Origin: a virus
Length of the DNA stretch: 64,000 nt
Virus record (IMG/VR): IMGVR_UViG_3300044641_009805
Coordinates: 1 to 64,000 of that record
Direction: 5' to 3' (one strand)
Positions 1-64,000 of this stretch are shown one piece after another (positions within the stretch are counted from its first letter, which is position 1; each line of letters begins with the position of its first letter). The notes beneath the pieces are model-generated. The model was not told the DNA's origin and did no database searches. It saw only the letters and a program-made list of their open reading frames with translations. The translations under genes and the position numbers were made by a program.

Positions 1-1
1 T

Positions 2-127
2 TTTGGTGTTTTTGTTGGAACAACCAAGAAGGGTTATCCAATGAGAAGATTGAAGATGAGGTTTTTGGTGGATGGTGTTGTTCAAGAGATACCAAATGGA
101 TTGATATTTAAACTTGAAGTTGTGTGA
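2..127 (+). CDS. SH3/KOW-like small protein of the GDLV array (5' partial)
   Basis: An open frame runs in from the left edge and ends with TGA overlapping the ATG of the next gene. The visible end has the C-terminal pattern of the array family: a beta-strand with GVFVG, then VDGVVQEIPNGLIFKLEVV. The start lies outside the window. Function unknown. Confidence 0.6.
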   Translation, partial: FGVFVGTTKKGYPMRRLKMRFLVDGVVQEIPNGLIFKLEVV

Positions 128-336
128 TGAAAACCGGGGATCTCATTTGGTACTGTGATGAACATAATTCCTTGAGGAATGATTTCCTTGGGATATACCT
201 AAGTTCCAGAGGAACCAAATGGAGTGATAAACATATGTTCCATAAGGTGATCCTGTGTGGGGGAGGAATAGATGAGTTTATTTTGAGGATTGGTGGAGAA
301 GGTAAGATAGAGGTGGTTCAGGGGTGGGAGGAATGA
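127..336 (+). CDS. SH3/KOW-like small protein, GDLV array member
   Basis: 69 residues beginning MKTGDLIWY. It follows the family plan: an N-terminal K-x-GDL-[IV] strand, a central G-[IV]-x-L strand, then a short strand ending in KIEVV. ATG 127 is preferred over an in-frame GTG at 124 because it overlaps the previous stop (TGATG), suggesting translational coupling. Function unknown; the fold is inferred as a small SH3-like barrel. Confidence 0.75.
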   Translation: MKTGDLIWYCDEHNSLRNDFLGIYLSSRGTKWSDKHMFHKVILCGGGIDEFILRIGGEGKIEVVQGWEE

Positions 337-578
337 AAATTCGCCCAGGAGATTTGATGTTTTCCAATATAGGTACCAATGTTTGGGATACCCCTGGAGA
401 TCATTCTCCTTCCAGTGTTGTTGATCTTCTGGAGGAAAAACAACCGGTGATTGTGTTGGAAATTTACAAGAGAAAATACTATGAACACAACCTCACTGAA
501 ATAAAGGTTCTCACCCCCAATGGTGCGGTTGGGTGGGTTGCGATAGAGAAAGTGGATAAGGTTTGGGTGATAATGTGA
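333..578 (+). CDS. SH3/KOW-like small protein, GDLV array member
   Basis: 81 residues starting MKIRPGDLMF. The second half (IKVLTPNGAVGWVAIEKV) is the most family-typical part: K-V-L-x-P-[DN]-G, a Gly-Trp, then a charged strand. ATG 333 overlaps the preceding TGA; an upstream GTG at 324 is less likely. Function unknown. Confidence 0.75.
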   Translation: MKIRPGDLMFSNIGTNVWDTPGDHSPSSVVDLLEEKQPVIVLEIYKRKYYEHNLTEIKVLTPNGAVGWVAIEKVDKVWVIM

Positions 579-835
579 TCCCCGGTGATTCAGTACGAGT
601 TCTCTCGGTAAAAAACCACCACAACCCTCTCCACCGGGTTTACGATATCCCCGATAAATTCCGTTGGGTAGGTGAATCCGTGGTACCACGTTCCTTCATC
701 TTCAAGGTTCCAGGAGGATCACTTGGAATCATTCTGGAAATCCAAGGTGAACAACTCAAGGTTCTGTTCCACGGTGGTTCCGTGGGGTGGATCAAGAGTG
801 AACTTGTGGAAGTTGTGGATATCCACACCCTGTGA
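575..835 (+). CDS. SH3/KOW-like small protein, GDLV array member
   Basis: 86 residues from a GTG start that overlaps the previous stop (GTGA). It reads MIPGDSVRVLSV at the front and contains GSLGIILEIQGEQLKVLF followed by GSVGWIKSELVEVV, the full family signature. Function unknown. Confidence 0.7.
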   Translation: MIPGDSVRVLSVKNHHNPLHRVYDIPDKFRWVGESVVPRSFIFKVPGGSLGIILEIQGEQLKVLFHGGSVGWIKSELVEVVDIHTL

Positions 836-861
836 AATCCTCCACCCACAGGTGATACAAT
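833..861 (+). promoter_or_regulatory. Promoter of the shared TGnAAA-N17-TAnnnT type
   Basis: TGAAAT at 833-838, 17 nt, TACAAT at 856-861, then 6 nt to ATG 868. The layout matches the promoters in the 50-64 kb block, although the -35 matches only 4 of 6 positions. It would give a leaderless mRNA inside the SH3-like array. Confidence 0.5.
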
Positions 862-867
862 ATACCT

Positions 868-1092
868 ATGGAATACCATCCCGGTGATCTCATCCTGGTA
901 AAACCCGGAACCCATGTTCCACCAGGATCCAGATATTCCTCCGGAATCCTACTGGATGTACGAGAGGATCCGCGATTCACCCATTGGAATGGAATCCCCG
1001 AGGTATACCTAAAAATCCTCTGGGTGGATGGGCACCAATCAACCGAGGATATTCGAAAGGTATCACCCTACTATGAATTCATCCACCCTTAA
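868..1092 (+). CDS. SH3/KOW-like small protein, GDLV array member
   Basis: 74 residues starting MEYHPGDLILVKPG, with SSGILLDV and VYLKILWVDG later. This is one of the few array genes separated from its upstream neighbour (32 nt gap); the gap carries its own promoter-like sequence with the start codon 6 nt after the -10. Function unknown. Confidence 0.75.
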   Translation: MEYHPGDLILVKPGTHVPPGSRYSSGILLDVREDPRFTHWNGIPEVYLKILWVDGHQSTEDIRKVSPYYEFIHP

Positions 1093-1336
1093 ACCCGGTT
1101 CACTTCTCAAGGTAAACCACCACGTGGTACCCGAACTCAGGTTCTACCGCGAACTCAAGGATGATATCCAATGGGATGATATCCAATGGGATGGAAAATC
1201 CAAACTATATCCCAACGATATCCTCATTTACCTCGGATCGGAAATGGTTCGTTTCGTTCTATTCGCCCATGTTTTCTCATCTTCCCAAGGTAAAACCGGT
1301 TACGCGGCTCTCACTTACCTCTCGGATCTCAAATGA
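1073..1336 (+). CDS. SH3-like small protein, divergent array member
   Basis: 87 residues from ATG 1073, overlapping the previous gene by 20 nt. It keeps LKPGSLLKVNHHV at the front but is divergent after it. It contains a duplicated DDIQW encoded by two perfect 15-nt direct repeats. Closest in style to the next gene, suggesting a recent local duplication. Confidence 0.6.
   Translation: MNSSTLKPGSLLKVNHHVVPELRFYRELKDDIQWDDIQWDGKSKLYPNDILIYLGSEMVRFVLFAHVFSSSQGKTGYAALTYLSDLK
1160..1189 (+). repeat. Two perfect 15-nt tandem repeats inside an array gene
   Basis: The unit gatgatatccaatgg occurs twice back to back (1160-1174 and 1175-1189), in frame, adding five residues. This points to slippage or recombination within the array. 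Confidence 0.85.
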
Positions 1337-1578
1337 AACACCCCGAATTTCCAGGAGGAACCCTTCTCAAGCTCCACGGTTCCCTTCTCTCCACCTCATT
1401 CCACAATGATGGTGTGGATAACCTATGGAATGGAGAACATCGAATCCATCCCCAGGAAATCCTCATTTCCCTGGGGAAAACCCTCAGGACTTTCACCCAC
1501 TACACCCTCGTTTTCTCTCCCACCCACAATCGGGCAGGTTACATTAGAACCGATCACATCTCGGAAATTCAACAGTGA
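1333..1578 (+). CDS. SH3-like small protein, divergent array member
   Basis: 81 residues starting MKHPEFPGGTLLKLHG, with YTLVFSPTHNRAGYI near the end. It aligns by eye with the preceding gene (PGSLLKV / LVFSPT) and looks like its paralogue. The ATG overlaps the previous TGA. Function unknown. Confidence 0.6.
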   Translation: MKHPEFPGGTLLKLHGSLLSTSFHNDGVDNLWNGEHRIHPQEILISLGKTLRTFTHYTLVFSPTHNRAGYIRTDHISEIQQ

Positions 1579-1787
1579 AACCCGGTGATCTGGTGAGCAT
1601 CACCCACATCGTTGGGATTCGCATGGAAACCAAAACCACGGTAGGAATACTTCTCTCCTACGAACCGGTTGAACCCAACATGTACGATAACATCTACGAT
1701 CTTGAGATACTCACCACCGAAGGTAACGTAATCGGGCTCGGAATTTTTCACGGGGATAAACTGGAGGTGATCAATGAAGATTGGTGA
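1575..1787 (+). CDS. SH3/KOW-like small protein, GDLV array member
   Basis: 70 residues from a GTG that overlaps the previous stop. It begins MKPGDLVSITHIVG, has VGILLSYE in the middle, and LEILTTEGN and KLEVIN at the end. Function unknown. Confidence 0.75.
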   Translation: MKPGDLVSITHIVGIRMETKTTVGILLSYEPVEPNMYDNIYDLEILTTEGNVIGLGIFHGDKLEVINEDW

Positions 1788-1986
1788 TCTACTCATCCCA
1801 CTCAACTCCTCCACATCCCACAAACATCATCCAGGATTGGTAACAGGTTTAACCGATAAAAGCTCCAACTTCAACGTGGTATACATCACCTGGAGGAATG
1901 GAGTAACCGATGGTTGGGATCACAACTTCGTTATCAAAAACTTTGAGGTTATCAGTGCACAAAACCCGAATCCCAAGTGTAAATGA
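1774..1986 (+). CDS. SH3/KOW-like small protein, GDLV array member
   Basis: 70 residues starting MKIGDLLIPLN, with GLVTGL and VVYITWRNGVTDGW, then FEVIS. It overlaps the previous gene by 14 nt. Function unknown. Confidence 0.75.
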   Translation: MKIGDLLIPLNSSTSHKHHPGLVTGLTDKSSNFNVVYITWRNGVTDGWDHNFVIKNFEVISAQNPNPKCK

Positions 1987-1987
1987 T

Positions 1988-2143
1988 GTGATTCCAGGGG
2001 TACTGGTTCTCCACCATCTCACCCCAGAAATCGGAATTGTTCTCCGTGTAAATTGGGAGGTGGTTGAGTTACTATCGTGCAATGGATCGGTTGTTAGGTG
2101 GGAACTCGATTCATTTCGAAGCACCTATGAGATTCCACTATGA
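1988..2143 (+). CDS. SH3/KOW-like small protein, short array member
   Basis: About 51 residues if the GTG at 1988 is used, just after the previous TGA. Reads MIPGVLVLHHLTPEIG, then IVLRVNWEVVELLSCNGSV, a compact version of the family. Upstream in-frame starts exist but would overlap the previous gene by about 75 nt. Start uncertain. Confidence 0.6.
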   Translation: MIPGVLVLHHLTPEIGIVLRVNWEVVELLSCNGSVVRWELDSFRSTYEIPL

Positions 2144-2322
2144 AAAAAGGTGATCTGGTTCTAATCGATCATTATCATCCCAGAGATAAAACCTATGGGA
2201 TCTACATCAAGGATATTCAACTACGAGATCCTCGATACATACCATCATTTCCAACCTGTGAAATCATCACCTCCAATGGTTTACAGGTAATTGGAGTGGA
2301 AAGAATCCATGTACTCCTATGA
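2140..2322 (+). CDS. SH3/KOW-like small protein, GDLV array member
   Basis: 60 residues starting MKKGDLVLIDHYH, with YGIYIKDI and CEIITSNGLQVIGVERIHVLL. Start overlaps the previous TGA. Function unknown. Confidence 0.75.
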   Translation: MKKGDLVLIDHYHPRDKTYGIYIKDIQLRDPRYIPSFPTCEIITSNGLQVIGVERIHVLL

Positions 2323-2507
2323 AAATGAAACCCTCTGAGGTTCAGGTTGGAGATCTTATGATCACAACAGATTTTCTAGAAGCAGAGTTACAACTGGTAC
2401 TTCGAGTGGATCACAACCGGGATCTCGTTGAGATTTACAACACCAGGTTAGGAAAGGTGGAACACTATCGTTTATCCTGGGTTATGGGTTGTGAAAAGGT
2501 ATGTTAA
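2319..2507 (+). CDS. SH3/KOW-like small protein, GDLV array member
   Basis: 62 residues; VGDLMITTDF near the front and LQLVLRVDHNRDLVEIYN in the centre. Ends in WVMGCEKVC. It is the last gene of the first array segment and converges on the minus-strand gene at 2504-2959, overlapping it by 4 nt. Confidence 0.7.
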   Translation: MKMKPSEVQVGDLMITTDFLEAELQLVLRVDHNRDLVEIYNTRLGKVEHYRLSWVMGCEKVC

Positions 2508-2959
2508 ACCTCTATTATTTCCTTTATCCAACTCCTAGGAATCGAAGGTAAGGATGTTCCTATTTCTCCATCCACACCATCAGGAAATTCATTCATAAAC
2601 TCATAGTAACCATCATCACCACTTCCAAACCTATCATCAGGAACCACATACTGGGGATTCAAATATTTCTTTGGAATTTCAACCCTAACCATCACCCCTT
2701 CATTGGTTACCCACCTAGGAGAATCATACCATCCCACGGTAAAATAAATTCCATGTGATTCCGATTGAAGTTTTAATCCAACCCTATCAATCGATTCCTT
2801 ATTACTCAATGGTGATTCATGGGTTACACGAAGAAAACCTCCACCCTCATCCGCAAGATGTTTTAAGGTGGAATAAAACCAAACCTTCTCAGGAATCCAA
2901 TCCTCTTCCTCCAGGTTTTCCCTAATCAATCTTCTCAAATCACCAAGTGAAATCTTCAT
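2504..2959 (-). CDS. Capsid-targeting-like N-terminus fused to a possible ADP-ribosyltransferase-fold domain
   Basis: 151 residues. Residues 1-19 (MKISLGDLRRLIRENLEEE) carry the LRxxIRE peptide shared by about 20 proteins in this window. The rest has an order seen in small ADP-ribosyltransferase-fold proteins: FLRVTHES, then IDRVGLKL, GIYFTVG, VMVRVEIP, and GEIGTSLPSIPRSWI, so a candidate His-Tyr-Glu set is present (H in VTHES, Y in GIYFT, E in GEIGT). It is the only minus-strand gene in the array. T4 packages and injects the ADP-ribosyltransferase Alt, so an injected effector is plausible. The catalytic assignment is inference; an unknown fold is possible. Confidence 0.5.
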   Translation of the reverse strand: MKISLGDLRRLIRENLEEEDWIPEKVWFYSTLKHLADEGGGFLRVTHESPLSNKESIDRVGLKLQSESHGIYFTVGWYDSPRWVTNEGVMVRVEIPKKYLNPQYVVPDDRFGSGDDGYYEFMNEFPDGVDGEIGTSLPSIPRSWIKEIIEV

Positions 2960-2988
2960 GGGGTTAATTATACAATTGAGTTGATATT

Positions 2989-3210
2989 ATGGTTCCTGGT
3001 TCCCTAATCACTCCATCGTGTGCAACCGTTCACATGTATAAATCCATCGAGTTACACCTTGGAGAGTATGTTTCTTCATTTTCCTTCGGTGATTTTGGAA
3101 TCGTAATCGAAACTGGAATTTCACCTTGGGATGTTCAGTATCTAAAGGTTCTACTTCCAGATGGAAAAATTGGGTGGCTCCGCAGAGAAAAAGTGGAAGT
3201 TCTTCTATGA
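2989..3210 (+). CDS. SH3/KOW-like small protein, GDLV array member
   Basis: 73 residues starting MVPGSLITPS, with GDFGIVIETG and LKVLLPDGKIGWLRREKVEVLL, a near-consensus C-terminal half. Restarts the array after the minus-strand gene. Function unknown. Confidence 0.75.
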   Translation: MVPGSLITPSCATVHMYKSIELHLGEYVSSFSFGDFGIVIETGISPWDVQYLKVLLPDGKIGWLRREKVEVLL

Positions 3211-3383
3211 AAACCGGTGATCTGATCAAGTTCATCAACCTAACACCTTATGGTAAACGTGCGTACCTAGGGGTTGTTCTGGAATATCATGGAACTTGGG
3301 CGAAGATGTTGTGGTGTTCCGATGTTCATGAACAAATTCAAGATTCCATCATTGTTCCAAAACAATGGAAGGTTATCCAGTGA
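3207..3383 (+). CDS. SH3/KOW-like small protein, GDLV array member
   Basis: 58 residues from ATG 3207 (overlaps previous TGA): MKTGDLIKFINLT, YLGVVLEYHGTWAKMLW, ending WKVIQ. A longer in-frame start at 3126 would overlap the upstream gene and is not preferred. Confidence 0.75.
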   Translation: MKTGDLIKFINLTPYGKRAYLGVVLEYHGTWAKMLWCSDVHEQIQDSIIVPKQWKVIQ

Positions 3384-3577
3384 AACGGGGTGATCTTCTC
3401 CATTTTCCGGATGAACCACAATATGTTCACCGTGGAAAATTATACCTTGCCCTCAGGTTTTTCCAGTGGGAATCTCCACACAATGGGGTGGTATTCAATG
3501 AGGTTGATGTGTTGGAATTTGGAACCACCGAAATAAGAAAATTTAGGGTGGAACATCTCAAGGTGGTTGAACGGTGA
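3380..3577 (+). CDS. SH3/KOW-like small protein, GDLV array member
   Basis: 65 residues from GTG 3380 overlapping the previous stop: MKRGDLLHFPDE, LYLALRFFQW, VDVLEFG and EHLKVVER. Function unknown. Confidence 0.7.
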   Translation: MKRGDLLHFPDEPQYVHRGKLYLALRFFQWESPHNGVVFNEVDVLEFGTTEIRKFRVEHLKVVER

Positions 3578-3780
3578 AGATAGGTGATTTATTACTAATT
3601 AAAAACCCGTGTTGGTTGAGGGATGATCCTATTGGTGGTGGTAGTATTGAAAAATATCACCAAGGAACCATGGTAACTCTACTCCAGGAGGATGATCCGG
3701 AATTATACCACCACAAGGTTCTAACCCCGGATGGAAAAACCGGGTGGATCTTTAAGGATAACCTGGAGTTGATACAATGA
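3574..3780 (+). CDS. SH3/KOW-like small protein, GDLV array member
   Basis: 68 residues from a GTG overlapping the previous stop: MKIGDLLLIKNP, GTMVTLLQE, and HHKVLTPDGKTGWIFKDNLELIQ at the end (KVLTPDG-x-x-GW as in several siblings). Function unknown. Confidence 0.75.
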   Translation: MKIGDLLLIKNPCWLRDDPIGGGSIEKYHQGTMVTLLQEDDPELYHHKVLTPDGKTGWIFKDNLELIQ

Positions 3781-3992
3781 GTTTCATTGGTAAATTGGTT
3801 CGAATGGATCTTCCTCCACCTCATCCTCACTATGGTGAAACCGGTGTGATTATCCGTGTAAGGAAACCAACCGGTGGAACCGGAGATACCTACCGGGAAT
3901 CCAGGATTCGATATGATATTCTCGTTGGTGATGAGGTTCTTCACGATCAACTCTATGAATACTTTGTTGAATTGGATTTGAGGAAGGGATGA
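3777..3992 (+). CDS. SH3/KOW-like small protein, divergent array member
   Basis: 71 residues: MSFIGKLVRMDLP, GETGVIIRVRKP, IRYDILVGDE, VELDLRKG. The GDL motif is replaced by GKLVRM, but spacing and strand pattern fit the family. Overlaps both neighbours by 4 nt. Confidence 0.65.
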   Translation: MSFIGKLVRMDLPPPHPHYGETGVIIRVRKPTGGTGDTYRESRIRYDILVGDEVLHDQLYEYFVELDLRKG

Positions 3993-4225
3993 GAATTGGT
4001 GATCTTGTTTGTACTCATGTGTTTGGTGTTGATGTATTCCTTGGTGTTGTATTGGATATCCAACCAATGAAGGATGTTTACAAGGATTCCAACCGTGGGG
4101 AGAAGATGAATTCGGTAAAGATCCTATGGGAAAAACCTGTACCAAGTTGGTTAGGTGAAGGAAGAATTTGTGAAGTAACTGATTCAATTCTTCAGGTGGT
4201 GGAACCGGAGGAATTGGATGAGTGA
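3989..4225 (+). CDS. SH3/KOW-like small protein, GDLV array member
   Basis: 78 residues: MRIGDLVCTHVFG, FLGVVLDIQP, VKILWEKPV and ILQVVEPEELDE. Overlaps the previous stop. Function unknown. Confidence 0.75.
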   Translation: MRIGDLVCTHVFGVDVFLGVVLDIQPMKDVYKDSNRGEKMNSVKILWEKPVPSWLGEGRICEVTDSILQVVEPEELDE

Positions 4226-4415
4226 TAAACACCGTGGATTTTTACCTGGTGATCAGGTGAAGGTGGTTAATCCCTGGTACACCAGGAAACCCCCACAACT
4301 CGGTGTTGTTATCGAGGTGGTTCCTAGTGGTGGTGTGGTTAATTCTAACAGGATAAAATTGGTGGTTCCTGAAGGAATTACCTGGAGATGGGATCATGAG
4401 TGCGAGAGAATTTGA
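4218..4415 (+). CDS. SH3/KOW-like small protein, GDLV array member
   Basis: 65 residues: RGFLPGDQVKVVNPW, LGVVIEVVPSG, IKLVVPEGITWRW. The start overlaps the preceding gene by 8 nt. Function unknown. Confidence 0.75.
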   Translation: MSDKHRGFLPGDQVKVVNPWYTRKPPQLGVVIEVVPSGGVVNSNRIKLVVPEGITWRWDHECERI

Positions 4416-4635
4416 GTTAGGTTCTCTGGTGAAATTGAACAGAACCTATATTCAACACCCATCCAAACCTATACTTGGTATCCTACTTGAATATGAAAAG
4501 TTTGATGATAACAATGGGGCCTTTGGAAAGGTTTCAAAAATAAAACTATTGTTATCCAATGGAATTTCCAAAGATTATTTCCTGTTCAAGGAGGATGAAT
4601 TGGAGATGGTAAATGAGATCAATATCCCCAGGTGA
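4396..4635 (+). CDS. SH3/KOW-like small protein, GDLV array member
   Basis: 79 residues: FELGSLVKLNRTY, ILGILLEYEKF, IKLLLSNGISKDYFL, DELEMVNE. Starts 20 nt inside the previous gene. Function unknown. Confidence 0.7.
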   Translation: MSAREFELGSLVKLNRTYIQHPSKPILGILLEYEKFDDNNGAFGKVSKIKLLLSNGISKDYFLFKEDELEMVNEINIPR

Positions 4636-4792
4636 TTTGGTGATTCATTCCTATGGAGTTCCAATGATCGGTATGGTGTTGGAGGTTAGAGGTGAATTTC
4701 CTTGGAGTTACCGAGTGGTGTGGAATTCAGGGGAGATAAAGGATTGTGATTTGGGTACCGTGAGGAGAGTGTGGTGTTATGAAGGTAGGTGA
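4613..4792 (+). CDS. SH3/KOW-like small protein, 59-residue array member
   Basis: A 59-residue frame beginning MRSISPGDLVIHSYG, with MIGMVLEVRGEF and RVVWNSGEIKDCDLGTV, fits the family very well. It overlaps the previous gene by 23 nt and the next by 14 nt, so it fills what would otherwise be a gap in the array. Confidence 0.75.
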   Translation: MRSISPGDLVIHSYGVPMIGMVLEVRGEFPWSYRVVWNSGEIKDCDLGTVRRVWCYEGR

Positions 4793-5027
4793 TTTGGTTA
4801 CTCCAGATCCTAAGGGATGTACCGATAGAGGTTTACATGTTTACCCATTTTGGGGTTCCAAGGATACCGGAATACCGGTACCGGTGGGAAGTTGGAAGTT
4901 GGGTGAGGTTGGTGTGTTACTGGAATCACTTGAGGTTCAAGGTGGAAATGGTTGTAAGGTGTTGTGTGGTAGTGTTTCAGGTTGGGTTTACCTATGTTAC
5001 CTGAAAATTGTGGATGATGAAAAGTAA
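4779..5027 (+). CDS. SH3/KOW-like small protein, GDLV array member
   Basis: 82 residues: MKVGDLVTPDPKG, LGEVGVLLESLEVQGGN, CKVLCGSVSGWVYLCYLKIV. Longer central loop than its siblings. Function unknown. Confidence 0.75.
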   Translation: MKVGDLVTPDPKGCTDRGLHVYPFWGSKDTGIPVPVGSWKLGEVGVLLESLEVQGGNGCKVLCGSVSGWVYLCYLKIVDDEK

Positions 5028-5028
5028 A

Positions 5029-5079
5029 ATGAGGTTTTACTTTGGTGTAGGAAAGGTAACTCCAGGGATACTTTTGTGA
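5029..5079 (+). pseudogene. Possible remnant of an SH3-like array gene
   Basis: A 16-codon frame (MRFYFGVGKVTPGILL) sits between two intact members and ends in a TGA overlapped by the next GTG. KVTPGILL resembles the start of a family member cut short. It could equally be a leader peptide or chance. Confidence 0.25.
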
Positions 5080-5297
5080 GGAGGAGAAACACCTCAGGAA
5101 TATGGCCTTTGGATATGCTCACCGGTGATTTGGTGTTGCGTGAGGATTTTGATGGGAGAAATATATTGGTGTTTATGGGATGGGTGGATAGGAACAAATA
5201 CCATGCCATGATTTATGATTATCAGGGTTATAGGCCATTTTGGTTCAACCCGAATTATTCGATGGAGAAATGGTGGATTATAAACCCGATAGAATAA
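5076..5297 (+). CDS. SH3/KOW-like small protein, GDLV array member
   Basis: 73 residues from GTG 5076, or 60 from ATG 5115 (MLTGDLVLREDF). Central strand ILVFMGWVD, then YHAMIYDYQG and FWFNP. The ATG 5115 start would match its siblings better, but then 5080-5114 would be untranslated. Start unresolved. Confidence 0.65.
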   Translation: MRRRNTSGIWPLDMLTGDLVLREDFDGRNILVFMGWVDRNKYHAMIYDYQGYRPFWFNPNYSMEKWWIINPIE

Positions 5298-5482
5298 CGG
5301 TTGGTGATCTGGTGAATTGGTATGAGAAGGAATTTGGGGCCAGTGTTGTTGGTTTGGTTTTAGGGGTGAAACCCCATACATTTTATCCGGAAGTTGATAT
5401 ATACTCAATTCTGGATTTTGATGGATTGAAGAGGGAGATATATTCCTCGTTGTGGTCGGAGTATAGGATATTGAATAGATGA
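5270..5482 (+). CDS. SH3/KOW-like small protein, GDLV array member
   Basis: 70 residues from ATG 5270: RITVGDLVNWYEKEF, SVVGLVLGVKP, YSILDFDGLKREIY. Overlaps the upstream gene by 28 nt. Function unknown. Confidence 0.7.
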   Translation: MVDYKPDRITVGDLVNWYEKEFGASVVGLVLGVKPHTFYPEVDIYSILDFDGLKREIYSSLWSEYRILNR

Positions 5483-5718
5483 AGAATGTGTGGAATAGTA
5501 GCGATAATGGAGGAAATCCACCTGAGGGGTTGGATGAAAAGGTGAGGAAGGGTGATCTGGTTAGGTTTACCCATTTTCCTTCATTTAATGGTTTTGTTGG
5601 GATTTACCTGGGGGTTGATGTTGAGGGTGGTAGATCCAAGTGGAAGTTTGCCACCGATAGGGGAATGGAATGGGTGGATCCAAAGGGGTTGTCACATTAT
5701 AGGGTTGATTTGGTGTGA
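5479..5718 (+). CDS. SH3/KOW-like small protein, last member of the tandem array
   Basis: 79 residues with an N-terminal extension of about 22 residues before VRKGDLVRFTHF; then FVGIYLGVDVEGG, WKFATDRGMEW and YRVDLV. Ends the array; the following gene has its own promoter. Function unknown. Confidence 0.75.
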   Translation: MKNVWNSSDNGGNPPEGLDEKVRKGDLVRFTHFPSFNGFVGIYLGVDVEGGRSKWKFATDRGMEWVDPKGLSHYRVDLV

Positions 5719-5728
5719 AAATAAGCTG

Positions 5729-5757
5729 TGTAAAACAATCGCTGCGAGATGTAGATT
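5729..5757 (+). promoter_or_regulatory. Promoter TGTAAA-N17-TAGATT
   Basis: TGTAAA at 5729-5734, exactly 17 nt, TAGATT at 5752-5757, then 6 nt to the GTG start of the AAA+ gene. No ribosome binding site fits in between, so the mRNA should be leaderless. Confidence 0.7.
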
Positions 5758-5763
5758 TTACAC

Positions 5764-6762
5764 GTGAATGGAATTTTACCTCTAATCGGCCTGATAGGCT
5801 CTACACTTCTTTCAGTTTGGGCTGCTTTCAAATACCTGCTAACATCATCTTATCGGCTTGAGGATGGTGTATCAAAGCTTCTCCTGTCGCGTATTCGAAA
5901 AGAAAAGCCCCTATCCTGGATGTTCGGTGGAGAACATGTAACACCGCCACGATTTCCAGAGCTGTGGGAAGGTTTTCTGTTGTTGGACAAGATTCCCCTG
6001 TATTTCCACCGCAACGAGAGGTTGATGACTGCCGGGTGGAAATCAAAGGAATCGATCTCAACCCTGTCGTTCTTCAGGTGGAATAGGTCACAAGTGGATA
6101 GGTTGTTGGCCCATGTGAACACAGGTGAATCGATACAGGTTTCAGCTCTTACACCCCACGGAACCGATAGGCTTGGTGAACTTGAACCTGGCGGTGAAGG
6201 TGAGTTGTACCTGAATCCTGGGAGCTACGAGGATATTGAGGAGGATGTGAAGAGGGTTTTGTCAGGAGAGTTGAATAAAACTGGTGCTCTTCTCTATGGA
6301 TCTCCAGGAAATGGAAAGACTCGATTCGTTCGTTACCTGTCAAAGAAGTATTCGTTGCCAATCAATGTTGTTTACCTCCTTCCAGACTACAACAACCTCG
6401 ACATCAGTCTCATGTTCTCCAATATTCCTCAACGATCAATCGTTCTTCTCGAGGACTTCGACAACCTCTTCGACGGGCGGAAGTGCACCATTCCAAACGA
6501 CCAGATAAAGTTTACCTTCGACTCTATCATCAATGCCCTCGATGGGGTACACAACGATTATCGACAGGTGGTATTCATCATGACCGTGAATGATATTGGA
6601 AAGGTGGATGACAGCATCAAAGAGAGGCCATCAAGGTTCAAGTTTGTCAAGGAATTTGGTCCGCCAAAACTTGAGGTGCGGGAGAGAATTTTGGGTGATA
6701 GGAACCTTGCTATCATTGCTGAAGGATTGTCATTAGATAAGGTGGTTCATTTTAAAAATTAA
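5764..6762 (+). CDS. BCS1-like membrane-anchored AAA+ ATPase
   Basis: 332 residues. A hydrophobic segment at about residues 3-28 suggests an N-terminal membrane anchor, followed by a BCS1-type N-terminal region. The AAA module is clear: Walker A GSPGNGKT (about 179-186), Walker B IVLLEDFD (about 226-233), a sensor-like TVND, and an arginine-containing RPSRF. BCS1-like ATPases translocate or remodel folded proteins, and homologues occur in large phages; the substrate here is unknown. GTG start, chosen because it lies 6 nt after the -10 of a strong promoter match. The C-terminal lid is short. Confidence 0.8.
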   Translation: MNGILPLIGLIGSTLLSVWAAFKYLLTSSYRLEDGVSKLLLSRIRKEKPLSWMFGGEHVTPPRFPELWEGFLLLDKIPLYFHRNERLMTAGWKSKESISTLSFFRWNRSQVDRLLAHVNTGESIQVSALTPHGTDRLGELEPGGEGELYLNPGSYEDIEEDVKRVLSGELNKTGALLYGSPGNGKTRFVRYLSKKYSLPINVVYLLPDYNNLDISLMFSNIPQRSIVLLEDFDNLFDGRKCTIPNDQIKFTFDSIINALDGVHNDYRQVVFIMTVNDIGKVDDSIKERPSRFKFVKEFGPPKLEVRERILGDRNLAIIAEGLSLDKVVHFKN

Positions 6763-6806
6763 AAAGAAGACATTTGTAAATGTGATTGATATTTAGGCTG
6801 CAATAT

Positions 6807-7154
6807 ATGAGAAAAGTTAATAAGCCTTGGGGTTACGAATTGATCTGGGCAGAAAATCCAAAATATCTTGGTAAGATTCTTTACGTCATGGCTGGTAAAC
6901 GTTTATCCTTGCAATACCACAAAGTGAAGGATGAAACAATTCTTGTTAAGAAAGGCACCATGAAGCTAGAGTTTGGAAATTCGAAGACCGGTCTCCAAGA
7001 GATTGAAATGAATGAAGGAGACTCCTTCCACATCTCACCTGGGCTTCTTCACAGGATGGCTGCCGTCACTGACTGCGAAGTCATCGAGGTCTCGACTTCC
7101 GAGCTAGCAGACGTGGTCAGAGTAGAAGATGATCATGGTCGTGTGAAACCCTGA
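6807..7154 (+). CDS. Cupin, mannose-6-phosphate isomerase type II-like
   Basis: 115 residues from ATG 6807. Starts KPWGYELIWAEN and continues GKILYVMAGKRLSLQYHKVKDE, the front of the single-domain type II phosphomannose isomerase/GDP-mannose pyrophosphorylase cupin: metal-binding QYH and a conserved E, followed by GD-F-HISPGLLHR. Such proteins act in sugar-nucleotide synthesis. In a phage it might serve glycan or capsule modification, but no partner gene lies nearby. Fold assignment firm, substrate not. An in-frame TTG at 6786 would add seven residues. Confidence 0.75.
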   Translation: MRKVNKPWGYELIWAENPKYLGKILYVMAGKRLSLQYHKVKDETILVKKGTMKLEFGNSKTGLQEIEMNEGDSFHISPGLLHRMAAVTDCEVIEVSTSELADVVRVEDDHGRVKP

Positions 7155-8702
7155 TCACTGGTCTTCGAACCATGAGATTGAAAAAGTAGCTTCTGAAGTG
7201 TTCTTATTCGTTTTGGCTGCTATTGTCAATATCTCGCCGCTCGTGAGGAAGAAATTTTCTGCCTGTATGGTCAAGATGGTAGCCTCGTTCGCACCAACTA
7301 TGAAGCTTTTGACGAGTTGAGTATTAGGTCCGATGCTTATTGAAGTCGCAGACAGATCAGCTGCAGCTATTGATTTATTTGTATCAACGTGTTGAAAGTT
7401 GACAGGACCTCCGAGCACGGCATTCTTGTATACATAGACTTCCGTCAAAATTGTGCTCGTGGCATTGCCTGTGTCCGTACCGACCGATATGTTGAAAAGA
7501 TCTATCTCGCCGTAATTACATTGACCCAGGAAGTTTCTGTTGGCACGTATGGTCAACACAGGTGTGAGCGTGGTGTCAAGATCAAGTGCTGCCCCGACGC
7601 GAGCAGAACCCGTAGCAAATGCTGGTCCTATGTTACGAATCACCAATCCTTCAGCGAAAACTCCTGCTGAAGCACCTTTGATGGTGACAGGTGTAGCCAA
7701 CGATCCGCTGTTGTAGACACCCCACTTGGCGGTCATCTGGGGATTTCTGAGGACAGTGGTGGACCTGCTGTTGGCGTTCTTTATCATGTGGCACCCAGCC
7801 AACAGGCCCGTTTCGGAGTTCTCCACCGCAAAGAATGCATTGCCGAACCCGAGATACTGGAAGCCGACGGAGTAAACATTTCCATACCTCGGGTTCAAGG
7901 CAAATCTCGATTCACCTGTTCCGTCCATCTTATCGATGTTCCACTGGGACTGTGAGATGAATGTCTCGACCGGTAGTTCTCCCGTTTGAACCACCGCCGT
8001 TGTGGCTATCTGAGTTGCTCCGTTGAACAGAGAAAAAGTTCCTCCTATGGGCCCTGGGCGTCTCGATACGAAGAAGACGGTTCCATCGATGGATTCAGCA
8101 TCCCAGCCTGAACCGACCTGTGAGTAATCTGCCTGTGATAATTGGTAAGAAGTCTGGTTGGCGGAACTACCGCCATTTATCGCGACAGTTCTCGTGGCCC
8201 CTCCGAGGGTGACCGTGATGGTGGCAGCTCCGACTGGGGGTACCGTGATGGAAAAGCTCCTGATTTCTCGTTTGGATCTCTCGCGGTGAAGTATGCCGAA
8301 CTCATTATTCCGTTGAGCGAAGAAGTAACCGGTCTCTTCGTTACCGATCCCTGCCAGCTGAAGCGTGTTGGGTGCACCTGGATCGAAGATCGCAGTCATC
8401 CTACACATGGAGCCCTGTCCAGGGCGATACTTGAGACTTCGAGACAGCCTCACCTCAGCGGATCCTGATGTAGATGTTCCTGAAGAGCTCGTCATGATTC
8501 CTAGTGAAGCGGCCACAAATGCACCAGTCCCAGCTGACGATGTGGTCCATTGTACTGGATTTACGGTGTAGATGAACGCAGCCTGAGCCGTGGGGTGTGC
8601 TTCGGACACAAGGGGAGACCCGAAAGGACCGACAGCGTTAGCGTTGATGCTTCCCTCGCTGGCAAATAAAGATTTCTTACCAATCGTCGTAAATCCTGAC
8701 AT
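7155..8702 (-). CDS. Large beta-rich virion-type protein
   Basis: 515 residues, rich in Gly, Ser, Thr and Ala with alternating beta-strand patterns, low in Cys, no signal peptide. It begins MSGFTTIGKKSLFASEG and has the look of a phage tail or capsid-decoration protein: long stretches such as TITVTLGGATRTVAING and SARVGAALDLDTTLTPVLTI. Divergent from the small virion-type gene at 8756. I cannot name the family; structural role is inferred from composition and neighbours. Confidence 0.55.
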   Translation of the reverse strand: MSGFTTIGKKSLFASEGSINANAVGPFGSPLVSEAHPTAQAAFIYTVNPVQWTTSSAGTGAFVAASLGIMTSSSGTSTSGSAEVRLSRSLKYRPGQGSMCRMTAIFDPGAPNTLQLAGIGNEETGYFFAQRNNEFGILHRERSKREIRSFSITVPPVGAATITVTLGGATRTVAINGGSSANQTSYQLSQADYSQVGSGWDAESIDGTVFFVSRRPGPIGGTFSLFNGATQIATTAVVQTGELPVETFISQSQWNIDKMDGTGESRFALNPRYGNVYSVGFQYLGFGNAFFAVENSETGLLAGCHMIKNANSRSTTVLRNPQMTAKWGVYNSGSLATPVTIKGASAGVFAEGLVIRNIGPAFATGSARVGAALDLDTTLTPVLTIRANRNFLGQCNYGEIDLFNISVGTDTGNATSTILTEVYVYKNAVLGGPVNFQHVDTNKSIAAADLSATSISIGPNTQLVKSFIVGANEATILTIQAENFFLTSGEILTIAAKTNKNTSEATFSISWFEDQ

Positions 8703-8755
8703 ATTTCTCCCCTAACAAAAATCTTGTAGTATAATTAGGTAAGGGATCATAAAAT

Positions 8756-9148
8756 ATGTCGCTAAGTTGGCCACAGAATGGAGAGTATTACGCACCAGCC
8801 TATCAGGTATCGGCGTTACCCTATCTGTCCTCATCAATTATATCTGTCGGGAACGTGCACAAGTATGAGTTCCCCTACGTCACCAAGTTCATCAACATCG
8901 TCAACAGAGGTGCTAACGTCGGCGACAAAATTGCTCTGGCATTTACCGAAAATGGTCTTCGGACAGGAAACTACATCACGCTCGATCAAGGTGTCGCCAT
9001 CGACCAAGAGATCAGGACTTCCGTTCTCTTCATCTCAGGTTCCGATGGGACATCCGTCGACTATCAGATCTTCTGCGGGCTCACGACAATCCCAACCAAA
9101 AACTTCTTGACGCTCACCGGCTCCAACGGACACTCAGGCGTCGGTTGA
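8756..9148 (+). CDS. Small virion-type protein, paralogue of 19075-19479
   Basis: 130 residues. It shares with the gene at 19075-19479 the core pattern V-x-K-[YF]-x-x-P-x-V-T-K-x-I-x-[FI]-V-N, IALAFTENG, a central Gln-Thr strand, YQIFCGLTTI and LTGS near the end. Likely a beta-sandwich virion component. GGGA about 10 nt upstream can serve as a weak ribosome binding site; the -10-like TATAAT at 8730 lies too far for a leaderless start. Confidence 0.6.
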   Translation: MSLSWPQNGEYYAPAYQVSALPYLSSSIISVGNVHKYEFPYVTKFINIVNRGANVGDKIALAFTENGLRTGNYITLDQGVAIDQEIRTSVLFISGSDGTSVDYQIFCGLTTIPTKNFLTLTGSNGHSGVG

Positions 9149-9178
9149 TCGCAACAGAAAAATAATTGCACGACGGCG

Positions 9179-9207
9179 TGTAAAAGCCCGCATACCTAGG
9201 TTACTAT
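9179..9207 (+). promoter_or_regulatory. Promoter TGTAAA-N17-TACTAT for the intron-containing tRNA
   Basis: TGTAAA at 9179-9184, 17 nt, TACTAT at 9202-9207. Transcription would start near 9214, giving a leader of about 40 nt before the tRNA acceptor. The leader can fold: ATCAA and CAAC near 9211 pair with GTTG and TTGAT near 9242-9250. Confidence 0.65.
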
Positions 9208-9252
9208 AGGATCATCAAACAACGGAGGAAACGAACTCTAAGTTGTTGATTC

Positions 9253-9561
9253 GGAACGGTAAATCAATAGGTTCAGATTAGCGGTCTCATCAAAATGGTG
9301 ACTTCAATCAGTAATGATTGTCGAAAATCGGATGAATTCGGGGAAGTCTAAGTCGCAAGATATGATAATCCCGAGCCAAGTCCACCAAGCATGGTGGAAA
9401 GGTGTAGAGACTACCTGGTGTTGAATGATCTTTCAACGTAATACAGGGTTAGCGTCCGACACCCTAACAGTTAGGCTGAGGGTGATGATATAGTCCACAG
9501 AGTCAAGAAATTGACACAAATGTGAAACCGAAATGTGTGGGTTCGAGTCCCACCCGTTCCA
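9253..9561 (+). tRNA. tRNA with anticodon CAT (Met or Ile2), interrupted by a group I intron
   Basis: 5' exon 9253-9290: acceptor GGAACGG, D arm AATC/GATT, anticodon stem GCGGT, loop bases CTCAT. 3' exon 9525-9561: AA, stem ACCGA, 5-nt variable loop, T arm GTGGG-TTCGAGT-CCCAC, acceptor CCGTTCC, discriminator A. The acceptor pairs 7/7. After splicing the loop is CTCATAA, anticodon CAT. G1-C72 argues against an initiator tRNA, leaving elongator Met or Ile2 (C34 changed to lysidine by TilS). The phage carries a tilS gene at 17439, which favours but does not prove Ile2. CCA is not encoded. Confidence 0.8.
9291..9524 (+). mobile_element. Group I intron (about 234 nt) in the tRNA(CAT) anticodon loop
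   Basis: The intron follows U36 and ends in G, as group I introns require. The 5' exon UCAU can pair with an internal guide GTGA at 9298-9301, with U-G wobble at the splice site (P1). The core shows paired P7 strands GACTA (9409-9413) and TAGTC (9491-9495) inside the usual R (GTGTAGAGACTACC) and S (GATATAGTCC) elements. No ORF lies inside it. Bacterial tRNA(CAT) genes, as in Azoarcus, carry group I introns at the same position. Confidence 0.8.
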
Positions 9562-9562
9562 C

Positions 9563-9602
9563 AAGGAACCTTCAGCATAAACCGCTGAAGGTTCCTTTTT
9601 TT
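9563..9602 (+). terminator. Rho-independent terminator after the tRNA
   Basis: A perfect 14-bp stem (9563-9576 with 9584-9597) with a 7-nt loop is followed by a T run. The same hairpin encodes the last residues and stop of the opposite-strand nuclease gene. Confidence 0.85.
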
Positions 9603-10360
9603 ATTTCTTCGATCTCTTGCTTTTTGAGAACAATCAATTTTTCAGGAAACTGAGACCATTTGGCTAGATCTCTTTCTCTTTCATAGCCCTTGACTTCGAT
9701 GTATAGATCTAGATTAGGCAGATAAAAGTCAGGAAAGTATGTTCTAGATCCGTTCCATTCATAGGGAAACCCTTTCGTACACCTTTGAGGATCAAGACCA
9801 TTTATTTTTGCCCATTTATAAAATTCTACTTCCCATTTACCTTGAAGTTTGATTCCGTCCATGATAACTTGCTTTACTCTGCCTCTTCTTCCACCCATGA
9901 AAGCTTCAGGATTTTCAGCGATTCTTTTCTTCATCATTTCTGATATTTGTTTTCTCTTTTCTTCAGACATCTTGAAAGGACGCTTTTGCTTTCTAATAAA
10001 ATTTCTTTTTTGACGAGCATCATATCTTTTCTTTTCTTCTTCAGACATGTCTTCTATGGTGAGATATTCAGGAGTTTCTCTTCCTCCCCTATGTTCATCA
10101 CACCACTTCTTCGTTTTGCTGGCTGCAAGAAATATTTTTCCACATTTTGCGCATGTAATCTCATATCTTTTTTCAAAAGTTTTTCCTGCGCTCCATCCTT
10201 TTTGTCCCATCAACTTTTTTGAAACCTTTTCGTTAATCTCTTTTCTCTTTTTAGAAGTTGAAGTAGATCTAGCACAAGGCTGGCTACAAAATCTCCCTGA
10301 TCCATAGAATTTTTCTGGTATTTTTCCACATTTTTCACACGGTTTTAGATTATTTTCCAT
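9572..10360 (-). CDS. Putative homing endonuclease with zinc ribbons and a PD-(D/E)XK-type domain
   Basis: 262 residues. The N-terminal half has several Cys pairs (CEKCGKIPEKFYGSGRFCSQPC, then CAKCGK... WCDEH) resembling zinc-finger DNA-binding modules of homing endonucleases, then a Lys/Arg-rich linker with an FKMSEEKRKQISEMMKKR helix reminiscent of NUMOD repeats. The C-terminal region has YFPDFYLP and LYIEVKG, a PD-x-EVK catalytic pattern. It lies next to the group I intron but outside it and on the opposite strand, so it is not translated from the intron. It may have mobilised the intron from outside. Confidence 0.65.
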   Translation of the reverse strand: MENNLKPCEKCGKIPEKFYGSGRFCSQPCARSTSTSKKRKEINEKVSKKLMGQKGWSAGKTFEKRYEITCAKCGKIFLAASKTKKWCDEHRGGRETPEYLTIEDMSEEEKKRYDARQKRNFIRKQKRPFKMSEEKRKQISEMMKKRIAENPEAFMGGRRGRVKQVIMDGIKLQGKWEVEFYKWAKINGLDPQRCTKGFPYEWNGSRTYFPDFYLPNLDLYIEVKGYERERDLAKWSQFPEKLIVLKKQEIEEIKKGTFSGLC

Positions 10361-10442
10361 GACGATAAGTATAGAACTTGAACCGAGAAGTAGACTCTTG
10401 ATCTATATTTTACGAAAAAAGTAGTCTAATCCCAAACAAAAA

Positions 10443-10469
10443 ACCGGCCAGGATTTCTCCCAGGCCGGT
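10443..10469 (-). terminator. Terminator hairpin downstream of the Gly-rich gene
   Basis: ACCGGCC and GGCCGGT (10443-10449 and 10463-10469) form a stem with a 13-nt loop. In the minus direction it is followed by TTTTTTGTTTGGG, so it can terminate the gene ending at 10506. Confidence 0.7.
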
Positions 10470-10505
10470 CATGTTAGGTGAACTGATTATATAATCAGGC
10501 GATCA

Positions 10506-11060
10506 TCACCAGCCGCCGCCGCCGCCTCCACCACCACCGAAGCCGCCACCGCCGCTCATCACGTAAACAACGATTTTGAAAGAGATTCCAGAAACAACAG
10601 CGATGAAATTATACATTGTGAAACCAGGTAACTCGGGATTCGTATTTGAATAAGTGCTGCCGTAATAATCAGAGAAGTATATGTCACCGAGGTTGAGTGG
10701 CACGTTTCCGCTGGCTATTTGAGAGACAGCGTTGAAAGACGAATCTGATGTTGATATCGTATACGCCTGAGATGCATATGTTGATGTCAACGAATTGGAC
10801 ATTGCGAAGAAGTTCTGGAATTCAACTACGTCGCCTGGATTGACTGGGACCGACACGTTATTCCCTGTCATAAAGTCTGGGTAGGTCCAATATACTGCTG
10901 GACCGCCTCCGCCTCCGCCTCCGCCTCCGCCACCGCCGCCACCGCCGCCACCATCGAGTGGTGCCGTGCCTGCTCCCATTCTTCCTCCCAGTCCCAAATC
11001 AATCAATTTGATTGTTTGACCTGGTGTATAATTTTCTGTTTTTTTCCATTTAATGGCCAT
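10506..11060 (-). CDS. Gly-rich virion display-type protein with MAI N-terminus
   Basis: 184 residues from ATG 11060, which has AGGAG 8 nt upstream; the longer start at 11102 has none. It begins MAIKWKKTENYTPGQ, then a run of about 15 glycines encoded by GGC/GGA repeats, a beta-rich domain and a second glycine run ending in Trp. The plan (short MAI anchor, Gly linker, beta domain) matches the LamG proteins at 15529 and 16439. Probably a tail-fibre or surface-display protein. The poly-Gly tracts may vary in length by slippage. Confidence 0.6.
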   Translation of the reverse strand: MAIKWKKTENYTPGQTIKLIDLGLGGRMGAGTAPLDGGGGGGGGGGGGGGGGGPAVYWTYPDFMTGNNVSVPVNPGDVVEFQNFFAMSNSLTSTYASQAYTISTSDSSFNAVSQIASGNVPLNLGDIYFSDYYGSTYSNTNPELPGFTMYNFIAVVSGISFKIVVYVMSGGGGFGGGGGGGGGW

Positions 11061-11111
11061 AAAGATCTCCTGATCGAACGCGATGTTGAGCGCTCGACGC
11101 AAATATAATTA

Positions 11112-11140
11112 TGTAATCTTTAGTAGAATCGTTGTAATAT
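11112..11140 (+). promoter_or_regulatory. Promoter TGTAAT-N17-TAATAT
   Basis: TGTAAT at 11112-11117, 17 nt, TAATAT at 11135-11140, then 6 nt to ATG 11147 of the PilY1-like gene. Same geometry as the other leaderless promoters. Confidence 0.65.
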
Positions 11141-11146
11141 AGAATC

Positions 11147-14100
11147 ATGTTCCGAAAATTCGCAGTTGTTTTTTCGATGATTCTGTTTGTTGTTGTAGGA
11201 GTCTACTCTACCGCTCGAGCCCAGTTCACTCCGCCCCTTGATTCTAAGGTGAAGATTCCGAACGTTCTCCTTCTCGTCGACACGAGTGCCTCAATGACTT
11301 GGGCACTGGATGGAAATAACGCAGATTGCAAGGACGAGCTGAACCCGAAGAAGGCGCGTTACACCATCCTTGGTGAGGTTCTTACAGGAACTGTGGATGA
11401 TCTCGATTGTTGGTCAAACAACGATCCGCTCAACATCGACGGTCCGCCTGTTCCCCTTATGTCGAACTCAGAACGACATCAACCCGGTGGTCAGAACTGT
11501 GTCCCTACTTTAAACCTTGATGTTGATATCATCAATTCCCTCAAGGCACAACCCTTCGGTTGGCCTTACGAAGCCGCAGATAAAGACAATTCATCCGCAA
11601 TCACTTACTGTGGAGGCAAAACTTCTCTCAAGTTCGCACGATGTTTCTCCTCTTCGGGTTGGAGTAATCGAGATGTTTGCAGCAAGGCCACAATCGGGTG
11701 GAACCAGGCGGCCGATGGATTGCTGGACACATATGGATCCAAGATTCGATTTGGAATGATGTCTTTCGATTCACTTGTGTGGCCAGGATATTCAACATCC
11801 GACCTCTATTCCAACAAGACCATGGCATGGTGGACACCTGAGACAGGAGGTCCTGTAACTTTTACATATGATCCATTGTGTAGGAACAACACGATGGGAC
11901 ACTATTGCTTCCTGTATTCATATTCGCTTATGTACTATGATACGGCTGAGTGGTCATATTGGCACGGCACGGGAAGCACCTTGAGCTCAACATGGTTGAC
12001 AGGAGCAAGATCTGCAACACTGTTTCCTACGACTGCAATCGTCGGCGGGGCATACACACTTGCAAGCTCGGACATTGGAGCAAGAAATTCTAGGGCTCTT
12101 CCTCACAAGGGCCGCATGATTGGTTTTGGTCATCCGGACGCTGTTGCGACCGATACTGTTGCTCACAATGAAATGGTTCAGGATGCAATCCTTGGATTAT
12201 CCACGAACCTCGAACACAACACTCCTCTTGCTGCTCTCATGCGAGATGCCTTCGAGTTTGTTGCCAATGATGTTTCCACCAATGGTGTCACAATTCCACA
12301 CCCAACGACATCTGTTCCCAATTTGGTAACAATCGGTCCTCAAACTGATCCATATTTCTCATCCACAGCTCGATGCCGGGATACACTAGTCATCCTCATC
12401 ACCGACGGAGAGCCTACTGGGGATCTAAACGATAGAATGTCCTTTTGGGCAGGAAGATTGGCAACCGAGCAGGATGTCAAGACAATTGTATTTGGAATTG
12501 GATTGGAAACAGCTCGATGGAAACCTGGATCAACCATCCTCACAAAGAAGTGCGATGATCTAGCTCCATCAGATTACAGCTCAGTTTCCACCGGAACAAC
12601 CATGTGCACACGAGATGGCTTGAGCTGGAAATACGCGGATAATCCACTCTTCACATTTGGCCTGACAACTACAGATCGATCCGCCATTCGTGCCTGTTGT
12701 AACCTGTTGGAAACTGCGATCCTTGGAGATCCAACCAATTCCTACGGTCAGGTTCCATATTTTCCCAACGATCAGGCACAGCTAAAACAAACACTCGACA
12801 CGATCCTCAAGTCGATCGCAGGAACAACTGTGAGCAGAACAGTTCCGGTCTTCGCCAACATCTCTTCAACGTTTCAGTCAGGTAATGCTCCTGCTTCATA
12901 CTACGAGCTACGATCCGCACTCATTCCTGCCTCTAAGCCCACCAGTGGAACCCTCGAGCGGGTGAGGTATGCGTGCAATAATTCATTCGAACCTATCAGA
13001 CAAAGCGTTGAGGAGACCAAGGGAGATCAATTCCACAAGAACCTCGATGCCACATCTGTCAGGCCACGAAAGTTCATCACGGTGGTTCCTCTGAAGGCCG
13101 GAAGTGTTGTGAAACCAATGTGGACAGTGAGACCTGCAGTGGTTGTCGAGGATCAACTCATGGGTTCACCTGCAACATCAGGAAACTTTGTCAGGCTGGA
13201 TGTAACAGCTCCTGATCTCACAGCTCCATACCAACCTGATTTTGGTGTAGGTATCGACACGCTTGCATCTACTGTCAATTCCTTGGGCGGAACATATCCA
13301 AAAAGTTCAGAGCTGTTGAACCTTTCCAATTCCGACAAGAGCACATGTCTCAGTCAGGTTGGAACAACCGACCTAGAGGAATGCGCCAAACGCGTGTTGC
13401 AGTGGTACGGAGGAAGTCCTCAGGTTTATTCCCTTGGTGCAGGTAAGTTCTCACCATCACGAGATCCAAATGTTTGCGGAGGATGGGACAAGTGTGGACC
13501 GCTGGGTGCGATCTTCCGTTCCAACCCAGTCATCGTTGAACCGCCAAGCCAAAATGCTGCTGAGCAGGCCTACTCGAACAATAGACCAACAGGAACAACA
13601 TCCTTCTACCAGCAACAAAGAACTCGTCCAACGATGTTGTATTCACAAACAATCGATGGTATGCTGCATGCATTTGTTCTATCGAAGAATGCTGCCCTTC
13701 CCGATTCGTATGCAAACGTATCCACGGTAGACTCGCTTGAGAACAACGAGCTATGGAGCTTCATTCCTCCTGCGATCCTTCCACAGATCTGGCCCAACTT
13801 CAAGACAGAGGCTCGATTGCTTGATGGGCCTCTAACTGTTGGCAACGTTGTTTTCAGCAGGAACATGACGCAGACTTCTGAGGGAACAACAAATCTTTCA
13901 GGATTCAGGACGGTCCTCGTTGGTTCATCAGGATATGGAGATTCTGGGTTCTATTATGCGGTGGATGTGACAAATCCAATTGAACCACGTTTCCTGTGGC
14001 AGCTCGTGAATTCATCCGGTGGTAATGCCTTGTTTGGCAAGGTTCTTCCAGGGGCAGCAATTACCATGTTGAAGATCAAGGATCCAAAGGATGGGATCAT

Positions 14101-15391
14101 CAAGCAGGTTGGAGTTGCCATCCTCCCGGGTGGAAGGGATCCTGGAACACCCACCGCCACGATGTCACGTAGGATCTTCAGCACATCACGATCTCCACTC
14201 TTCGCGTGGAATGGTCAATACTATCCACGAACACTGATTAGAAATTGGGGTGCGAAGGTACCATCCAGATCTTTGACCGTTGTAGAATTGGAGACAGGTA
14301 GGATCATCGCGCGGCTGGCAGGCGAGTGGGGTGATAATCCTGGCAAGACCTCAACATCCACATGTTCAGGTGGGCCTGGTGGTGCCGATTCCCTGACTTG
14401 CGGGTTATCACCTACAGTAATTGTGAATCCCACGCGAGTCAGTTTCGATTCTCCGCTCACGGGAACACCTGTTCCTTTCCCATCAGGCGTGGCTCAAACA
14501 TCCACACGCGCGTATGTTGGTGATGCTGATGGTGTCGTCTGGCGGATCAACATGGCAGATCCTGAACCGCTCAAGTGGACAGCTGAAATTGCATGGGATG
14601 CATACAATCACACGTCTGTCCCAGATAATTCTTTGAAATTATCATACGTAGTTAATGGCATCAATTCTGGGAACCCTCTGAACCTATCGACAACCTCGTT
14701 GGTTGCTGCAACCATGGGCCAACCAATCGAACAGGCACCCATTGTTTCCGTAGATTCTCGCGGTGTCACAACTGTTACGTTGACAACAGGTGACGGCGAA
14801 TCTTTCAACACAGTTTCACCGGGCACACTCAACTTCCTCGCAACATTTGTAGATGACTTGAATGCAAGTGGAACATCTTTCGCACCAACCATCAATGCAA
14901 CACAAGGCATTTCGATGGCGTTTACGGATGGGGGCAGGGTGACAGGACCCCCTACACTCTTCGATGGCAAACTATTCTTCAGTTACTTCTCGCCTCAAAC
15001 GGCGACAGTTTGCACCTCAGGTAAGAGTGGTTGGTGCGCCGTTGATTTCTTGAATGGTAACAATTCAACTCCTCTCGCTGTCATGGATGTGGATCCGCTT
15101 CTTCCAGGTAACGATCGTTGTACCACATTCCAGAACGGTGAGGTCGTCTTCGGTCTTGCAATCAATGCAGTTCCATCATGCGTTCAAACTGAGGACAACT
15201 TCAATGATCAGTGGTTGGCAGGTCAGTACAACAGCTATTCATCATCAAAGGGTATGAACTACCAACTCGTTATGCAAACAAGTCAAGGTGGAACATCTGA
15301 AAATAATTCAACAATTAATTCCACACGAATCACACTTCCTCCACCACGAGCCAAAACTCGATTGCAATCGTGGGTCTCCGTGATGCAATAA
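11147..15391 (+). CDS. PilY1/PilC-like type IV pilus-associated protein with VWA domain
   Basis: 1414 residues. A signal peptide (about residues 1-25, ending ARA) precedes a von Willebrand A domain with a MIDAS: LLLVDTSASM near residue 40 and VILITDGEPTGD later. Many Cys residues suit a secreted, disulfide-bonded protein. The C-terminal third contains PilY1-type propeller segments such as TIDGMLHAFVLS, VGSSGYGDSGFYYAVDVT and TRAYVGDADGVVWRINM. PilY1 primes and tips type IV pili and mediates adhesion. No other pilus gene is in the window, so it might interfere with or imitate the host pilus, or be a receptor-binding protein. It has a leaderless-type promoter and its own terminator. Confidence 0.8.
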   Translation: MFRKFAVVFSMILFVVVGVYSTARAQFTPPLDSKVKIPNVLLLVDTSASMTWALDGNNADCKDELNPKKARYTILGEVLTGTVDDLDCWSNNDPLNIDGPPVPLMSNSERHQPGGQNCVPTLNLDVDIINSLKAQPFGWPYEAADKDNSSAITYCGGKTSLKFARCFSSSGWSNRDVCSKATIGWNQAADGLLDTYGSKIRFGMMSFDSLVWPGYSTSDLYSNKTMAWWTPETGGPVTFTYDPLCRNNTMGHYCFLYSYSLMYYDTAEWSYWHGTGSTLSSTWLTGARSATLFPTTAIVGGAYTLASSDIGARNSRALPHKGRMIGFGHPDAVATDTVAHNEMVQDAILGLSTNLEHNTPLAALMRDAFEFVANDVSTNGVTIPHPTTSVPNLVTIGPQTDPYFSSTARCRDTLVILITDGEPTGDLNDRMSFWAGRLATEQDVKTIVFGIGLETARWKPGSTILTKKCDDLAPSDYSSVSTGTTMCTRDGLSWKYADNPLFTFGLTTTDRSAIRACCNLLETAILGDPTNSYGQVPYFPNDQAQLKQTLDTILKSIAGTTVSRTVPVFANISSTFQSGNAPASYYELRSALIPASKPTSGTLERVRYACNNSFEPIRQSVEETKGDQFHKNLDATSVRPRKFITVVPLKAGSVVKPMWTVRPAVVVEDQLMGSPATSGNFVRLDVTAPDLTAPYQPDFGVGIDTLASTVNSLGGTYPKSSELLNLSNSDKSTCLSQVGTTDLEECAKRVLQWYGGSPQVYSLGAGKFSPSRDPNVCGGWDKCGPLGAIFRSNPVIVEPPSQNAAEQAYSNNRPTGTTSFYQQQRTRPTMLYSQTIDGMLHAFVLSKNAALPDSYANVSTVDSLENNELWSFIPPAILPQIWPNFKTEARLLDGPLTVGNVVFSRNMTQTSEGTTNLSGFRTVLVGSSGYGDSGFYYAVDVTNPIEPRFLWQLVNSSGGNALFGKVLPGAAITMLKIKDPKDGIIKQVGVAILPGGRDPGTPTATMSRRIFSTSRSPLFAWNGQYYPRTLIRNWGAKVPSRSLTVVELETGRIIARLAGEWGDNPGKTSTSTCSGGPGGADSLTCGLSPTVIVNPTRVSFDSPLTGTPVPFPSGVAQTSTRAYVGDADGVVWRINMADPEPLKWTAEIAWDAYNHTSVPDNSLKLSYVVNGINSGNPLNLSTTSLVAATMGQPIEQAPIVSVDSRGVTTVTLTTGDGESFNTVSPGTLNFLATFVDDLNASGTSFAPTINATQGISMAFTDGGRVTGPPTLFDGKLFFSYFSPQTATVCTSGKSGWCAVDFLNGNNSTPLAVMDVDPLLPGNDRCTTFQNGEVVFGLAINAVPSCVQTEDNFNDQWLAGQYNSYSSSKGMNYQLVMQTSQGGTSENNSTINSTRITLPPPRAKTRLQSWVSVMQ

Positions 15392-15396
15392 AAAAC

Positions 15397-15418
15397 GGCA
15401 GGATAGAAATATCCTGCC
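15397..15418 (+). terminator. Terminator after the PilY1-like gene
   Basis: A 9-bp stem GGCAGGATA/TATCCTGCC with loop GAAA lies 6 nt after the stop codon. No long T run follows on the plus strand. Confidence 0.65.
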
Positions 15419-15432
15419 TGAAAAAGCACTAC

Positions 15433-15504
15433 TTAAGCATAATCAATGAAACCAGGTGATTTGGGCATGTGACCGCCATGTTTGTTGGCATCTTGTGCAA
15501 TCAT
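15433..15504 (-). CDS. Possible 23-residue small protein
   Basis: A frame reading MIAQDANKHGGHMPKSPGFI plus DYA follows the LamG gene at 15529 in the same direction, 24 nt downstream. It is hydrophilic with two His-Gly pairs. No ribosome binding site is evident. It could be a genuine small phage protein or a chance frame. Confidence 0.35.
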   Translation of the reverse strand: MIAQDANKHGGHMPKSPGFIDYA

Positions 15505-15528
15505 ACTTTTTGTGTAGGTGGTTCACGC

Positions 15529-16323
15529 TCACAGACCGAAACGTGTTCTAGTAGCATCCCAGTTCTGTGTTAGTTCGCTGGTGTTAAGCGCCCTATTGTA
15601 GAAGGCTACGGAACCTACGGTACATGACAGGTACACAGGGGATGCGTAACCGGTCCATTTGGAGGCAATTCTGTAGCCTTCCAAACCATTTAATCCTCCT
15701 ATTGCCCCCGCCGCCGAAGAGGCCACCAAGGAATTGTTGGAGTACAATTTGAATCCTGCTGAGTCCTTCATACCGACAAGGAAGTAGAAGGCGCCAAGGG
15801 TCGCTGAGAAGGGTGAACCCGAGGTGCCGAACCAATTATTGCCAATGACATATGTGTTTGTTGAGACTCCTGATGTTGAGTACAGGTGTCCTAAGCAATA
15901 GTTGACGCTTCCATTCCCACTTGGTGAGGTCTCGTCGGTGAAAAACTGCTCAGACCCTGAGGGATCGTCTGCATCCCTTCTGACCCACATGCAGATGGTC
16001 CATTCGGTCTGAGCACCGAGAGCAGGACCGGCCGCATACTGTGTGGAAGGTTTGCTGAACGATACTATCCCGCCATTCGTTGCTGAATAAGTCGGCGAAT
16101 TGTAGAGTGTGGCATGTTTTCCGTTTCCGCTCAAGTCGGTCCATGTTGTACCGCTGCCAGGATAGGATGCTGGGTTACCTGCGTCGAGATGGAGGATTAA
16201 ACCCGACGAGACGATGGGAGAACCTCCGCCACTACCTCCCCCTCCCGACGAAGTAACCTTCATACCTCCCCCTGTTCCTCTAAGTCTGAACGAACCACCT
16301 GAACCTGTTATCTTTATAGCCAT
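15529..16323 (-). CDS. LamG/concanavalin-like display protein, MAI-GSGG type
   Basis: 264 residues. N-terminus MAIKITGSGGSFRLRGTGGG plus a Gly/Ser linker, then a LamG-like domain beginning LILHLDAGNPASYPGSGTTW with DLSGNG, WTICMWVRRD and VGSVAFYNRALNTSEL. AGGAG precedes the ATG. The N-terminal 20 residues are nearly shared with the gene at 16439, pointing to a common virion anchor and swapped carbohydrate-binding domains. Likely tail-fibre or capsid decoration with a glycan-binding role. Confidence 0.65.
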   Translation of the reverse strand: MAIKITGSGGSFRLRGTGGGMKVTSSGGGGSGGGSPIVSSGLILHLDAGNPASYPGSGTTWTDLSGNGKHATLYNSPTYSATNGGIVSFSKPSTQYAAGPALGAQTEWTICMWVRRDADDPSGSEQFFTDETSPSGNGSVNYCLGHLYSTSGVSTNTYVIGNNWFGTSGSPFSATLGAFYFLVGMKDSAGFKLYSNNSLVASSAAGAIGGLNGLEGYRIASKWTGYASPVYLSCTVGSVAFYNRALNTSELTQNWDATRTRFGL

Positions 16324-16387
16324 AAAATCTCCTCGACAAAGTTCATTTCTCTGTCTGTAGTTATTAACTAATGCCGCTCAAATAAAA

Positions 16388-16411
16388 CGGGTGCAAAATA
16401 AATTGCACCCG
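16388..16411 (-). terminator. Terminator hairpin between the two LamG genes
   Basis: CGGGTGCAA and TTGCACCCG form a 9-bp perfect stem; on the minus strand it is followed by TTTTATTT, downstream of the gene ending at 16439. Confidence 0.8.
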
Positions 16412-16438
16412 AAAACCTTAAAGGTTTATTACGTTTCT

Positions 16439-17275
16439 TCAGATCGATATTCCGTATTTGTTTGCTAGGTATTGCGTAACTTGAAGACGCTTAGTATTAT
16501 CGTGTTGCTCGCTGTATATTAAACCTTCGGCAAACTTACCACAGAAATTACGTATTCCAAGGTCGCCGACTGCAGATCCTATGACTAGCATAACTGGATT
16601 AATAGACAGAGTATAACCATAACCTGCATAGCCTGGCTGAACAGTCCCTACTTGATCGTTTACATATAACTCTGTAGTGGCAGGGTGAGCACCTGCTGAC
16701 AGAGACACGGATATTACGACCGCAGGGGGCCCGTGCGCGTCATTTTTCTTAACAGCATAATCACCAGTGTTGTAATTTATGAAGTAAGCAGGACCGCCCC
16801 ATGCTGGTTGTAATGAACTTACCGAGGCCTGCGCCATCGTCGCCGCCTGTCCCCAACCTAAGATGGTAAAAGTAGAATCAGAGTTGGTGTTATCAGCATA
16901 AGCCACTACGTACATTGAGTACGCTGTGGCGCCTGATGGTAGACCCGATGGAGAGCTTTTGTAAAGAAAGGAAGACCCATTGAAGCTAACGCTAGGCATG
17001 TTGCCGAATTGAGCATCAGATGCGTTATAAGTGGGAGTACCGCCATATCCATTCAGAGTGTTTCCACCTGCACTGTCCGTCCATGATGTGACGGTAGCTC
17101 CATTTGATAGACCCAATGCGTCAGCCTTAAACCAAGAGCTGAGATTACCTAGAGAAGATGGATCAAATCCTCCTCCGCCGCCGCCGCCACCACCGCCTGA
17201 TGAAGTGATGCTTATACCACCGCCTGTTCCGCTAAATTTGATGGATCCACCGGATCCTTTTGTCACTATTGCCAT
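16439..17275 (-). CDS. LamG/concanavalin-like display protein, MAI-GSGG type
   Basis: 278 residues: MAIVTKGSGGSIKFSGTGGG, a run of about 10 glycines, then LSSWFKADALGLSNGATVTSW and later EGLIYSEQHDNTKRLQVTQY. The domain is closest to the C-terminal part of the gene at 24864 (GAWYRADDINQSNGSTV, ILIYHKQHASTERTDTLNYL), so the same binding domain appears on two different N-terminal anchors. Tail-fibre or decoration role inferred. Confidence 0.65.
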   Translation of the reverse strand: MAIVTKGSGGSIKFSGTGGGISITSSGGGGGGGGGGFDPSSLGNLSSWFKADALGLSNGATVTSWTDSAGGNTLNGYGGTPTYNASDAQFGNMPSVSFNGSSFLYKSSPSGLPSGATAYSMYVVAYADNTNSDSTFTILGWGQAATMAQASVSSLQPAWGGPAYFINYNTGDYAVKKNDAHGPPAVVISVSLSAGAHPATTELYVNDQVGTVQPGYAGYGYTLSINPVMLVIGSAVGDLGIRNFCGKFAEGLIYSEQHDNTKRLQVTQYLANKYGISI

Positions 17276-17401
17276 AAAATCTCCACTGAACAGCTTAAAT
17301 GCTGTTCAACAAATTATAAATATCAACACCACTAACGAATTAATGAATTTACGTTTGTTCTCCTCGGAAAGTCCCATGTAATTCCCGACAAATTGGTCCT
17401 G

Positions 17402-17430
17402 TGAAAACCTCATCATAATTGCTGTAATAT
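17402..17430 (+). promoter_or_regulatory. Promoter TGAAAA-N17-TAATAT
   Basis: TGAAAA at 17402-17407, 17 nt, TAATAT at 17425-17430, then 8 nt to the ATG of tilS. Unlike most of the set, GGAG lies within those 8 nt. Confidence 0.6.
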
Positions 17431-17438
17431 CAGGAGAC

Positions 17439-18047
17439 ATGATCAGGTTCCTAGGAAAGCTACCTCGGAAGTGCGTTGTTGCCTTCAGCAGCGGAGTTGA
17501 TTCGGTGGCTGTAACTGATTTCCTTCTGAACGGTAAACGTGATGTTCACCTGGCGTTTTTTCACCATGGAACTGCGACGTCCGATGAGGCCGAGGTATTC
17601 GCCAAGGAATTTTCCAAGGAACGTAACCTCACGCTCTCAATCGGGCGGATCAGCGGTGAAAAACCTCCTGGGGAATCGATGGAGGAATACTGGAGGAATG
17701 AAAGGTATCGTTTCCTTTCGATGTACGAATTTCCTGTTATTACCGCCCATCACCTTGGAGACGCGGTGGAAACATGGATCTTCAATTCTCTCCATGGAAA
17801 TCCTAGGGTGTTGCCCTACCAGAGGAACAACGTCATCAGGCCTTTTCTCATCACCCCAAAGTCTGAGCTGATTGATTGGGCGGAGAAAAAAGGATTGAAG
17901 TGGATGGAGGATGAATCCAACAACGATCTGAAGTACATGAGGAACTTGATCAGGCACAAGATCGTTCCTGAAGCGATGGTGGTTAATCCTGGTCTTGACA
18001 AGGTTGTAAAGAAGATGTATATTAAAGAAGAGATGAAAGAGGGGTAA
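17439..18047 (+). CDS. tilS: tRNA(Ile)-lysidine synthase-like PP-loop ATPase (short form)
   Basis: 202 residues. PP-loop FSSGVDSVAV near residues 16-25 (usually SGGxDS, so the first Gly is Ser), ITAHHLGDAVETWIFN (the family's xAHHxxDQxET region), and YMRNLIRHKIVPEAMVVNP, which matches the TilS RN-x-[IL]R-x-x-[IV]-x-P motif. TilS attaches lysine to C34 of tRNA-Ile2(CAT) so that it reads AUA. Bacterial TilS is usually longer (300-430 residues) because of C-terminal domains missing here. A tRNA(CAT) gene lies 8 kb upstream. Other PP-loop AMP-forming enzymes are possible, but the RHKIVPE motif favours TilS. Confidence 0.75.
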   Translation: MIRFLGKLPRKCVVAFSSGVDSVAVTDFLLNGKRDVHLAFFHHGTATSDEAEVFAKEFSKERNLTLSIGRISGEKPPGESMEEYWRNERYRFLSMYEFPVITAHHLGDAVETWIFNSLHGNPRVLPYQRNNVIRPFLITPKSELIDWAEKKGLKWMEDESNNDLKYMRNLIRHKIVPEAMVVNPGLDKVVKKMYIKEEMKEG

Positions 18048-18050
18048 ACT

Positions 18051-18302
18051 ATGGAAATGTTTAGAAAACCTACATGGATTGAGTTGCGAGTTCCGCCTCC
18101 TGCAGCTGGGATGGTTTTCATCCACGTTGCAAGACCTGATCGGCCATTAATGATAACGGATATTTTAGAGGATGAGATACAGCGTGTAGACGTGGCGGGC
18201 GTCACGGCACCTTGGGGGTCCATTGAAGACTGGCGAGATGAGGTTCGCCATAGAAATATAGAGGTTGTTTATGACCCAAAGCATTACATTCAAAAAAGGT
18301 GA
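18051..18302 (+). CDS. Small protein of unknown function
   Basis: 83 residues, no recognised family. Contains WIELRVPPPAAGMVFIHVARPDRP and an acidic centre, with GSIEDWRDEV later. It starts 3 nt after tilS and overlaps the next gene, so it lies in the tilS operon. Confidence 0.55.
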   Translation: MEMFRKPTWIELRVPPPAAGMVFIHVARPDRPLMITDILEDEIQRVDVAGVTAPWGSIEDWRDEVRHRNIEVVYDPKHYIQKR

Positions 18303-18507
18303 TTTGGTTCTCTACGATAAGTTTGGATCTTATCATGAGTCAGTATCCCCTTCTGTCTTCATTGACGATTTTGCTGTAGGAATTATTCTTGAAATTGTAG
18401 AGGAAAAAAGCGGAGGTGCTGACAACGCTTTCGCAGAGATCATAAAGGAAGATGGGTCAAAAGGTTTCTTTTCTTTATCTTATCTAAATTCGTTCGAACA
18501 GCCATAA
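18271..18507 (+). CDS. SH3/KOW-like small protein (GDLV family, dispersed copy)
   Basis: 78 residues from ATG 18271: ITFKKGDLVLYDKFG, FAVGIILEIVEEK, AEIIKEDGSKGFFSL. All family hallmarks of the 0-5.7 kb array are present. It lies within an operon of RNA-modifying genes. Function unknown. Confidence 0.65.
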   Translation: MTQSITFKKGDLVLYDKFGSYHESVSPSVFIDDFAVGIILEIVEEKSGGADNAFAEIIKEDGSKGFFSLSYLNSFEQP

Positions 18508-18520
18508 AAAAGGAAATTTG

Positions 18521-19096
18521 ATGAGTGACTTGAAAAATCCGTCGTGGCCACAGGGACAGTTCGATCATAGGAACGTCATCGATTATTACAAATATTGGGA
18601 GCACGATGCGATCCTAGCCGACCAAGACAAGAACAGGTGCCGTTTGAAAATCGTGGCTGAGAATTTTGGAAATGACTTCAACATCTCAACCGTCGTGAGA
18701 TCTTCAAATGCTTTCTTGTGCAACGAAGTGATCATCGTTGGTCGAAGGCGTTGGGATCGGCGCGGAGCTTGCGGTACGCATAATTATGAGCACGTAAACT
18801 ATGAAGAGAATATTGGGAGCGTTATCTCCAAGAACCCGAATCATAGAGTGGTCGTGCTAGATAATGTTCCAGAAGCCTCTTCGATTTATGATTATAAATG
18901 GTATGAAGATACATTGCTTGTTTTAGGGCAAGAATCAATTGGGGTATCTCCTGAATCAATGGTGGCGGCCCATGATGTGATCTACATCCCGCAATGGGGA
19001 TCGGTTAGATCGTTGAACGTCGGATCAGCCGCCACAGTAGCCATGGCGTTTTATCGAGGACAGTGGGGTAAAGATCAGCCGACACCATCCCAATAA
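18521..19096 (+). CDS. SpoU/TrmH-family RNA 2'-O-methyltransferase
   Basis: 191 residues from ATG 18521 (AAGGAAA upstream). SPOUT motif 1 is FNISTVVRSSNAF (about residues 54-66), motif 2 LVLGQESIGVS and motif 3 IPQWGSVRSLNVGSAATVAM, which form the knotted SAM site. The family methylates ribose 2'-O in tRNA or rRNA; the substrate cannot be told here. No N-terminal substrate-binding domain, as in the short TrmL/TrmH types. It fits the translation theme of this region. Confidence 0.85.
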   Translation: MSDLKNPSWPQGQFDHRNVIDYYKYWEHDAILADQDKNRCRLKIVAENFGNDFNISTVVRSSNAFLCNEVIIVGRRRWDRRGACGTHNYEHVNYEENIGSVISKNPNHRVVVLDNVPEASSIYDYKWYEDTLLVLGQESIGVSPESMVAAHDVIYIPQWGSVRSLNVGSAATVAMAFYRGQWGKDQPTPSQ

Positions 19097-19479
19097 TTGG
19101 ATCCGTCGACAGAACCGGTTAGAATTGGCATGAACCTTCCATCGATCGTGGTTAACGCGCAGTAAACGCTGTACGTATATGCTCCTGAAGCGTTTGCTCT
19201 AATGAATATTTCTTTCACTCTTGCATCAAGGGTGATAGTTTGACCACCATTTACTAATACGTAATTTGTGCCGTTAATTCCATTCTCAGTAAATCCAATC
19301 CTGATTCTATTGGTTGCCGTCGTGTCAGTATTCACGAAAGTTATACTTTTAGTGACTTTTGGTAAAGAGTACTTGGTGACGATTACTCCGCTAGTGGCAG
19401 CTGTAACTGTCCATGGCAAACCTGAAGTTTGAAATTCTGGTGTGCTAAAAAAGCCTGAACTTGGATTATTAAGTGACAT
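19075..19479 (-). CDS. Small virion-type protein, paralogue of 8756-9148
   Basis: 134 residues, beta-rich, ending SVYCALTTIDGRFMPILTGS. Shares MSL start, VTKSITFVN, IRIGFTENGINGTNYV and the C-terminal CxLTTI segment with 8756-9148. Converges with and overlaps the methyltransferase gene by 22 nt. Structural role inferred. Confidence 0.6.
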   Translation of the reverse strand: MSLNNPSSGFFSTPEFQTSGLPWTVTAATSGVIVTKYSLPKVTKSITFVNTDTTATNRIRIGFTENGINGTNYVLVNGGQTITLDARVKEIFIRANASGAYTYSVYCALTTIDGRFMPILTGSVDGSNYWDGVG

Positions 19480-19525
19480 AATTTCTCATTATATGTATAA
19501 TGGGAGCGAGTAAACGGAAGCTAAA

Positions 19526-19891
19526 ATGAAAGTATTGGTTCTAAACGATTCTGAGAGTGAGTTTCTTGCAATTGCAGCGCACCACGAAAATTCTGATGTG
19601 TTACATGCGCACCGTTACCTACAATTTTTGCAGCAGATAGACGGGCAAGATTGGGACATCGTGTACCTCGATGATGACCTTTCCTCTGCAGCTGAACCTG
19701 ATTCTTGGTTCGACGGCAACGGGTTCAAGAGACTTTACGATGGCATTCATGCCGCAAGGGCGATAGCTACGTTGGCTGAAATTGGGAAGAACCCCACGAA
19801 GCGAGTCATCATTTCTTCGGACTCGGCCGCAGCGAGCAAAATGCTACAGATTTTATCTGACGTCGGAGTAAACGTCACAAAAAGTACTTGA
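19526..19891 (+). CDS. Receiver-like domain protein
   Basis: 121 residues: MKVLVLNDSES at the front, WDIVYLDDDLSSA in the centre and KRVIISSDS near the end, which fits a response-regulator-like alpha/beta fold with an acidic cluster. It resembles the cyclic-phosphate-processing receiver domains (cREC) seen in phages and bacteria more than a classical phosphorylated receiver. No output domain. Function uncertain. Confidence 0.5.
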   Translation: MKVLVLNDSESEFLAIAAHHENSDVLHAHRYLQFLQQIDGQDWDIVYLDDDLSSAAEPDSWFDGNGFKRLYDGIHAARAIATLAEIGKNPTKRVIISSDSAAASKMLQILSDVGVNVTKST

Positions 19892-19927
19892 GTTTGAACA
19901 AAGAATCTTACATTGATTAATTTAACA

Positions 19928-20434
19928 ATGATGAAAATTACACCTTCACAAAAGTTGTTTCTACATAACGTTCTTTTTCACTATCTCATGCTCCCAGATG
20001 TCAGTATGAGAACTCAAGATGGAGTTGAAGAAATCATGCATCTTCTCGAAGATGAACTCATTCATCATGATGATGAAGACAATGATTTAGAGGATGATCA
20101 AGATGAAAAAGTAAAAGTAGAACTTCGGTCTCATGATGAGGAGGTTTCAGCATGGAGTTTAATGGATTTGCCTCCTTGTCGAGCCAAAACTTCTGACGAA
20201 GAGACGGGCAATCTATCTTTTTTTGGTGATGATGTAGATCTTCGATTCGACATCATTAATGACGATGGAACTGTCGTTGAAGAAGGAGATAGAGTTTTGC
20301 AGGTTATCCGCCGCGGAAAAGAAATCACACTGGTAAATGAGGAAGGTGATGAAAAGACTTTTCAAGTTTCAAAGTTTCCAAAGGAATGGACCAGTTTACT
20401 TAAAGCCAACCTATTTTATGGTGTGATGGATTGA
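19928..20434 (+). CDS. Acidic protein of unknown function
   Basis: 168 residues from ATG 19928. Very acidic middle (HHDDEDNDLEDDQDEK), then a region with LRFDIINDDGTVVEEGDRV and ITLVNEEGDEKTFQVSKF, suggesting a small SH3-like barrel at the C-terminus. Overlaps the next gene's upstream start. No recognised family. Confidence 0.55.
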   Translation: MMKITPSQKLFLHNVLFHYLMLPDVSMRTQDGVEEIMHLLEDELIHHDDEDNDLEDDQDEKVKVELRSHDEEVSAWSLMDLPPCRAKTSDEETGNLSFFGDDVDLRFDIINDDGTVVEEGDRVLQVIRRGKEITLVNEEGDEKTFQVSKFPKEWTSLLKANLFYGVMD

Positions 20435-20436
20435 AT

Positions 20437-20757
20437 ATGATGTTACAATTATCGCCGCAAGAATTGCTCGATTTATATAAAGCTGTGTTACTTTCGAACG
20501 ACTCTGTTTCTCGCCACGATATTCTTATGAAAATAGAGCATATAATGCTTTCTTCATTGGAAAATTCTTGGCAAAAAACCGTAACAACTGGGTTCGATAA
20601 ATGGTTAAAGTCTGAGACAAACAAGATTAAAGATCTAGAAGACGAGATTAAGAAAATAAATGAATCAATACCTAGAGAAGAATTAATTAAAAAATTTGTG
20701 CCTGCTTCTTCTTCCTCAAGAAATAAGCAAAAAGGAAGACCACGAAAAAGCAAATGA
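20437..20757 (+). CDS. Small helical protein with basic C-terminal tail
   Basis: 106 residues. Predicted mostly helical with a coiled-coil-like stretch (KWLKSETNKIKDLEDEIKKI) and a C-terminal KQKGRPRKSK that looks like an AT-hook (GRP core). May bind DNA; function unknown. Ends 4 nt before tmRNA. Confidence 0.55.
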   Translation: MMLQLSPQELLDLYKAVLLSNDSVSRHDILMKIEHIMLSSLENSWQKTVTTGFDKWLKSETNKIKDLEDEIKKINESIPREELIKKFVPASSSSRNKQKGRPRKSK

Positions 20758-20761
20758 TTCA

Positions 20762-21137
20762 GGGGCCAAAATAGTTTCGACGTGGTTTTGACATCGATCT
20801 ATGCAGGCCCAGGTGCACGAGGAACCTGGTAAAAATCCAAGTGACGTATAGTTGCCAACGACAACGGCTACGCTCCAGCTGCCCTAGCGGCCTGACTGGT
20901 TGGGTGGTGACAACCTAGAAACAGAAAGTCACAATCAATGGTTATCCTCATTGTATGAGGTGGGTTTCTCTCGGAAGGTGGTTCCGGAAGACGACTAACG
21001 GGTTTCGATCCGACCGGTCGTAAAATTGGTCAGATCGAATAGACTAGGATGGCGTCGATAAAATCATTCCAAGCCTGTGGACGAATTGTTTGATTGAAGA
21101 ATTGCGGACACCGGGGCAGTACCGGTTGGCTCCACCT
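20762..21137 (+). ncRNA. ssrA: Phage-encoded tmRNA
   Basis: 376 nt in single-piece layout. The acceptor pairs 7/7 (GGGGCCA at 20762-20768 with TGGCTCC at 21127-21133), followed by A and CCT rather than CCA. The 5' end continues TAGTTTCGACG, close to the conserved TTCGACG of bacterial tmRNA. The tag frame at 20854-20895 reads ANDNGYAPAALAA then TGA, preceded by TATAGTT; this is a typical proteobacterial-style tag ending in Leu-Ala-Ala. The T stem ACCGG/CCGGT closes a loop GGCAGTA instead of the usual TTCRANY. tmRNA rescues stalled ribosomes and marks products for ClpXP; a clpP gene follows directly. Confidence 0.93.
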
Positions 21138-21165
21138 GTTGTATATTTATAATCTGTAAAAACAT

Positions 21166-21768
21166 ATGAATATCATTAAAGACATCTCAAAACGTTTAGA
21201 AAAAGTCGAGCTACGTTACAACCCAGTGATCATCAGGGTGAATAAATTTGATGAGGAAGCCGCCGAAAAGTTCTCCAATCAAATGTCGGCCGCGCAGTCC
21301 ACGGGTCAAACGATGATCCCAGTGGTCATAGACTCTTATGGGGGTCAAGTCTACTCTCTCATGTCCATGATCGCAAACATTAAGGCTTCAAACATTCCGG
21401 TGGCAACAATCGTCGAAGGTAAGGCCATGTCATGTGGTGCGTTGTTGTTCAGCTACGGTACTTCTGGTTATCGTTTCATGGATAAGCACGCCACCATCAT
21501 GATCCATGATGTTTCTAGTGGTGCCAGGGGAAAGATCGAAGAGATCAAGGCCGACGCAAAAGAAGGTGATAGACTAAACCAGCTTGTTTATAGAGAAATG
21601 GCGGCAAATTGTGGCAAGGAACCTGAATTCTTTTTGAAGCAAATTCATGATAGGTCACACGCCGACTGGTATTTGGACGCAGAAGAAGCCCAATCGATCG
21701 GTCTGGCAAACCATTTACGAGTGCCTAGCCTCAAGGTGAAGGTCGACGTGTCTTATAGCTTTGAGTGA
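21166..21768 (+). CDS. clpP: ClpP-like ATP-dependent protease subunit
   Basis: 200 residues, the family's usual length. Catalytic triad visible: Ser89 in KAMSCGALL, His114 in TIMIHDVS and probably Asp167 in ADWYLDAEEAQSIGL. The oxyanion-region VVIDSYGGQVYSLMSM matches the ClpP substrate-strand region. It starts 28 nt after the tmRNA, suggesting joint use: tmRNA-tagged peptides are degraded by ClpXP. Alternatively, it may be a virion-maturation protease; ClpP-fold enzymes serve as prohead proteases in some phages. No ClpX or ClpA is in the window. Confidence 0.85.
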   Translation: MNIIKDISKRLEKVELRYNPVIIRVNKFDEEAAEKFSNQMSAAQSTGQTMIPVVIDSYGGQVYSLMSMIANIKASNIPVATIVEGKAMSCGALLFSYGTSGYRFMDKHATIMIHDVSSGARGKIEEIKADAKEGDRLNQLVYREMAANCGKEPEFFLKQIHDRSHADWYLDAEEAQSIGLANHLRVPSLKVKVDVSYSFE

Positions 21769-21818
21769 TTAAACAATTATAATTCGTTGGCGATTTTAAG
21801 CCATAATTATTCTTGTGG

Positions 21819-21884
21819 GACATCTGCAGGTGTCTCTGAGGAGTAGTTATGGCTATAAATTTTAATGGCGTAAGAATAAAACCT
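21819..21884 (+). repeat. 66-nt leader/N-terminus repeat, copy 1
   Basis: This segment and 23741-23806 differ at only a few positions. It covers a short palindrome (GACATCTGCAGGTGTC), GAGGAG as ribosome binding site, ATG, and the first 12 codons of a LamG gene. Confidence 0.85.
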
Positions 21885-22754
21885 TGCGCAGGAGGTGGTG
21901 CAGCATCACCTTCCAACAACATAACAAGTTTCGAAACAATAACTGGTGATTCATACACGAAATTTTTGGCACACTTTGACGGTGCGGATGGATCAACATC
22001 TTTTACAGATGATTCATCTAATCCAGGAACAGGAACATTTTCAGGAGCTGCCGTAATAAAGACTGCTCAGTCAAAATTCGGCGGTTCTTCGTTGTATTTC
22101 AACGGCAATAATGCTTCTAAATTTAAGTGCACTAATACTAATAACAAGGTAAACTTTGGTCCTACAGGTGGAAGTAGTTTTACCATTGAGTTATGGTTCT
22201 ACTACATATCACTCATACCTTGGACGTCGCTGATACATTTTAATACTTCAGCTTGGTATCAAGGACCTGCTCTAATAATGAACAACGCAGGTCAACTATA
22301 CCTTGAAAATTCGTATGGAGGATCTTTCCACTACGCGGTGAGCCCAGGATGGGTTCCGCCAACTGGTCAATGGCATCACATCGCCATTGTTGGCACTTCA
22401 GGTCAACATATCAAAATTTATATTAATGGTACGCTATATGTTACAAGAGCAGGCAGTTATTTTCTTAGCATGCCATCTGCCGGAGACATTGGGTTAGGTC
22501 ATTCTTTAAGTCTACCCGGCGGTCTTCCTGGAGATACCGGAGTGCGTACCATTAATGGATACATTGATGAGGTCAGGTTCTCTGATACTGCTAGATACAG
22601 TGCAAACTTCACCCCTTCCACTTCAGCTTTTGGAACAGGGGTTTTAACCTACCCAACAGCAGAGCTTGGAAAAATGGCCAAAGACAGCAATGGCTTTCTT
22701 TACGAATGTACTGATGCGGCAGTTCCCACATGGCGTAGATACACCTTAGGTTGA
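21849..22754 (+). CDS. LamG-domain display protein, NFNGVRIKP type
   Basis: 301 residues. N-terminus MAINFNGVRIKPCAGGG is shared with the next two genes and, in looser form, with the fourth. A LamG/concanavalin domain follows: FLAHFDGADGSTSF, FTIELWFYYISL, QWHHIAIVGTSGQHIKIYIN, GYIDEVRFSDTARYSANF. C-terminal module YECTDAAVPTWRRYTLG recurs in the siblings. Likely a fibre or capsid surface protein that binds host or particle-surface glycans. Confidence 0.7.
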   Translation: MAINFNGVRIKPCAGGGAASPSNNITSFETITGDSYTKFLAHFDGADGSTSFTDDSSNPGTGTFSGAAVIKTAQSKFGGSSLYFNGNNASKFKCTNTNNKVNFGPTGGSSFTIELWFYYISLIPWTSLIHFNTSAWYQGPALIMNNAGQLYLENSYGGSFHYAVSPGWVPPTGQWHHIAIVGTSGQHIKIYINGTLYVTRAGSYFLSMPSAGDIGLGHSLSLPGGLPGDTGVRTINGYIDEVRFSDTARYSANFTPSTSAFGTGVLTYPTAELGKMAKDSNGFLYECTDAAVPTWRRYTLG

Positions 22755-22777
22755 GAACAATAAAAGGAGATTAAATT

Positions 22778-23635
22778 ATGACTATAAATTTTAATGGCGT
22801 AAGAATTAAACCTTGCGCCGCACCAGTCAATTCAAACACAGCAACTTATATTCAACCCGTTGGTGATTCAACGGTTTCTTTGCTTCTTCACATGGATGGA
22901 GCCAATAATAGCACGACATTTACCGACAGTTCTTATACACCAAAAACCGTCACCGCTTACGGCAATGCTAAAATCAGCACTGCTGCAAGTAAGTTTGGTG
23001 GTTCTTCTGCGGCATTTGATGGTAATGGTGATTACATAGAATTTGACAGAGGAACAGATCTTCAATTTGGAGCAGGTGATTTCACAATTGAAGGATGGGT
23101 AAATCTAAATTCTTTTGCAAGTTATCAAAGCGTTTTCGGCGGTTACGATATAGGCTTTGATATTCAAAATTCAACAACGATCGTGGTGGGATACAATGCT
23201 ATAGGTGGCGGGTTCATGTCAAGAACAGTTTCAGCAATGTCAACAGGAACCTGGTACCACTGGGCAATGTCAAAAACTTCTGGCACATTTAGATTGTTCT
23301 GGAATGGAGTACAGGCTGGCGCCAGTGCTGTGGCTCCTGCGATGAACAATACAGTAAGCAAATGGGTCATTGGTAAAAATGCCACCAACAACACCTCACA
23401 TCATCTTAATGGATATGTTGATGAAGTTAGGGTCACAAAGGGAGTAGGTCGTTACACCGCAAACTTCACGCCTCCTGCCTCAGCTTTCTCAAATGCAAAT
23501 GGATCTGTTGAGCTACCATCGAGCCCAATAGTTGGTCAAGCTGTCTATTCTGATGATAGAGCTTACATCTGCACGAGTGCCTCACCAGTTACCTGGAAGG
23601 TGTTCGATCAGGCAGGCAGAAACATCAATATCTGA
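22778..23635 (+). CDS. LamG-domain display protein, NFNGVRIKP type
   Basis: 285 residues. MTINFNGVRIKPCAAP, then LLLHMDGANNSTTFTDSSYT, FTIEGWVNLNSFASY, WYHWAMSKTSGTFRLFWNG and GYVDEVRVTKGVGRYTANF. C-terminal AVYSDDRAYICTSASPVTW module. AAAAGGAG precedes the ATG. Closest paralogue: the next gene. Confidence 0.7.
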   Translation: MTINFNGVRIKPCAAPVNSNTATYIQPVGDSTVSLLLHMDGANNSTTFTDSSYTPKTVTAYGNAKISTAASKFGGSSAAFDGNGDYIEFDRGTDLQFGAGDFTIEGWVNLNSFASYQSVFGGYDIGFDIQNSTTIVVGYNAIGGGFMSRTVSAMSTGTWYHWAMSKTSGTFRLFWNGVQAGASAVAPAMNNTVSKWVIGKNATNNTSHHLNGYVDEVRVTKGVGRYTANFTPPASAFSNANGSVELPSSPIVGQAVYSDDRAYICTSASPVTWKVFDQAGRNINI

Positions 23636-23658
23636 TTAAGAATAATCAATAAAAACTT

Positions 23659-23697
23659 TTCAGGACCTCGGCCTTTCGACCTTGGTCCTGAATTTTA
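23659..23697 (+). terminator. Repeated terminator, copy 1
   Basis: TTCAGGACC...GGTCCTGAA hairpin with an internal GG/CC pair, followed by TTTTATTT. Two further near-identical copies follow the next two display genes. Confidence 0.85.
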
Positions 23698-23740
23698 TTT
23701 AATGACTAATTCATAATTGAATTTATATTTATTCTTAAGA

Positions 23741-23806
23741 GATGTCTACAGATGTCTCTGAGGAGTAGTTATGGCTATAAATTTTAATGGCGTAAGAATA
23801 AAACCT
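23741..23806 (+). repeat. 66-nt leader/N-terminus repeat, copy 2
   Basis: Near-identical to 21819-21884, showing that the display gene was duplicated together with its leader and ribosome binding site. Confidence 0.85.
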
Positions 23807-24742
23807 GCATCTGGTGGTGCTGGTGGTGGAGTTTCCTGGCCTGGTGATGGAACAAAAATTTTGGCAGGTGATGGATCACAGGTTGTTGTTGGCGATGGTC
23901 TGGATTTGTCTGCAGGCACTCTAACATCCAATGGGCCTTCATCTACATACATAGCAACGGTAGGAGACTCTTCAGTCTCTTTGCTTCTTCACATGAATGG
24001 AGCAAACAACAGCACGACGTTTACCGACAATTCTTATACACCAAAAGCTGCCACAGTTAGTGGCAATGCAAAGATTAGTACAACCGATAGCAAATTTGGC
24101 GGGTCTAGCGGATATTTTGATGGAAATGGTGACTATTTCTATTATTCATATAATAACGATTTCAACTTAAGTACAGGAGATTTTACGATAGAAGGTTGGG
24201 TAAACCCCAGCTCTCTCGCATCTCAAATGTGTCCAATTGCAAAACATCAAACTACCATTTCTCAAGATTGGCAATTTTATATTATAAATTCTACGACAAT
24301 TGGCTTTGCTGCATCTGGTCTTGTGACGAGAACGGTTCCAACGATAACAACGGGAACCTGGTATCACTTTGCCGTAGTAAAACTCTCAGGTAACACATCC
24401 ATCTATTGGAATGGTATTAGACAAGGAGCAACTTTTGCCAACGTACCAACTAATTCCGTAGCTGCAGTTGTAATTGGCGCTGACAGATTGAACGCTATTC
24501 AATATCCATTTCACGGATATATCGATGAAATTAGAGTCAGCAAAGGTATCGCAAGATATTCTGCTGATTTCACACCTTCTGCAACAGCTTTCGCAAATCC
24601 AGATGGCTCGGCTGAACTGCCTGCCGCTCCCGTGGCAGGAGATGTCGTTTACTCCGACACGGGAATCTACGTTTGTTCTAGTGCTTCTCCTGTTGTTTGG
24701 AAAAAATTTGACGGAGCACCAACACAGACCATAACGATCTAA
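23771..24742 (+). CDS. LamG-domain display protein, NFNGVRIKP type
   Basis: 323 residues. Same N-terminus as the 21849 gene (MAINFNGVRIKP), then an insertion with WPGDGTKILAGDGSQVVVGDG, and a LamG domain nearly matching the 22778 gene (LLLHMNGANNSTTFTDNSYT, FTIEGWVNPSSLASQ, GYIDEIRVSKGIARYSADF). C-terminal VVYSDTGIYVCSSASPVVW. A mosaic of its neighbours. Confidence 0.7.
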   Translation: MAINFNGVRIKPASGGAGGGVSWPGDGTKILAGDGSQVVVGDGLDLSAGTLTSNGPSSTYIATVGDSSVSLLLHMNGANNSTTFTDNSYTPKAATVSGNAKISTTDSKFGGSSGYFDGNGDYFYYSYNNDFNLSTGDFTIEGWVNPSSLASQMCPIAKHQTTISQDWQFYIINSTTIGFAASGLVTRTVPTITTGTWYHFAVVKLSGNTSIYWNGIRQGATFANVPTNSVAAVVIGADRLNAIQYPFHGYIDEIRVSKGIARYSADFTPSATAFANPDGSAELPAAPVAGDVVYSDTGIYVCSSASPVVWKKFDGAPTQTITI

Positions 24743-24767
24743 ACATCAAACATAACGACAAAAACTA

Positions 24768-24804
24768 TTCAGGACCTCGGCCTTTTAGCCTTGGTCCTGA
24801 ATTT
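24768..24804 (+). terminator. Repeated terminator, copy 2
   Basis: ATTCAGGACC...GGTCCTGAAT hairpin followed by a T run, nearly the same sequence as the copies at 23659 and 25649. Confidence 0.85.
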
Positions 24805-24863
24805 TCATGACTTTTTGATACTTTGTAAAGCGGATACATATACCTAATTTAGAAGAGGACTTT

Positions 24864-25634
24864 ATGAGTATAAAATTAAATGGTGTTAGAGTAAGACCTG
24901 CAGTTGTTGCACCTGAACCCAGCCCACCCACGGATTCATTGGGAGCATGGTACAGGGCAGATGATATCAATCAGTCGAATGGTTCAACGGTTTTTACTTG
25001 GACAGATCGATCTGGAAATGGAGTCGACTTGGTACCTGTACCAAGTGTCTCTCAACCCACACTCTCTACAAGTTCACCTGAGTTTAACAGTCGAAAGGCT
25101 ATTAGCTTCAATGGGTCTCAGCAGCTGTATCGTCTCACACCTCCTAATTGGTCAACGGGTTCAAGTGCTTTTAGCATATATGTAGTAAATGATCCCACAT
25201 TTTCGACAGACTTGCTGGGTCTCGTCGGTTGGGGTCAAGAAGGTTCTACTAATGGTCGAGTGTGTTTTTGCTATTATGGTCCTGCTCCTCACGTAATAGG
25301 AGTTGACGGTTACGGCAATGCCTCCAAAAAGTATGTAGCAAACTCAAACGCACAAATTTCAGCAGCATTTTCTGCGAGCGGTGCAAACATGTCTAGCGCT
25401 GAAATTTTGATCAATGGTTCAACTGGCACACTTGCAAGTTCCGGGGATGCTGTTCCTTGGAATATTCCAAATCCTTGCCCGGAACTTCGAATTGGTGGAT
25501 TTGCACAGGCTTCTTACGGTCCATTCGTCGGGAAAATTGCTGAAATTCTAATTTATCACAAGCAACATGCCTCGACTGAACGCACAGATACGTTGAACTA
25601 CTTGTCCAATCGTTACGGTATTTCTTTAGTTTGA
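24864..25634 (+). CDS. Concanavalin-like display protein, KLNGVRVRP type
   Basis: 256 residues. MSIKLNGVRVRPAVVAPEPS is a diverged version of the anchor in the three upstream genes; the binding domain (LGAWYRADDINQSNGSTV, WTDRSGNG, AEILIYHKQHASTERTD) instead matches the minus-strand gene at 16439. This shows that anchors and binding domains are exchanged. Confidence 0.65.
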   Translation: MSIKLNGVRVRPAVVAPEPSPPTDSLGAWYRADDINQSNGSTVFTWTDRSGNGVDLVPVPSVSQPTLSTSSPEFNSRKAISFNGSQQLYRLTPPNWSTGSSAFSIYVVNDPTFSTDLLGLVGWGQEGSTNGRVCFCYYGPAPHVIGVDGYGNASKKYVANSNAQISAAFSASGANMSSAEILINGSTGTLASSGDAVPWNIPNPCPELRIGGFAQASYGPFVGKIAEILIYHKQHASTERTDTLNYLSNRYGISLV

Positions 25635-25648
25635 TTTATAGAAAACAA

Positions 25649-25687
25649 TTCAGGACCTCGGCCTTTCGACCTTGGTCCTGAATTTTT
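25649..25687 (+). terminator. Repeated terminator, copy 3
   Basis: Third copy of the TTCAGGACC...GGTCCTGAA hairpin, followed by TTTTTATT. Ends the display gene cluster. Confidence 0.85.
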
Positions 25688-25743
25688 ATTTATTTGTGTT
25701 TGGCAACATCAAATAATTATTGGAAGAATATTCTTGATATCAC

Positions 25744-27678
25744 TTACGCGTCACGCCACAAATTATTTGAAGCATACACAAGAATTTCTTCTGCGCTTTC
25801 GGCGGTGTATCCATGATCCTTGATGAGTGTTGCCACCATCTCATTGTACTTTTCCTTCTGCTCCTCGTCGCGAGTTTTGCTCTTGGTCACGACTCGAGCA
25901 AGTGATTTGACCGATGAGATGAGGAATGATTCAATGGCTTCTCGGAGTGGTTCATAGGAACGGAATCCAACCTTTTCACCACGACGCATCTTGGCGAACA
26001 TGTAGGCAGCAACGTCGGAGCGGAAACCATCACGGGCTGAACCGCTGATACCGATCTGTTCTTCGATCGAAGCCATGAACTGTTCGTCTGGCTTTCTCTC
26101 TTCCTTTGTAACACGATCCTTGAGTTTGACACGGGTCGTGTATGCTTCAGCGTTGTCGAGATATGTATCGAATAGAGATTGAGCCTGCTCCTCGTATGCG
26201 GAGATAAATGCCTTTGCGATCTCATTCTCAAGGATCTTGAGGTATTCTTCTCGTACCGTCTTTTGGAGGATTTCTAGGCACTTTGTCTTGAACGTCTCGT
26301 CGTTGATCTGCTCCTTCACCATCTTGGTCAAAGACTCAATGACAGAAACTGGTGTAATCATTCCCTTGTCGGATGCCGTGAGGGCATTGTCCAATGCCTT
26401 GGTGATGAAACGCGTAGAGATACCATCCATGCCTTCGTGTTTAGCTTCCTCACGAAGATCCTTGATGTCGACCTTACGAACGCGACCCTTCTCAAGGACG
26501 TCCTCGCCGTTATAGATCTTCATTTTCGTCAATAAATCACATTTAGCTGATGGCTTCAAGCGGCTCATGACCGAGAACATTGATACAACCTTGAGGGTGT
26601 GAGGTGCGATGTGTGCCTTGAAGTCTGATTTACCTAGCATCTTCTCATAGATCTTCTGTTCCTGATCCACCTCAAGACAGTATGGAACTGCGATCTTCAC
26701 GATGCGGTCCATGATGGCTTCATTGGTGTGTTCTGACTGGAAGCGATTCCACTCAGCCTCATTACAGTGTGCGAGGATGACTCCGTCGAAGTGAAGCATA
26801 TCGCTCTTTCCGGGTGATGGAACCCTCTTCTCCTGTGTGGCGGTGATGATTGTATGGAGGAACTCAATCTCGTTCTTGAAGACCTCGACCAGTTCCACGA
26901 TGCCACGGTTACCTACGTTGAATGCTCCCGTGAGCGAAAGAGCTCGTGGATCATCCTCGGCAAACTTATCCAACTTAGAGATATCTACCGACCCAATGAG
27001 AACAGACACGTCCTGACTATTGGCATCCATTGGAGGAACAGCCGCGACACCTCTACGACCACGTTGCGAGAATGTCGTCTCCTCAACCTCGAAGTCCTCA
27101 TATTTACCGCCGTAATCGTTGAGAAGCTTGTGGCGGGCGACTGGTGAAATATCTCCATCAATCTTCACGTTGAGTGCCTTCTCAAATTCCGAGCGAAGAG
27201 AACGTGGTACGAGTTGCAGGGGTTCACCACGATGAGGATCTCCCTTGAGGTGATAGTACTTCTTGCCTTCGAGCGCACGTTTAATGTGTTCGGTTAATGC
27301 TGACTTACCAGCTCCAACTGGTCCCATGAGAAGAAGAACCTGACGAGATTCCTCGCCCTTATGTGCCGCTGAAGACAGGAACGACATGACCTTGTCAATG
27401 ACCGTCTCCATTCCGAAGAATTCACCTTCAAAGTACTTGTGGACCTTCACGGCATCGCCATCGAACACCTTGAATTTACGTGAATCCGAATCAGGCATCA
27501 CGTAGGAACCATGTTCCTCAATGGCCTCATATAACCTACGATGCGCTGATTTTACTATCGACGGTTCTTTCTCGACGAGGTCGACGTAATCCATAAGATT
27601 ACCAGAGAACTTTTTTGTTTTGGATGACTCTTCTCGAGCCGTTTGAATTTGTTTGAGTAGTTGCTTCTTGACGCTCAT
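25744..27678 (-). CDS. prkA: PrkA-type AAA+ serine protein kinase
   Basis: 644 residues, the usual size. N-terminal AAA PrkA domain: FFGMETVIDKVMSFL, Walker A GPVGAGKSAL (about 119-128), LKGDPHRGEPLQLVPRSLR (family signature), VLIGSVDISKL and RALSLTGAFNVGNRG, VILAHCNEAEW. The C-terminal PrkA region follows. In enterobacteria this is YeaG, a nutrient-stress kinase working with YeaH; in Bacillus it affects sporulation. Here it ends a three-gene unit with SpoVR and YeaH, in the usual company of chromosomal clusters. Probably reprogrammes host stress physiology. Confidence 0.9.
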   Translation of the reverse strand: MSVKKQLLKQIQTAREESSKTKKFSGNLMDYVDLVEKEPSIVKSAHRRLYEAIEEHGSYVMPDSDSRKFKVFDGDAVKVHKYFEGEFFGMETVIDKVMSFLSSAAHKGEESRQVLLLMGPVGAGKSALTEHIKRALEGKKYYHLKGDPHRGEPLQLVPRSLRSEFEKALNVKIDGDISPVARHKLLNDYGGKYEDFEVEETTFSQRGRRGVAAVPPMDANSQDVSVLIGSVDISKLDKFAEDDPRALSLTGAFNVGNRGIVELVEVFKNEIEFLHTIITATQEKRVPSPGKSDMLHFDGVILAHCNEAEWNRFQSEHTNEAIMDRIVKIAVPYCLEVDQEQKIYEKMLGKSDFKAHIAPHTLKVVSMFSVMSRLKPSAKCDLLTKMKIYNGEDVLEKGRVRKVDIKDLREEAKHEGMDGISTRFITKALDNALTASDKGMITPVSVIESLTKMVKEQINDETFKTKCLEILQKTVREEYLKILENEIAKAFISAYEEQAQSLFDTYLDNAEAYTTRVKLKDRVTKEERKPDEQFMASIEEQIGISGSARDGFRSDVAAYMFAKMRRGEKVGFRSYEPLREAIESFLISSVKSLARVVTKSKTRDEEQKEKYNEMVATLIKDHGYTAESAEEILVYASNNLWRDA

Positions 27679-27711
27679 GTTGTTATGTATACCTCTCCCT
27701 GCTCCAGTGTA

Positions 27712-29022
27712 TCAAATCTCCCAAGTTTCATCTTCAATAACCGTGAAAAACTTCACATCGCTACCCCATAGGGTCTTGACATGTTCCACGACCTTATTGG
27801 CATGACTTAATTCTAGATCTCGACCATCATGCTCATGTTTGATGATCAATGTGCCATCTCTCTTTACGTCGTCCACAAAGACAGCTGGAATTGATCCACC
27901 TGCCACTTGGTTGACAAGATCTTTCTTAACCTCTTCCCAGCCTAAATCATCTGAAACCTCATCGACAGTGACACCTTCATGACGTTTTGATGAGTACGTG
28001 AAGAGATTGAGATCCACACAGTCCTCCTCCGTGAGATATTGACGGAGGAAAGAAGCATCATGGCATGTCTCCCTTGCGATGAAACACTCTTCAATGCCAT
28101 GTCTCTCCTTGATCTTCTGGAAGAGATGGAAACCTAAGTGATAAGGATTTATCGCGCCCACATGAGGTCGAACCACTTGGTTGTGCATTTTGATAAAAGG
28201 TAAATGCATACCATCAGGCAGATCTAATTCATGACACATGGTGTAGTGCCAGTAGGAAGCCCAACCTTCATTCATCACCTTCGTTTGAATTTGTGGCCAG
28301 AAGTACTGACCTTCATCACGACAGACGTCAATTATATCACGCTTCCAGTCAGGCATCTTACCGTGCTCTGATATGAAGCCTAATAAATCGTAGTCAGGTT
28401 CTAAGGGAATTCTATTGATGTCAAAGAACTTATATTCATTTTTCTTGTCGTTGTTCATCAGCTCAACGTATTCCGCCTTGAGCTCCGCATGTGTTCTGCG
28501 AATTTGCCCATACTTCGTCGTCTGGAACTGTATTGCATGACAGGCATCTATCACCTCTTCCACATTTTCCACACCAATGTTGGGATTCTCAATGTAAGAC
28601 TGGATTCTCTTCTTCGCTGCTCTGAACCGAGGCACGACTGTCTCAGGACGTGTGGCCTTGAACATCCTGTTGTTCTTAAAGAAATCGCTATGTCCAACGC
28701 AATGCGCCATGATGAGGATCTGCAGGTATAGTGGATTCTCACGCATGAGGTAAGCGATCGACGGATCACTGTTGATGATTAATTCATACGGCAAACCTTC
28801 CATACCTAGGTTATAACGGTGGAAGGTTTGTTCGAACGTTTTGCCGTAAGACCAATGATCGAAGTGTGTAGGAAGACCATGATAGGCCATGGCACCGATC
28901 ATTGAGTAATAATCGAGGGTTTCATAGGCAATCTCAAACCAATCGAGATTGTGACCCTTGGCCAACTTGCAGATTTTATCATCCCATTCTGCCAATGTAT
29001 CTAATGTGTAATCCATTTTCAT
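27712..29022 (-). CDS. SpoVR family protein
   Basis: 436 residues. Conserved SpoVR segments are clear: FEIAYETLDYYSMIGAMAYHGLPTHF region, YELIINSDPSIAYLMREN, HCVGHSDFFKNN, WPQIQTKVMNEGWASYWHY, INPYHLGFHLFQKI, and the C-terminal DLELSHANKVVEHVKTLWG. Role unknown beyond involvement in cortex formation in Bacillus and stress responses in Proteobacteria (YcgB). The ATG overlaps the stop of the upstream YeaH gene. Confidence 0.9.
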   Translation of the reverse strand: MKMDYTLDTLAEWDDKICKLAKGHNLDWFEIAYETLDYYSMIGAMAYHGLPTHFDHWSYGKTFEQTFHRYNLGMEGLPYELIINSDPSIAYLMRENPLYLQILIMAHCVGHSDFFKNNRMFKATRPETVVPRFRAAKKRIQSYIENPNIGVENVEEVIDACHAIQFQTTKYGQIRRTHAELKAEYVELMNNDKKNEYKFFDINRIPLEPDYDLLGFISEHGKMPDWKRDIIDVCRDEGQYFWPQIQTKVMNEGWASYWHYTMCHELDLPDGMHLPFIKMHNQVVRPHVGAINPYHLGFHLFQKIKERHGIEECFIARETCHDASFLRQYLTEEDCVDLNLFTYSSKRHEGVTVDEVSDDLGWEEVKKDLVNQVAGGSIPAVFVDDVKRDGTLIIKHEHDGRDLELSHANKVVEHVKTLWGSDVKFFTVIEDETWEI

Positions 29023-30191
29023 CCTTTGGTCAAAGACACGCCTGTACCACCCATCAATGTTCTAAAAGCAGGCCATACGTCTGCCTTCTCTACCACTCTA
29101 ACGGTCTTTAATTTTGGTCCGACGAGAGGTTGCATCGTTGTATGGAGCTTGTCTTGATTGTAATACCTTTCAGGTTCAATCTCGCAGTAACCGTACAGCT
29201 GACAGATGTCTTTTAGCTCACGTGCGAGATTTATGAACTTTTCATTATCAGATGAGAAGTTATCGCCATCGGACGCCTGAAACGTGTAGATGTTCCACGA
29301 TGATGGATGAAATCGTTTATCTATCTCTTGTAACGTCAGCTCCAAAGCGCTGGATGCAATCGTTCCTCCGCTGGTCGCTTCCGTGAAGAATTCTTTCTCT
29401 TCGACCACCCTCGCCTCAGTGTCATGCGTGATGAAAACGACCTCGACCGTTTCGTACTTGGACCTGATGAACTGGTAGAGTAAAAAGAAGAAAGATCTTG
29501 CCAGGAACTTCTTGTCTTGCGTCATAGACCCGCTGACGTCCATCAAGAAGAATATGACTGCGTTGGTGCAAGGTTTCGGTGTGACCTTGAAGTGTCTGTA
29601 CCGCAGATCGTCTTCGTGGAAAGAGAAGGTTTCTCCTTCTTCGGCTTTTTCAGGGTCAAATCCAGCCGCCTTCATTCTCTTGATTCGAGCGATTGCAGAC
29701 TTCTTCTTGTCCAAGCGTGGAAGAATACCGTCAGTACGATACCCATTTCTCTTTAATTTATCAGCTGATATGTTCGACAGTTGACGTCTCTGCAACTCAG
29801 GAAGCTGTAGTTCAGCGAAGAGATACTCTGCGAGTTCTTCCAACGTGATCTCAACGTCGTAATATTCTTCTCCTTTTTGATCACTGGCCTTCTGCGGTTT
29901 TCCTTGACCTTGCTGTTGTCCCTCACCGATTTTTTGGCCTCGTTTGACATCCTTACCAGGAGCCGATCCAACCTGCTTATTGCCGTTGTTGTCGCCGTAG
30001 ACAAACTTGTATTCCTTAATTCCTCTAACAGGAACTCTGAACTTTTTCTTGCCATCTTGACCTATGATGCTCTCATCAGCGACAATATGATGAATACCAT
30101 CTCGAATTGCCTTCTCGATTTTCTGTTTGTGACGACGTCGATCGGAGGCGGATCGATCAGCGATTGTCTTATGTTCCTTAAAGATCGACAT
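29019..30191 (-). CDS. YeaH/YhbH family protein (DUF444, VWA-like)
   Basis: 390 residues. N-terminus ADRSASDRRRHKQKIEKAI and VPVRGIKEYKFVYG are family hallmarks; the C-terminal half is a VWA-like domain with MIDAS FLMDVSGSMT and TFQASDGDNFSSD. YeaH partners the kinase YeaG/PrkA. A -10-like TATAAT lies 7 nt before the ATG, so the mRNA may be leaderless, although the -35 is weak. First gene of the three-gene minus-strand unit. Confidence 0.9.
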   Translation of the reverse strand: MSIFKEHKTIADRSASDRRRHKQKIEKAIRDGIHHIVADESIIGQDGKKKFRVPVRGIKEYKFVYGDNNGNKQVGSAPGKDVKRGQKIGEGQQQGQGKPQKASDQKGEEYYDVEITLEELAEYLFAELQLPELQRRQLSNISADKLKRNGYRTDGILPRLDKKKSAIARIKRMKAAGFDPEKAEEGETFSFHEDDLRYRHFKVTPKPCTNAVIFFLMDVSGSMTQDKKFLARSFFFLLYQFIRSKYETVEVVFITHDTEARVVEEKEFFTEATSGGTIASSALELTLQEIDKRFHPSSWNIYTFQASDGDNFSSDNEKFINLARELKDICQLYGYCEIEPERYYNQDKLHTTMQPLVGPKLKTVRVVEKADVWPAFRTLMGGTGVSLTKG

Positions 30192-30224
30192 AGTTTTTAT
30201 TATACTTCATTCTGAGGTTTATTT

Positions 30225-30896
30225 TTAACCCAAACGTTCTTTTTCGAATCTTTCCACACCAGCTCTAGATATTCGTGCTAACAACGAATCGACATCGACG
30301 TCTTTGTCACTAAGACGTTCAATAAAACTATCATGATTGGATAGAAGTTTTTGAAAGATAGAATTCTCATTTCCCTTCGGGAAATATGCATTATCAAGCA
30401 CGGGATCTCCTACCCACCGTCCTGTAATTTTATCAAGATTCCAATTTCTAACTCTACAGTCATCGGAATCATCTTTAGGAGTGGCTTTCTTGTCATCATC
30501 TGCGTAAAAATTATCAAGAGCCGCTTTTTTGCGGGATCCCTGTTTGCTCCATCCTCTCACGGCATCGTCAGTAAGCGAATTTCTGTCAGGTATGAGTGGA
30601 CCTCCAACAGCAGCAAACATCGCTGGGTATAAAATCCCACCATACCCTCGTCCCCCGGCCATTTTAATTTCCCATGCGCCTGCGCAACGTTGTTTAGGCT
30701 TTTGTGCGGCAATGTATCCGACGACCCCTTGTGAGACATCGTCCAAATTCTTTTGAACCTGAGATGGATAATATAAGGTGATAGCCTTCATACCCCAATC
30801 GCTGGCGTCTTCATAGAATCCTGCTAGCTCTTCCGTGGGAGAACTAACTTCCATTAAAACTTGTCTGATGAATCTTCTAAGCTGCGTTTCTGACAT
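30225..30896 (-). CDS. Putative virion cargo protein, PDRxS family, with capsid-targeting-like N-terminus
   Basis: 223 residues. MSETQLRRFIRQVLMEV carries the shared peptide. The body belongs to a family of five in this window: CAGAWEI, LIPDRNSLTDDAVRGW, KAALDNFY, DDSDDCRVRNW, LLSNHDSFIERL (compare 40937, 42407, 45015, 47138). The family is familiar from marine T4-like phages and metagenomes, function unknown. Confidence 0.6.
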   Translation of the reverse strand: MSETQLRRFIRQVLMEVSSPTEELAGFYEDASDWGMKAITLYYPSQVQKNLDDVSQGVVGYIAAQKPKQRCAGAWEIKMAGGRGYGGILYPAMFAAVGGPLIPDRNSLTDDAVRGWSKQGSRKKAALDNFYADDDKKATPKDDSDDCRVRNWNLDKITGRWVGDPVLDNAYFPKGNENSIFQKLLSNHDSFIERLSDKDVDVDSLLARISRAGVERFEKERLG

Positions 30897-30973
30897 CCAA
30901 GTGTAAATATACAGGCTGCCATGTTAATCTTTCGAAAGTAAGCACAAAAAACGCTTATAAGAGGGTTACTCAA

Positions 30974-31801
30974 ATTCCTGAAGGTCCCGAGCTTCGTCAT
31001 TCAAGAGATCTTTTAAGAGAGATTTTGCTCAACAAACGCATCAAAAAGTTCGACCTCGTCGGCGGACGATACACCAAGAAACCCATCGAGGGATTGCACG
31101 AATTTCTGCGAGATAACGAGAAGAATTCTTACGTTGTCGAATCCGTCGACGTCAAAGGCAAGTTCATGTGGTGGACGATGGGTCCCTGGAAAATGTGGTG
31201 CACATATGGTATGTCAGGTCAATGGACAACCACACCGCCAGATAGAAACACCGCCGTGATACTCTCGTATGGTGAAGATTCAAAGAGCATCGGGTTTCAC
31301 GACGTTCGTAGGTTCGGTACACTAAAATTCGTCAAAGATGAAGGAGTGCACAGAAAGAAATTGGAAAGTCTCGGTCCTGATGTTCTTGGAGATGACGAAT
31401 TGACACCAGAAATATTCACAAAAAGAACGCTGGGTAAACCCAATAGGACAATCTGCGAGGCCCTCATGGATCAATCTACGGTGGCTGGGATTGGCAACTA
31501 TCTACGTGCAGAGATTCTGTTCGCCTGCGGTGTTGATCCATGGTGTAACGTGACTGACATATCTTCTCAAGAGTACATAAGGTTATGTGAGGAATCCGCG
31601 AAGATTTCTCGTCAGTCCTATTTGTCTCAAGGAGCCTCTATCAAGACCTACAGGGACGTGAATGGATTAACGGGAACATCTCAATTTTTCTTCAAGGTGT
31701 ACGCTAGATCACGATGTCCCAAGGGTCATGAGATCCGCAGCGAACGTGACAACGGAGGAAGGATGGTCCACTGGTGTCCACAATGTCAGCCACCACGGTG
31801 A
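30974..31801 (+). CDS. Formamidopyrimidine-DNA glycosylase (Fpg/Nei), probable ATT start
   Basis: 275 residues if translation begins at ATT 30974, giving M-PEGPEL; the mature N-terminal Pro is the catalytic nucleophile of the family, so the protein must start here. AGAGG ends 9 nt upstream. Also visible: KGKFMWW (catalytic-loop Lys), VAGIGNYLRAEILF (helix-two-turn-helix) and a C-terminal zinc finger beginning CPKGH and ending WCPQC, with His in place of the second Cys. No ATG, GTG or TTG lies in frame near the N-terminus; starting at the TTG 31025 would remove the active site. Excises oxidised bases. Confidence 0.85.
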   Translation: MPEGPELRHSRDLLREILLNKRIKKFDLVGGRYTKKPIEGLHEFLRDNEKNSYVVESVDVKGKFMWWTMGPWKMWCTYGMSGQWTTTPPDRNTAVILSYGEDSKSIGFHDVRRFGTLKFVKDEGVHRKKLESLGPDVLGDDELTPEIFTKRTLGKPNRTICEALMDQSTVAGIGNYLRAEILFACGVDPWCNVTDISSQEYIRLCEESAKISRQSYLSQGASIKTYRDVNGLTGTSQFFFKVYARSRCPKGHEIRSERDNGGRMVHWCPQCQPPR

Positions 31802-31833
31802 AAAGTCATCATCCATCATGTTATGATGGATCC

Positions 31834-32172
31834 ATGCTAAGAGAATGCGTGGAGTGTAGTTGCATGTTCGATACAAATTCGCCTGCAAAGATTCGTGCCG
31901 GTGGCCGAGTCAACACGTGCCCGGAATGTTCGGTAGAATCTACGGTGAAATACCTGGGATTGGCCAATGGCGACGGCAAACAGGCTTCTGTCACCGTTCT
32001 TGCTTTTGACTCTACTGCTGATCGCGAAAAGTACTCATCATTTTACAGGAACAACGCAGGATACCATAAGGGCAAGAGCTGTCAATTAGGATCTCATCTG
32101 TCCACTGATCCAGGCGTAAGATTTAAGACGATCACTCAATCTTCGGCAACTAATCACAAGGGAAGAATGTAA
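31834..32172 (+). CDS. Zinc-ribbon small protein
   Basis: 112 residues from ATG 31834: LRECVECSCMFDTNS, then VNTCPECSVES, a four-Cys zinc ribbon, followed by a region with SVTVLAFDSTADREKYSSF. No recognised family. An earlier in-frame start at 31774 overlaps Fpg and is not preferred. Confidence 0.5.
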   Translation: MLRECVECSCMFDTNSPAKIRAGGRVNTCPECSVESTVKYLGLANGDGKQASVTVLAFDSTADREKYSSFYRNNAGYHKGKSCQLGSHLSTDPGVRFKTITQSSATNHKGRM

Positions 32173-32402
32173 TGACTTTAAAGGCAGCTGTATCACTTGC
32201 TTTTTTGACAGCTTTGGCATTCGTTGGTTTCAAATCGTTCTCAAATCCAGATTCAGCGATGATAGGTATGACCATCATTTGTTACGGGTGGGTAGCTACG
32301 CAAATAATCGCTGAAGGATTTGTTGCGATTATTTGGCTTGCTTTTAAACGAATCATCGAAAAAACGTTGGATCAAAATTCTGACGATCATGACGAAAGCT
32401 GA
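32172..32402 (+). CDS. Small membrane protein
   Basis: 76 residues with two hydrophobic segments (about residues 5-19 and 29-57) and a charged C-terminus. The ATG overlaps the previous stop. Unknown function. Confidence 0.55.
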   Translation: MTLKAAVSLAFLTALAFVGFKSFSNPDSAMIGMTIICYGWVATQIIAEGFVAIIWLAFKRIIEKTLDQNSDDHDES

Positions 32403-32419
32403 TAATTATTGATAAGAAA

Positions 32420-32704
32420 ATGATGAGCGCAGCTGAAACCAGCGAGCCTGACGAAATTCTTCAAGATTTACGGAAAATCAGCATGCCGTGTCATCTTCCT
32501 CAGAATAAACCTATCATTGGTGATATAGTTCGCTGGATTTACGAATGGGTTGAAGATCCTCTATACGGGTCTCTTTACATCGTCGCTGGATTTCATGCTG
32601 AAGTCCAAGACATCGCCGTCGTTAGAGTCTTGAATAATCCCTTTGAAGTTCGAGAATTTCACGTGTCTCAATTAGAAACTGTTTCTAACAAATCTACGTC
32701 TTAA
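32420..32704 (+). CDS. SH3/KOW-like small protein (GDLV family, dispersed, extended)
   Basis: 94 residues. After an N-terminal extension it reads KPIIGDIVRWIYEWV, LYIVAGFHAE, IAVVRVLNNP, FHVSQLETV, a diverged version of the array family. Function unknown. Confidence 0.5.
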   Translation: MMSAAETSEPDEILQDLRKISMPCHLPQNKPIIGDIVRWIYEWVEDPLYGSLYIVAGFHAEVQDIAVVRVLNNPFEVREFHVSQLETVSNKSTS

Positions 32705-32765
32705 GCCCCAGAGTCGCCACAAATATTCCGATTCCTATGAGAAGGAACAAGACGCCTACCAACAT
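32694..32765 (-). CDS. Single-pass membrane microprotein (23 residues)
   Basis: Reads MLVGVLFLLIGIGIFVATLG plus LKT, almost entirely one transmembrane helix. Its ATG overlaps the TGA of the upstream gene at 32765, suggesting translational coupling. It overlaps the end of the plus-strand gene by 11 nt. Confidence 0.5.
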   Translation of the reverse strand: MLVGVLFLLIGIGIFVATLGLKT

Positions 32766-33181
32766 CACTTTTCTTTCATAATTTCTTTTATAAATTCTCT
32801 AACGATCGATTCGCCGATGTCAAGAGTCTTTGGGTAACCTTTTTCGCCTGGTCGCTTTGGTCGCTTTCCAGCTTTTCGACGCGCGTGAATATTAGCCCAT
32901 AATCCTTTCTTCTTCTTACGACCTTCAAGAACTTCGCCTGGTACTTCTGGAGATTCTTCGTGAGATTCATACTCGATATAAGCAAAAGCGTCGTTTAAAT
33001 CATTGTACGCTCTCGTGATCTTGTATTGTATCCAACCTGGTATTTCGTCATTCTCACCTATGACATCCAACATCATGTTCGACATCTCCACTATTCTGTG
33101 AAGTTGTGCGACAGCCATGTACCCTTCGTGATCTTCCTCTCCTTCATTCCAGTCTCTGCCAACGCTTTCGTCATTCATCAT
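32765..33181 (-). CDS. T4-like phage small protein, possible C-terminal targeting peptide
   Basis: 138 residues. MAVAQLHRIVEMSNMMLDVI with WIQYKITRAYNDLNDAF is a pattern common in marine T4-like phages; GLWANIHARRKAGKRPKRP is another widespread phage module. It ends IVREFIKEIMKEK, echoing the N-terminal LRxIIREE peptide of its neighbours. Function unknown. Confidence 0.6.
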   Translation of the reverse strand: MMNDESVGRDWNEGEEDHEGYMAVAQLHRIVEMSNMMLDVIGENDEIPGWIQYKITRAYNDLNDAFAYIEYESHEESPEVPGEVLEGRKKKKGLWANIHARRKAGKRPKRPGEKGYPKTLDIGESIVREFIKEIMKEK

Positions 33182-33242
33182 GACAATATGTATTCAAATA
33201 TTTGTAAATATGATATGCTGAATCCATATATAGTCTTTGCGT

Positions 33243-33422
33243 ATGAAGCTAAGATTGTCTGAACTCCGAAGAGTCATTAGAGAAATAATCGAAGAGGAAA
33301 CGTGGATGCCAGGACGTTGGATGGGATTCGTGAACGATCCTTTGGATGTAGAAGAGTTAGAGATGCTTGGTTCTCAAGGTTATATTGAGGAAGATCTCGA
33401 AGATGAGAACGATCAAAATTAG
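33243..33422 (+). CDS. Small protein with capsid-targeting-like N-terminus
   Basis: 59 residues from ATG 33243: MKLRLSELRRVIREIIEEE, then a short acidic body. It overlaps the next gene by 20 nt. Apart from the shared peptide, no recognised domain. Confidence 0.6.
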   Translation: MKLRLSELRRVIREIIEEETWMPGRWMGFVNDPLDVEELEMLGSQGYIEEDLEDENDQN

Positions 33423-33708
33423 CCTCAAAGAGTTACGTAAAATCATCAGGAAGCATCTGCAAGAGGGCCCATCTGGTCCTGGAGTCACGGCCGACCCCAC
33501 TGAAAAATCTGGGTTTTATCCCTATGAGATTGAACGAGGCGTGGACATCCAAGGATATTGGTACAGATCTCCAGGAAGAGCGCAAGGATCTGATGGGGAC
33601 CCAAGCCGTCCCGCCGACGCTGCAGAGTATATAGGTTTTAAAACTAAGGGAGCTACGCCTGCAGACGCAGCAGCAGAAGCCGCCCCTAAAGAGGAAACCA
33701 AAGAATAG
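33403..33708 (+). CDS. Small protein with capsid-targeting-like N-terminus
   Basis: 101 residues from ATG 33403: MRTIKISLKELRKIIRKHLQ, then a Gly/Pro/Asp-rich body and an Ala/Glu-rich tail. Unknown function; likely low-complexity virion cargo. Confidence 0.6.
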   Translation: MRTIKISLKELRKIIRKHLQEGPSGPGVTADPTEKSGFYPYEIERGVDIQGYWYRSPGRAQGSDGDPSRPADAAEYIGFKTKGATPADAAAEAAPKEETKE

Positions 33709-33760
33709 ATTATAAGAAGCTCGTATATACTTATCGTAAATTTGTAGAAAGTTTATTTAC

Positions 33761-34159
33761 ATGCAGGTCACCATAAGCATTTTAAGAGAGATCATAAGTG
33801 AAGCTTTCATGTTGATGGAAGCAGGGGTATTCGATGAGTACGAGCTCAACGTTGAACAAATCGACATGTTGACAGAAGCTGAGTATCGAGGTCGTGATGT
33901 TCAACTCGGCAAACCCATGAAAGGTGACGTAAAAAAATACAAGGTCTACGTCAAAGATAAGAGGACGGGAAATGTGAAGAAAGTCAACTTCGGGGATCCT
34001 AACATGGAAATTCGACGTGACAATCCGAAAGCTCGTAAGTCTTTTAGGGCCCGTCACGGATGTGGTACAAAAAGGGCTTCAGATAGGACAAAAGCAGCCT
34101 ACTGGAGCTGCCGCCTATGGTCTAGAAAACCAGTTTCTCAAATTTTGAGAGGAAAATGA
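33761..34159 (+). CDS. Phage protein of the FGDPNM...SFRARH type with targeting-like N-terminus
   Basis: 132 residues. N-terminal VTISILREIISEAFMLMEAG, then a domain with KYKVYVKDKRTGNVKKVNFG, FRARHGC, and YWSCRLW at the end. This Cys/Arg/Trp-rich domain is familiar from T4-like phage virion proteins, function undetermined. Confidence 0.6.
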   Translation: MQVTISILREIISEAFMLMEAGVFDEYELNVEQIDMLTEAEYRGRDVQLGKPMKGDVKKYKVYVKDKRTGNVKKVNFGDPNMEIRRDNPKARKSFRARHGCGTKRASDRTKAAYWSCRLWSRKPVSQILRGK

Positions 34160-34173
34160 TTGTCTGAATACAT

Positions 34174-34201
34174 TGTAAACAATGCTTGAATGTGATATAT
34201 T
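34174..34201 (+). promoter_or_regulatory. Promoter TGTAAA-N16-TATATT
   Basis: TGTAAA at 34174-34179, 16 nt, TATATT at 34196-34201. It is followed by a leader with an ACCGtactttCGGT hairpin and AAAG before the lipoprotein ATG, so this transcript has a leader. Confidence 0.6.
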
Positions 34202-34243
34202 CTTTGTATCAACCGTACTTTCGGTTGACAAGGTTAAAGAAAA

Positions 34244-34468
34244 ATGATCAAGAATACTATCGCATTGTTTATCGTCGCCGCCGTCGCTCTCGCTGCTTGC
34301 GGCGATGATTCAGGTTCGACTGGTACCGGCGCCGGTGGAGCCGGTGGTGCTGGTCAAGGTGGTGCAGTTACTTCGACGGGTGGAGCACCTGGAACTGGTG
34401 GCACGGGAGTTGGTGGTGGTGCAACAGGTGGGGCACCGGGTGTTGGTGGTGCCGGCGGCGGCGTTTGA
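34244..34468 (+). CDS. Short Gly-rich lipoprotein
   Basis: 74 residues. Signal peptide IALFIVAAVALAAC with lipobox LAAC, then GDDSGSTGT and about 45 residues of Gly/Ala/Thr. Such low-complexity lipoproteins are common in myxobacteria, hinting at the host. A phage lipoprotein could act in superinfection exclusion at the host envelope. Own promoter and terminator, so it may be expressed independently. Confidence 0.65.
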   Translation: MIKNTIALFIVAAVALAACGDDSGSTGTGAGGAGGAGQGGAVTSTGGAPGTGGTGVGGGATGGAPGVGGAGGGV

Positions 34469-34491
34469 AAAATAAAAAAGCATAAAGCTTT

Positions 34492-34523
34492 AACCGCAGG
34501 AGGGAATACTCCCTCCTGCGGTT
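34492..34523 (+). terminator. Terminator after the Gly-rich lipoprotein
   Basis: Perfect 14-bp stem AACCGCAGGAGGGA/TCCCTCCTGCGGTT with a 4-nt loop, then GTATTTATTT. Confidence 0.85.
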
Positions 34524-34544
34524 GTATTTATTTGTCGAAAATCT

Positions 34545-35087
34545 ATGAATCGAAAAGATGAAAAACTCCTTAGAGAATACATCAAAGAATCTCTGGGCAC
34601 TAGATCGTTGGTGCAGGAAGATATAATTACTGAACGCATAGTATATACTGCAGGAGATCTTAGACAAGCTCTACAGTTTATACAAAAGCATAAAAATATA
34701 GCGAAAGCTAAAGAAGCAGCAAAATCTGTTGGAAAAGCAACTGTTGTTGGGATAATTGGTGCGCTCGCTGGCGCGGCGAGCGCGCCAGCGTTAATTGCCG
34801 CGGCAGCGAAGATGGGGGCGATTGAAGCTGGCACGGCGGCATATGATGCTTACAAAGCTGCACAAGAATTAGACCCCGCAGAGAAAAAGAAAAATCCATT
34901 CTTCGACTACCTTTCCATCGATCCTGACACCACTGATATTGTGGACGATAAATTAGAAAATGAATTCGAAAAAGAGTTTCTAAGTCGACTTAGATATTAT
35001 GACGATGAAGATGAATTGCCCGATGCTGATAGAGCATTTACTTCATGGTTGAAAAATAAATTTAACCAGTCTCATGTCACGAAGTGA
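34545..35087 (+). CDS. Virion-type protein with targeting-like N-terminus and hydrophobic segment
   Basis: 180 residues. MNRKDEKLLREYIKESLG is the shared peptide. A long Ala/Gly-rich hydrophobic stretch (about residues 64-92) could cross a membrane. The C-terminal part FFDYLSIDPDTTDIVDDKLE is familiar from T4-like marine phages. A packaged membrane-active protein is possible. Confidence 0.55.
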   Translation: MNRKDEKLLREYIKESLGTRSLVQEDIITERIVYTAGDLRQALQFIQKHKNIAKAKEAAKSVGKATVVGIIGALAGAASAPALIAAAAKMGAIEAGTAAYDAYKAAQELDPAEKKKNPFFDYLSIDPDTTDIVDDKLENEFEKEFLSRLRYYDDEDELPDADRAFTSWLKNKFNQSHVTK

Positions 35088-35097
35088 GGACGTCAAT

Positions 35098-35188
35098 ATG
35101 TTATAGACGAAGATGTGATATTCGAAATAAGCTCACTTATAGTGGATGTGGAAAACATGCGGAACAAATCTTTGGAGGAAGTACCTAG
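35098..35188 (+). pseudogene. Decayed copy of the 49-residue Cys-rich protein at 35912
   Basis: From 35102 one frame reads YRRRCDIRNKLTYSGCGKHA, close to the start of the intact gene at 35912, but the ATG at 35098 is out of frame by 2 nt, CxxC has become CxxR, and TAG follows shortly. Multiple small indels mark it as dead. Confidence 0.6.
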
Positions 35189-35228
35189 CTTTGGCGGCGA
35201 GCCTTGATTTAAACTTAAAAACGAATAA

Positions 35229-35252
35229 AAAGCTGTGGAGCTCCACAGCTTT
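35229..35252 (+). terminator. Terminator
   Basis: AAAGCTGTGGAG/CTCCACAGCTTT forms a 12-bp perfect stem with no separate loop, followed by TTTTATTT. It ends the transcript containing the pseudogene and lies just upstream of the next gene. Confidence 0.75.
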
Positions 35253-35279
35253 TTTTATTTGCTTGAGATAAGTATTGAC

Positions 35280-35507
35280 GTGAATTCTGACGAAAAAGCA
35301 TTAAGAATTTTAATAAAAGAATTCGTGAAAGAATACTCTTCTCATGCGGGATCTCATCCGGAAGAGAGCTATCATGAAGATCTACTAGATGATCCTGCTT
35401 ATAAAGCAGACAGCGTTTACGTTCCCAATGACATAAAAGATAAAATAAACAAGTGGGCAGAAGACATGGGTCTGAAATCTAAGAAAAGTAAAAAGGAAAC
35501 TAAGTAA
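35280..35507 (+). CDS. Small protein with capsid-targeting-like N-terminus
   Basis: 75 residues from GTG 35280: MNSDEKALRILIKEFVKEYS, then an acidic body and a Lys-rich tail. An in-frame start at 35235 would lie inside the terminator hairpin. Unknown function. Confidence 0.55.
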   Translation: MNSDEKALRILIKEFVKEYSSHAGSHPEESYHEDLLDDPAYKADSVYVPNDIKDKINKWAEDMGLKSKKSKKETK

Positions 35508-35848
35508 TGCAACAGAGTGAGAAGCGTTTGAGAAAACTCATTAGAGAGTTTCTAGAAGCAGCCAATTTAAATGAGATGTCCGCGAAAGGTCTCAAGAAGA
35601 CCAGCTTTGAAGAAATACAAAAGAAGTTTCCAAGGTTCGCCAAAATACTTCAGGCAAAATACAAACAACCTGAATTAGACGCAGCTTCATTTGCAGTCCA
35701 AGGTTCTGGAAGTATGTTTGGATTTGGAACAAATGTTCCAATGATGGTCACAAAAGGTTATGATGATCCTGTTGTCCTGTGGCAAGACGATTCGCTAAAA
35801 TACAATGGCAGCGAGACGTTGGCTGACGCAGTAAGAAATGCTCAGTAA
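35507..35848 (+). CDS. Small protein with capsid-targeting-like N-terminus
   Basis: 113 residues: MQQSEKRLRKLIREFLEAA, then FEEIQKKFPRFAKIL and QGSGSMFGFGTNVPMMVTKG. No recognised domain. Directly abuts the upstream gene. Confidence 0.6.
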   Translation: MQQSEKRLRKLIREFLEAANLNEMSAKGLKKTSFEEIQKKFPRFAKILQAKYKQPELDAASFAVQGSGSMFGFGTNVPMMVTKGYDDPVVLWQDDSLKYNGSETLADAVRNAQ

Positions 35849-35911
35849 ACCCAGAAATTTAAAAGGTATCATCGAATGACAGGCTAATGATGGAATGGAA
35901 GAAAAGGTAAT

Positions 35912-36061
35912 ATGTGCTATAGAAGACGTTGCGATATTTGCAACAAACTGACATATGGAGGTTGCGGAAAACACGTTGAATATGTGCTTGCTGGTGTGCC
36001 ACAAGAAGACAGGTGCCAAGGGCATGGTATCGTTCAAAGTGATGAAGAAGATTCAGATTAA
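35912..36061 (+). CDS. 49-residue Cys/His-rich small protein
   Basis: Reads MCYRRRCDICNKLTYGGCG, KHVEYVLAG, then RCQGHG: CxxC plus C..H and C..H pairs suggest one zinc site. This small protein type (CDxCxKxTxxGCGxH) is widespread in bacteria and eukaryotes. A decayed copy lies 800 nt upstream. It overlaps the convergent lipoprotein gene by 4 nt. Confidence 0.6.
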   Translation: MCYRRRCDICNKLTYGGCGKHVEYVLAGVPQEDRCQGHGIVQSDEEDSD

Positions 36062-36378
36062 TAAGGTTCAGGGCAACCTAGATTTATGATGTTCTGTATT
36101 GGATCACAAAAAACCTGAATTTCTACCATATACTTCACACCATCTTTTTCAAGAATTAAATACGTGTCAACTGGACATGGTCCACCAAAGCTTTCGTCGT
36201 CGTGATCATCTTTCGTTACAGGTTCTGGTTTTTGATCATGATTTTTCGGAGGCTGAGAGATCTCGGTGGATTCTTCGTCGGCCATTTCTTCACTTTCTTC
36301 AAAAGAAGAATCGCTGCCGACACACCCAGATAAGGTCACGCAAAAAAAACATACCGCATTCAGGAAACGTAAGTTCAT
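36058..36378 (-). CDS. Small lipoprotein
   Basis: 106 residues. Signal peptide MNLRFLNAVCFFCVTLSGC with lipobox LSGC, an acidic linker rich in Glu, Asp and Pro, then a compact Cys-containing C-terminal region (GGPCPVDTYLILEKDGVKYM). The second lipoprotein in this stretch. Envelope location likely; exclusion or lysis roles are possible but unsupported. Confidence 0.6.
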   Translation of the reverse strand: MNLRFLNAVCFFCVTLSGCVGSDSSFEESEEMADEESTEISQPPKNHDQKPEPVTKDDHDDESFGGPCPVDTYLILEKDGVKYMVEIQVFCDPIQNIINLGCPEPY

Positions 36379-36455
36379 AATGAACCCCCTGCCGTATAAT
36401 AATAGTTATAGAAAAAACAAAGGTTTTTTAGATAATTTTATAAGATAGAGAACAA

Positions 36456-36827
36456 ATGCCATACAAGATACGTAAACAAAAATGTAAGCAGAGTGACGGA
36501 GATTCTGGCGGTTACGTGCTTTCTTATACTGATAAAAAAGGTAAAAAGCACAGGGCTTGTCATACATCTAAAAAGAAAGCCAGGGGTCAAATAGCTGCCA
36601 TAGAGGCTGAAGGTACAAAGATGAATAACGAAGATAGTCTTTTGGAGTTAAGAGCTTTTATTAGAGATGTTGTGAAAGAAGAACTGCATGCAGAGGGATC
36701 GCAAGAAGATTTAGACAAAGATGATGATGGTGACAAAGATTTTGCTGACATTTTGATATCTAGAATGATGGCAGGCGGGCTGTCAAAGAAAAAAGCAATC
36801 AAGAAGTCTAGAAAATACGACTCTTGA
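36456..36827 (+). CDS. Phage protein with internal targeting-like peptide
   Basis: 123 residues. N-terminal KIRKQKCKQSDG with GKKHRACHTSKKKARGQI is a recurrent phage module. In the middle (about residues 60-79) LLELRAFIRDVVKEEL is the shared amphipathic peptide; the tail DLDKDDDGDKDFADILISRM is another recurrent phage module. Confidence 0.6.
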   Translation: MPYKIRKQKCKQSDGDSGGYVLSYTDKKGKKHRACHTSKKKARGQIAAIEAEGTKMNNEDSLLELRAFIRDVVKEELHAEGSQEDLDKDDDGDKDFADILISRMMAGGLSKKKAIKKSRKYDS

Positions 36828-36962
36828 TCTTACTTCATTAATCTCTTACACGTTTAATCTAGCCAAGTTATTCACATTAAGTATTTTTTAACTTAGGTTG
36901 TGAATAAAATTTCACAACTACGGTAAATACACTCTCATAAAAGTGTTATAAACGTTCATAAG

Positions 36963-37295
36963 ATGAGCCGAACAATCAATAATTATAGTTTGATGAAGTT
37001 AGGTTCGAAAGAGCCGATGCAACGATATAACATGAAGACTAGAGGGAACTCAAATATTCCGATCAGCGAATGCACTGAGTTTACCATGCACGTTTCGCAG
37101 AAAACAGAATTTGCAAACTCTAAGAAAAAGCTCATTGATTACACTGAATATAAACTGATAAAGTACATTGAGAAAATTAAAGATAAACAACAAGAATTGA
37201 TCCTAAATGTAATGTTGGTCGATTATGTCAAGGGTCACATAGCTGTTGCTTGGAGAAAAGGACAACCTGTGTACGTAAATGTCACCAAGGGATAA
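36963..37295 (+). CDS. Small basic protein of unknown function
   Basis: 110 residues, Lys-rich, no recognised domain. Contains a predicted helix YKLIKYIEKIKDKQQELI and a C-terminal VAWRKGQPVYVNV. In the 135 nt upstream (36828-36962) only a GTTGTGAAxTTTCACAAC inverted repeat stands out. Precedes groEL. Confidence 0.5.
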   Translation: MSRTINNYSLMKLGSKEPMQRYNMKTRGNSNIPISECTEFTMHVSQKTEFANSKKKLIDYTEYKLIKYIEKIKDKQQELILNVMLVDYVKGHIAVAWRKGQPVYVNVTKG

Positions 37296-37300
37296 AATCC

Positions 37301-37328
37301 TGTACAAATACTTAGGTGAGTTTACTAT
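37301..37328 (+). promoter_or_regulatory. Promoter TGTACA-N16-TACTAT for groEL
   Basis: TGTACA at 37301-37306, 16 nt, TACTAT at 37323-37328, then 6 nt to ATG 37335. Again no space for a leader. Confidence 0.6.
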
Positions 37329-37334
37329 ACTGGT

Positions 37335-38957
37335 ATGTCTTTTGAACCCCATCCTCCTAAATCTAATAATTGCGTGTTATTTTCTAGCGATGCTAGAAAA
37401 AAGCTATATGCAGGTCTTAGCATAGCAGCTGAAGCAGTAAGCTGCACTTTAGGTCCGAATGGAAAAACAGTCTTAATCCAAAATGGAAATGATTCTCCGA
37501 TCATTACAAAAGACGGCGTAACGGTCAGCAAATCCGTAAAACTAGATGATCCAGTAGAGATGATGGGAGTAAGGCTACTGAGAGAAGCAGCGTCTCAAAC
37601 CAATGACACAGCTGGCGATGGAACGACTACCTCGACCGTCCTTACACATGCTTTAGTAAAAAATGGATTAAATTTGTTAGAGGCGGGTTACAACGCGAAA
37701 AAATTAGTAGAAGGAATGGACATCGCGATCAAATTAGTGACTGATGCCGTTGTTTCTCAGGCACATCCAGTCGAAACGACTGAAGAAATTGCGCAAATTG
37801 GTACCATTTCAGCCAATGGTGATAAGAAAATAGGTGAGCTAATTTCAGCTGCAATGGAAAAAGTTGGAAGAGATGGAATCATTACTGTAGAAGATGCTAA
37901 GGGAATGGCGACCACTCTTGACGTGGTTGACGGAATGCAGTTTGATAGGGGTTATTTAAGTCCTTACTTCGTTACGAACAACGAAAAGATGCATGCTTCT
38001 TATAATGATGCATATGTTCTAATCACAGATAAAAAAATATCTGTATTAAAGGATCTTGTTCCTATTCTTGAATCTGTGGTAAATTCTAGAAAACCTCTTC
38101 TCATCATTGCTGATGATGTTGACGGAGAAGCATTACAAGGGTTAGTTCTTAATAGAGTGAAATCTCAATTACCGATTGTTGCCATTAAGTCTCCTGGATT
38201 TGGAACTTCAAAAGATGAATATCTTATTGATATTTCAAAACTGACAGGAGCTAAGCTGGTTTCTAGCTCTACTGGTTTGTCTTTGGACAAAGTAAAACTA
38301 TCAGATCTGGGAACTGCAAAGAAGTTTGTTGTCGATGCAAAAACCACTACGATCGTTGGTCCTTCATCTGCGAGAGAGCAGGTCCAAGAGCATGTTTCTG
38401 ATTTAAAAGTGAGGCTTAATGATGTAACAATAAGCTCTCTTGAAATGAATAACCTAAGAACCAGAATTGCTCGGCTCGCTTCTGGGGTTGCTGTCGTACG
38501 AGTCGGCGGGGCCACCGAGATGGAAATGATCGAACGCAAATATAGAATAGAAGATGCTCTTCATGCGACACGCGCAGCGACTGAAGAAGGAATAATTCCG
38601 GGCGGAGGAACAGCTTTATACACGGCATCGATAGCAGCCAGAAAAGCTACAAAAAATGTCTCTTATGAAAGGGACGTGTTGGCCGGAATTGAAATGGTTT
38701 TTAAATCTTGCGTAGAACCATTGAGGAGAATTGCTCATAATAGTGGCAAATCGCCAGACGTCATTGAAGAATGTATGAGTAAGAATGTCAATAACAACTT
38801 CGGATATGATGCTTCTTCAGGCGAGTTTGTCGATCTTGTGGCGGCTGGTATTATCGACCCAGTCAAGGTTACTAAAATGGCTCTTAAGAATTCTTCTTCA
38901 GTTGCTAGACTGTTTTTAACTTTAGACGCTGTCTTGGTCAATGGAGAAACTGCTTGA
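37335..38957 (+). CDS. groEL: GroEL-type chaperonin
   Basis: 540 residues. An N-terminal extension of about 18 residues precedes the family core: CTLGPNGKTVLIQ, ITKDGVTVSKSV, the ATP-binding AGDGTTTSTVL, ISANGD, and the ATPase region DALHATRAATEEGIIPGGG with catalytic Asp. The usual Gly-Gly-Met tail is missing. No groES is present in the window. Large phages use their own or host chaperonins to fold capsid proteins. Leaderless-type promoter directly upstream. Confidence 0.95.
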   Translation: MSFEPHPPKSNNCVLFSSDARKKLYAGLSIAAEAVSCTLGPNGKTVLIQNGNDSPIITKDGVTVSKSVKLDDPVEMMGVRLLREAASQTNDTAGDGTTTSTVLTHALVKNGLNLLEAGYNAKKLVEGMDIAIKLVTDAVVSQAHPVETTEEIAQIGTISANGDKKIGELISAAMEKVGRDGIITVEDAKGMATTLDVVDGMQFDRGYLSPYFVTNNEKMHASYNDAYVLITDKKISVLKDLVPILESVVNSRKPLLIIADDVDGEALQGLVLNRVKSQLPIVAIKSPGFGTSKDEYLIDISKLTGAKLVSSSTGLSLDKVKLSDLGTAKKFVVDAKTTTIVGPSSAREQVQEHVSDLKVRLNDVTISSLEMNNLRTRIARLASGVAVVRVGGATEMEMIERKYRIEDALHATRAATEEGIIPGGGTALYTASIAARKATKNVSYERDVLAGIEMVFKSCVEPLRRIAHNSGKSPDVIEECMSKNVNNNFGYDASSGEFVDLVAAGIIDPVKVTKMALKNSSSVARLFLTLDAVLVNGETA

Positions 38958-39172
38958 TTTTACCTAGATTTTCCAAGGGAGACCTTGTCAAATTTAAAAT
39001 GAAAAGTCCTGAAAAAAATGGTATTGTTATAGACGTACACCATTCTAATTCATGCAAAAGCAAACACGTCGAGCACATGTCCAATAGCTATTCTCAAGTT
39101 TACTATGTTCTTGTAGACGGAACTTCAGTTGAAGGACCATACTTTTTTGATGAGCTATTGAGGGTGGTTTGA
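38954..39172 (+). CDS. SH3/KOW-like small protein (GDLV family, dispersed copy)
   Basis: 72 residues from TTG 38954, overlapping the groEL stop. LPRFSKGDLVKFKMKS, NGIVIDVHHS, YYVLVDGTSVEGPYFFDELLRVV. Good family match. Confidence 0.65.
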   Translation: MILPRFSKGDLVKFKMKSPEKNGIVIDVHHSNSCKSKHVEHMSNSYSQVYYVLVDGTSVEGPYFFDELLRVV

Positions 39173-39558
39173 AAAATCATGCAAAGATTTCTTCATCTGG
39201 AAAAGTAGAAGAGATTATCTTACCTAGTTACATGTCGTCTCTGTGCACAGAAGAAATTCTAGTAATAAAAGAAAAAATGAGAAAGAACGTGATAATCGCT
39301 TGTGGTTATCATCATTCATCTAAACGAATAGTCATCTTAAATGAAGATTCTAACATTTTGGAATTAATTCCTGAAGATTTTTTTGGAATGAATTTAACGA
39401 TTCTACAAGCGGTCCCTATAAAGTCTGGGTCTAAAATTGAAATTACCACTTCCAGGACTTTTATAGAAGTTGATTCAAGAGACGTTATTAGCGCATCTAA
39501 CTACGTAGACATATCGAATTTGGAAATAGATATGATACATGAAAATCAAGTTATCTGA
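39169..39558 (+). CDS. Protein of unknown function
   Basis: 129 residues from a TTG overlapping the previous stop. No recognised domain; beta-rich centre KRIVILNEDSNILELI. Lies in the groEL operon and overlaps the next gene by 20 nt. Confidence 0.5.
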   Translation: MKNHAKISSSGKVEEIILPSYMSSLCTEEILVIKEKMRKNVIIACGYHHSSKRIVILNEDSNILELIPEDFFGMNLTILQAVPIKSGSKIEITTSRTFIEVDSRDVISASNYVDISNLEIDMIHENQVI

Positions 39559-39757
39559 ATTAAGAAAGATTATAAGAGAAGAAGTTGAAAGAAATTTACG
39601 TTGGTCTGCAGGATACTTTGGAGGAGATTTAAGTAGTCCTCAAAAAGGAATAAATTACGTACCTCTCCAAGGGTTAGGAAGTTCGACAGAAGAAGAAAAA
39701 AAACAAATAGAAAATTATGAAGAAGAAGAAGAACTCGAAAGAGACATCACAGATTGA
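39539..39757 (+). CDS. Small acidic protein with capsid-targeting-like N-terminus
   Basis: 72 residues: MKIKLSELRKIIREEVERN, then RWSAGYFGGDLSSPQ and PLQGLGSSTEEE, a phage pattern I recognise from marine T4-like phages. Overlaps the IF-1 gene by 41 nt. Confidence 0.65.
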   Translation: MKIKLSELRKIIREEVERNLRWSAGYFGGDLSSPQKGINYVPLQGLGSSTEEEKKQIENYEEEEELERDITD

Positions 39758-39968
39758 AAGAGAAGATAGTTTAGAGCTCACAGGAACTGTCGAAGAGGCA
39801 TTACCTGGCACCTTATTCAAGGTAAAAACAACAACAGGCCAGACTGTATTGGCAACGCTGTCAGGAAAGTTAAGGCAAAATCACATCGTCGTATTACCAG
39901 GGGATGATGTAACAGTTGAAGTTTCAATCTACGATACTACAAGAGGTCGAATCTCGTGGCGCAGATAA
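39717..39968 (+). CDS. infA: Translation initiation factor IF-1
   Basis: 83 residues. After a 17-residue Lys/Glu extension it follows the IF-1 OB fold: SLELTGTVEEALPGTLFKVK, QTVLATLSGKLRQNHIVVLP, GDDVTVEVSIYDTTRGRISW. These match the conserved EALPxxxFxV, GKxRxxxIxxLPGDxVxVE and YDLTRGRI elements. IF-1 sits in the ribosomal A site during initiation. A phage copy is unusual and fits the leaderless mRNAs proposed here. Possibly co-expressed with groEL. Confidence 0.9.
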   Translation: MKKKKNSKETSQIEREDSLELTGTVEEALPGTLFKVKTTTGQTVLATLSGKLRQNHIVVLPGDDVTVEVSIYDTTRGRISWRR

Positions 39969-39981
39969 ACGGGAGAATGAA

Positions 39982-40140
39982 ATGATTCAATGGGCGCTTG
40001 AACACCCTTACTTGTTTTTTACTATGTTTTTATTTTCACTAGTAACAATGGTAAGCATTACAGCAGAAATTAGCAACTCTATAGCGTCATGTTTCGCTAA
40101 GAATGTAGCAGAAAAAGAAAAGTCTACTAAAGAATCCTAG
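39982..40140 (+). CDS. Small single-pass membrane protein
   Basis: 52 residues from ATG 39982 with one hydrophobic segment (YLFFTMFLFSLVTMVSI) and a Lys/Glu tail. An upstream in-frame start at 39916 overlaps IF-1 and is less likely. Confidence 0.5.
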   Translation: MIQWALEHPYLFFTMFLFSLVTMVSITAEISNSIASCFAKNVAEKEKSTKES

Positions 40141-40150
40141 TTATAAGCAT

Positions 40151-40438
40151 ATGAAAAACAAAATCTTGAGAGAGTATATCAAAGAAACAATCAGAGAGGT
40201 GTTAGAAGGACCTCACATCAGCAATGTACTTTCTCAAGATTTAACTTCAAGAGAACAGTTGGGTTCTATCGCTGATCCTGAAGATGAAAAAATTATATCG
40301 CATCTTTCAGAACCAGAAGTAGATCTCGAAGATTGTTACGGACCAGTTCCTCCAATTTCAGACGACGTTGGTGTCTTTCCAGACATGTATACAAAAGATT
40401 ATCACGTGATTCCTCATAGCCCAATATACAGGTCATGA
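40151..40438 (+). CDS. Small acidic protein with capsid-targeting-like N-terminus
   Basis: 95 residues: MKNKILREYIKETIREVLEG, then an acidic body with YGPVPPISDDVGVFPD. No recognised domain. Confidence 0.6.
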   Translation: MKNKILREYIKETIREVLEGPHISNVLSQDLTSREQLGSIADPEDEKIISHLSEPEVDLEDCYGPVPPISDDVGVFPDMYTKDYHVIPHSPIYRS

Positions 40439-40773
40439 ATACTTTTAAGCATGCCTTTAATGTTTTTTTTGCTACCATTAGAGAAAAATCTAAGGAGCTT
40501 AGAAGAGACAAATTATGGCCGCTGGTAAGAGCAGCGCATTTAGAACTTAATGAATCGTGTGTGGCATGCGGAAAGAAAAAGAAAATACAAGTTCATCATA
40601 TAATTCCAGTACACATTGATCCTTCTTTCGAACTAGACAGCGAAAACTTGATCACCTTATGTATGGATCAATACGAGTGTCATTTGAACATAGGCCACAA
40701 AGGTTCATGGCGAAATCACAATCCTAATGTAAGAAAAGATGCTCAAGATTTCTACTCAAAGTTAAAAACATGA
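40435..40773 (+). CDS. HNH endonuclease
   Basis: 112 residues. CVACGKKKKIQVHHIIPVHI, then LDSENLITLCMDQYECH, a complete HNH motif with zinc-binding Cys and the catalytic HH. Small free-standing HNH nucleases of this type are common in large phages, as homing nucleases or in packaging. The ATG overlaps the previous stop. Confidence 0.85.
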   Translation: MNTFKHAFNVFFATIREKSKELRRDKLWPLVRAAHLELNESCVACGKKKKIQVHHIIPVHIDPSFELDSENLITLCMDQYECHLNIGHKGSWRNHNPNVRKDAQDFYSKLKT

Positions 40774-40931
40774 AAAAATCAGAAAAAGATCTGTATTCGT
40801 CGATCGTAGAAAAAACCGCTTCTGGCATTTCTCTTAAAATTAAAGAAGAGCAAAGAAAAGACGCTCTTTCGCTCGTTGATCAAGAACTGTGTTATTGGAG
40901 TCTAGACTACGATCACATTTGCTCTTACTAG
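40770..40931 (+). CDS. 53-residue small protein
   Basis: A 53-residue frame, MKKSEKDLYSSIVEKTASG onward, starts in the last codons of the HNH gene and ends in WSLDYDHICSY. Hydrophilic, no recognised family. Overlap suggests translational coupling. Confidence 0.5.
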   Translation: MKKSEKDLYSSIVEKTASGISLKIKEEQRKDALSLVDQELCYWSLDYDHICSY

Positions 40932-40936
40932 ATCGA

Positions 40937-41362
40937 TCAACCGATCATATTCCACATAATGTTATATACATCATGTTGCTTAATCAACATGTTGAAAACT
41001 CCTGTATTTTCTCCACCTAGTAAAAACCCAAGAGCTACATTAGAAGATCCATCGATATCAATAATTTTCTTATCAAGAACTATCCCTAATCCCAATGACA
41101 TATTTGGAATTGAATGATAAGGTTCCCAAGCACCATCATTCAAAGGTTTCCATATTATGCTTCTATCTGGAAGTATGGGATCTCCGTTTTTTGCGCAACC
41201 GATAATCAATAACTTGTCATAATCTGTCGGGCTTTTATCAAAAAAGCCCCAACAACCAAGCGAGGGTGACCACACCCTCGCTTGGTTTTTTTCTTTTGCA
41301 AAAAATTCTTTTGCAATTCTTTCTATAAGTTCAAGTCCGCAAACTTCATGTAATCCTGGCAC
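40937..41362 (-). CDS. Truncated member of the PDRxS family
   Basis: 141 residues from GTG 41362. Contains LLIIGCAKNGDPILPDRSII and NDGAWEPY, related to the PDRxS region of 30225, 45015 and 47138, but lacks the C-terminal DDC/EEFL part and the N-terminal targeting peptide. A terminator-like hairpin on the opposite strand lies inside it (41254-41292). Confidence 0.5.
   Translation of the reverse strand: MPGLHEVCGLELIERIAKEFFAKEKNQARVWSPSLGCWGFFDKSPTDYDKLLIIGCAKNGDPILPDRSIIWKPLNDGAWEPYHSIPNMSLGLGIVLDKKIIDIDGSSNVALGFLLGGENTGVFNMLIKQHDVYNIMWNMIG
41254..41292 (+). terminator. Strong terminator on the plus strand inside a minus-strand gene
   Basis: A perfect 15-bp stem (AACCAAGCGAGGGTG with CACCCTCGCTTGGTT) with a 4-nt loop is followed by T6. 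It would stop transcription from the plus-strand genes ending at 40931. Confidence 0.8.
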
Positions 41363-41487
41363 GGTTGCCTTTGGAAAAGTAAGTACAATGTCCTGAATCG
41401 TTGGAATAAATAATCTTGTATATAACTTAATAGTTTTCGATTGGAAGATTTTTCCGAATTATTCAGGCCATCATACATAACTATGTA

Positions 41488-41949
41488 TCAACATCCGCCA
41501 GACTTCGTGCAACGTTTTTCAACTAAAGTCTTCATACCACCACATTTACCTGATGCGTATGCACCAAGAGCTGGTCGAAGACCTCCACAGGTTTTATTTA
41601 ACGAACGAATCACGCCTAGTCCTGCCTTGAAACCTGCCACTGCTGAGGAACGTAGCTTATCACAAGACACGCCTCCTGTCCTCGGCATTACTTGCATGAT
41701 TCCACAGGATCGACCACCATCTCCCAACGCATCATGCTTCCATGACGATTCCCAATATGACCAAGCGATGAGAAGTTTACCTAGCTTTTCTCTTGCGGCT
41801 TTTGGGTCATTGGACAATTCAGGATATAGTTCGGTCGCATCCACGTCTGCAATAACTACAGAAATGGCATCAACTGCTGTTCGAGCCCTTGTCTCTGCTC
41901 CGCCACCCGAAAGCGTAAGAGCGAGGGCAATAAGTGCTTCTTTCAACAT
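41488..41949 (-). CDS. Lytic transglycosylase-like (SLT) protein with signal peptide
   Basis: 153 residues. Signal-like start MLKEALIALALTLSGGG, then LLIAWSYWESSWKHDALGDG with catalytic Glu, and GIMQVMPRTGG, ALGAYASGKCGG (compare the SLT ES...GxMQ...AYNxG order). Cleaves peptidoglycan; with the signal it may act in the periplasm as an endolysin or entry enzyme. Confidence 0.75.
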   Translation of the reverse strand: MLKEALIALALTLSGGGAETRARTAVDAISVVIADVDATELYPELSNDPKAAREKLGKLLIAWSYWESSWKHDALGDGGRSCGIMQVMPRTGGVSCDKLRSSAVAGFKAGLGVIRSLNKTCGGLRPALGAYASGKCGGMKTLVEKRCTKSGGC

Positions 41950-42102
41950 ATCATGTCTACCTTTCTAATTCGTCAGCGAATATTCAAGACGCTGCCTCCT
42001 TAAATATGGAGGTTGCTCAAATGTAATCAACTTAAGTACGTTGTATTCCGTTCGCACGTTTAATCTGAATAAAACTTTTAGAAGTAGAATATAATTAATG
42101 TC

Positions 42103-42399
42103 ATGAGTTCACCTGGAAAAGTAACGGAAAATCTTCTCAGGAAATTGATAAGAGAAATCATATTAGAGAAGAAAAAACCGGGCGGAGGAATTACGAAAAT
42201 AGGGGCAAAAAAGATAGTAGATCCTAGTTCAGCTGACATAGAGATTAGGAATGCTCTTGCAGATGAGCAAGGATCCGTTTCTGACGCGGCTGAAACATTA
42301 GATGTCTCTACAAGAACTCTTTACAATTACATCGACGATGACTCTAGACTGAAGAGAGTAAAAGACAAATTTGAAAAAAACGACGAAAAGAACAAGTGA
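42103..42399 (+). CDS. Fis-type HTH protein with capsid-targeting-like N-terminus
   Basis: 98 residues. Residues 8-23 (TENLLRKLIREIILEK) carry the shared peptide; residues about 65-85 (GSVSDAAETLDVSTRTLYNYI) form a Fis-like helix-turn-helix. If packaged, it could act on host or phage DNA on entry. A TATAAT lies 7 nt before the ATG. Confidence 0.6.
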   Translation: MSSPGKVTENLLRKLIREIILEKKKPGGGITKIGAKKIVDPSSADIEIRNALADEQGSVSDAAETLDVSTRTLYNYIDDDSRLKRVKDKFEKNDEKNK

Positions 42400-42406
42400 G
42401 TCAGAC

Positions 42407-43237
42407 ATGAAAAGAAGCAATTACGTTCTAGAGAAAATCTACAAAAGACTCTTAAAAGAGGCTGAAGAAGATAAGCAGCTTTCAGCTCAGCAAATAGATT
42501 ACGCAAAAAAAATCGCTGAAAAACTTGCGAGTGCTGCCAAAAAAGACGTAGGGCTTCTAACTGAAAAATATGGAGATACGGGAATTGCAATAGTTCTCTA
42601 TAAAACAAACGTATTTGTCGGTAATGTGTTAGCCAGCTTGAACACAGAAGAAGGTAAGGGAGGAGACACACAGGCCATAGCTGACGCCACTGAAAATAGC
42701 ATCGTTGGCATGATTGTTATAGACAAAGCGCCTGATAGGTGCAATGATGCCATGGTCGTCAAATATGTCTTTGCAAAAGAGAAGTACGGACCATTATTGT
42801 ACATAATAGCCATGCAATTCTCACCTTCAGGCAGAATCATATCTGATAGAACAGCGGTAAGTGATGATGCTAGACCAATGTATGTGACCTTAGGTCAACG
42901 CGGCGACATTGAGAAAAAACCACTTGACGACAATCTTCTTCCTATGAAAAAAAGAAGAACGCCTGATGATCCATCTGATGACTGCGAAGTCTGGAATCAC
43001 AAGGGTCAACGTCCTAAAGAGGAGTTCCTCGATTACTCATATGGTGGTGCTTCCATCGATGTTAACAGGTTGAAGAATCATCACAAAGAATCTATGGAGA
43101 TGCTGAACAGATACGTGCAGAAGTATCTTGGATGGTCTCCAGACTTTGCTGCTGATTATCTGTCAAAAGTGGCATCTATGCTGTTTATGAGAATTTATCA
43201 CGCAATGCCGATATCAAAAAGAGGATTAAAAAACTAG
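42407..43237 (+). CDS. PDRxS-family putative virion cargo protein
   Basis: 276 residues from ATG 42407. N-terminal YVLEKIYKRLLKEAEED is a diverged targeting peptide. Body: RCNDAMVVKYVFAKEKYGPL, IISDRTAVSDDA, KKPLDDNLLPM, DPSDDCEVWN, EFLDYSYGG, NHHKESMEML. The longest of the five family members. Confidence 0.6.
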   Translation: MKRSNYVLEKIYKRLLKEAEEDKQLSAQQIDYAKKIAEKLASAAKKDVGLLTEKYGDTGIAIVLYKTNVFVGNVLASLNTEEGKGGDTQAIADATENSIVGMIVIDKAPDRCNDAMVVKYVFAKEKYGPLLYIIAMQFSPSGRIISDRTAVSDDARPMYVTLGQRGDIEKKPLDDNLLPMKKRRTPDDPSDDCEVWNHKGQRPKEEFLDYSYGGASIDVNRLKNHHKESMEMLNRYVQKYLGWSPDFAADYLSKVASMLFMRIYHAMPISKRGLKN

Positions 43238-43247
43238 AAGTTAAAAG

Positions 43248-43457
43248 TCACAGCTTCCAATCTTTTCTCCTCATTTTTAACCATTCAACAGGAAATTTTC
43301 CACAGGAATCTGCCCATTCCTTCACATTGGATAAAAATTCCTCCTCCCAACCTTCTGCTTTTGACTTTTCTCTTAATTGATCCATCAATTTCCACAAGGC
43401 TGAAATTTCTTCGCTACTCCAGGTGGCAGGGTCTGCAATCTCGTTCTTAAATCGCAT
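43248..43457 (-). CDS. Small helical protein
   Basis: 69 residues: WSSEEISALWKLMDQLREKS, then EFLSNVKEWADSCGKFPVEWL. Trp-rich, helical, unknown function. Its end lies 11 nt from the convergent gene. Confidence 0.5.
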   Translation of the reverse strand: MRFKNEIADPATWSSEEISALWKLMDQLREKSKAEGWEEEFLSNVKEWADSCGKFPVEWLKMRRKDWKL

Positions 43458-43556
43458 AGAATATGTAGGAACTCACGTTTCGGCGAACAAACGGTAAAAT
43501 ACAGCTTTTTAATCGACAACGCCGCGCATTCTTGTTACGATTCATACATATTCTTT

Positions 43557-43781
43557 ATGAAGATTCGAAAGACATCCAAGCAAAATGCTAGAGAACCCTC
43601 ATATAAAGATCTTCACGATGCGTGGTGGTGCATCTATAACGCTCTTAAACACATAAAACCAAATATTGTAAGAGATTATTTCGTTCGAATCACGTTCGAG
43701 TCATTGTTAGAACAGTGTAATTGGAAAATAGAAGAATGGAATGAACAAACTATGTTAGCAAAGAAAAAAGGCCTTGAATAA
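43557..43781 (+). CDS. Small protein of unknown function
   Basis: 74 residues: DLHDAWWCIYNALKHIKPNI, SLLEQCNWKIEEW. Helical and Trp-rich. The terminator overlaps its last codons. Confidence 0.5.
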   Translation: MKIRKTSKQNAREPSYKDLHDAWWCIYNALKHIKPNIVRDYFVRITFESLLEQCNWKIEEWNEQTMLAKKKGLE

Positions 43782-43796
43782 GAATTCAAGGCCTTT
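43767..43796 (+). terminator. Terminator overlapping the end of the small gene
   Basis: AAAGGCCTTGAAT/ATTCAAGGCCTTT, 13-bp perfect stem with a 4-nt loop. Only a short T run follows. Confidence 0.7.
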
Positions 43797-43815
43797 GCAC
43801 GTCAAGATTGTTATT

Positions 43816-44382
43816 TCAATCTATCTCAGCAGCTTTTCTTGCTTCGAACAAGTCGCGCACCGCAGACAATAACTTGCTCTCATATAATTCTACCGGAGGA
43901 TTTTTCGTCCAGTACGGAATTTGTTGCGTACCTTCATTTTTGTCTCCATAATTGTTCAGGCAGAAGATAGACTCAGGAAATACGCCGACCGTTGGCAGCA
44001 TGACTTTTTCCCAAACGATTTGGGGTCTGCAAACCTTTCCGCTTTCAGATTCCAAAAATGATACTTTTAGATCCCATCGCCAGGGACGAATCGACGAATT
44101 CGAACATTGATCGACGAATTGCTTGACCCATTCCTCCGTAACATCAAGATAATGAGCAACTTTTGCAATCCAAATGTCTGGTGAGGGGATCCAAAAGGTG
44201 TCATATTCGTTACCTTCTTTTCTCGTCTCAGAGTACCAAAGAACGCACATTGCAGGAGAAAATTCTTTCTTATCCCAGTCCGCCCATCTTACTCGAGTCG
44301 TTACTTTGCATGCGTCTCGAGTTCCGACGCCTTTTGAATTAACCCACTGACACGCTTCCATGATACGATCTAGTCGTTCCAT
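43816..44382 (-). CDS. Protein of unknown function
   Basis: 188 residues, Trp-rich. Contains KVTTRVRWADWDKKEFSPAM and WIPSPDIWIAKVAHYLDVT. No family recognised. Confidence 0.55.
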   Translation of the reverse strand: MERLDRIMEACQWVNSKGVGTRDACKVTTRVRWADWDKKEFSPAMCVLWYSETRKEGNEYDTFWIPSPDIWIAKVAHYLDVTEEWVKQFVDQCSNSSIRPWRWDLKVSFLESESGKVCRPQIVWEKVMLPTVGVFPESIFCLNNYGDKNEGTQQIPYWTKNPPVELYESKLLSAVRDLFEARKAAEID

Positions 44383-44438
44383 GGAATTTATTCTACACCA
44401 TTTGATCTAGTTATTTCACGACAACAAAAATGTTATAC

Positions 44439-44951
44439 TCATGCTGGATTGATTATCAGATAAGAAGCTGTATCAGAATCTCCTGCTGCGCTCGAAACCA
44501 CCGTAAAGCTGCCGTTGGACTTAGAAGACACAAGAGGTGTACCAGCTGGGTACGTTGCGGACTGTTTCGTCAAAAAAATCATAGAAGAAGTTTTTGCAAG
44601 AGTATTGGATATCGTGACAGGATTGCTTCCATTTAAGATCAATGTCCCCATCGGAACGTTAGAACCACTGCTCAACGATATCTCCCCAGTTACCAGTAAA
44701 GAACCTGTCACAACCAAAGATCCGACATCATCAATGATGAAATCTCCGCCAGTCATTGAAAAAGAACCAGTCATTTCAAAAGCCATCGAAGAACCGCCAG
44801 TTATCTCTAGAGGACCGTCTACAATCGTGGATCCTGAGACCGCAAGAGAACCAGATACAGTAACGTTGGTAAATGTAACATTATCAGCTAAATCATCGGA
44901 AGTTATTGTCCCATCCTGTATTTGCCCACCTCTAATCTGAGTTCTTGTCAT
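44439..44951 (-). CDS. Repetitive beta-rich virion-type protein
   Basis: 170 residues. MTRTQIRGGQIQDGTITSDDL is a start common in phage tail-fibre/baseplate accessories; then short repeats of VTVSGSLAVSGSTIV and VTGSLLVTGEISLSSGS suggest a beta-helix-like fibre. Likely tail-fibre or structural. Confidence 0.6.
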   Translation of the reverse strand: MTRTQIRGGQIQDGTITSDDLADNVTFTNVTVSGSLAVSGSTIVDGPLEITGGSSMAFEMTGSFSMTGGDFIIDDVGSLVVTGSLLVTGEISLSSGSNVPMGTLILNGSNPVTISNTLAKTSSMIFLTKQSATYPAGTPLVSSKSNGSFTVVSSAAGDSDTASYLIINPA

Positions 44952-45014
44952 TTTCTCTCAATAATTATATGCTTCAAAGTAATTGATAATTATATAGACG
45001 AGCTAGGGTGAGAA

Positions 45015-45713
45015 ATGAAGATCAGGTTGTCACAATTGAGAAAAATTATAAGAGAAGAAATCGTGCGACCTACTTTGTTTGAAAACCTCGACGATCTCAT
45101 TACCTCAGACATGGCCGCGGTGGTCTCAGACACGGGAACCTCACGTACCGCAGTGGTCTATAACGTCGATGCGTTGATAACCGCGTTGGGTAGACGTCGT
45201 CTCGACACTCTTAAAGTCGTAGGCATAGTTCAGATATCCGAACCTCGAGGAGCGCCATGCAGAGGCGCTTGGATGATTCGAGGCATCACAGGACCTGGGA
45301 AGATCATGTACGGTCTTGCTTATGCCATGTCCCCTACGGGGTTGGTCGTGCCAGATAGGTCAAGTGTGTCACCTTCGGCCACAGCAGCGTGGAAGAAATA
45401 TTCATTGAAAGCAGGTCCAGGCAAAATGTTACCTCTCGACGACGCCAGCCATCCAAAGCCTGGGACGGATCCTCATCATGACAAGCATCACACTGAAGAT
45501 CCCAATGATGATTGCTTTACATCACATGACGAAGAATTTCTCAATGCTGCCTATAAGGGACCCGGAGGAGAAGCCGCACTTCTTGATCGATTGACCAATA
45601 ATCATGAAAGAGCGTTGAAGATGATCGATGCAACGGGTCGCCGCCGAGAAGAGATAGAGACAGAGCTTCTCGATGCAGGATTCATGGCCTTCGACATTGC
45701 AATGGATTTTTAA
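45015..45713 (+). CDS. PDRxS-family putative virion cargo protein with targeting-like N-terminus
   Basis: 232 residues. MKIRLSQLRKIIREEIV, then CRGAWMIRGITGPGKIMYGL, VVPDRSSVSPSATAAW, LPLDDASHP, DPNDDCFTSH, EEFLNAAYKG, NNHERALKMI. Closest to the 47138 gene. Confidence 0.65.
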   Translation: MKIRLSQLRKIIREEIVRPTLFENLDDLITSDMAAVVSDTGTSRTAVVYNVDALITALGRRRLDTLKVVGIVQISEPRGAPCRGAWMIRGITGPGKIMYGLAYAMSPTGLVVPDRSSVSPSATAAWKKYSLKAGPGKMLPLDDASHPKPGTDPHHDKHHTEDPNDDCFTSHDEEFLNAAYKGPGGEAALLDRLTNNHERALKMIDATGRRREEIETELLDAGFMAFDIAMDF

Positions 45714-45717
45714 GCGT

Positions 45718-46431
45718 TCACTCGAGGAGATCGTTTTGGAAAATAATGTCGCATATCAAACGAGAAACTTTCGTGTCTGATGGATAGTGGATCGCGACGA
45801 CCTCTCTAGAAAAAGCAATTTTTTTCCCCAAAGATCTCAAGGGGATTGACAAGCGAGGATATTTTCGTGAATAATACTCACTCATTACGAACCCAACCAA
45901 CGCATGACCGCTAGGATATGAAGCTGTCATGGCGTCAGTGCGTATAAGAGGATAGATTGGAAGCCCGAAATGACGAGCCAGCTGATATGGCCTGGGTCTA
46001 TCAATGACTTCTTTCAAATAAAACAGCAATGACAATGTTTGATTGTCAATCCTGTAGTACTCTTCCAAAGATTCCTCATATCCATTTTCAGACAGAAAAG
46101 AAAGAAACAATTCTGCTATGTTGCTTTCGTCATCCACGAACTTGGAAAAAGCTACATCTTCCTGCGTAGCTTCTCTCGTCAACTTCAACAACTTTTCAAG
46201 ATCTCTCTTGGTAACTTCGCCGTCATTGGTAGGCGCCGAACCTTGTATCTTCTCAGCCCAACCAGAACGAATGAACCACTCTTTGATGCGATCATCGGAC
46301 TTCCGCGCCAATTTAACGAATTCTATTGGTGCGTGACCATAACGAATGGAATTTGTCGGAATTAACCCTTTTTCGGGTTCGAAGATTTCTTCTCTAATAA
46401 TCTTCCGCAATTCACCAAGTTCAATCTTCAC
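45718..46431 (-). CDS. PAP2-type phosphatase with capsid-targeting-like N-terminus
   Basis: 237 residues from GTG 46431 (GGAGGAG upstream): MKIELGELRKIIREEIF. The C-terminal half shows the PAP2 signature in order: KEVIDRPRP, SYPSGHALVGF, and SREVVAIHYPSD, which give the active-site Lys, Arg and two His. PAP2 enzymes remove phosphate from lipids or sugars. A packaged copy could act at the membrane during entry. Overlaps the upstream gene by 11 nt. Confidence 0.75.
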   Translation of the reverse strand: MKIELGELRKIIREEIFEPEKGLIPTNSIRYGHAPIEFVKLARKSDDRIKEWFIRSGWAEKIQGSAPTNDGEVTKRDLEKLLKLTREATQEDVAFSKFVDDESNIAELFLSFLSENGYEESLEEYYRIDNQTLSLLFYLKEVIDRPRPYQLARHFGLPIYPLIRTDAMTASYPSGHALVGFVMSEYYSRKYPRLSIPLRSLGKKIAFSREVVAIHYPSDTKVSRLICDIIFQNDLLE

Positions 46432-47125
46432 GATACAACTCCTCCAACAACGCATCCAAATCCAATGACTTCATGTTCTGGTCCACAACGCTTATTCCTT
46501 TGAACGCCTTCCCGTAATCCACGAGACTCTTGACGTATTTGATTACGTCAGGATTGAAAGCCCCAACATCTGTCAAGACGATGGCCACAGGCCGCCAGTT
46601 GTCCAGCACACCCTCATTGCCCATAGATCCGGCCTCCTTGAAGCTCGCAGCATCAATGACGTAGTCCTCGAGGGCGCTCATGTTCATCATCGTACCGCGT
46701 CGGACCGCACCGGATGTTTTTGCATGTTGCGGTTGGGCCTCGTCGGCGTATCCGGTCCATATCGACCCCATGTCATTCGAGGCTAGGGTGACACGACCTT
46801 GAAGGACCACGCCAACGCCAGGCTCCATCCAAGCCGAAGCGGGTGATACCTTCTTGCCGGGGAGGTACAAACCGACGGACACCTCATCGCGACCCCTACC
46901 TTCGTCAAAGAAACTGAGGGCCTGATAACGACGAACCCAATGGACCTTCGTCAACCCGGCGAAGAAATCGTGGTCGGCTTCTGCATTCCACAATCGTTTG
47001 ATGTCTCGCGGTGCAGAAGGGCTCTTTCCCTTGATGATCGGCTCCGAGGCGGAAAGGAAAGACCCCTTGTCCTCTAGGAGAACCTTCTGAATAACCCGGC
47101 GTAATTCTGCTAATCGTATTTTCAT
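46421..47125 (-). CDS. Putative virion cargo protein with targeting-like N-terminus
   Basis: 234 residues: MKIRLAELRRVIQKVLLED, then a body with VHWVRRYQALSFFDEGRGRD, GVGVVLQGRVTLASNDMGSI, WTGYADEAQP. The body resembles a family found in large phages, but I cannot assign a function; an ADP-ribosyltransferase-like fold is one possibility. Confidence 0.55.
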   Translation of the reverse strand: MKIRLAELRRVIQKVLLEDKGSFLSASEPIIKGKSPSAPRDIKRLWNAEADHDFFAGLTKVHWVRRYQALSFFDEGRGRDEVSVGLYLPGKKVSPASAWMEPGVGVVLQGRVTLASNDMGSIWTGYADEAQPQHAKTSGAVRRGTMMNMSALEDYVIDAASFKEAGSMGNEGVLDNWRPVAIVLTDVGAFNPDVIKYVKSLVDYGKAFKGISVVDQNMKSLDLDALLEELYRED

Positions 47126-47137
47126 TCAGTTACCTCC

Positions 47138-47821
47138 TCATCGCCAAGCGGCTCTATAACGAGTTCGCCAATAAGATAGACCTGCCTCTGTCAAGACTTT
47201 CTCTACCTCTTCTCTCGTCAGTATGCCGCCCTTCGTGGCTCTGGCGATCATAACTTCATGGTTATCATGCATCGTCTCCAAGACGCCCATCTCCCAACCT
47301 TCGGCTCCATAGGCATAATTGAGGAATTCTTCCGGACGTAAGACACAATCATCATTGGGCTCAGGCGTCGCAGGTTCAGAAACATTGTCTAACTTTTTCT
47401 TGTCACGATTACCCTTGGTCGACATATTACGCCAGGCTGAGACTGCAACATCAGTCATAGAATCGCGATCGGAGATCAAGAGACCAGAGGGGGACAAAGC
47501 ATAGGCAATACCATACATCAGCTTGCCAGGACCAGCAATGGAAGCAATCATCATCGCATCCCAACAAGGATCCTTCGGCTTCACCACCTGGACCCAACCG
47601 ACCATATACTCTTTCAACTTCGCCATCAGTTCAGGCGACCGGTCAACAACATCTCCAGGCAACTTACGCATCATGTTCTCAATGGGTACAGGATGATACA
47701 CGACCACTTTGGCCCCACCATCATTTTCAGTCAACATCGCCGCGAGCTCATCTGTGTTGAGTTGTGCCGCCTCAGCCGCCTCACGAATAATCCTGCGTAA
47801 TTCCCCTAACCGTATCTTCAT
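47138..47821 (-). CDS. PDRxS-family putative virion cargo protein with targeting-like N-terminus
   Basis: 227 residues. MKIRLGELRRIIREAAEAA, then CWDAMMIASIAGPGKLMYGI, LLISDRDSMTDVAVSAW, KKKLDNVSEP, EPNDDCVLRP, EEFLNYAYGA, HDNHEVMIA. Same family as 30225, 42407 and 45015. Confidence 0.65.
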   Translation of the reverse strand: MKIRLGELRRIIREAAEAAQLNTDELAAMLTENDGGAKVVVYHPVPIENMMRKLPGDVVDRSPELMAKLKEYMVGWVQVVKPKDPCWDAMMIASIAGPGKLMYGIAYALSPSGLLISDRDSMTDVAVSAWRNMSTKGNRDKKKLDNVSEPATPEPNDDCVLRPEEFLNYAYGAEGWEMGVLETMHDNHEVMIARATKGGILTREEVEKVLTEAGLSYWRTRYRAAWR

Positions 47822-47924
47822 GTCATTTATCCCGAATATTCGTGTATAACTATGCGGCTCGCGTGGGATGACAAATCTAGAAATGCACGATACCTATAAA
47901 CGAACCAACAAGGAAACACCGCCC

Positions 47925-48278
47925 ATGAAACTAACCGTCAACCAACTAAGATCAATCATCAGAGAAGAAGTCCAGAAGGCGACACATCGTCGTCACCTCA
48001 CCGAAACGGTCCTCGACGTCTCACCCTCTGCCATCCCCGATATAGCAATGAACATCGCCTCAATGGCAGGCACAGGAACGCCCAATGACTTCAGGGGCGT
48101 GGCAAGAGCCATCGTCGGCATGAAAACAGCCTACGGCTACAGGTACACCACAAGCCCAATCAACCCCACCATGGAACTGGAACGCCTCCTCGACATGGCT
48201 GCCTTTGACGCAAACCTCACCCTCACATCATCAGCCACCAACCTCGCCCGCGACCTCGCCAACATGTACAACCTCTAA
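47925..48278 (+). CDS. Small protein with capsid-targeting-like N-terminus
   Basis: 117 residues from ATG 47925: MKLTVNQLRSIIREEVQKAT, then a helical Ala/Met-rich body. The N-terminal 25 residues are nearly identical to those of the 48671 gene. The longer start at 47868 lacks the shared peptide at its N-terminus. Confidence 0.65.
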   Translation: MKLTVNQLRSIIREEVQKATHRRHLTETVLDVSPSAIPDIAMNIASMAGTGTPNDFRGVARAIVGMKTAYGYRYTTSPINPTMELERLLDMAAFDANLTLTSSATNLARDLANMYNL

Positions 48279-48376
48279 ACCCCCGCACCCACCCGGGCGG
48301 AGACAAATTCCAGAACTCCTCCATCCTCCATAATACATATAGACGATCCCGCGGCGGGAGAAAGACAAACACCCAC

Positions 48377-48643
48377 ATGAAACTCACAACAACACAGCTA
48401 AGAAAACTCATCGCAGAAGAAGTGAAAGCTGCTCGGGGCAAGAACAACCCCACAAGAATCACAGAAGCACTCAGCCCAGAAGAAGTGGACATGGCAAAAA
48501 ACCGCATCCTCAGATCCCTAGGCGAGGCACGGATGGAACTGGCAGAACTCTTCGAAATGACCGACGACTCCAACGCCATGTCGGCCGCAAACGACCTCGA
48601 CGACCTCATCACACTCGTAACAAACATCACAGGCACACCCTAA
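48377..48643 (+). CDS. Small protein with capsid-targeting-like N-terminus
   Basis: 88 residues: MKLTTTQLRKLIAEEVKAAR, helical body with RSLGEARMELAELFEMTDDS. Paralogue of the next gene (SLxxAxxELxELxExT). Unknown function. Confidence 0.65.
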   Translation: MKLTTTQLRKLIAEEVKAARGKNNPTRITEALSPEEVDMAKNRILRSLGEARMELAELFEMTDDSNAMSAANDLDDLITLVTNITGTP

Positions 48644-48670
48644 CACACCCCCACAAGAAACTGAACACCC

Positions 48671-48919
48671 ATGAAACTCACAGCAACACAACTAAGATCA
48701 ATCATCAGAGAAGAAGTACAGAAGGTAAGATCCCGTCGGGGTCTCAACGAAGACTCCGCAACAGACACAGAAATAGAATTCACCAAAGAAGAACTGATGC
48801 GATCCCTATCCTCCGCCTCGGCAGAACTATCCAACCTGGCAGAACTAACAGGCAACCAAGCCTACAGCGACGCCGGTACACAAATCGCATCCATAATGGA
48901 ACTCGTGGATAACCTCTGA
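48671..48919 (+). CDS. Small protein with capsid-targeting-like N-terminus
   Basis: 82 residues: MKLTATQLRSIIREEVQKVR, body RSLSSASAELSNLAELTGNQ. Paralogue of 48377-48643 in its second half and of 47925-48278 in its first 25 residues. Confidence 0.65.
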   Translation: MKLTATQLRSIIREEVQKVRSRRGLNEDSATDTEIEFTKEELMRSLSSASAELSNLAELTGNQAYSDAGTQIASIMELVDNL

Positions 48920-48940
48920 CCCACCCCCCATCAGAACAAA

Positions 48941-48974
48941 ACCCCGGTAGCGGATCCTCACATCCCTCCGGGGT
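48941..48974 (+). terminator. Terminator hairpin
   Basis: ACCCCGG (48941-48947) pairs with CCGGGGT (48968-48974) across a 20-nt loop; no strong T run. It follows the last of the three small targeting-peptide genes. From here to about 49378 I see no well-supported gene. Confidence 0.5.
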
Positions 48975-49116
48975 CTTCCCATTTAACCACCACAACACCA
49001 CCCCCACGCTGCCCTCTCCTACCACGCTCCACCACTTCTTACCACTCACCTCCACTTTCCACCACAAATGCCACCCCACGAGCGAGGACAAGTGGACACA
49101 ATCTCGAGCTATACTG

Positions 49117-49404
49117 GTGACTCAGGAGGGCATCTTTTCTGCAAATGTGCCCTGGTGTGTGCGGGATGTGCAGGAGTGGCTAGTGAACTCCTTACGCCTC
49201 ATCCTGGACGAATTTGCTGCCGTCAGCGGAAGTGCCCCCACGAGCGCCCACGACCCTTTCGGTCTGCTTGCTCCGGTGGTGGACAGTTGCTCTGCGTGGG
49301 GACCGCCGCTCCTGATGCTCGTGGGTGGGGGTAGCTCGTGTGGTCATGGGTGGCAAGTGCCCTCATGCATCGTGGTGTCAGGTTCGGTCTGCTTTTCGTG
49401 CTAG
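49117..49404 (+). CDS. Doubtful frame in the 48.9-49.4 kb gap
   Basis: 95 codons. The first half (FSANVPWCVRDVQEWLVNSLR, shown as separate helical turns) looks protein-like, the second half is Gly/Cys-rich and poor. GTG start; it converges on the gene ending at 49378. Competing frames are no better. May be noncoding. Confidence 0.25.
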   Translation: MTQEGIFSANVPWCVRDVQEWLVNSLRLILDEFAAVSGSAPTSAHDPFGLLAPVVDSCSAWGPPLLMLVGGGSSCGHGWQVPSCIVVSGSVCFSC

Positions 49405-49599
49405 TCGACATGAGCCCTTGTGGATCCAGGCGGTCTTTCCTGAGGGGAGGATGATGTTGAGGTAGAAGCCGTGGATGGAGACGACGAGGGCGGTGAGGTG
49501 GTCTTCCGTGGTGAGGGCAGCAGGAGAGGAGTAGGCCGCTGGGTATAGGGAGGCGTGGGGTGATATGGTGACGAGGTCGCCGAGGCCTACTTCGGTCAT
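49378..49599 (-). CDS. SH3/KOW-like small protein (GDLV family)
   Basis: 73 residues: MTEVGLGDLVTISPHASLYP, TALVVSIHGFYLNIILPSGKT, AWIHKGSC. Family match in the GC-rich block. The palindrome TGCAACTAGTTGCA ends 5 nt upstream of its ATG. Confidence 0.65.
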   Translation of the reverse strand: MTEVGLGDLVTISPHASLYPAAYSSPAALTTEDHLTALVVSIHGFYLNIILPSGKTAWIHKGSCRLARKADRT

Positions 49600-49604
49600 G
49601 TGAG

Positions 49605-49618
49605 TGCAACTAGTTGCA
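49605..49618. promoter_or_regulatory. Palindrome TGCAACTAGTTGCA, copy 1
   Basis: A perfect 14-nt palindrome in front of the SH3-like gene. Further perfect or near-perfect copies lie at 57858, 59021 and 53272. Possible operator or RNA-processing site. Confidence 0.5.
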
Positions 49619-49809
49619 AGGTGGGGTCAGTTCGTCGAGGTGGATGAGGTCGATGGCCGATTCCCATCGGGGTCCTGTGGGGAAGAGGACCTCCACGTCG
49701 GCGATGGGGTGGGTGGTGACCAGTTGGATGACGATTCCCGTGTCGAGGGGTTTGTTGTGCCAGTCGATCTTGACGACTTGGGAGCCTGGGAGAAGTCTCG
49801 TATCTTCAT
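49610..49809 (-). pseudogene. SH3/KOW-like gene with an apparent 1-nt frameshift
   Basis: ATG 49809 overlaps the previous stop and reads MKIRD, then leaves the family frame. The +1 frame continues LLPGSQVVKIDWHNKPLDTG and DVEVLFPTGPRW, a good family match, with no start of its own nearby. Adding one base near 49796 would give MKIRDLLPGSQV. Sequencing error, programmed shift or real mutation cannot be told apart. Confidence 0.55.
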
Positions 49810-50006
49810 GTCTCCCCGCTCGAGTGGACTGTGAAGGTGGGTGCCCATTCCCAGAAGGTGTCCCCGTGTGGGGAGAGGACGTGGACCATCGTGTCTGATC
49901 CATTGGGTGATTCCACCTTGATGACCGGGTAGACCGCCGATCGATCTCGTTCATTCCAGGTCAGTACGCCGGGGCGGAAGGTGACCATGTCTCCCACGCG
50001 GATCAT
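49806..50006 (-). CDS. SH3/KOW-like small protein (GDLV family)
   Basis: 66 residues from ATG 50006: MIRVGDMVTFRPGVLTW, VYPVIKVESPNG, MVHVLSPHGDTFWEW. ATG overlaps the stop of the VWA gene upstream, so it is translationally coupled to it. Confidence 0.7.
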   Translation of the reverse strand: MIRVGDMVTFRPGVLTWNERDRSAVYPVIKVESPNGSDTMVHVLSPHGDTFWEWAPTFTVHSSGET

Positions 50007-51310
50007 CGCCAGGCTCCGGACTTGGGGGTCGTGGGATCTAGGGAGATGGTGATCTCGTTGGTGGGGAATTCCAGCTTGTGGCCGGGGGAGATGACCCAGC
50101 CGCGCTTGACTCGGGAGGGGCCGGGGGCAGAGCACTCACCGTCGGTCATGATGAGCATGCCGTCCCACTTGCCCCGGTTCTTCGGGTCGTTGACGATCTT
50201 GGTGGGGGCGTTGAAGTCAGTACCTCCGCCTCGGACCCGCTTGGCGTCCACGTTGCTTCCCTTCTTCCATTCGAAGGCATCGCGGAGGTCTGCTGCGCAG
50301 TCGAAGGGGAGGATGGTGACCGTGACCTTCTTCGTGAGGGTGGCGAGTTCGTTGAAGAAGAGGGCGAGCTGGCGGTCATCCACGCTTCCGGATTGGTCGA
50401 TGGCGATGAGGAGCTTGGCGACGTAGCCACGCTTGACGCCGGGGTGGATGTAGGGGTAGCGCTTGTTGATACGCTTGATGGTGGTGGTGCGTTCACCGCG
50501 GGCGATGTTACCGATGAATTGGCGGAGAACGTTGCGCCAGTCGACGAGCTTGCTGACCGAGCGGCGGATCTCTTCGCGGAGTTCGGAGGGGATGTTGCCC
50601 CATCCGTTCGCCTGGGAGTCGGCGTGCTTCGTGGCCTTCTCCACCATGCCGTTGACCTTAGAGGCGACCATCTCCTTCTGTTCATCGGTCAGCTCGTCCC
50701 AGGCCGAGTGGTCATCGAAGGAGTCGAGGCCGCCGAAGGGGTCACCGTCGGGGTGAGGGGTGCCCTTGGCGTTGTCACCCTTCTTGCGTTCCTCCTCAAC
50801 CTTGTCCTTGAGCTTCTCGAAGTACCACTCCGAGGATTGCCCCTTGGGGAAGTCAGCGATGAGTTGGGCGATGGGCATGGCGGCTTTCTCCTCCGCCGTC
50901 CACTCGCGACCTTCGGGACCGGCAGGGAAGACGCCTGGCATGAGGCAACCGGCCGGCAGTGTCATGTTCGAGTGGCCGGAGATGATCGAGTTGATGGCGA
51001 GGTCCGTCGCCACGTTCCACATCTTCGCCGGCTTCTTGCGGCGGGTCGTGAGGTGGCAGAAGATGAGGTGGTAGAACTCGTGGGTGAGGACGCCACGGAT
51101 CTCCTGGTCGCTCATCGGCCGGAAGAACTCAGGGTTCCAGTACAGGGTGATGTCGTCGAACTCCGGGTCGAAGGCCACCGCCGCCGTGGGCATGTCGAGG
51201 GTGGGCGTCTTCCGGATGTGCCGGCTCAGTTCCGCAAAGAACGGCGTGTCCTGGAGGAACGAGATGAGGTGCCGGTCCAGGTTGAAGTCTGTGTCCGTGT
51301 GGCTGAACAT
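50003..51310 (-). CDS. VWA-domain protein with HExxH metallopeptidase-like N-terminus
   Basis: 435 residues. The N-terminal region has GVLTHEFYHLIFCHL with HExxH at residues 77-81, as in the metallopeptidase-like domains fused to VWA. The C-terminal VWA-like domain has MIDAS IAIDQSGSVDD, KKVTVTILPFDC, GGGTDFNAP and IMTDGECS. Such proteins usually partner MoxR-type AAA+ ATPases; one lies at 55589. Leaderless-type promoter. Confidence 0.8.
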   Translation of the reverse strand: MFSHTDTDFNLDRHLISFLQDTPFFAELSRHIRKTPTLDMPTAAVAFDPEFDDITLYWNPEFFRPMSDQEIRGVLTHEFYHLIFCHLTTRRKKPAKMWNVATDLAINSIISGHSNMTLPAGCLMPGVFPAGPEGREWTAEEKAAMPIAQLIADFPKGQSSEWYFEKLKDKVEEERKKGDNAKGTPHPDGDPFGGLDSFDDHSAWDELTDEQKEMVASKVNGMVEKATKHADSQANGWGNIPSELREEIRRSVSKLVDWRNVLRQFIGNIARGERTTTIKRINKRYPYIHPGVKRGYVAKLLIAIDQSGSVDDRQLALFFNELATLTKKVTVTILPFDCAADLRDAFEWKKGSNVDAKRVRGGGTDFNAPTKIVNDPKNRGKWDGMLIMTDGECSAPGPSRVKRGWVISPGHKLEFPTNEITISLDPTTPKSGAWR

Positions 51311-51316
51311 AGATAC

Positions 51317-51345
51317 ATCCTATCACAGGTGGTGTATACTTTGCA
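51317..51345 (-). promoter_or_regulatory. Promoter TGCAAA-N17-TAGGAT
   Basis: On the minus strand TGCAAA (51340-51345), 17 nt, TAGGAT (51317-51322), then 6 nt to the VWA gene ATG at 51310. Confidence 0.75.
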
Positions 51346-51387
51346 CCGGTCCCGAAAAAAAATCTCAAGAGAAAGATAGTTATATTG

Positions 51388-51567
51388 ATGAAGGGCCTCA
51401 GGTCATCCGAGTCGTGGAGGACGTTTCTTGCAGGATTCCTGTTGGGGTACCTGGCCGCCTGGGGGTTCCACTGGGCTACCACCTTCTACGCGTGGGGTAT
51501 ACCTACCCATCATCACATTCCAGGTCTCACCCCCGAGCCTCCTGCCGCGGAGGGCCATGGACGATAA
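51388..51567 (+). CDS. Small single-pass membrane protein
   Basis: 59 residues from ATG 51388: SWRTFLAGFLLGYLAAWGFH forms one membrane segment, then a His/Pro-rich tail. Overlaps the next gene by 11 nt. Confidence 0.5.
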   Translation: MKGLRSSESWRTFLAGFLLGYLAAWGFHWATTFYAWGIPTHHHIPGLTPEPPAAEGHGR

Positions 51568-51817
51568 ATCCTGCAAGAAGTGTGCGGAACGGGAGGAGGC
51601 GTGGGACATGCTCTTCCAGGTGAAGGATATGTTGGCATCCGTAGACACCATGATCTATCAGGCCACCGAGGCAGGATTGGACCAGGGTCGCATCGTAGGA
51701 CTCCTTGAGGCCGCCACGGCCCTGGAAAAAGCCGGATATGGGGAACTGGCTGACATTATTCGCAAGTTAATCCAGGAGGACGTGATGATCCTCGGGAAGC
51801 ACGACGGAGAAGCCTAG
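51557..51817 (+). CDS. Small helical protein
   Basis: 86 residues from ATG 51557: MDDKSCKKCAEREEAWDMLF, a CxxC near the start, then helices. Unknown function; converges with the next gene (4-nt overlap). Confidence 0.55.
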   Translation: MDDKSCKKCAEREEAWDMLFQVKDMLASVDTMIYQATEAGLDQGRIVGLLEAATALEKAGYGELADIIRKLIQEDVMILGKHDGEA

Positions 51818-52014
51818 AGTCCCGACAGGTTCTCGAACGTTTCCGAGACCCGTCCCATCATGGACACCGCGTCGACGAGGCTCATGATCCGGCTTTCTTC
51901 TCCGACCTTCACGTGGATTCGTCCGTGATTCGAGACGGAGAAGACGAGATCGCCCAGTTCGTAGGCGGTGGTCCAACGTTCGAGACGGGAGGCTAGATCG
52001 ATGACTTTGAACAT
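51814..52014 (-). CDS. Small protein of unknown function
   Basis: 66 residues: MFKVIDLASRLERWTTAYEL, GDLVFSVSNHGRIHVKVG. The first part and GDLVF recall the SH3-like family, but the C-terminal half differs. Lies just downstream of the tRNA cluster in the same direction. Confidence 0.5.
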   Translation of the reverse strand: MFKVIDLASRLERWTTAYELGDLVFSVSNHGRIHVKVGEESRIMSLVDAVSMMGRVSETFENLSGL

Positions 52015-52060
52015 GGTGTCAGGGTATCATGTCCTGTCAGGACATTGCACCGAGATTTGC

Positions 52061-52146
52061 GGAGAAGGAGAGATTCGAACTCCCGGTGGGCTTTCACCCA
52101 CGACGGTTTTCTAAACCGTTGCCATCGACCACTCGGCCACTTCTCC
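52061..52146 (-). tRNA. tRNA-Ser(AGA)
   Basis: Cloverleaf on the minus strand with a long variable arm. Acceptor GGAGAAG/CTTCTCC; anticodon stem ACGGT/ACCGT, loop TTAGAAA, anticodon AGA. A34 in a Ser tRNA is unusual in bacteria, which use GGA or TGA. CCA not encoded. Confidence 0.85.
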
Positions 52147-52150
52147 ATGG

Positions 52151-52224
52151 AGCCTTCTGTCAGAATCGAACTGACGACAGGCAGTTTACAAAACTGCTAC
52201 TCTACCAACTGAGTTAAGAAGGCT
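52151..52224 (-). tRNA. tRNA-Thr(TGT)
   Basis: Acceptor AGCCTTC, anticodon stem GCAGT/ACTGC with loop TTTGTAA. Standard class I tRNA. Confidence 0.9.
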
Positions 52225-52227
52225 TGG

Positions 52228-52298
52228 TGGACCCGGTGAGAATCGAACTCACAAGTGCGCCGTGCAAAGGCGCCAGTTTCCCATTAGCTTACAGGCCC
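52228..52298 (-). tRNA. tRNA-Ala(TGC)
   Basis: Acceptor GGGCCTG with CGGGTCC (two G-T pairs), anticodon stem GCGCC/GGCGC with loop TTTGCAC. Class I. Confidence 0.85.
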
Positions 52299-52332
52299 GA
52301 CTTTTCTATATATTCATTCACATAAGTTTTTG

Positions 52333-52419
52333 CGGAAAGAGAAGGATTCGAACCTTCGGTAAGTTTTCACCTACGTGTGCTTAGCAAGCACATGCCTTAG
52401 GCCACTCGGCCATCTTTCC
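52333..52419 (-). tRNA. tRNA-Ser(GCT)
   Basis: Long variable arm; acceptor GGAAAGA/TCTTTCC, discriminator G, anticodon stem TGTGC/GCACA with loop TTGCTAA. Confidence 0.9.
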
Positions 52420-52424
52420 ATTCG

Positions 52425-52498
52425 TGGAACGTGGTGGATTCGAACCACCGACCTTCTCCTTATCAGAGAGACTATCTAACCAACTGATATAACGTTCC
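52425..52498 (-). tRNA. tRNA-Ile(GAT)
   Basis: Acceptor GGAACGT; anticodon stem TCTCT/GGAGA (one G-T pair), loop CTGATAA, anticodon GAT. Reads AUC/AUU; the CAT tRNA at 9253 could complement it for AUA. Confidence 0.9.
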
Positions 52499-52503
52499 TC
52501 TAG

Positions 52504-52585
52504 TGGGGCATGATGGACTCGAACCACCGAAGTCTTTGACAGCTGATTTACAGTCAGCCCCCTTTGCCGCTCGGGACAATACCCC
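52504..52585 (-). tRNA. tRNA-Tyr(GTA)
   Basis: Class II form with a long variable arm as in bacterial Tyr tRNAs; anticodon stem GCTGA/TCAGC with loop CTGTAAA. Acceptor GGGGTAT with ATGCCCC. Confidence 0.9.
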
Positions 52586-52591
52586 ATGTGG

Positions 52592-52663
52592 AGCGGAGGA
52601 CGGGACTCGAACCCGCAACAATCAGTTTGGAAAACTGGGACTCTACCATTGAGTTACCTCCGC
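52592..52663 (-). tRNA. tRNA-Gly(TCC)
   Basis: Acceptor GCGGAGG/CCTCCGC, discriminator T; anticodon stem CCAGT/ACTGA (first pair mismatched) with loop TTTCCAA. Confidence 0.9.
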
Positions 52664-52703
52664 AAGCTTTTCTACTATACAACCTTTACGTGATTTGTAT
52701 CGG

Positions 52704-52778
52704 TGGCTGGGGAACAGGGACTCGAACCCCAATTCGCGGATTCAAAGTCCGCTGTCCTAACCATTGAACGATTCCCCA
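52704..52778 (-). tRNA. tRNA-Gln(TTG)
   Basis: Acceptor TGGGGAA/TTCCCCA, discriminator G and encoded CCA; anticodon stem GCGGA/TCCGC with loop CTTTGAA. Confidence 0.92.
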
Positions 52779-52779
52779 G

Positions 52780-52856
52780 TGGCGTCCTTGAGAGGGCTCG
52801 AACCTCTGACCCGTTGCTTAGAAGGCAACTGCTCTATCCAACTGAGCTACAAGGAC
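52780..52856 (-). tRNA. tRNA-Arg(TCT)
   Basis: Acceptor GTCCTTG/CAAGGAC, discriminator G and encoded CCA; anticodon stem GTTGC/GCAAC with loop CTTCTAA. Separated from the Gln tRNA by a single base. Confidence 0.92.
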
Positions 52857-52861
52857 ATGGG

Positions 52862-52933
52862 CTCCGGGGGTTGGGATCGAACCAACGACCGGGCGGTTAA
52901 CAGCCGCCAGCTCTGCCGCTGAGCTACCCCGGA
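52862..52933 (-). tRNA. tRNA-Asn(GTT)
   Basis: Acceptor TCCGGGG/CCCCGGA, discriminator G; anticodon stem GGCGG/CCGCC with loop CTGTTAA. Confidence 0.9.
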
Positions 52934-52976
52934 AAAACCTCCACCCCGACCTGCAGGGTGGAGGCAGTCACAGCAA

Positions 52977-53228
52977 TCAGCGACGACGCGTTGGGCGCTC
53001 TACTGGTCGAACCTCTGCAAAGTAGGCTGAGTAACCGTCTGGGCGACGATAGTTGATGTTCGACGCGCATGACTGCGCCTCCTCGCGGGTGTCGAATGTC
53101 GTGGCCTCATCGAACGTACCCCAGACGCCTTGAACTCGACCGCTGTACGTTGGCCGGGTAAGGAAGCGGCGGCTGTTGGCCTCACGAACGACGTATGCTG
53201 TGATTGTGCTGTTGTTCTTGTTTGTCAT
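52977..53228 (-). CDS. Small basic protein of unknown function
   Basis: 83 residues from ATG 53228, the second of two close ATGs, chosen because it lies 6 nt after the -10. MTNKNNSTITAYVVREANSR, GVWGTFDEATTFDTREEAQS, ending in RPTRRR. Beta-alpha-beta pattern, no family assigned. It interrupts the tRNA cluster. Confidence 0.6.
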   Translation of the reverse strand: MTNKNNSTITAYVVREANSRRFLTRPTYSGRVQGVWGTFDEATTFDTREEAQSCASNINYRRPDGYSAYFAEVRPVERPTRRR

Positions 53229-53234
53229 GATCAT

Positions 53235-53262
53235 ATGGTATTCTTTCTTTTTTTGTTTTACA
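53235..53262 (-). promoter_or_regulatory. Promoter TGTAAA-N16-TACCAT
   Basis: Minus strand: TGTAAA (53257-53262), 16 nt, TACCAT (53235-53240), then 6 nt to ATG 53228. May also feed the downstream tRNA genes. Confidence 0.6.
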
Positions 53263-53271
53263 AGCGGGTCA

Positions 53272-53285
53272 TGCGATTAGTTGCA
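53272..53285. promoter_or_regulatory. Imperfect copy of the TGCAACTAGTTGCA palindrome
   Basis: TGCGATTAGTTGCA matches 12 of 14 positions and lies 10 nt upstream of the -35 of the promoter at 53235, the same position as the copy at 59021. The remaining stretch to 53427 shows no gene. Confidence 0.35.
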
Positions 53286-53427
53286 TGACGAAATTTTTTG
53301 GAGGATGGTTACTGTCCCGATGTGTGGCCCGGGAGGTCACCTGCTTATAATAGGAGCTTTCCTCGCGACGCCGGGGTCCACAGCTGCAAGATATATCTAA
53401 GTCTCCAGTATTCGTCGTTCGTGGAGA

Positions 53428-53503
53428 TGGTGGGTCCGGTGGGGTACGATCCCACAACTTATCGCTTAAAAGGCGACTACTCTACCAATTGAGTTACGGA
53501 CCC
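53428..53503 (-). tRNA. tRNA-Lys(TTT)
   Basis: Acceptor GGGTCCG/CGGACCC, discriminator A and encoded CCA; anticodon stem GTCGC/GCGAT with loop CTTTTAA. Confidence 0.9.
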
Positions 53504-53513
53504 GTAACAACAA

Positions 53514-53723
53514 TCAATCTTCTGACCAAGAGATGACTTCGGTCAGAGAATTGAGAACCTCTTTTTCAATTTCTGATTTGATCGTATCGCTGCTCGGCGA
53601 TTCGGCGTACTTGAATGCTCGATTCCAACCGCGATGGATTCCATCCTCCACCGCACGAGAGATAATCACGTATGTGTTGATCTTCAGTTCTGCACGGGGG
53701 TGAAGTCGTCTTGTGAGCTTCAT
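53514..53723 (-). CDS. Small protein between tRNA genes
   Basis: 69 residues from ATG 53723: MKLTRRLHPRAELKINTYVI, ISRAVEDGIHRGWNRAFKYA, acidic tail. Lies between tRNA-Leu and tRNA-Lys; likely on the same transcript. Starts further upstream would run through the tRNA. Unknown function. Confidence 0.6.
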   Translation of the reverse strand: MKLTRRLHPRAELKINTYVIISRAVEDGIHRGWNRAFKYAESPSSDTIKSEIEKEVLNSLTEVISWSED

Positions 53724-53730
53724 TGTTGTG

Positions 53731-53806
53731 TGGTGCCTACCGTGGGATTCGAACCCACCCTGTATCGATTTTGAGTCGACTGCCTCTGCCACTGGGCTAC
53801 GTAGGC
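53731..53806 (-). tRNA. tRNA with anticodon CAA (Leu), class I shape
   Basis: Anticodon stem GTCGA/TCGAT with loop CTCAAAA gives CAA. The variable loop is only 5 nt, whereas bacterial Leu tRNAs have a long variable arm. The seventh acceptor pair is G-G. CCA is encoded. Either an unusual Leu tRNA or one with changed identity. Confidence 0.75.
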
Positions 53807-53825
53807 GTGTTGTTTGGATGTTCTT

Positions 53826-53854
53826 AATCTACCCCATCGGGGTATCTTTTTACA
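53826..53854 (-). promoter_or_regulatory. Promoter TGTAAA-N17-TAGATT for the tRNA cluster
   Basis: Minus strand: TGTAAA (53849-53854), 17 nt, TAGATT (53826-53831), about 20 nt before the first tRNA of the cluster. The -35 overlaps the stop of the next gene. Confidence 0.65.
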
Positions 53855-54338
53855 CCGTCCGAATCATATTCGGATCATCAAGGAGATATTTGTTCTGTCC
53901 GACGAGGACTGTGCGGAATGCACGGTCAACAACATTACCTTCGACATGCGAAGAGCCTGCTGAACGCTTCATCTTGACGGTGGTCATGCCGAGGTACACT
54001 GCGAACGTTCCTTGAGGAAGTTGCTCACCGCCAGGGATGTTTGCATACGTCACCGGCCCCCGCATGGTCAGAATGGGCGTTCCTTCTGATTTCTTCAAGA
54101 CAGGAAGCGGGAAGCCAGGAGATGACACTACCTTGGCCGCTGTGGCGAAGGTAATGGGCGATCCTTGGTTGATCTCGTCCCACGCCACCCGAGCGGCATC
54201 ACTCATCGGAGGTTCAAGGTAGAACCATGGCTCATTGGTCACGCGAGTGATGCCGCTCGGGCGGGGGCGTCGAGGAGCCTTCTTGACCGCGGGTGTCGCA
54301 GACGGATTGGTCCACGTGATCTTCGGCCTGGGCTTCAT
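53850..54338 (-). CDS. Basic protein of unknown function
   Basis: 162 residues. Pro/Arg/Lys-rich first 30 residues, then AARVAWDEINQGSPITFAT and GTFAVYLGMTTVKMK. No family recognised. Leaderless-type promoter. Confidence 0.6.
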   Translation of the reverse strand: MKPRPKITWTNPSATPAVKKAPRRPRPSGITRVTNEPWFYLEPPMSDAARVAWDEINQGSPITFATAAKVVSSPGFPLPVLKKSEGTPILTMRGPVTYANIPGGEQLPQGTFAVYLGMTTVKMKRSAGSSHVEGNVVDRAFRTVLVGQNKYLLDDPNMIRTV

Positions 54339-54344
54339 GGTCCA

Positions 54345-54373
54345 ATGGTATCCTATTGGACTTTGACTTTACA
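54345..54373 (-). promoter_or_regulatory. Promoter TGTAAA-N17-TACCAT
   Basis: Minus strand: TGTAAA (54368-54373), 17 nt, TACCAT (54345-54350), then 6 nt to ATG 54338. A TAGGAT lies inside the spacer. Confidence 0.6.
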
Positions 54374-54377
54374 CTGG

Positions 54378-55001
54378 TCAATCTTTTTTCTTGGGTTTCA
54401 TGCCTTTAGACTTCATGTAGGCCGCGAGGATGACATCACGTTTTTTCTGGGGGGCAGAGGCCCATTGCCATAGGATGGAATTCTCGATATTTTTCAGGCG
54501 TCCTTCTAGGTCCCCTGCGACCTTCTCCAGTCTGGTCACCGCCGCCATGGATGCCTCAGGTAGGTCCATGCCTAGCTCTAGTGCGACGGCCACGATCTCG
54601 TCGATGGACCCGTCCGCCATGGCTGCTGCAGCCCTCCTGTAGAGTTCCGACTTGGCTACATCTCCACCGGTCTTGTCAGGGTGGGTGGCGACGGCGATCT
54701 TCTTCCAAAGAGCTTTTATTTCGTCTGGGATTTCTGGATCTTCACGCGTCGGAAGATCGGGTTCAGAGGTATGATCCCCTTCGGTCCGATCTTCGACGAC
54801 GGTCGTGGCAGGGCTGGGAGGCGCAGGCGAGGCGGGTTGTTCAGGAGGTTCTTCTGTGTCAGCTACTTTCGAAAGTTCTTCCATGAACTGTTTGGTGATG
54901 TCGTCCATCGTTTCTTCGTGGTCTTCGATTTCGAGGCGAAGATGTTCCACCTTCAACGTCAGGCTTTTCCACTTGCGTTTGCCGTTGCCCTTCATGGGCA
55001 T
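54378..55001 (-). CDS. J-domain-like protein
   Basis: 207 residues. N-terminal coiled coil (LTLKVEHLRLEIEDHEETMD), a Pro/Glu-rich linker, then a J-like segment: IPDEIKALWKKIAVATHPDK, TGGDVAKSELYRRAAAAM with the HPD motif. C-terminal helices may form a second coiled coil. J-domain proteins stimulate Hsp70; no dnaK is present here, so the host DnaK would be the partner. Last gene of the MoxR operon. Confidence 0.7.
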   Translation of the reverse strand: MPMKGNGKRKWKSLTLKVEHLRLEIEDHEETMDDITKQFMEELSKVADTEEPPEQPASPAPPSPATTVVEDRTEGDHTSEPDLPTREDPEIPDEIKALWKKIAVATHPDKTGGDVAKSELYRRAAAAMADGSIDEIVAVALELGMDLPEASMAAVTRLEKVAGDLEGRLKNIENSILWQWASAPQKKRDVILAAYMKSKGMKPKKKD

Positions 55002-55023
55002 AAATATTCATGAAAGAATTATT

Positions 55024-55584
55024 CTAGGGGTGGCTCTCGAAATCTGGGTCTTTTAGAGCCCACCGCATGTAGGACTTGATGAACTTTGATTTCAGTTCAT
55101 TCCAACGCATGTCGTTGATCTCTATGTTCAATTTCTTGGCGAGTTTGCGGCCGCGGTGCCATGCCTCAAATTCTTCTTCGATGACAGCGCAACGGTGGAT
55201 GAACTTGCCCTTGACGGCTGGATCATAAATCGAAGGGTAGCCTAAGGTGAACCTTGGATTGGTCGTCCCGTCGCCTGATCCTACGAGGAGGTGACCACAC
55301 TCGTGGAGGAGGATGAAGAGTTGGTTCTCGTATGATTGAGTGGAGTTGACGTAAATCTTTTTTTCGTCAGACACGAAGGATCCTGCTTCACGTCTGTTGG
55401 TAAATTCTACTTCTATTTTTCGGGAGGCACACCATGCGACAACGAGGTTTAAACTCGCAGAGGATGTTATATCTACATCCAAACGGGCCCGAGCCTTGGG
55501 CTCGGCGGCAGGATCCTTTGACCTCTGCTTTTCATACCGGGCCCAGGCTCGTTCCTCCCAGAGTCCGCGCTGGAAGGATGGCAT
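55024..55584 (-). CDS. Zinc metallopeptidase-like protein (ImmA/IrrE type)
   Basis: 186 residues. KIYVNSTQSYENQLFILLHE followed by CGHLLVG gives HECGH (HExxH), and EEEFEAWHRGRKLAKKL provides the downstream Glu typical of ImmA/IrrE-type peptidases. Such peptidases cleave repressors in mobile elements; the target here is unknown. It follows the MoxR gene by 4 nt. Confidence 0.7.
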   Translation of the reverse strand: MPSFQRGLWEERAWARYEKQRSKDPAAEPKARARLDVDITSSASLNLVVAWCASRKIEVEFTNRREAGSFVSDEKKIYVNSTQSYENQLFILLHECGHLLVGSGDGTTNPRFTLGYPSIYDPAVKGKFIHRCAVIEEEFEAWHRGRKLAKKLNIEINDMRWNELKSKFIKSYMRWALKDPDFESHP

Positions 55585-55588
55585 GTGT

Positions 55589-56707
55589 TCACTTCTTCTT
55601 CTTCGGCGTCGTTACCGACTTCGTATCTGCCGGGGTGAGGGCCTTGGCGGCTTCGCCCTTGTCGACACCGAAGACCGAGAGGATGTGGTTGACACACCAC
55701 TTGTGGACCGACTTGGCGAGCTCGAGGTTGTTGACCCCGCCGGCCGTGAGCTTTGACCAGGCCGCCACTCGGAGCTCCGCGGGGAGGTCACCCATGAAGT
55801 CTCGGAGGTTGGCACCTTGGTTGTCGTCGAGAACCTTCAGGTTCTTCGTGACGTAGTCGGCTACCTTCTCGATGGAGACGTTGAGCTTCTCCTGACCGAG
55901 CTTGGCGATCTTCGACTTGACCTTAGCGTAGCCCTCGATGATCTCCTCACCGGTGACCTGGGCGTCGATCGTCTTGACGTAGCCGTGGAAGGCGATGGTC
56001 GCCTCCGTACCGACGTAACCGAGACACATCGGGTAGAAGAGGGCGTCATCCGGGAGGTCCGCGACCCCGTTGGAGACCAGAGCGTGGGACAGACGTTCCC
56101 AGCTGCGGCGGCTGGGGGAGACGGCCGAGGCCTCGCCACCCTTGGGCGGGTCGAGCCACTTCTCGTTGCCGGCGATGAAGGTGATGATGTTCTCGTGGAT
56201 GGCCCCGGACTCCTTGGCCCAAGTGAGCCAGTCCTGCGTGTCCGGCGTCAGGTCGATGGCCCAGAAGCGATCGAGGAGCGCAGGGTCCATCTCGTTGACC
56301 GAGTAGGCCGCCGAGGAGTTGATGGCCGCGTAAACGCGGGTCTGCGGGTGGAGCTTCCAGCCGTTGAGCTCACGGTCGAGGACGACCTGGAAGGCGGCCT
56401 GCATGACCTCGGGGGTGGCACGGTTGAGCTCGTCGAGGAACAGGGCCACCGGCTTCTTGCAGGCGTTCTTGTACCACTCCGGCGGGTTGAACCGCGTGAC
56501 CTCGCCGTCCGTGGACGGGAGACCGATCATGTCGCCTTCGCTCATCTGTGAGAGGCGGCGGTCGATGACCTCGAGACCGAAGCCCTTGGCCACCTGGCGG
56601 ACGACCTGGGACTTACCGATGCCGTGGTTGCCACGGAGGAGGACCGAGGTCTCGACGGGGAGCTTGGAGGAGACCTTGAGGAACGTGCGGACGGACATGG
56701 TGGTCAT
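55589..56707 (-). CDS. MoxR-type AAA+ ATPase
   Basis: 372 residues. Walker A RGNHGIGKSQ (about 25-34), RLSQMSEGDMIGLPSTDGEV (MoxR pre-sensor region), Walker B ALFLDELNRA, and NPALLDRFW-like MDPALLDRFW arginine segment. MoxR ATPases work with VWA proteins, probably the 50003 gene, as chaperones for metal cofactor or complex assembly. Leader with AAGGAA before the ATG, unlike the leaderless genes. Confidence 0.85.
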   Translation of the reverse strand: MTTMSVRTFLKVSSKLPVETSVLLRGNHGIGKSQVVRQVAKGFGLEVIDRRLSQMSEGDMIGLPSTDGEVTRFNPPEWYKNACKKPVALFLDELNRATPEVMQAAFQVVLDRELNGWKLHPQTRVYAAINSSAAYSVNEMDPALLDRFWAIDLTPDTQDWLTWAKESGAIHENIITFIAGNEKWLDPPKGGEASAVSPSRRSWERLSHALVSNGVADLPDDALFYPMCLGYVGTEATIAFHGYVKTIDAQVTGEEIIEGYAKVKSKIAKLGQEKLNVSIEKVADYVTKNLKVLDDNQGANLRDFMGDLPAELRVAAWSKLTAGGVNNLELAKSVHKWCVNHILSVFGVDKGEAAKALTPADTKSVTTPKKKK

Positions 56708-56740
56708 TGCGTTGTTTCCTTGTTAGGAGGTGATGGTTAG

Positions 56741-56769
56741 ATACTACCAGGATGTCTGCGGACTTTGCA
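56741..56769 (-). promoter_or_regulatory. Promoter TGCAAA-N17-TAGTAT
   Basis: Minus strand: TGCAAA (56764-56769), 17 nt, TAGTAT (56741-56746), followed by a leader of about 30 nt with a ribosome binding site for the MoxR gene. Confidence 0.7.
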
Positions 56770-56836
56770 CAGCTTCTCAAAAAAAGTTTCGACGAAGGGA
56801 TCCAGTCTGGATGAGGACCCCAGGTCGAGATGGTGG

Positions 56837-57514
56837 TCACCCCACGGCTGCGATGGGAGATGACTCGTTCGAGAGGGGCTCTTGGATCTGGAGGACCTCA
56901 ACATCGCTGGTGAACAGGTACACGGGACGCTTGGCACCGGGGACGTTGACGTAACACCGAATCCGCTGTGCACGATCGACCGTACCGAACTTGCCGACGA
57001 ACCGTGGATCACCACCAATGATTCGGACCTTGGCACCTGCCACGACTCGCTGGCCGAGGGCTCGTTCCGTGGCCTTCGCCCTGTTGAAGTGCTGGAGGTG
57101 GAGCGCAAGGGCCATCGTCTGCTCTGCAGAGAAGTTCGTCGTTGCCTCGTCGAACAAGCGCTGAACCTCGTTCTGCATCGCAGGCAACTTTGCCGCAGCC
57201 GTCTCGATCTTCTTCATGTGGACGGGCTTCTTACCTGAAGTTGCCTCTGCCTTCTCCTCACGGCGCTTCTGGCGCTCTGCGTCACGGACTGCCTTGGCTG
57301 CCTCGCGGGCTGCCTTCAGAGCCTCTGTCTTCTGCGACTTCGCGACCTCAGGATGCGTTTCCTTCTTTGCCTTAGGCTGCTTCGCGGGTGCATCGGCCTC
57401 CGTGGCGGGCTCCTCGCTTGCCTGGCGGGCTGCCTTGCGGGCCTTAGCGGCGGCGAGCGCCTTGTCGATGGCCGAGAGCTTCGTGTCGAGGTTCGTGTCA
57501 TTCGTGGTCTGCAT
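56837..57514 (-). CDS. Lys/Ala-rich protein with possible KOW/SH3-like C-terminus
   Basis: 225 residues. Long charged helical stretch (AKQPKAKKETHPEVAKSQKT and AREAAKAVRDAERQKRREEK), then a globular C-terminal part VVAGAKVRIIGGDPRFVGKF with a KOW-like pattern (VRIxxG...GxxGTV). Possibly nucleic-acid binding. Confidence 0.6.
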   Translation of the reverse strand: MQTTNDTNLDTKLSAIDKALAAAKARKAARQASEEPATEADAPAKQPKAKKETHPEVAKSQKTEALKAAREAAKAVRDAERQKRREEKAEATSGKKPVHMKKIETAAAKLPAMQNEVQRLFDEATTNFSAEQTMALALHLQHFNRAKATERALGQRVVAGAKVRIIGGDPRFVGKFGTVDRAQRIRCYVNVPGAKRPVYLFTSDVEVLQIQEPLSNESSPIAAVG

Positions 57515-57561
57515 GATGTAATCCTTTCCGTGGGTTAGGCTGTTTGCCTGTTGATGTTTCT

Positions 57562-57590
57562 GTTATACCTTGTTGGCCGAGAACTTTACA
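57562..57590 (-). promoter_or_regulatory. Promoter TGTAAA-N17-TATAAC
   Basis: Minus strand: TGTAAA (57585-57590), 17 nt, TATAAC (57562-57567), with a leader of about 45 nt carrying AAGGAT before ATG 57514. Confidence 0.7.
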
Positions 57591-57622
57591 CTGACGTTTT
57601 TTCTTTTTTTTCTTCCGAGAAT

Positions 57623-57832
57623 TCAGCTGGGCTTGTTGCGGTCAGACAGGAGGCGTTTCGCCTCACCTGCTCCTGCTTTCAATCCTCCCCCGAGGCCTGC
57701 CCCGAGTGCGCCGATCTTGGTCTTGATTCCGAAGAGAAACATCTTGACCTTCAAGAACGCCAGCTGAACGTAGGTCTTGGTGACGAGCGGGATGTAGAAG
57801 AACAACCAGATGAGACGTTTGAGAAACTGCAT
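57623..57832 (-). CDS. Small membrane protein
   Basis: 69 residues: FLKRLIWLFFYIPLVTKTYV is hydrophobic, then a Gly-rich stretch and basic tail. No clear ribosome binding site. A palindrome lies about 26 nt upstream. Holin-like size but only one clear membrane segment. Confidence 0.5.
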   Translation of the reverse strand: MQFLKRLIWLFFYIPLVTKTYVQLAFLKVKMFLFGIKTKIGALGAGLGGGLKAGAGEAKRLLSDRNKPS

Positions 57833-57857
57833 GAAGTTTTTTCTTGTTGGAGGAATG

Positions 57858-57873
57858 TTGTAACTAGTTGCAA
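57858..57873. promoter_or_regulatory. Palindrome TTGTAACTAGTTGCAA, copy 2
   Basis: Near-perfect 16-nt palindrome (one mismatched pair) upstream of the small membrane protein gene. Confidence 0.45.
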
Positions 57874-57878
57874 TGAAA

Positions 57879-57898
57879 GGGGTAGGTTACCCTACCCC
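57879..57898 (-). terminator. Terminator hairpin after the RadA-like gene
   Basis: GGGGTAGG and CCTACCCC pair around a short loop just downstream of the stop at 57907. Confidence 0.6.
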
Positions 57899-57906
57899 GT
57901 GGATGA

Positions 57907-58671
57907 TCAGTCGTTGTAGCTGATGACGCCCTTCTCGTAGAGTCCCTTCTTCTCGAGGCCGAGGATGAAGGTCTTGCCGGAGCAACCGAACCGGTTCTTC
58001 TGCACCTCGAAGAGGCGCTCACCGAAGGTCTCCGAGTTCTTCTTGTCGTCGATGTAGAGGTGGGCGTGGGCATCCACCGTGTGCTTGATCTGTTGCTTGC
58101 CGGCGAACTCGCCACCCTTGGTGACCTGGCCGATGATGATGGCCACGCCGAACGTCTCCTTGCACCAGTTGGTGATCATCTCAGTGGCGCGAACCTGGCT
58201 CATCGAGTTGGTGAAGCCGTCCTTATACTTGCCGTCGTCCAGCGTCTGGAGCGAATCGACGACGATGAAGACCTGCTTACCGGGGTTCTTCTTACGCAGC
58301 TCGTCGCCGTGCTTGAGGATGTCCGAGACGAGCGTGTCCTGGCCGGCGACGAAGCCGTGCTTCATCTCGAGGCGCTTGGCCACCTTGCGAACCTGGAAGA
58401 GCGACTCCTCGCCGGTGTTGAAGAGGCAGATGTTGCCTGCGCCGGTGATGGCGTCCGCGAGTTGGAGGCTGAGAGTCGTCTTACCGGCGCCGGGGGTACC
58501 GGTGAAGAGGAGGGCCGTGGAAGGCGTCATGCCCTCACCACCCATGGCATCGTCGAAGAACTTGACGCCGGTGCGAACCGTGCGCTCGAGCTGGGCGGGG
58601 ACCTCGAGGTCGAGGATGTTGGTGCCGTTCTTCCAGGACTTGAGGCCGACGTTCATCTTCATCTGCGACAT
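57907..58671 (-). CDS. RadA-like RecA-fold ATPase (short)
   Basis: 254 residues. LERTVRTGVKFFDDAMGGEG, Walker A TGTPGAGKTTL (about 57-67), NTGEESLFQVRKVAKRLEM, Walker B VFIVVDSLQTL, HLYIDDKKNSETFGERLFEV and KNRFG, the RadA signature. The N-terminal zinc finger and C-terminal Lon-like domain of bacterial RadA are missing. RadA drives branch migration in recombination, so this copy may serve phage recombination or replication. Confidence 0.8.
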   Translation of the reverse strand: MSQMKMNVGLKSWKNGTNILDLEVPAQLERTVRTGVKFFDDAMGGEGMTPSTALLFTGTPGAGKTTLSLQLADAITGAGNICLFNTGEESLFQVRKVAKRLEMKHGFVAGQDTLVSDILKHGDELRKKNPGKQVFIVVDSLQTLDDGKYKDGFTNSMSQVRATEMITNWCKETFGVAIIIGQVTKGGEFAGKQQIKHTVDAHAHLYIDDKKNSETFGERLFEVQKNRFGCSGKTFILGLEKKGLYEKGVISYND

Positions 58672-58715
58672 GGCGTTCTCCTTGGTGGCTGGCTTCCGAA
58701 CCAGCCGATAGATCA

Positions 58716-58744
58716 GTTATACCAGGATTCGTCTGAGCTTTGCA
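58716..58744 (-). promoter_or_regulatory. Promoter TGCAAA-N17-TATAAC
   Basis: Minus strand: TGCAAA (58739-58744), 17 nt, TATAAC (58716-58721). The 45-nt leader contains a hairpin (GGCTGGTTCGGAAGCCAGCC) and AAGGAG before ATG 58671. Confidence 0.7.
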
Positions 58745-58760
58745 CCGCGGCGATGCAATT

Positions 58761-58976
58761 TCAGAAGTGTTTGTAGACGATGTCGGACGCGATGTCCTGA
58801 TCGAGGCCTTCGTCGACGAGGTACATCTCGACGCTGAAGAGGTCGTCGGTCCGTCCGAAGAGCTTCTTGAGACCGCGGACCCCTGAGTCGAAGAGCTTTG
58901 CGTCGACCGTACGGCCGGCCGCGTCCATGGACTTGACGATCATCTGACCGGCGGAGAGCTTGGTGGCGTTCTTCAT
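58761..58976 (-). CDS. Small protein of unknown function
   Basis: 71 residues from ATG 58976: MKNATKLSAGQMIVKSMDAA, LFGRTDDLFSVEMYLVDEGL. Helical. Start fixed by the leaderless promoter. Confidence 0.6.
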   Translation of the reverse strand: MKNATKLSAGQMIVKSMDAAGRTVDAKLFDSGVRGLKKLFGRTDDLFSVEMYLVDEGLDQDIASDIVYKHF

Positions 58977-58982
58977 GGTCCT

Positions 58983-59011
58983 AGTATATCCTTTCGACGA
59001 GGAACTTTGCA
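58983..59011 (-). promoter_or_regulatory. Promoter TGCAAA-N17-TATACT
   Basis: Minus strand: TGCAAA (59006-59011), 17 nt, TATACT (58983-58988), then 6 nt to ATG 58976. Confidence 0.75.
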
Positions 59012-59020
59012 CTGGGCGGA

Positions 59021-59034
59021 TGCAACTAGTTGCA
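59021..59034. promoter_or_regulatory. Palindrome TGCAACTAGTTGCA, copy 3
   Basis: Identical to the copy at 49605; ends 9 nt upstream of the -35 of the 58976 gene, a suitable operator position. Confidence 0.5.
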
Positions 59035-59047
59035 AACCACATTGGAC

Positions 59048-59084
59048 CCCTGGAATTGATAGGTAATCTCCTCCAGGGGTGGAG
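59048..59084 (-). terminator. Hairpin between two leaderless genes
   Basis: ACCCCTGGA and TCCAGGGGT pair over a 17-nt loop, downstream of the gene ending at 59105. Confidence 0.5.
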
Positions 59085-59104
59085 GGGCAGAAGCCCCCGA
59101 TAGG

Positions 59105-59320
59105 TCAGGCGACCGAGTGCGTTTCGATCGTGACGTAGTGGCCGGACTTGGCCGACCAGGAGTGACCGCGGCCGGGCTTGTACTCGTGGGAGGCGATGTC
59201 CTCGTCCGTCTCCATGTAGTTCTTGGCTGCTGCGAGGGCCGCCTCCTCCGTGGCGTGGACGGAGACGAGGTTGTGCGAGGCGTAGTGCTCACCGGCGAAG
59301 ACGATGTATACCTTGTCCAT
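59105..59320 (-). CDS. Small protein of unknown function
   Basis: 71 residues: MDKVYIVFAGEHYASHNLVS, VHATEEAALAAAKNYMETDE. A small alpha/beta protein. Start set by the leaderless promoter. Unknown role. Confidence 0.65.
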   Translation of the reverse strand: MDKVYIVFAGEHYASHNLVSVHATEEAALAAAKNYMETDEDIASHEYKPGRGHSWSAKSGHYVTIETHSVA

Positions 59321-59326
59321 GTCCTT

Positions 59327-59355
59327 ATCCTACCTTTTCTGCAGAGAACTTTGCA
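59327..59355 (-). promoter_or_regulatory. Promoter TGCAAA-N17-TAGGAT
   Basis: Minus strand: TGCAAA (59350-59355), 17 nt, TAGGAT (59327-59332), then 6 nt to ATG 59320. Confidence 0.75.
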
Positions 59356-59424
59356 CTGAGTGGAGAGTTTTTTTGCCCCGCGGGGAGCGGGGGGGCGGGC
59401 CGAAGGCGCCCGCCCCGAGGGGTC

Positions 59425-59631
59425 TCACTGAGCAGGGGTGAAGGTGCCTTGGTTGACGTAGAGCCCCTCGAGTGCCTCGACGTCGTACAGGTTGAAGAGC
59501 TTGTCGTGGTACTTCGCGTCGGGCATGAAGACGAGCTCACCGCGGGAGGTGGTGACGTAGCCCGTCATGGTGCCCATCTTGGGGAGCTGGGGGTGAACGA
59601 AGGTGCCCTTGGTCTTGGTGGCGTTGTTCAT
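59425..59631 (-). CDS. Small protein of unknown function
   Basis: 68 residues: MNNATKTKGTFVHPQLPKMG, YVTTSRGELVFMPDAKYHDK. Beta-rich. Leaderless promoter. Followed by a GC-rich hairpin (GGGCGG...CCGCCC). Confidence 0.65.
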   Translation of the reverse strand: MNNATKTKGTFVHPQLPKMGTMTGYVTTSRGELVFMPDAKYHDKLFNLYDVEALEGLYVNQGTFTPAQ

Positions 59632-59637
59632 GGTCTT

Positions 59638-59666
59638 ATATTACCCTTTCCTCTGTGAACTTTGCA
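59638..59666 (-). promoter_or_regulatory. Promoter TGCAAA-N17-TAATAT
   Basis: Minus strand: TGCAAA (59661-59666), 17 nt, TAATAT (59638-59643), then 6 nt to ATG 59631. Confidence 0.75.
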
Positions 59667-59702
59667 CTTTTGCGAGAACTTTTTTCTTTTTTTTCTCTCT
59701 CT

Positions 59703-59729
59703 TTACCTTGCCGCTCCGTTCCTTTCCAT
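59703..59729 (-). CDS. Eight-codon leaderless minigene
   Basis: ATG 59729 follows a strong promoter by 6 nt and encodes only MERNGAAR before TAA. It could be a genuine micropeptide, a standby ribosome site, or the start of a small RNA. Nothing longer is open here. Confidence 0.35.
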   Translation of the reverse strand: MERNGAAR

Positions 59730-59735
59730 GGTTCC

Positions 59736-59764
59736 AATATAACATGCGGCGGCCGTACTTTGCA
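59736..59764 (-). promoter_or_regulatory. Promoter TGCAAA-N17-TATATT
   Basis: Minus strand: TGCAAA (59759-59764), 17 nt, TATATT (59736-59741), then 6 nt to the minigene ATG. Confidence 0.75.
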
Positions 59765-59860
59765 CTTTGCTCTCACTTTTTTCTGTGAAAGTAACTTTCA
59801 ACAAGAGCGGTACTTTTGCTCAACCGCCGGGGCAAATAAGGGGCACGGCCGCCGTAGGCT

Positions 59861-59941
59861 CAGGATGCCCTTGGAAGGCTTTTCTCGAGTCGAATGAGGT
59901 TACCCCTTGGCTCAAGGTGAGGCCTCTCCAAGGGCATCCTG
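59861..59941. ncRNA. Long perfect inverted repeat between divergent promoters
   Basis: CAGGATGCCCTTGGA (59861-59875) and its exact reverse complement (59927-59941) can form a 15-bp stem around 51 nt; inside, AGGC/GCCT extends the stem and CCTTG/CAAGG makes a second hairpin. No ORF fits 59765-60003. Could be a structured RNA, an origin element or an attachment-like site. Confidence 0.45.
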
Positions 59942-59968
59942 GCTCTTTTACAAATTGTTTGGGGGCTG

Positions 59969-59997
59969 TGCAAAGTCGCTACCGAGTTTGGTATATT
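59969..59997 (+). promoter_or_regulatory. Promoter TGCAAA-N17-TATATT
   Basis: TGCAAA 59969-59974, 17 nt, TATATT 59992-59997, then 6 nt to ATG 60004. First promoter of the plus-strand leaderless group. Confidence 0.75.
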
Positions 59998-60003
59998 GGA
60001 CCC

Positions 60004-60303
60004 ATGGAACACAACAAGGCAGCAAGCTCCTTCGTCGTCCAAATCGTCCACCTCCTCGAGGTCGACCGCAGCGGAGCTCCCCGCTTCTCCCCTGCGCAGA
60101 TCCTCGCCGTAACGGGGTCGATCGACGAGGCACGTTCGATCGCGCACCGCTTCCCCAAAGGCCCGACGGCAGACGTCCAGATCCTCGAGGTCGTCCCGCC
60201 GGTCGACGTCGGCGGTGTCGGGCTCCGGTTCCTCACCCCAATCCGCCGGGCGGTCATCGAACCCAAGGCCAAACCGGTCCGGAAGGCGCGCAAAGCCGCC
60301 TGA
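60004..60303 (+). CDS. Small protein of unknown function
   Basis: 99 residues from ATG 60004: MEHNKAASSFVVQIVHLLEV, ILAVTGSIDEARSIAHRFPK, Arg/Lys-rich tail. Alpha/beta pattern, no family. Longer upstream frames are excluded by the promoter. Confidence 0.65.
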   Translation: MEHNKAASSFVVQIVHLLEVDRSGAPRFSPAQILAVTGSIDEARSIAHRFPKGPTADVQILEVVPPVDVGGVGLRFLTPIRRAVIEPKAKPVRKARKAA

Positions 60304-60319
60304 AAATCTGCGGGAATAG

Positions 60320-60348
60320 TGCAAAGTTCATCCACGAAAGGATATACT
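60320..60348 (+). promoter_or_regulatory. Promoter TGCAAA-N17-TATACT
   Basis: TGCAAA 60320-60325, 17 nt, TATACT 60343-60348, then 6 nt to ATG 60355. Confidence 0.75.
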
Positions 60349-60354
60349 AAGGTC

Positions 60355-60603
60355 ATGGACATCCAGAGCATCTCTCCCTCGCAGGTGGTCAAGGCGTACG
60401 TCGGCAAGGTCGGCTGCATGTGCGGCTGCAAGGGCAAGTACTACGGCCATGCCGCAGGCATCGAGATCGACCGGGCCGACCCGAAGATGGTGACCAAGAT
60501 CCTCCGGACCATCCAGGCCAATGAGGAGGCGGTCGAGGTGGATGACGGCATCCTCGCCTACGAGGCCAAGGGCAAGTCCTGGGTCGTCTATCTCTCGGCC
60601 TGA
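60355..60603 (+). CDS. Small Cys-containing protein
   Basis: 82 residues: MDIQSISPSQVVKAYVGKVG, CMCGCKGKYYG (three close Cys), then ILRTIQANEEAVEVDDGILA. Possible metal site. Unknown function. Confidence 0.65.
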   Translation: MDIQSISPSQVVKAYVGKVGCMCGCKGKYYGHAAGIEIDRADPKMVTKILRTIQANEEAVEVDDGILAYEAKGKSWVVYLSA

Positions 60604-60604
60604 G

Positions 60605-60633
60605 TGCAAAGTCAGCCTCGAACCTGATAGGGT
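60605..60633 (+). promoter_or_regulatory. Promoter TGCAAA-N17-TAGGGT
   Basis: TGCAAA 60605-60610, 17 nt, TAGGGT 60628-60633, then 6 nt to ATG 60640. Confidence 0.7.
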
Positions 60634-60639
60634 TGAACT

Positions 60640-60864
60640 ATGGATCTAGAAGAGTTCCTCCAGTTGGCTTTGGAACCTCATGGTCAAGGTCAGCGGCGCG
60701 GGCAAGCTTTCATGAACGTTGTGTCCACTCTCCACCCGCATCTCTACCGAGACCTCCTTGCGGTTCAGCTCGATGCCTTCTACGACGACTCCAAGATGTG
60801 GCCGGCCGTGGAGTGGATCACGCGGAACGCACATAACTACTTCTCTGTGCAAAGTTCAACCTAG
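60640..60864 (+). CDS. Small protein of unknown function
   Basis: 74 residues: MDLEEFLQLALEPHGQGQRR, LYRDLLAVQLDAFYDDSKMW. Helical. Confidence 0.65.
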   Translation: MDLEEFLQLALEPHGQGQRRGQAFMNVVSTLHPHLYRDLLAVQLDAFYDDSKMWPAVEWITRNAHNYFSVQSST

Positions 60865-60876
60865 AAAAGGTAGGAT
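60848..60876 (+). promoter_or_regulatory. Promoter TGCAAA-N17-TAGGAT
   Basis: TGCAAA 60848-60853 (inside the end of the preceding gene), 17 nt, TAGGAT 60871-60876, then 6 nt to ATG 60883. Confidence 0.75.
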
Positions 60877-60882
60877 AGAACC

Positions 60883-61161
60883 ATGATCAATCTGTTCATC
60901 GGGTGGGGCGTCTCGGCCTTGATGGGGACCGGAACTCTCTACCTCATCCTCATGGTCTTCGCGCTGGCCTTCCCGCGGCTTTTCCGAGTGGGCTACTGGC
61001 TTTTCATGTTGCCCATCATGTCGCTAGGACCTGCCATCCTTGGGTGGCTCTTCTTCGGCTTCTTCCTCGGCTGGAACACCGCAACATTCATGTTGACTCT
61101 CGCAGGTGGCACGGCCTTCGGGGTTGCCTTTTGTCTTTGGTCGGATCCTAAACAAGATTGA
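60883..61161 (+). CDS. Small multi-pass membrane protein
   Basis: 92 residues with three hydrophobic segments (about residues 3-29, 36-61 and 65-83). No family recognised; a holin is possible by size and topology. Confidence 0.65.
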   Translation: MINLFIGWGVSALMGTGTLYLILMVFALAFPRLFRVGYWLFMLPIMSLGPAILGWLFFGFFLGWNTATFMLTLAGGTAFGVAFCLWSDPKQD

Positions 61162-61170
61162 GGATAAGCC

Positions 61171-61389
61171 ATGAACTCTCGACTCAAAGAAGCATTGCTG
61201 TTCTACATCAAGGGAACGCTGACAGACCCCGCTGGGGTGGATGAGATGGTGATGTTGGCTTTGTACAAACTTCGTGGCGAGTCAACTGACATGGGCCTTC
61301 GTCAAGACCTCGACGCGCTGATCGCTCGGGTCGAGAAGAGAGGCGAAAGGTACCACTTGGCGTCTCCCGAACGGATGAGTGTGGCTTAA
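61171..61389 (+). CDS. Small protein of unknown function
   Basis: 72 residues: MNSRLKEALLFYIKGTLTDP, EMVMLALYKLRGESTDMGLR. Helical. No promoter between it and the previous gene, so likely co-transcribed. Confidence 0.6.
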   Translation: MNSRLKEALLFYIKGTLTDPAGVDEMVMLALYKLRGESTDMGLRQDLDALIARVEKRGERYHLASPERMSVA

Positions 61390-61478
61390 TGGCTACCTTG
61401 GTCTTGAAGATCATCTGCTGCTTCGTGATGGCTGTGCTCTTCCCCTTGGGGGTTGTAGCCACCCTGGACAACAAATAG
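61389..61478 (+). CDS. 29-residue membrane microprotein
   Basis: ATG overlaps the previous TAA (TAATG). Reads MATLVLKIICCFVMAVLFPL plus GVVATLDNK, one membrane helix. Probably real because of the coupling and hydrophobicity. Confidence 0.5.
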   Translation: MATLVLKIICCFVMAVLFPLGVVATLDNK

Positions 61479-61488
61479 CTCGTGGCAG

Positions 61489-61517
61489 TGCAAAGTTCCA
61501 GCTTGACGTGATAGGAT
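61489..61517 (+). promoter_or_regulatory. Promoter TGCAAA-N17-TAGGAT
   Basis: TGCAAA 61489-61494, 17 nt, TAGGAT 61512-61517, then 6 nt to ATG 61524. Confidence 0.75.
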
Positions 61518-61523
61518 CTAACC

Positions 61524-62135
61524 ATGAACGACGACACCATCCTGCCGCCCCCGTTCGAGGAACCCGAGTTTGAGTCGATCTCCTCGATCCTTGCGAACGA
61601 GGCGAAAGAGAAGGCCCGCCTCGCGCAGAAGCCCATCATTGACCTCCTCGAGGATGCCATCGAGTTGGACGAGGACGGTGTGCCCGTGTTCACGATCCCT
61701 CCAGGCGAGCGAGTCATCATCGAGCGTGTGGCCTCTGTTCTTCCTGGGAAGCAGTGGCTCGACACGAAGGTGTACACAGTGGAGACCATCGACGGAGTCA
61801 CCGGTAACCTGATGCTCTGGGACGACGCAGGCAAGTGTCACGCCATGTCGAACTACCTCACCGCGCCAAAGGTTGGCTACCGGTTCAAGGTCCCGCCGGC
61901 CAAGGGTGGTCTGCAGATTCAAGGTCGTAAGCGTGGTCGGCCCCGTAAGGTGGTGCCCCTTGGCCAGGAGAAGCCGGTAGAGCCTGTCCAACTGGACGAG
62001 AATGGTCAACCGATCAAGAAGAAGCGTGGGCGTCCGCCGGGGACCAAGAACCGACCGAAGGAGATCGTGGTTGCGGAACGTAAGGCCAAGGCAGAGATGA
62101 AGGCCAAGAAGAAAGCAAAGCGTAAGAAGGCTTGA
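61524..62135 (+). CDS. Protein with two AT-hook motifs
   Basis: 203 residues. After an acidic region and a globular part (VYTVETIDGVTGNLMLWDD), two AT-hooks appear: GRKRGRPRKVV (about 139-149) and KKKRGRPPGTK (about 170-180), then a Lys-rich tail. Likely binds AT-rich DNA minor groove; an architectural or host-shutdown role is possible. Leaderless promoter. Confidence 0.7.
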   Translation: MNDDTILPPPFEEPEFESISSILANEAKEKARLAQKPIIDLLEDAIELDEDGVPVFTIPPGERVIIERVASVLPGKQWLDTKVYTVETIDGVTGNLMLWDDAGKCHAMSNYLTAPKVGYRFKVPPAKGGLQIQGRKRGRPRKVVPLGQEKPVEPVQLDENGQPIKKKRGRPPGTKNRPKEIVVAERKAKAEMKAKKKAKRKKA

Positions 62136-62142
62136 TGGCCAT

Positions 62143-62216
62143 GCCGCTGTAGCTCAGACGGATAGAGCAGATCATTCCTAACGATCAGGCCACAGGTTCG
62201 ACTCCTGTCAGCGGTG
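62143..62216 (+). tRNA. tRNA-Arg(CCT)
   Basis: Acceptor GCCGCTG/CAGCGGT (G-T first pair), anticodon stem GATCA/CGATC (last pair A-C) with loop TTCCTAA. Its 3' end overlaps the -35 of the next promoter. Only tRNA on the plus strand in this block. Confidence 0.85.
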
Positions 62217-62243
62217 CAAAGTTAACCTCAAACAAGGTAAGGT
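62215..62243 (+). promoter_or_regulatory. Promoter TGCAAA-N17-TAAGGT
   Basis: TGCAAA 62215-62220 (its first T is tRNA position 72), 17 nt, TAAGGT 62238-62243, then 6 nt to ATG 62250. Confidence 0.7.
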
Positions 62244-62249
62244 AGAACC

Positions 62250-63092
62250 ATGGACACGCAAGAGACGCTTCAACGGGCAGCTCAGCTATTGCGAGTAGCT
62301 GACGCACTCATCATCACGGCTGGAGCAGGAATGGGGGTGGATAGCGGTCTGCCCGATTTCCGAGGAGATGAAGGTTTCTGGAACGCCTATCCGGCGTACA
62401 AGCACCTTGGTCTCACCTTCTCCGACATGGCCAACCCGAGGTGGTTTGAGGATAACCCGGCGTTGGCATGGGGATTCTATGGTCACCGGCTCAACCTGTA
62501 CCGAGCGACCCAACCTCACGCAGGCTTCGACGTTCTTAAGCGTCTTGCTCGAGGCATGAAGCATGGTGCCTTCGTCTTCACGTCTAACGTGGATGGTGCC
62601 TTCCAGAAGGCTGGTTTCGACCCTGATCGTATCGTGGAATGCCATGGATCCATCCATCACGTCCAGTGTACAAAGGGATGTGGCATCGGCATTCTGCCTG
62701 CAGAACGTGTTAAGATCGACGTGGATTCCAAGACGTTTGAGGCCCAGAGCCCGCTACCCGCCTGCCCGCGCTGCGGAGAGCTCTTGAGGCCAAACATCCT
62801 GATGTTTGGCGATCCGGGATGGAATTTCTCTCGTGCCGATGAGCAAGACGAGAGGATGACGGAGTGGGTCCGGACCTTAGCAGATCGTCATGTCGCAACC
62901 GTTGTCATCGAGTTGGGCGCAGGCAAACACATCCCCAGCGTGCGGGCGAAGAGTTCTTTGTTGTCAAACAAACTCAATGCTCCACTCATTCGCATCAATA
63001 CTCGAGATTCCGATGGTTTCCCCAATACGTTGTCGTTGCCGATGAAGGCAAAGGAGGCTCTCATCGAACTGGAAATCTTGTCAAAATCTTAA
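62250..63092 (+). CDS. Sir2-family NAD-dependent deacylase (sirtuin)
   Basis: 280 residues. NAD-binding TAGAGMGVDSGLPDFRG (about 23-39), FTSNVDGAFQKAG (usual TQNID), catalytic His132 in ECHGSI, zinc Cys at C140, C144, C172 and C175 (CTKGC...CPRC), RPNILMFGDPG, and VVIELGAGKHIPSVR for the second nucleotide region. A phage sirtuin could remove acyl marks, use NAD in anti-defence, or reverse host modifications. Leaderless promoter. Confidence 0.85.
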   Translation: MDTQETLQRAAQLLRVADALIITAGAGMGVDSGLPDFRGDEGFWNAYPAYKHLGLTFSDMANPRWFEDNPALAWGFYGHRLNLYRATQPHAGFDVLKRLARGMKHGAFVFTSNVDGAFQKAGFDPDRIVECHGSIHHVQCTKGCGIGILPAERVKIDVDSKTFEAQSPLPACPRCGELLRPNILMFGDPGWNFSRADEQDERMTEWVRTLADRHVATVVIELGAGKHIPSVRAKSSLLSNKLNAPLIRINTRDSDGFPNTLSLPMKAKEALIELEILSKS

Positions 63093-63102
63093 CACCACGC
63101 GG

Positions 63103-63131
63103 TGCAAACCTTAGACCCATCGTGATATACT
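63103..63131 (+). promoter_or_regulatory. Promoter TGCAAA-N17-TATACT
   Basis: TGCAAA 63103-63108, 17 nt, TATACT 63126-63131, with a leader of about 50 nt before the next start codon. Confidence 0.7.
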
Positions 63132-63183
63132 GATTTCAACGCTGGCCACTAACCACAACCTCTTGACCTTGAAAGAAAAAGAA

Positions 63184-63375
63184 ATGAGCAACGAGAACAG
63201 CAACATCAGCACGGACACCTGCGACGACTGCGGACGACATGGCCCCGGGACACGTTACGTGCAGGACGACTCGACGACATACTTCATCTGCATGTCGTGT
63301 GGGCCAAAGCAATTCGAAAAGACCGCACGTCGGGACATCGACTCATGGCTGGCAGGAGGTGACTTCGGGGGATGA
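63184..63375 (+). CDS. Zinc-ribbon small protein
   Basis: 63 residues from ATG 63184: CDDCGRHGPGTRYVQDDSTT, YFICMSCGPKQ, four Cys as CxxC pairs. Helical acidic end. Unknown role. Confidence 0.65.
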   Translation: MSNENSNISTDTCDDCGRHGPGTRYVQDDSTTYFICMSCGPKQFEKTARRDIDSWLAGGDFGG

Positions 63376-63626
63376 GCTGGAATTACCGAGTTGTCCGCAA
63401 GATCCTCTCTGGTGAAGGATACACCACAACTCAGTACGGAATCCATGAGGTCTACTACGATGACGATCACGTACCGACTTCATGTACCGTCAACCCTGTC
63501 ACCCCTTATGGTGAGTCCGAGGACGAGTTGGCCCAAGACGTGCGGCATTACGCCTCGGCCTTGGAGAAGCCGGTTCTTGATTACGATTCGATCGGTGTAA
63601 AGTCAGAGTCGAACGTGGTAGAGTAG
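63372..63626 (+). CDS. Small protein of unknown function
   Basis: 84 residues: MSWNYRVVRKILSGEGYTTT, GIHEVYYDDDHVPTSCTVNP, an alpha/beta pattern common in small phage and bacterial proteins. ATG overlaps the previous stop. Confidence 0.65.
   Translation: MSWNYRVVRKILSGEGYTTTQYGIHEVYYDDDHVPTSCTVNPVTPYGESEDELAQDVRHYASALEKPVLDYDSIGVKSESNVVE
63596..63624 (+). promoter_or_regulatory. Promoter TGTAAA-N17-TAGAGT
   Basis: TGTAAA 63596-63601, 17 nt, TAGAGT 63619-63624, then 6 nt to ATG 63631. Lies within the end of the preceding gene. Confidence 0.7.
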
Positions 63627-63630
63627 AACC

Positions 63631-63765
63631 ATGAAGAACAAGAGGAAGCAAAACCCTATCGCCGTGGCCATGACTCTTCGACACGCCACGACGACAACCC
63701 GTATGAAGGATCGTCGTAACCGGCGCCCGAAGGACGCCCGCCACAAGGAGGACTGGTACAAGTAG
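63631..63765 (+). CDS. 44-residue basic phage protein
   Basis: Reads MKNKRKQNPIAVAMTLRHAT, MKDRRNRRPKDARHKEDW. Very basic; small proteins of this RKxNPxAxxL type are common in T4-like phages, function unknown. Leaderless promoter fixes the start. Confidence 0.6.
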   Translation: MKNKRKQNPIAVAMTLRHATTTTRMKDRRNRRPKDARHKEDWYK

Positions 63766-63809
63766 ACCCAACGGGTTTACCATTGGCGCAGCAGAGATAC
63801 ATTGCGGCA

Positions 63810-64000
63810 ATGGCACGAAAGAAGAAGCAAGAGGCACAAGATAAGCAAGCCTCGATAATCGAGATTCAAATACCGGAAGCAAAGATGGTTCCTGCAAATC
63901 AAGTGGTGCCTGGACAGGTCGTCAAAATTCCAGGCGGTGAGTTTCACAAGGTCGTATCTGTGGATCCCATCCTCGACCCGTCTCACCCTCAGCTCTGGGG
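63810..64000 (+). CDS. Partial gene at the right edge
   Basis: Frame open to the window end: MARKKKQEAQDKQASIIEIQ, then NQVVPGQVVKIPGGEFHKVV. The VxxGQVVKIPGG segment resembles KOW/SH3-like barrels. Start at ATG 63810 is a guess; the end is outside the window. Confidence 0.5.
   Translation, partial: MARKKKQEAQDKQASIIEIQIPEAKMVPANQVVPGQVVKIPGGEFHKVVSVDPILDPSHPQLW

Follow-up and report, generated by a model that had tools for sequence, protein, structure and literature searches.

The window, a stretch of 64,000 nucleotides, is part of a 278,435-base virus record from a large, uncultured phage. It carries a one-piece tmRNA gene with a tRNA-like domain of the AG/GGCAGUA class (20762-21137, + strand), recognized by an RF00023 match and by covariation, followed on the same strand by clpP, which encodes a ClpP-family serine peptidase of 200 aa (21166-21768, +). 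The end of the tmRNA and the start codon of clpP are separated by 28 nt; the 28 nt given in the earlier note is this gap and not the distance from start to start. Upstream of the tmRNA lie ORF108 (20437-20757, +), a small coiled-coil protein with a basic tail, and ORF173 (19913-20434, +), an acidic protein that belongs to the same transplanted block. Elsewhere in the window we observed genes for a PP-loop ATPase (TilS-like) and a SpoU-type RNA methylase upstream of the tmRNA block (17439-18047 and 18518-19096), consecutive genes for PrkA, SpoVR and DUF444 (YeaH-like) (25744-30191, -), a Cpn60/GroEL-type chaperonin gene (37335-38957), and a DUF2201 putative metallopeptidase with a VWA-like domain (50003-51310, -). 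Rfam also identified a group I intron (RF00028, 9278-9517, 93.6 bits) in the region 9253-9561, where it seems to split a tRNA gene: the flanks GGAACGG and CCGTTCC pair, and a T-arm follows.

The Rfam model RF00023 covered 20762-21137 (+) end to end with 76.1 bits (E = 9.4e-28) against a gathering score of 47, and this was the only tmRNA that Rfam found. The covariance-model search thus upheld the earlier note's claim of a complete tmRNA. The RNA is about 376 nt long and its gene order is standard and unpermuted. The 5' strand of the acceptor stem, GGGGCCA (20762-20768, +), pairs with UGGCUCC at 21127-21133 and includes G3-U70. Reading from the resume codon at 20854 gave the tag ANDNGYAPAALAA, as had been proposed, and resume codon, tag and stop occupy 20854-20895 (+) of the sequence. 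The tag terminates in LAA, and both its frame and the LAA ending are kept in the relatives L007, L123, L294, L427, and L293. In gene order, acceptor stem with G3-U70, resume codon, tag and length, the gene is like the standard one-piece tmRNAs of RF00023, which include those of phages Bxz1 and G and of huge phages. It differs from them in its loops: rather than GG and UUCRANY, it has a D-loop UAG (20772-20774, +) that replaces the canonical UGG/CGG and a T-arm of ACCGG-GGCAGTA-CCGGT (21110-21126, +), from which the canonical TpsiC loop is absent. This T-loop is identical in relatives, where the stem shows compensatory changes. CCA is also unencoded, and since the 3' end is ACCT, it must be added. 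The GGCAGUA loop is a class trait common to many accepted tmRNAs and is no bar to membership in RF00023.

Viral contigs were scanned with patterns and with proteins to collect relatives of the tmRNA, and covariation was assessed on an alignment of eight phage copies, in which five helices with 33 pairs were compared with 500 shuffles. Across these helices, 98.1% of cells were paired, as against 81.9% in the shuffles, and both sides had changed in 18 of the 33 pairs; none of the 500 shuffles scored as high on any measure, and pairing collapsed when slid versions of the alignment were used. The acceptor stem was paired in 100% of cells, with three of its seven pairs changed on both sides, and G3-U70 was invariant (GU in 8/8 copies). 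The strong covariation and the invariant G3-U70 establish that the tmRNA is structurally maintained. It is also under purifying selection, because the mRNA-like domains of the window and L123 are 92% identical, whereas the adjacent ORF108 proteins are only 37% identical. A search of GenBank phages gave no relative of the window tmRNA, apart from similarity over 39 nt around the point where the tag begins.

ARAGORN did not report the tmRNA in the window, because its D and T loops depart from the canonical sequences (AG for GG, GGCAGUA for UUCRANY). A scan for the T-arm recovered many viral contigs; the T-stem was perfect in every one of them, and most of those put through Rfam have permuted tmRNAs. 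Indeed, the AG/GGCAGUA loops are common to the permuted tmRNAs of alphaproteobacteria (RF01849, RF04321), which share the T-loop and an ANDN-type tag start with the window tmRNA; unlike the window gene, they carry the T-arm half before the 5' half of the acceptor. The halves of the permuted model RF04321 match the window tmRNA in swapped order, below the cut-off. One-piece genes with these loops also occur in Saccharibacteria, Myxococcales, other bacteria, and other phages, which rules out a re-linearized alphaproteobacterial gene unique to phages, and 14 distinct viral sequences in our gathered set carry them. ARAGORN detected none of 62 one-piece AG/GGCAGUA genes, which had been chosen by stem pairing with an Rfam check on a sample only, as against 3/3 canonical genes. 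AG/GGCAGUA is a normal, recurrent second class of tRNA-like domain and not damage. In L007, the mRNA-like domain is 90% identical to that of the window while the tRNA-like domain is canonical, and here ARAGORN detects the gene. This pair of genes suggests, quite tentatively, that phage tmRNAs may switch the class of their tRNA-like domain (GG/UUCRANY versus AG/GGCAGUA) while retaining the same mRNA-like domain, possibly as an adaptation to a different SmpB or AlaRS when the host changes.

The protein encoded beside the tmRNA is ClpP-like, as the earlier note had it. The Pfam model CLP_protease (PF00574) matched 21166-21768 with 95 bits, and an AlphaFold model (mean pLDDT 77) has the ClpP fold and matches solved ClpP structures, to which the protein is about 26-29% identical. 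It shares with housekeeping ClpP both this fold and the Ser-His-Asp triad, and S89/H114/D167, the residues of this triad, are conserved in 78 of 78 family members; the protein differs from housekeeping ClpP in its low identity to the solved structures and in its ClpX-docking residues. For these we used the positions that we take to form the docking site of E. coli ClpP. When the 78-member family was aligned to E. coli ClpP, Y62 was replaced by V or I, M92 by E in 76 of 78 members, L114 mostly by D, and L189 by R or K across the family. By alignment, the hydrophobic site that would receive the IGF loops of ClpX or ClpA is thus absent, with charged residues instead; the role of this site in ClpP has been described (PMC9035409). 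Because these residues are replaced throughout the family (Y62V, M92E, L114D, L189R/K), canonical docking of host ClpX onto the phage ClpP appears unlikely. The best PHROG match was PHROG 94, the ClpP-type head maturation proteases; however, clpP lies outside the head cassette, where a separate T4-type S77 prohead protease (91.6-92.2 kb of the record) adjoins the portal and terminase genes. A prohead protease role is thereby ruled out, and the ClpP, with its true ClpP-family fold, is distinct from the phage's own T4-type enzyme. We found neither an SmpB gene nor a Clp ATPase or AAA_2 family unfoldase (ClpX/ClpA) in the record, which may be incomplete and could lack either for that reason. The phage ClpP belongs to a separate phage peptidase family that is widespread in huge phages.

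The tmRNA is more regularly associated with ORF108 than with clpP. In seven lineages, ORF108 is the immediate upstream neighbour of the tmRNA, mostly with a gap of a few nt, and the tmRNA lineage comes after it in L123, L294, L427, L292, and L293; homologues of ORF173 lie upstream of ORF108 in L007, L292, L293, and the G005 locus. No relative of ORF108 was found in GenBank phages. Downstream, the gene next to the tmRNA is ORF59 rather than clpP in L123, L294, and L293, the members of this lineage whose records extend that far, and ORF59-ORF73-ORF154 is the usual, ancestral downstream flank of the slot. In the window genome (G000), these three genes occupy 172.7-174.8 kb, next to a collagen-like gene and about 150 kb from the tmRNA. 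The clpP side of the border tells a similar story: in L008, an 83%-identical clpP retains the downstream prkA-spoVR-DUF444 block, while the genes upstream of it are different ones that lie at 258-259 kb in the window genome. Given the distant flank and the context of clpP in L008, we conclude that a rearrangement specific to this clade created the border between the tmRNA and clpP. Between the two genes is an ATATTTA motif (21143-21149, +), which is a possible phage promoter and might serve clpP separately. In the record as a whole, the 60 nt preceding ORF starts are enriched about 19-fold in ATATTTA, which frequently sits some 12 nt upstream of the ATG; a scan for promoter and terminator consensus sequences was not above chance overall.

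The earlier note had read the two genes as an evolved rescue-and-destroy pair, in which the phage tmRNA tags stalled products and the phage ClpP, together with host ClpX, destroys them. The short gap on one strand, the intact catalytic triad, and the LAA ending of the tag are what such a pair would show. The distribution of the genes argues otherwise. We surveyed 50 records with close relatives of clpP, many of them fragments, and found a tmRNA over the cut-off in eight; it was beside clpP in only three of the eight, all from the window's clade, and 40-145 kb away in the other five. In L123, a clpP relative (34%) lies about 45 kb from the tmRNA. Adjacency was seen only in the window, L004, L005, and L007. 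Moreover, the near-identical sister phage L006 (ClpP 99% identical) still has clpP but has lost all of the tmRNA except its 5' part, so that clpP survived the loss of its neighbour. With a family-wide charged docking pocket, no SmpB or Clp ATPase found in the record, and possibly a promoter of its own before clpP, the pair was not borne out, and we regard it as very improbable. Selection may have favored the adjacency once the rearrangement had taken place.

A different objection is that the tmRNA itself is not functional, either because the odd T-loop marks decay or because the RNA, instead of rescuing ribosomes, titrates away SmpB or AlaRS. The gene is missed by ARAGORN, does not encode CCA, and has been largely deleted in L006, and a tRNA-like-domain-only RNA of the phage DS6A type inhibits host tmRNA (PMC4131195). 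Decay of the T-loop is ruled out by the identical loop of L123, with its compensatory stem changes, and by the scan that revealed a whole class. As bacteria and many phages have the same pair of loops, the acceptor and T stems show compensatory changes, and the tag frame and mRNA-like domain are strongly kept, a damaged or decoy RNA is improbable. The usual neighbour ORF108 could instead encode a protein dedicated to the tmRNA, such as a stand-in for SmpB. However, ORF108 is predicted to be all-helical, whereas SmpB is a beta barrel, and G005 (ClpP 83% identical to the window's) keeps ORF173-ORF108-ORF73 with tRNA sequence and no tmRNA in the slot. There, the interval between ORF108 and ORF73 (L429, G005:243800-247000) contains a single clear tRNA gene and, in addition, a weak tRNA-like match. 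Such replacement weakens the case for a dedicated partner, which we judge the least probable of these alternatives.

Starting from what was directly observed, namely the structure and class of the RNA, the selection that maintains it, the rearrangement, the ClpP residues, and the failure to detect SmpB or ClpX/ClpA, we favor, with a probability of roughly 75%, the reading that 20762-21137 is a working phage tmRNA and that the neighbouring clpP encodes a separate peptidase brought alongside by rearrangement. The tmRNA would be processed out of a transcript that also spans ORF108, receive alanine from host AlaRS via G3-U70, and be bound by host SmpB and EF-Tu. During infection, it would then rescue ribosomes that have stalled on broken mRNA, and the LAA-ending tag may act as a degron readable by host ClpXP. 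Movement of the ORF173-ORF108-tmRNA block by about 150 kb within the clade would have made clpP adjacent. On the sequence evidence, the locus holds a functional-looking tmRNA, whose partners are most likely SmpB and ClpXP of the host, next to the gene of a phage peptidase unrelated to it.

Earlier work has described phage tmRNAs and SmpB (PMC7162821, PMC9004378, PMC4131195). Although known, tmRNAs of phages are scarce in databases; a 2025 tmRNA collection contains 79 phage sequences (PMC11915505). New here are the set of one-piece AG/GGCAGUA phage tmRNAs, a slot occupied by a tmRNA or, alternatively, by tRNAs, and a ClpP family whose docking site appears altered by alignment. Two phage surveys counted or assigned tmRNAs with ARAGORN (PMC9004378, PMC7162821); because ARAGORN found no one-piece AG/GGCAGUA genes in our gathered set, such counts of phage tmRNAs are probably too low. 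The locus also illustrates that gene adjacency in phages can stem from rearrangement and not from joint function.
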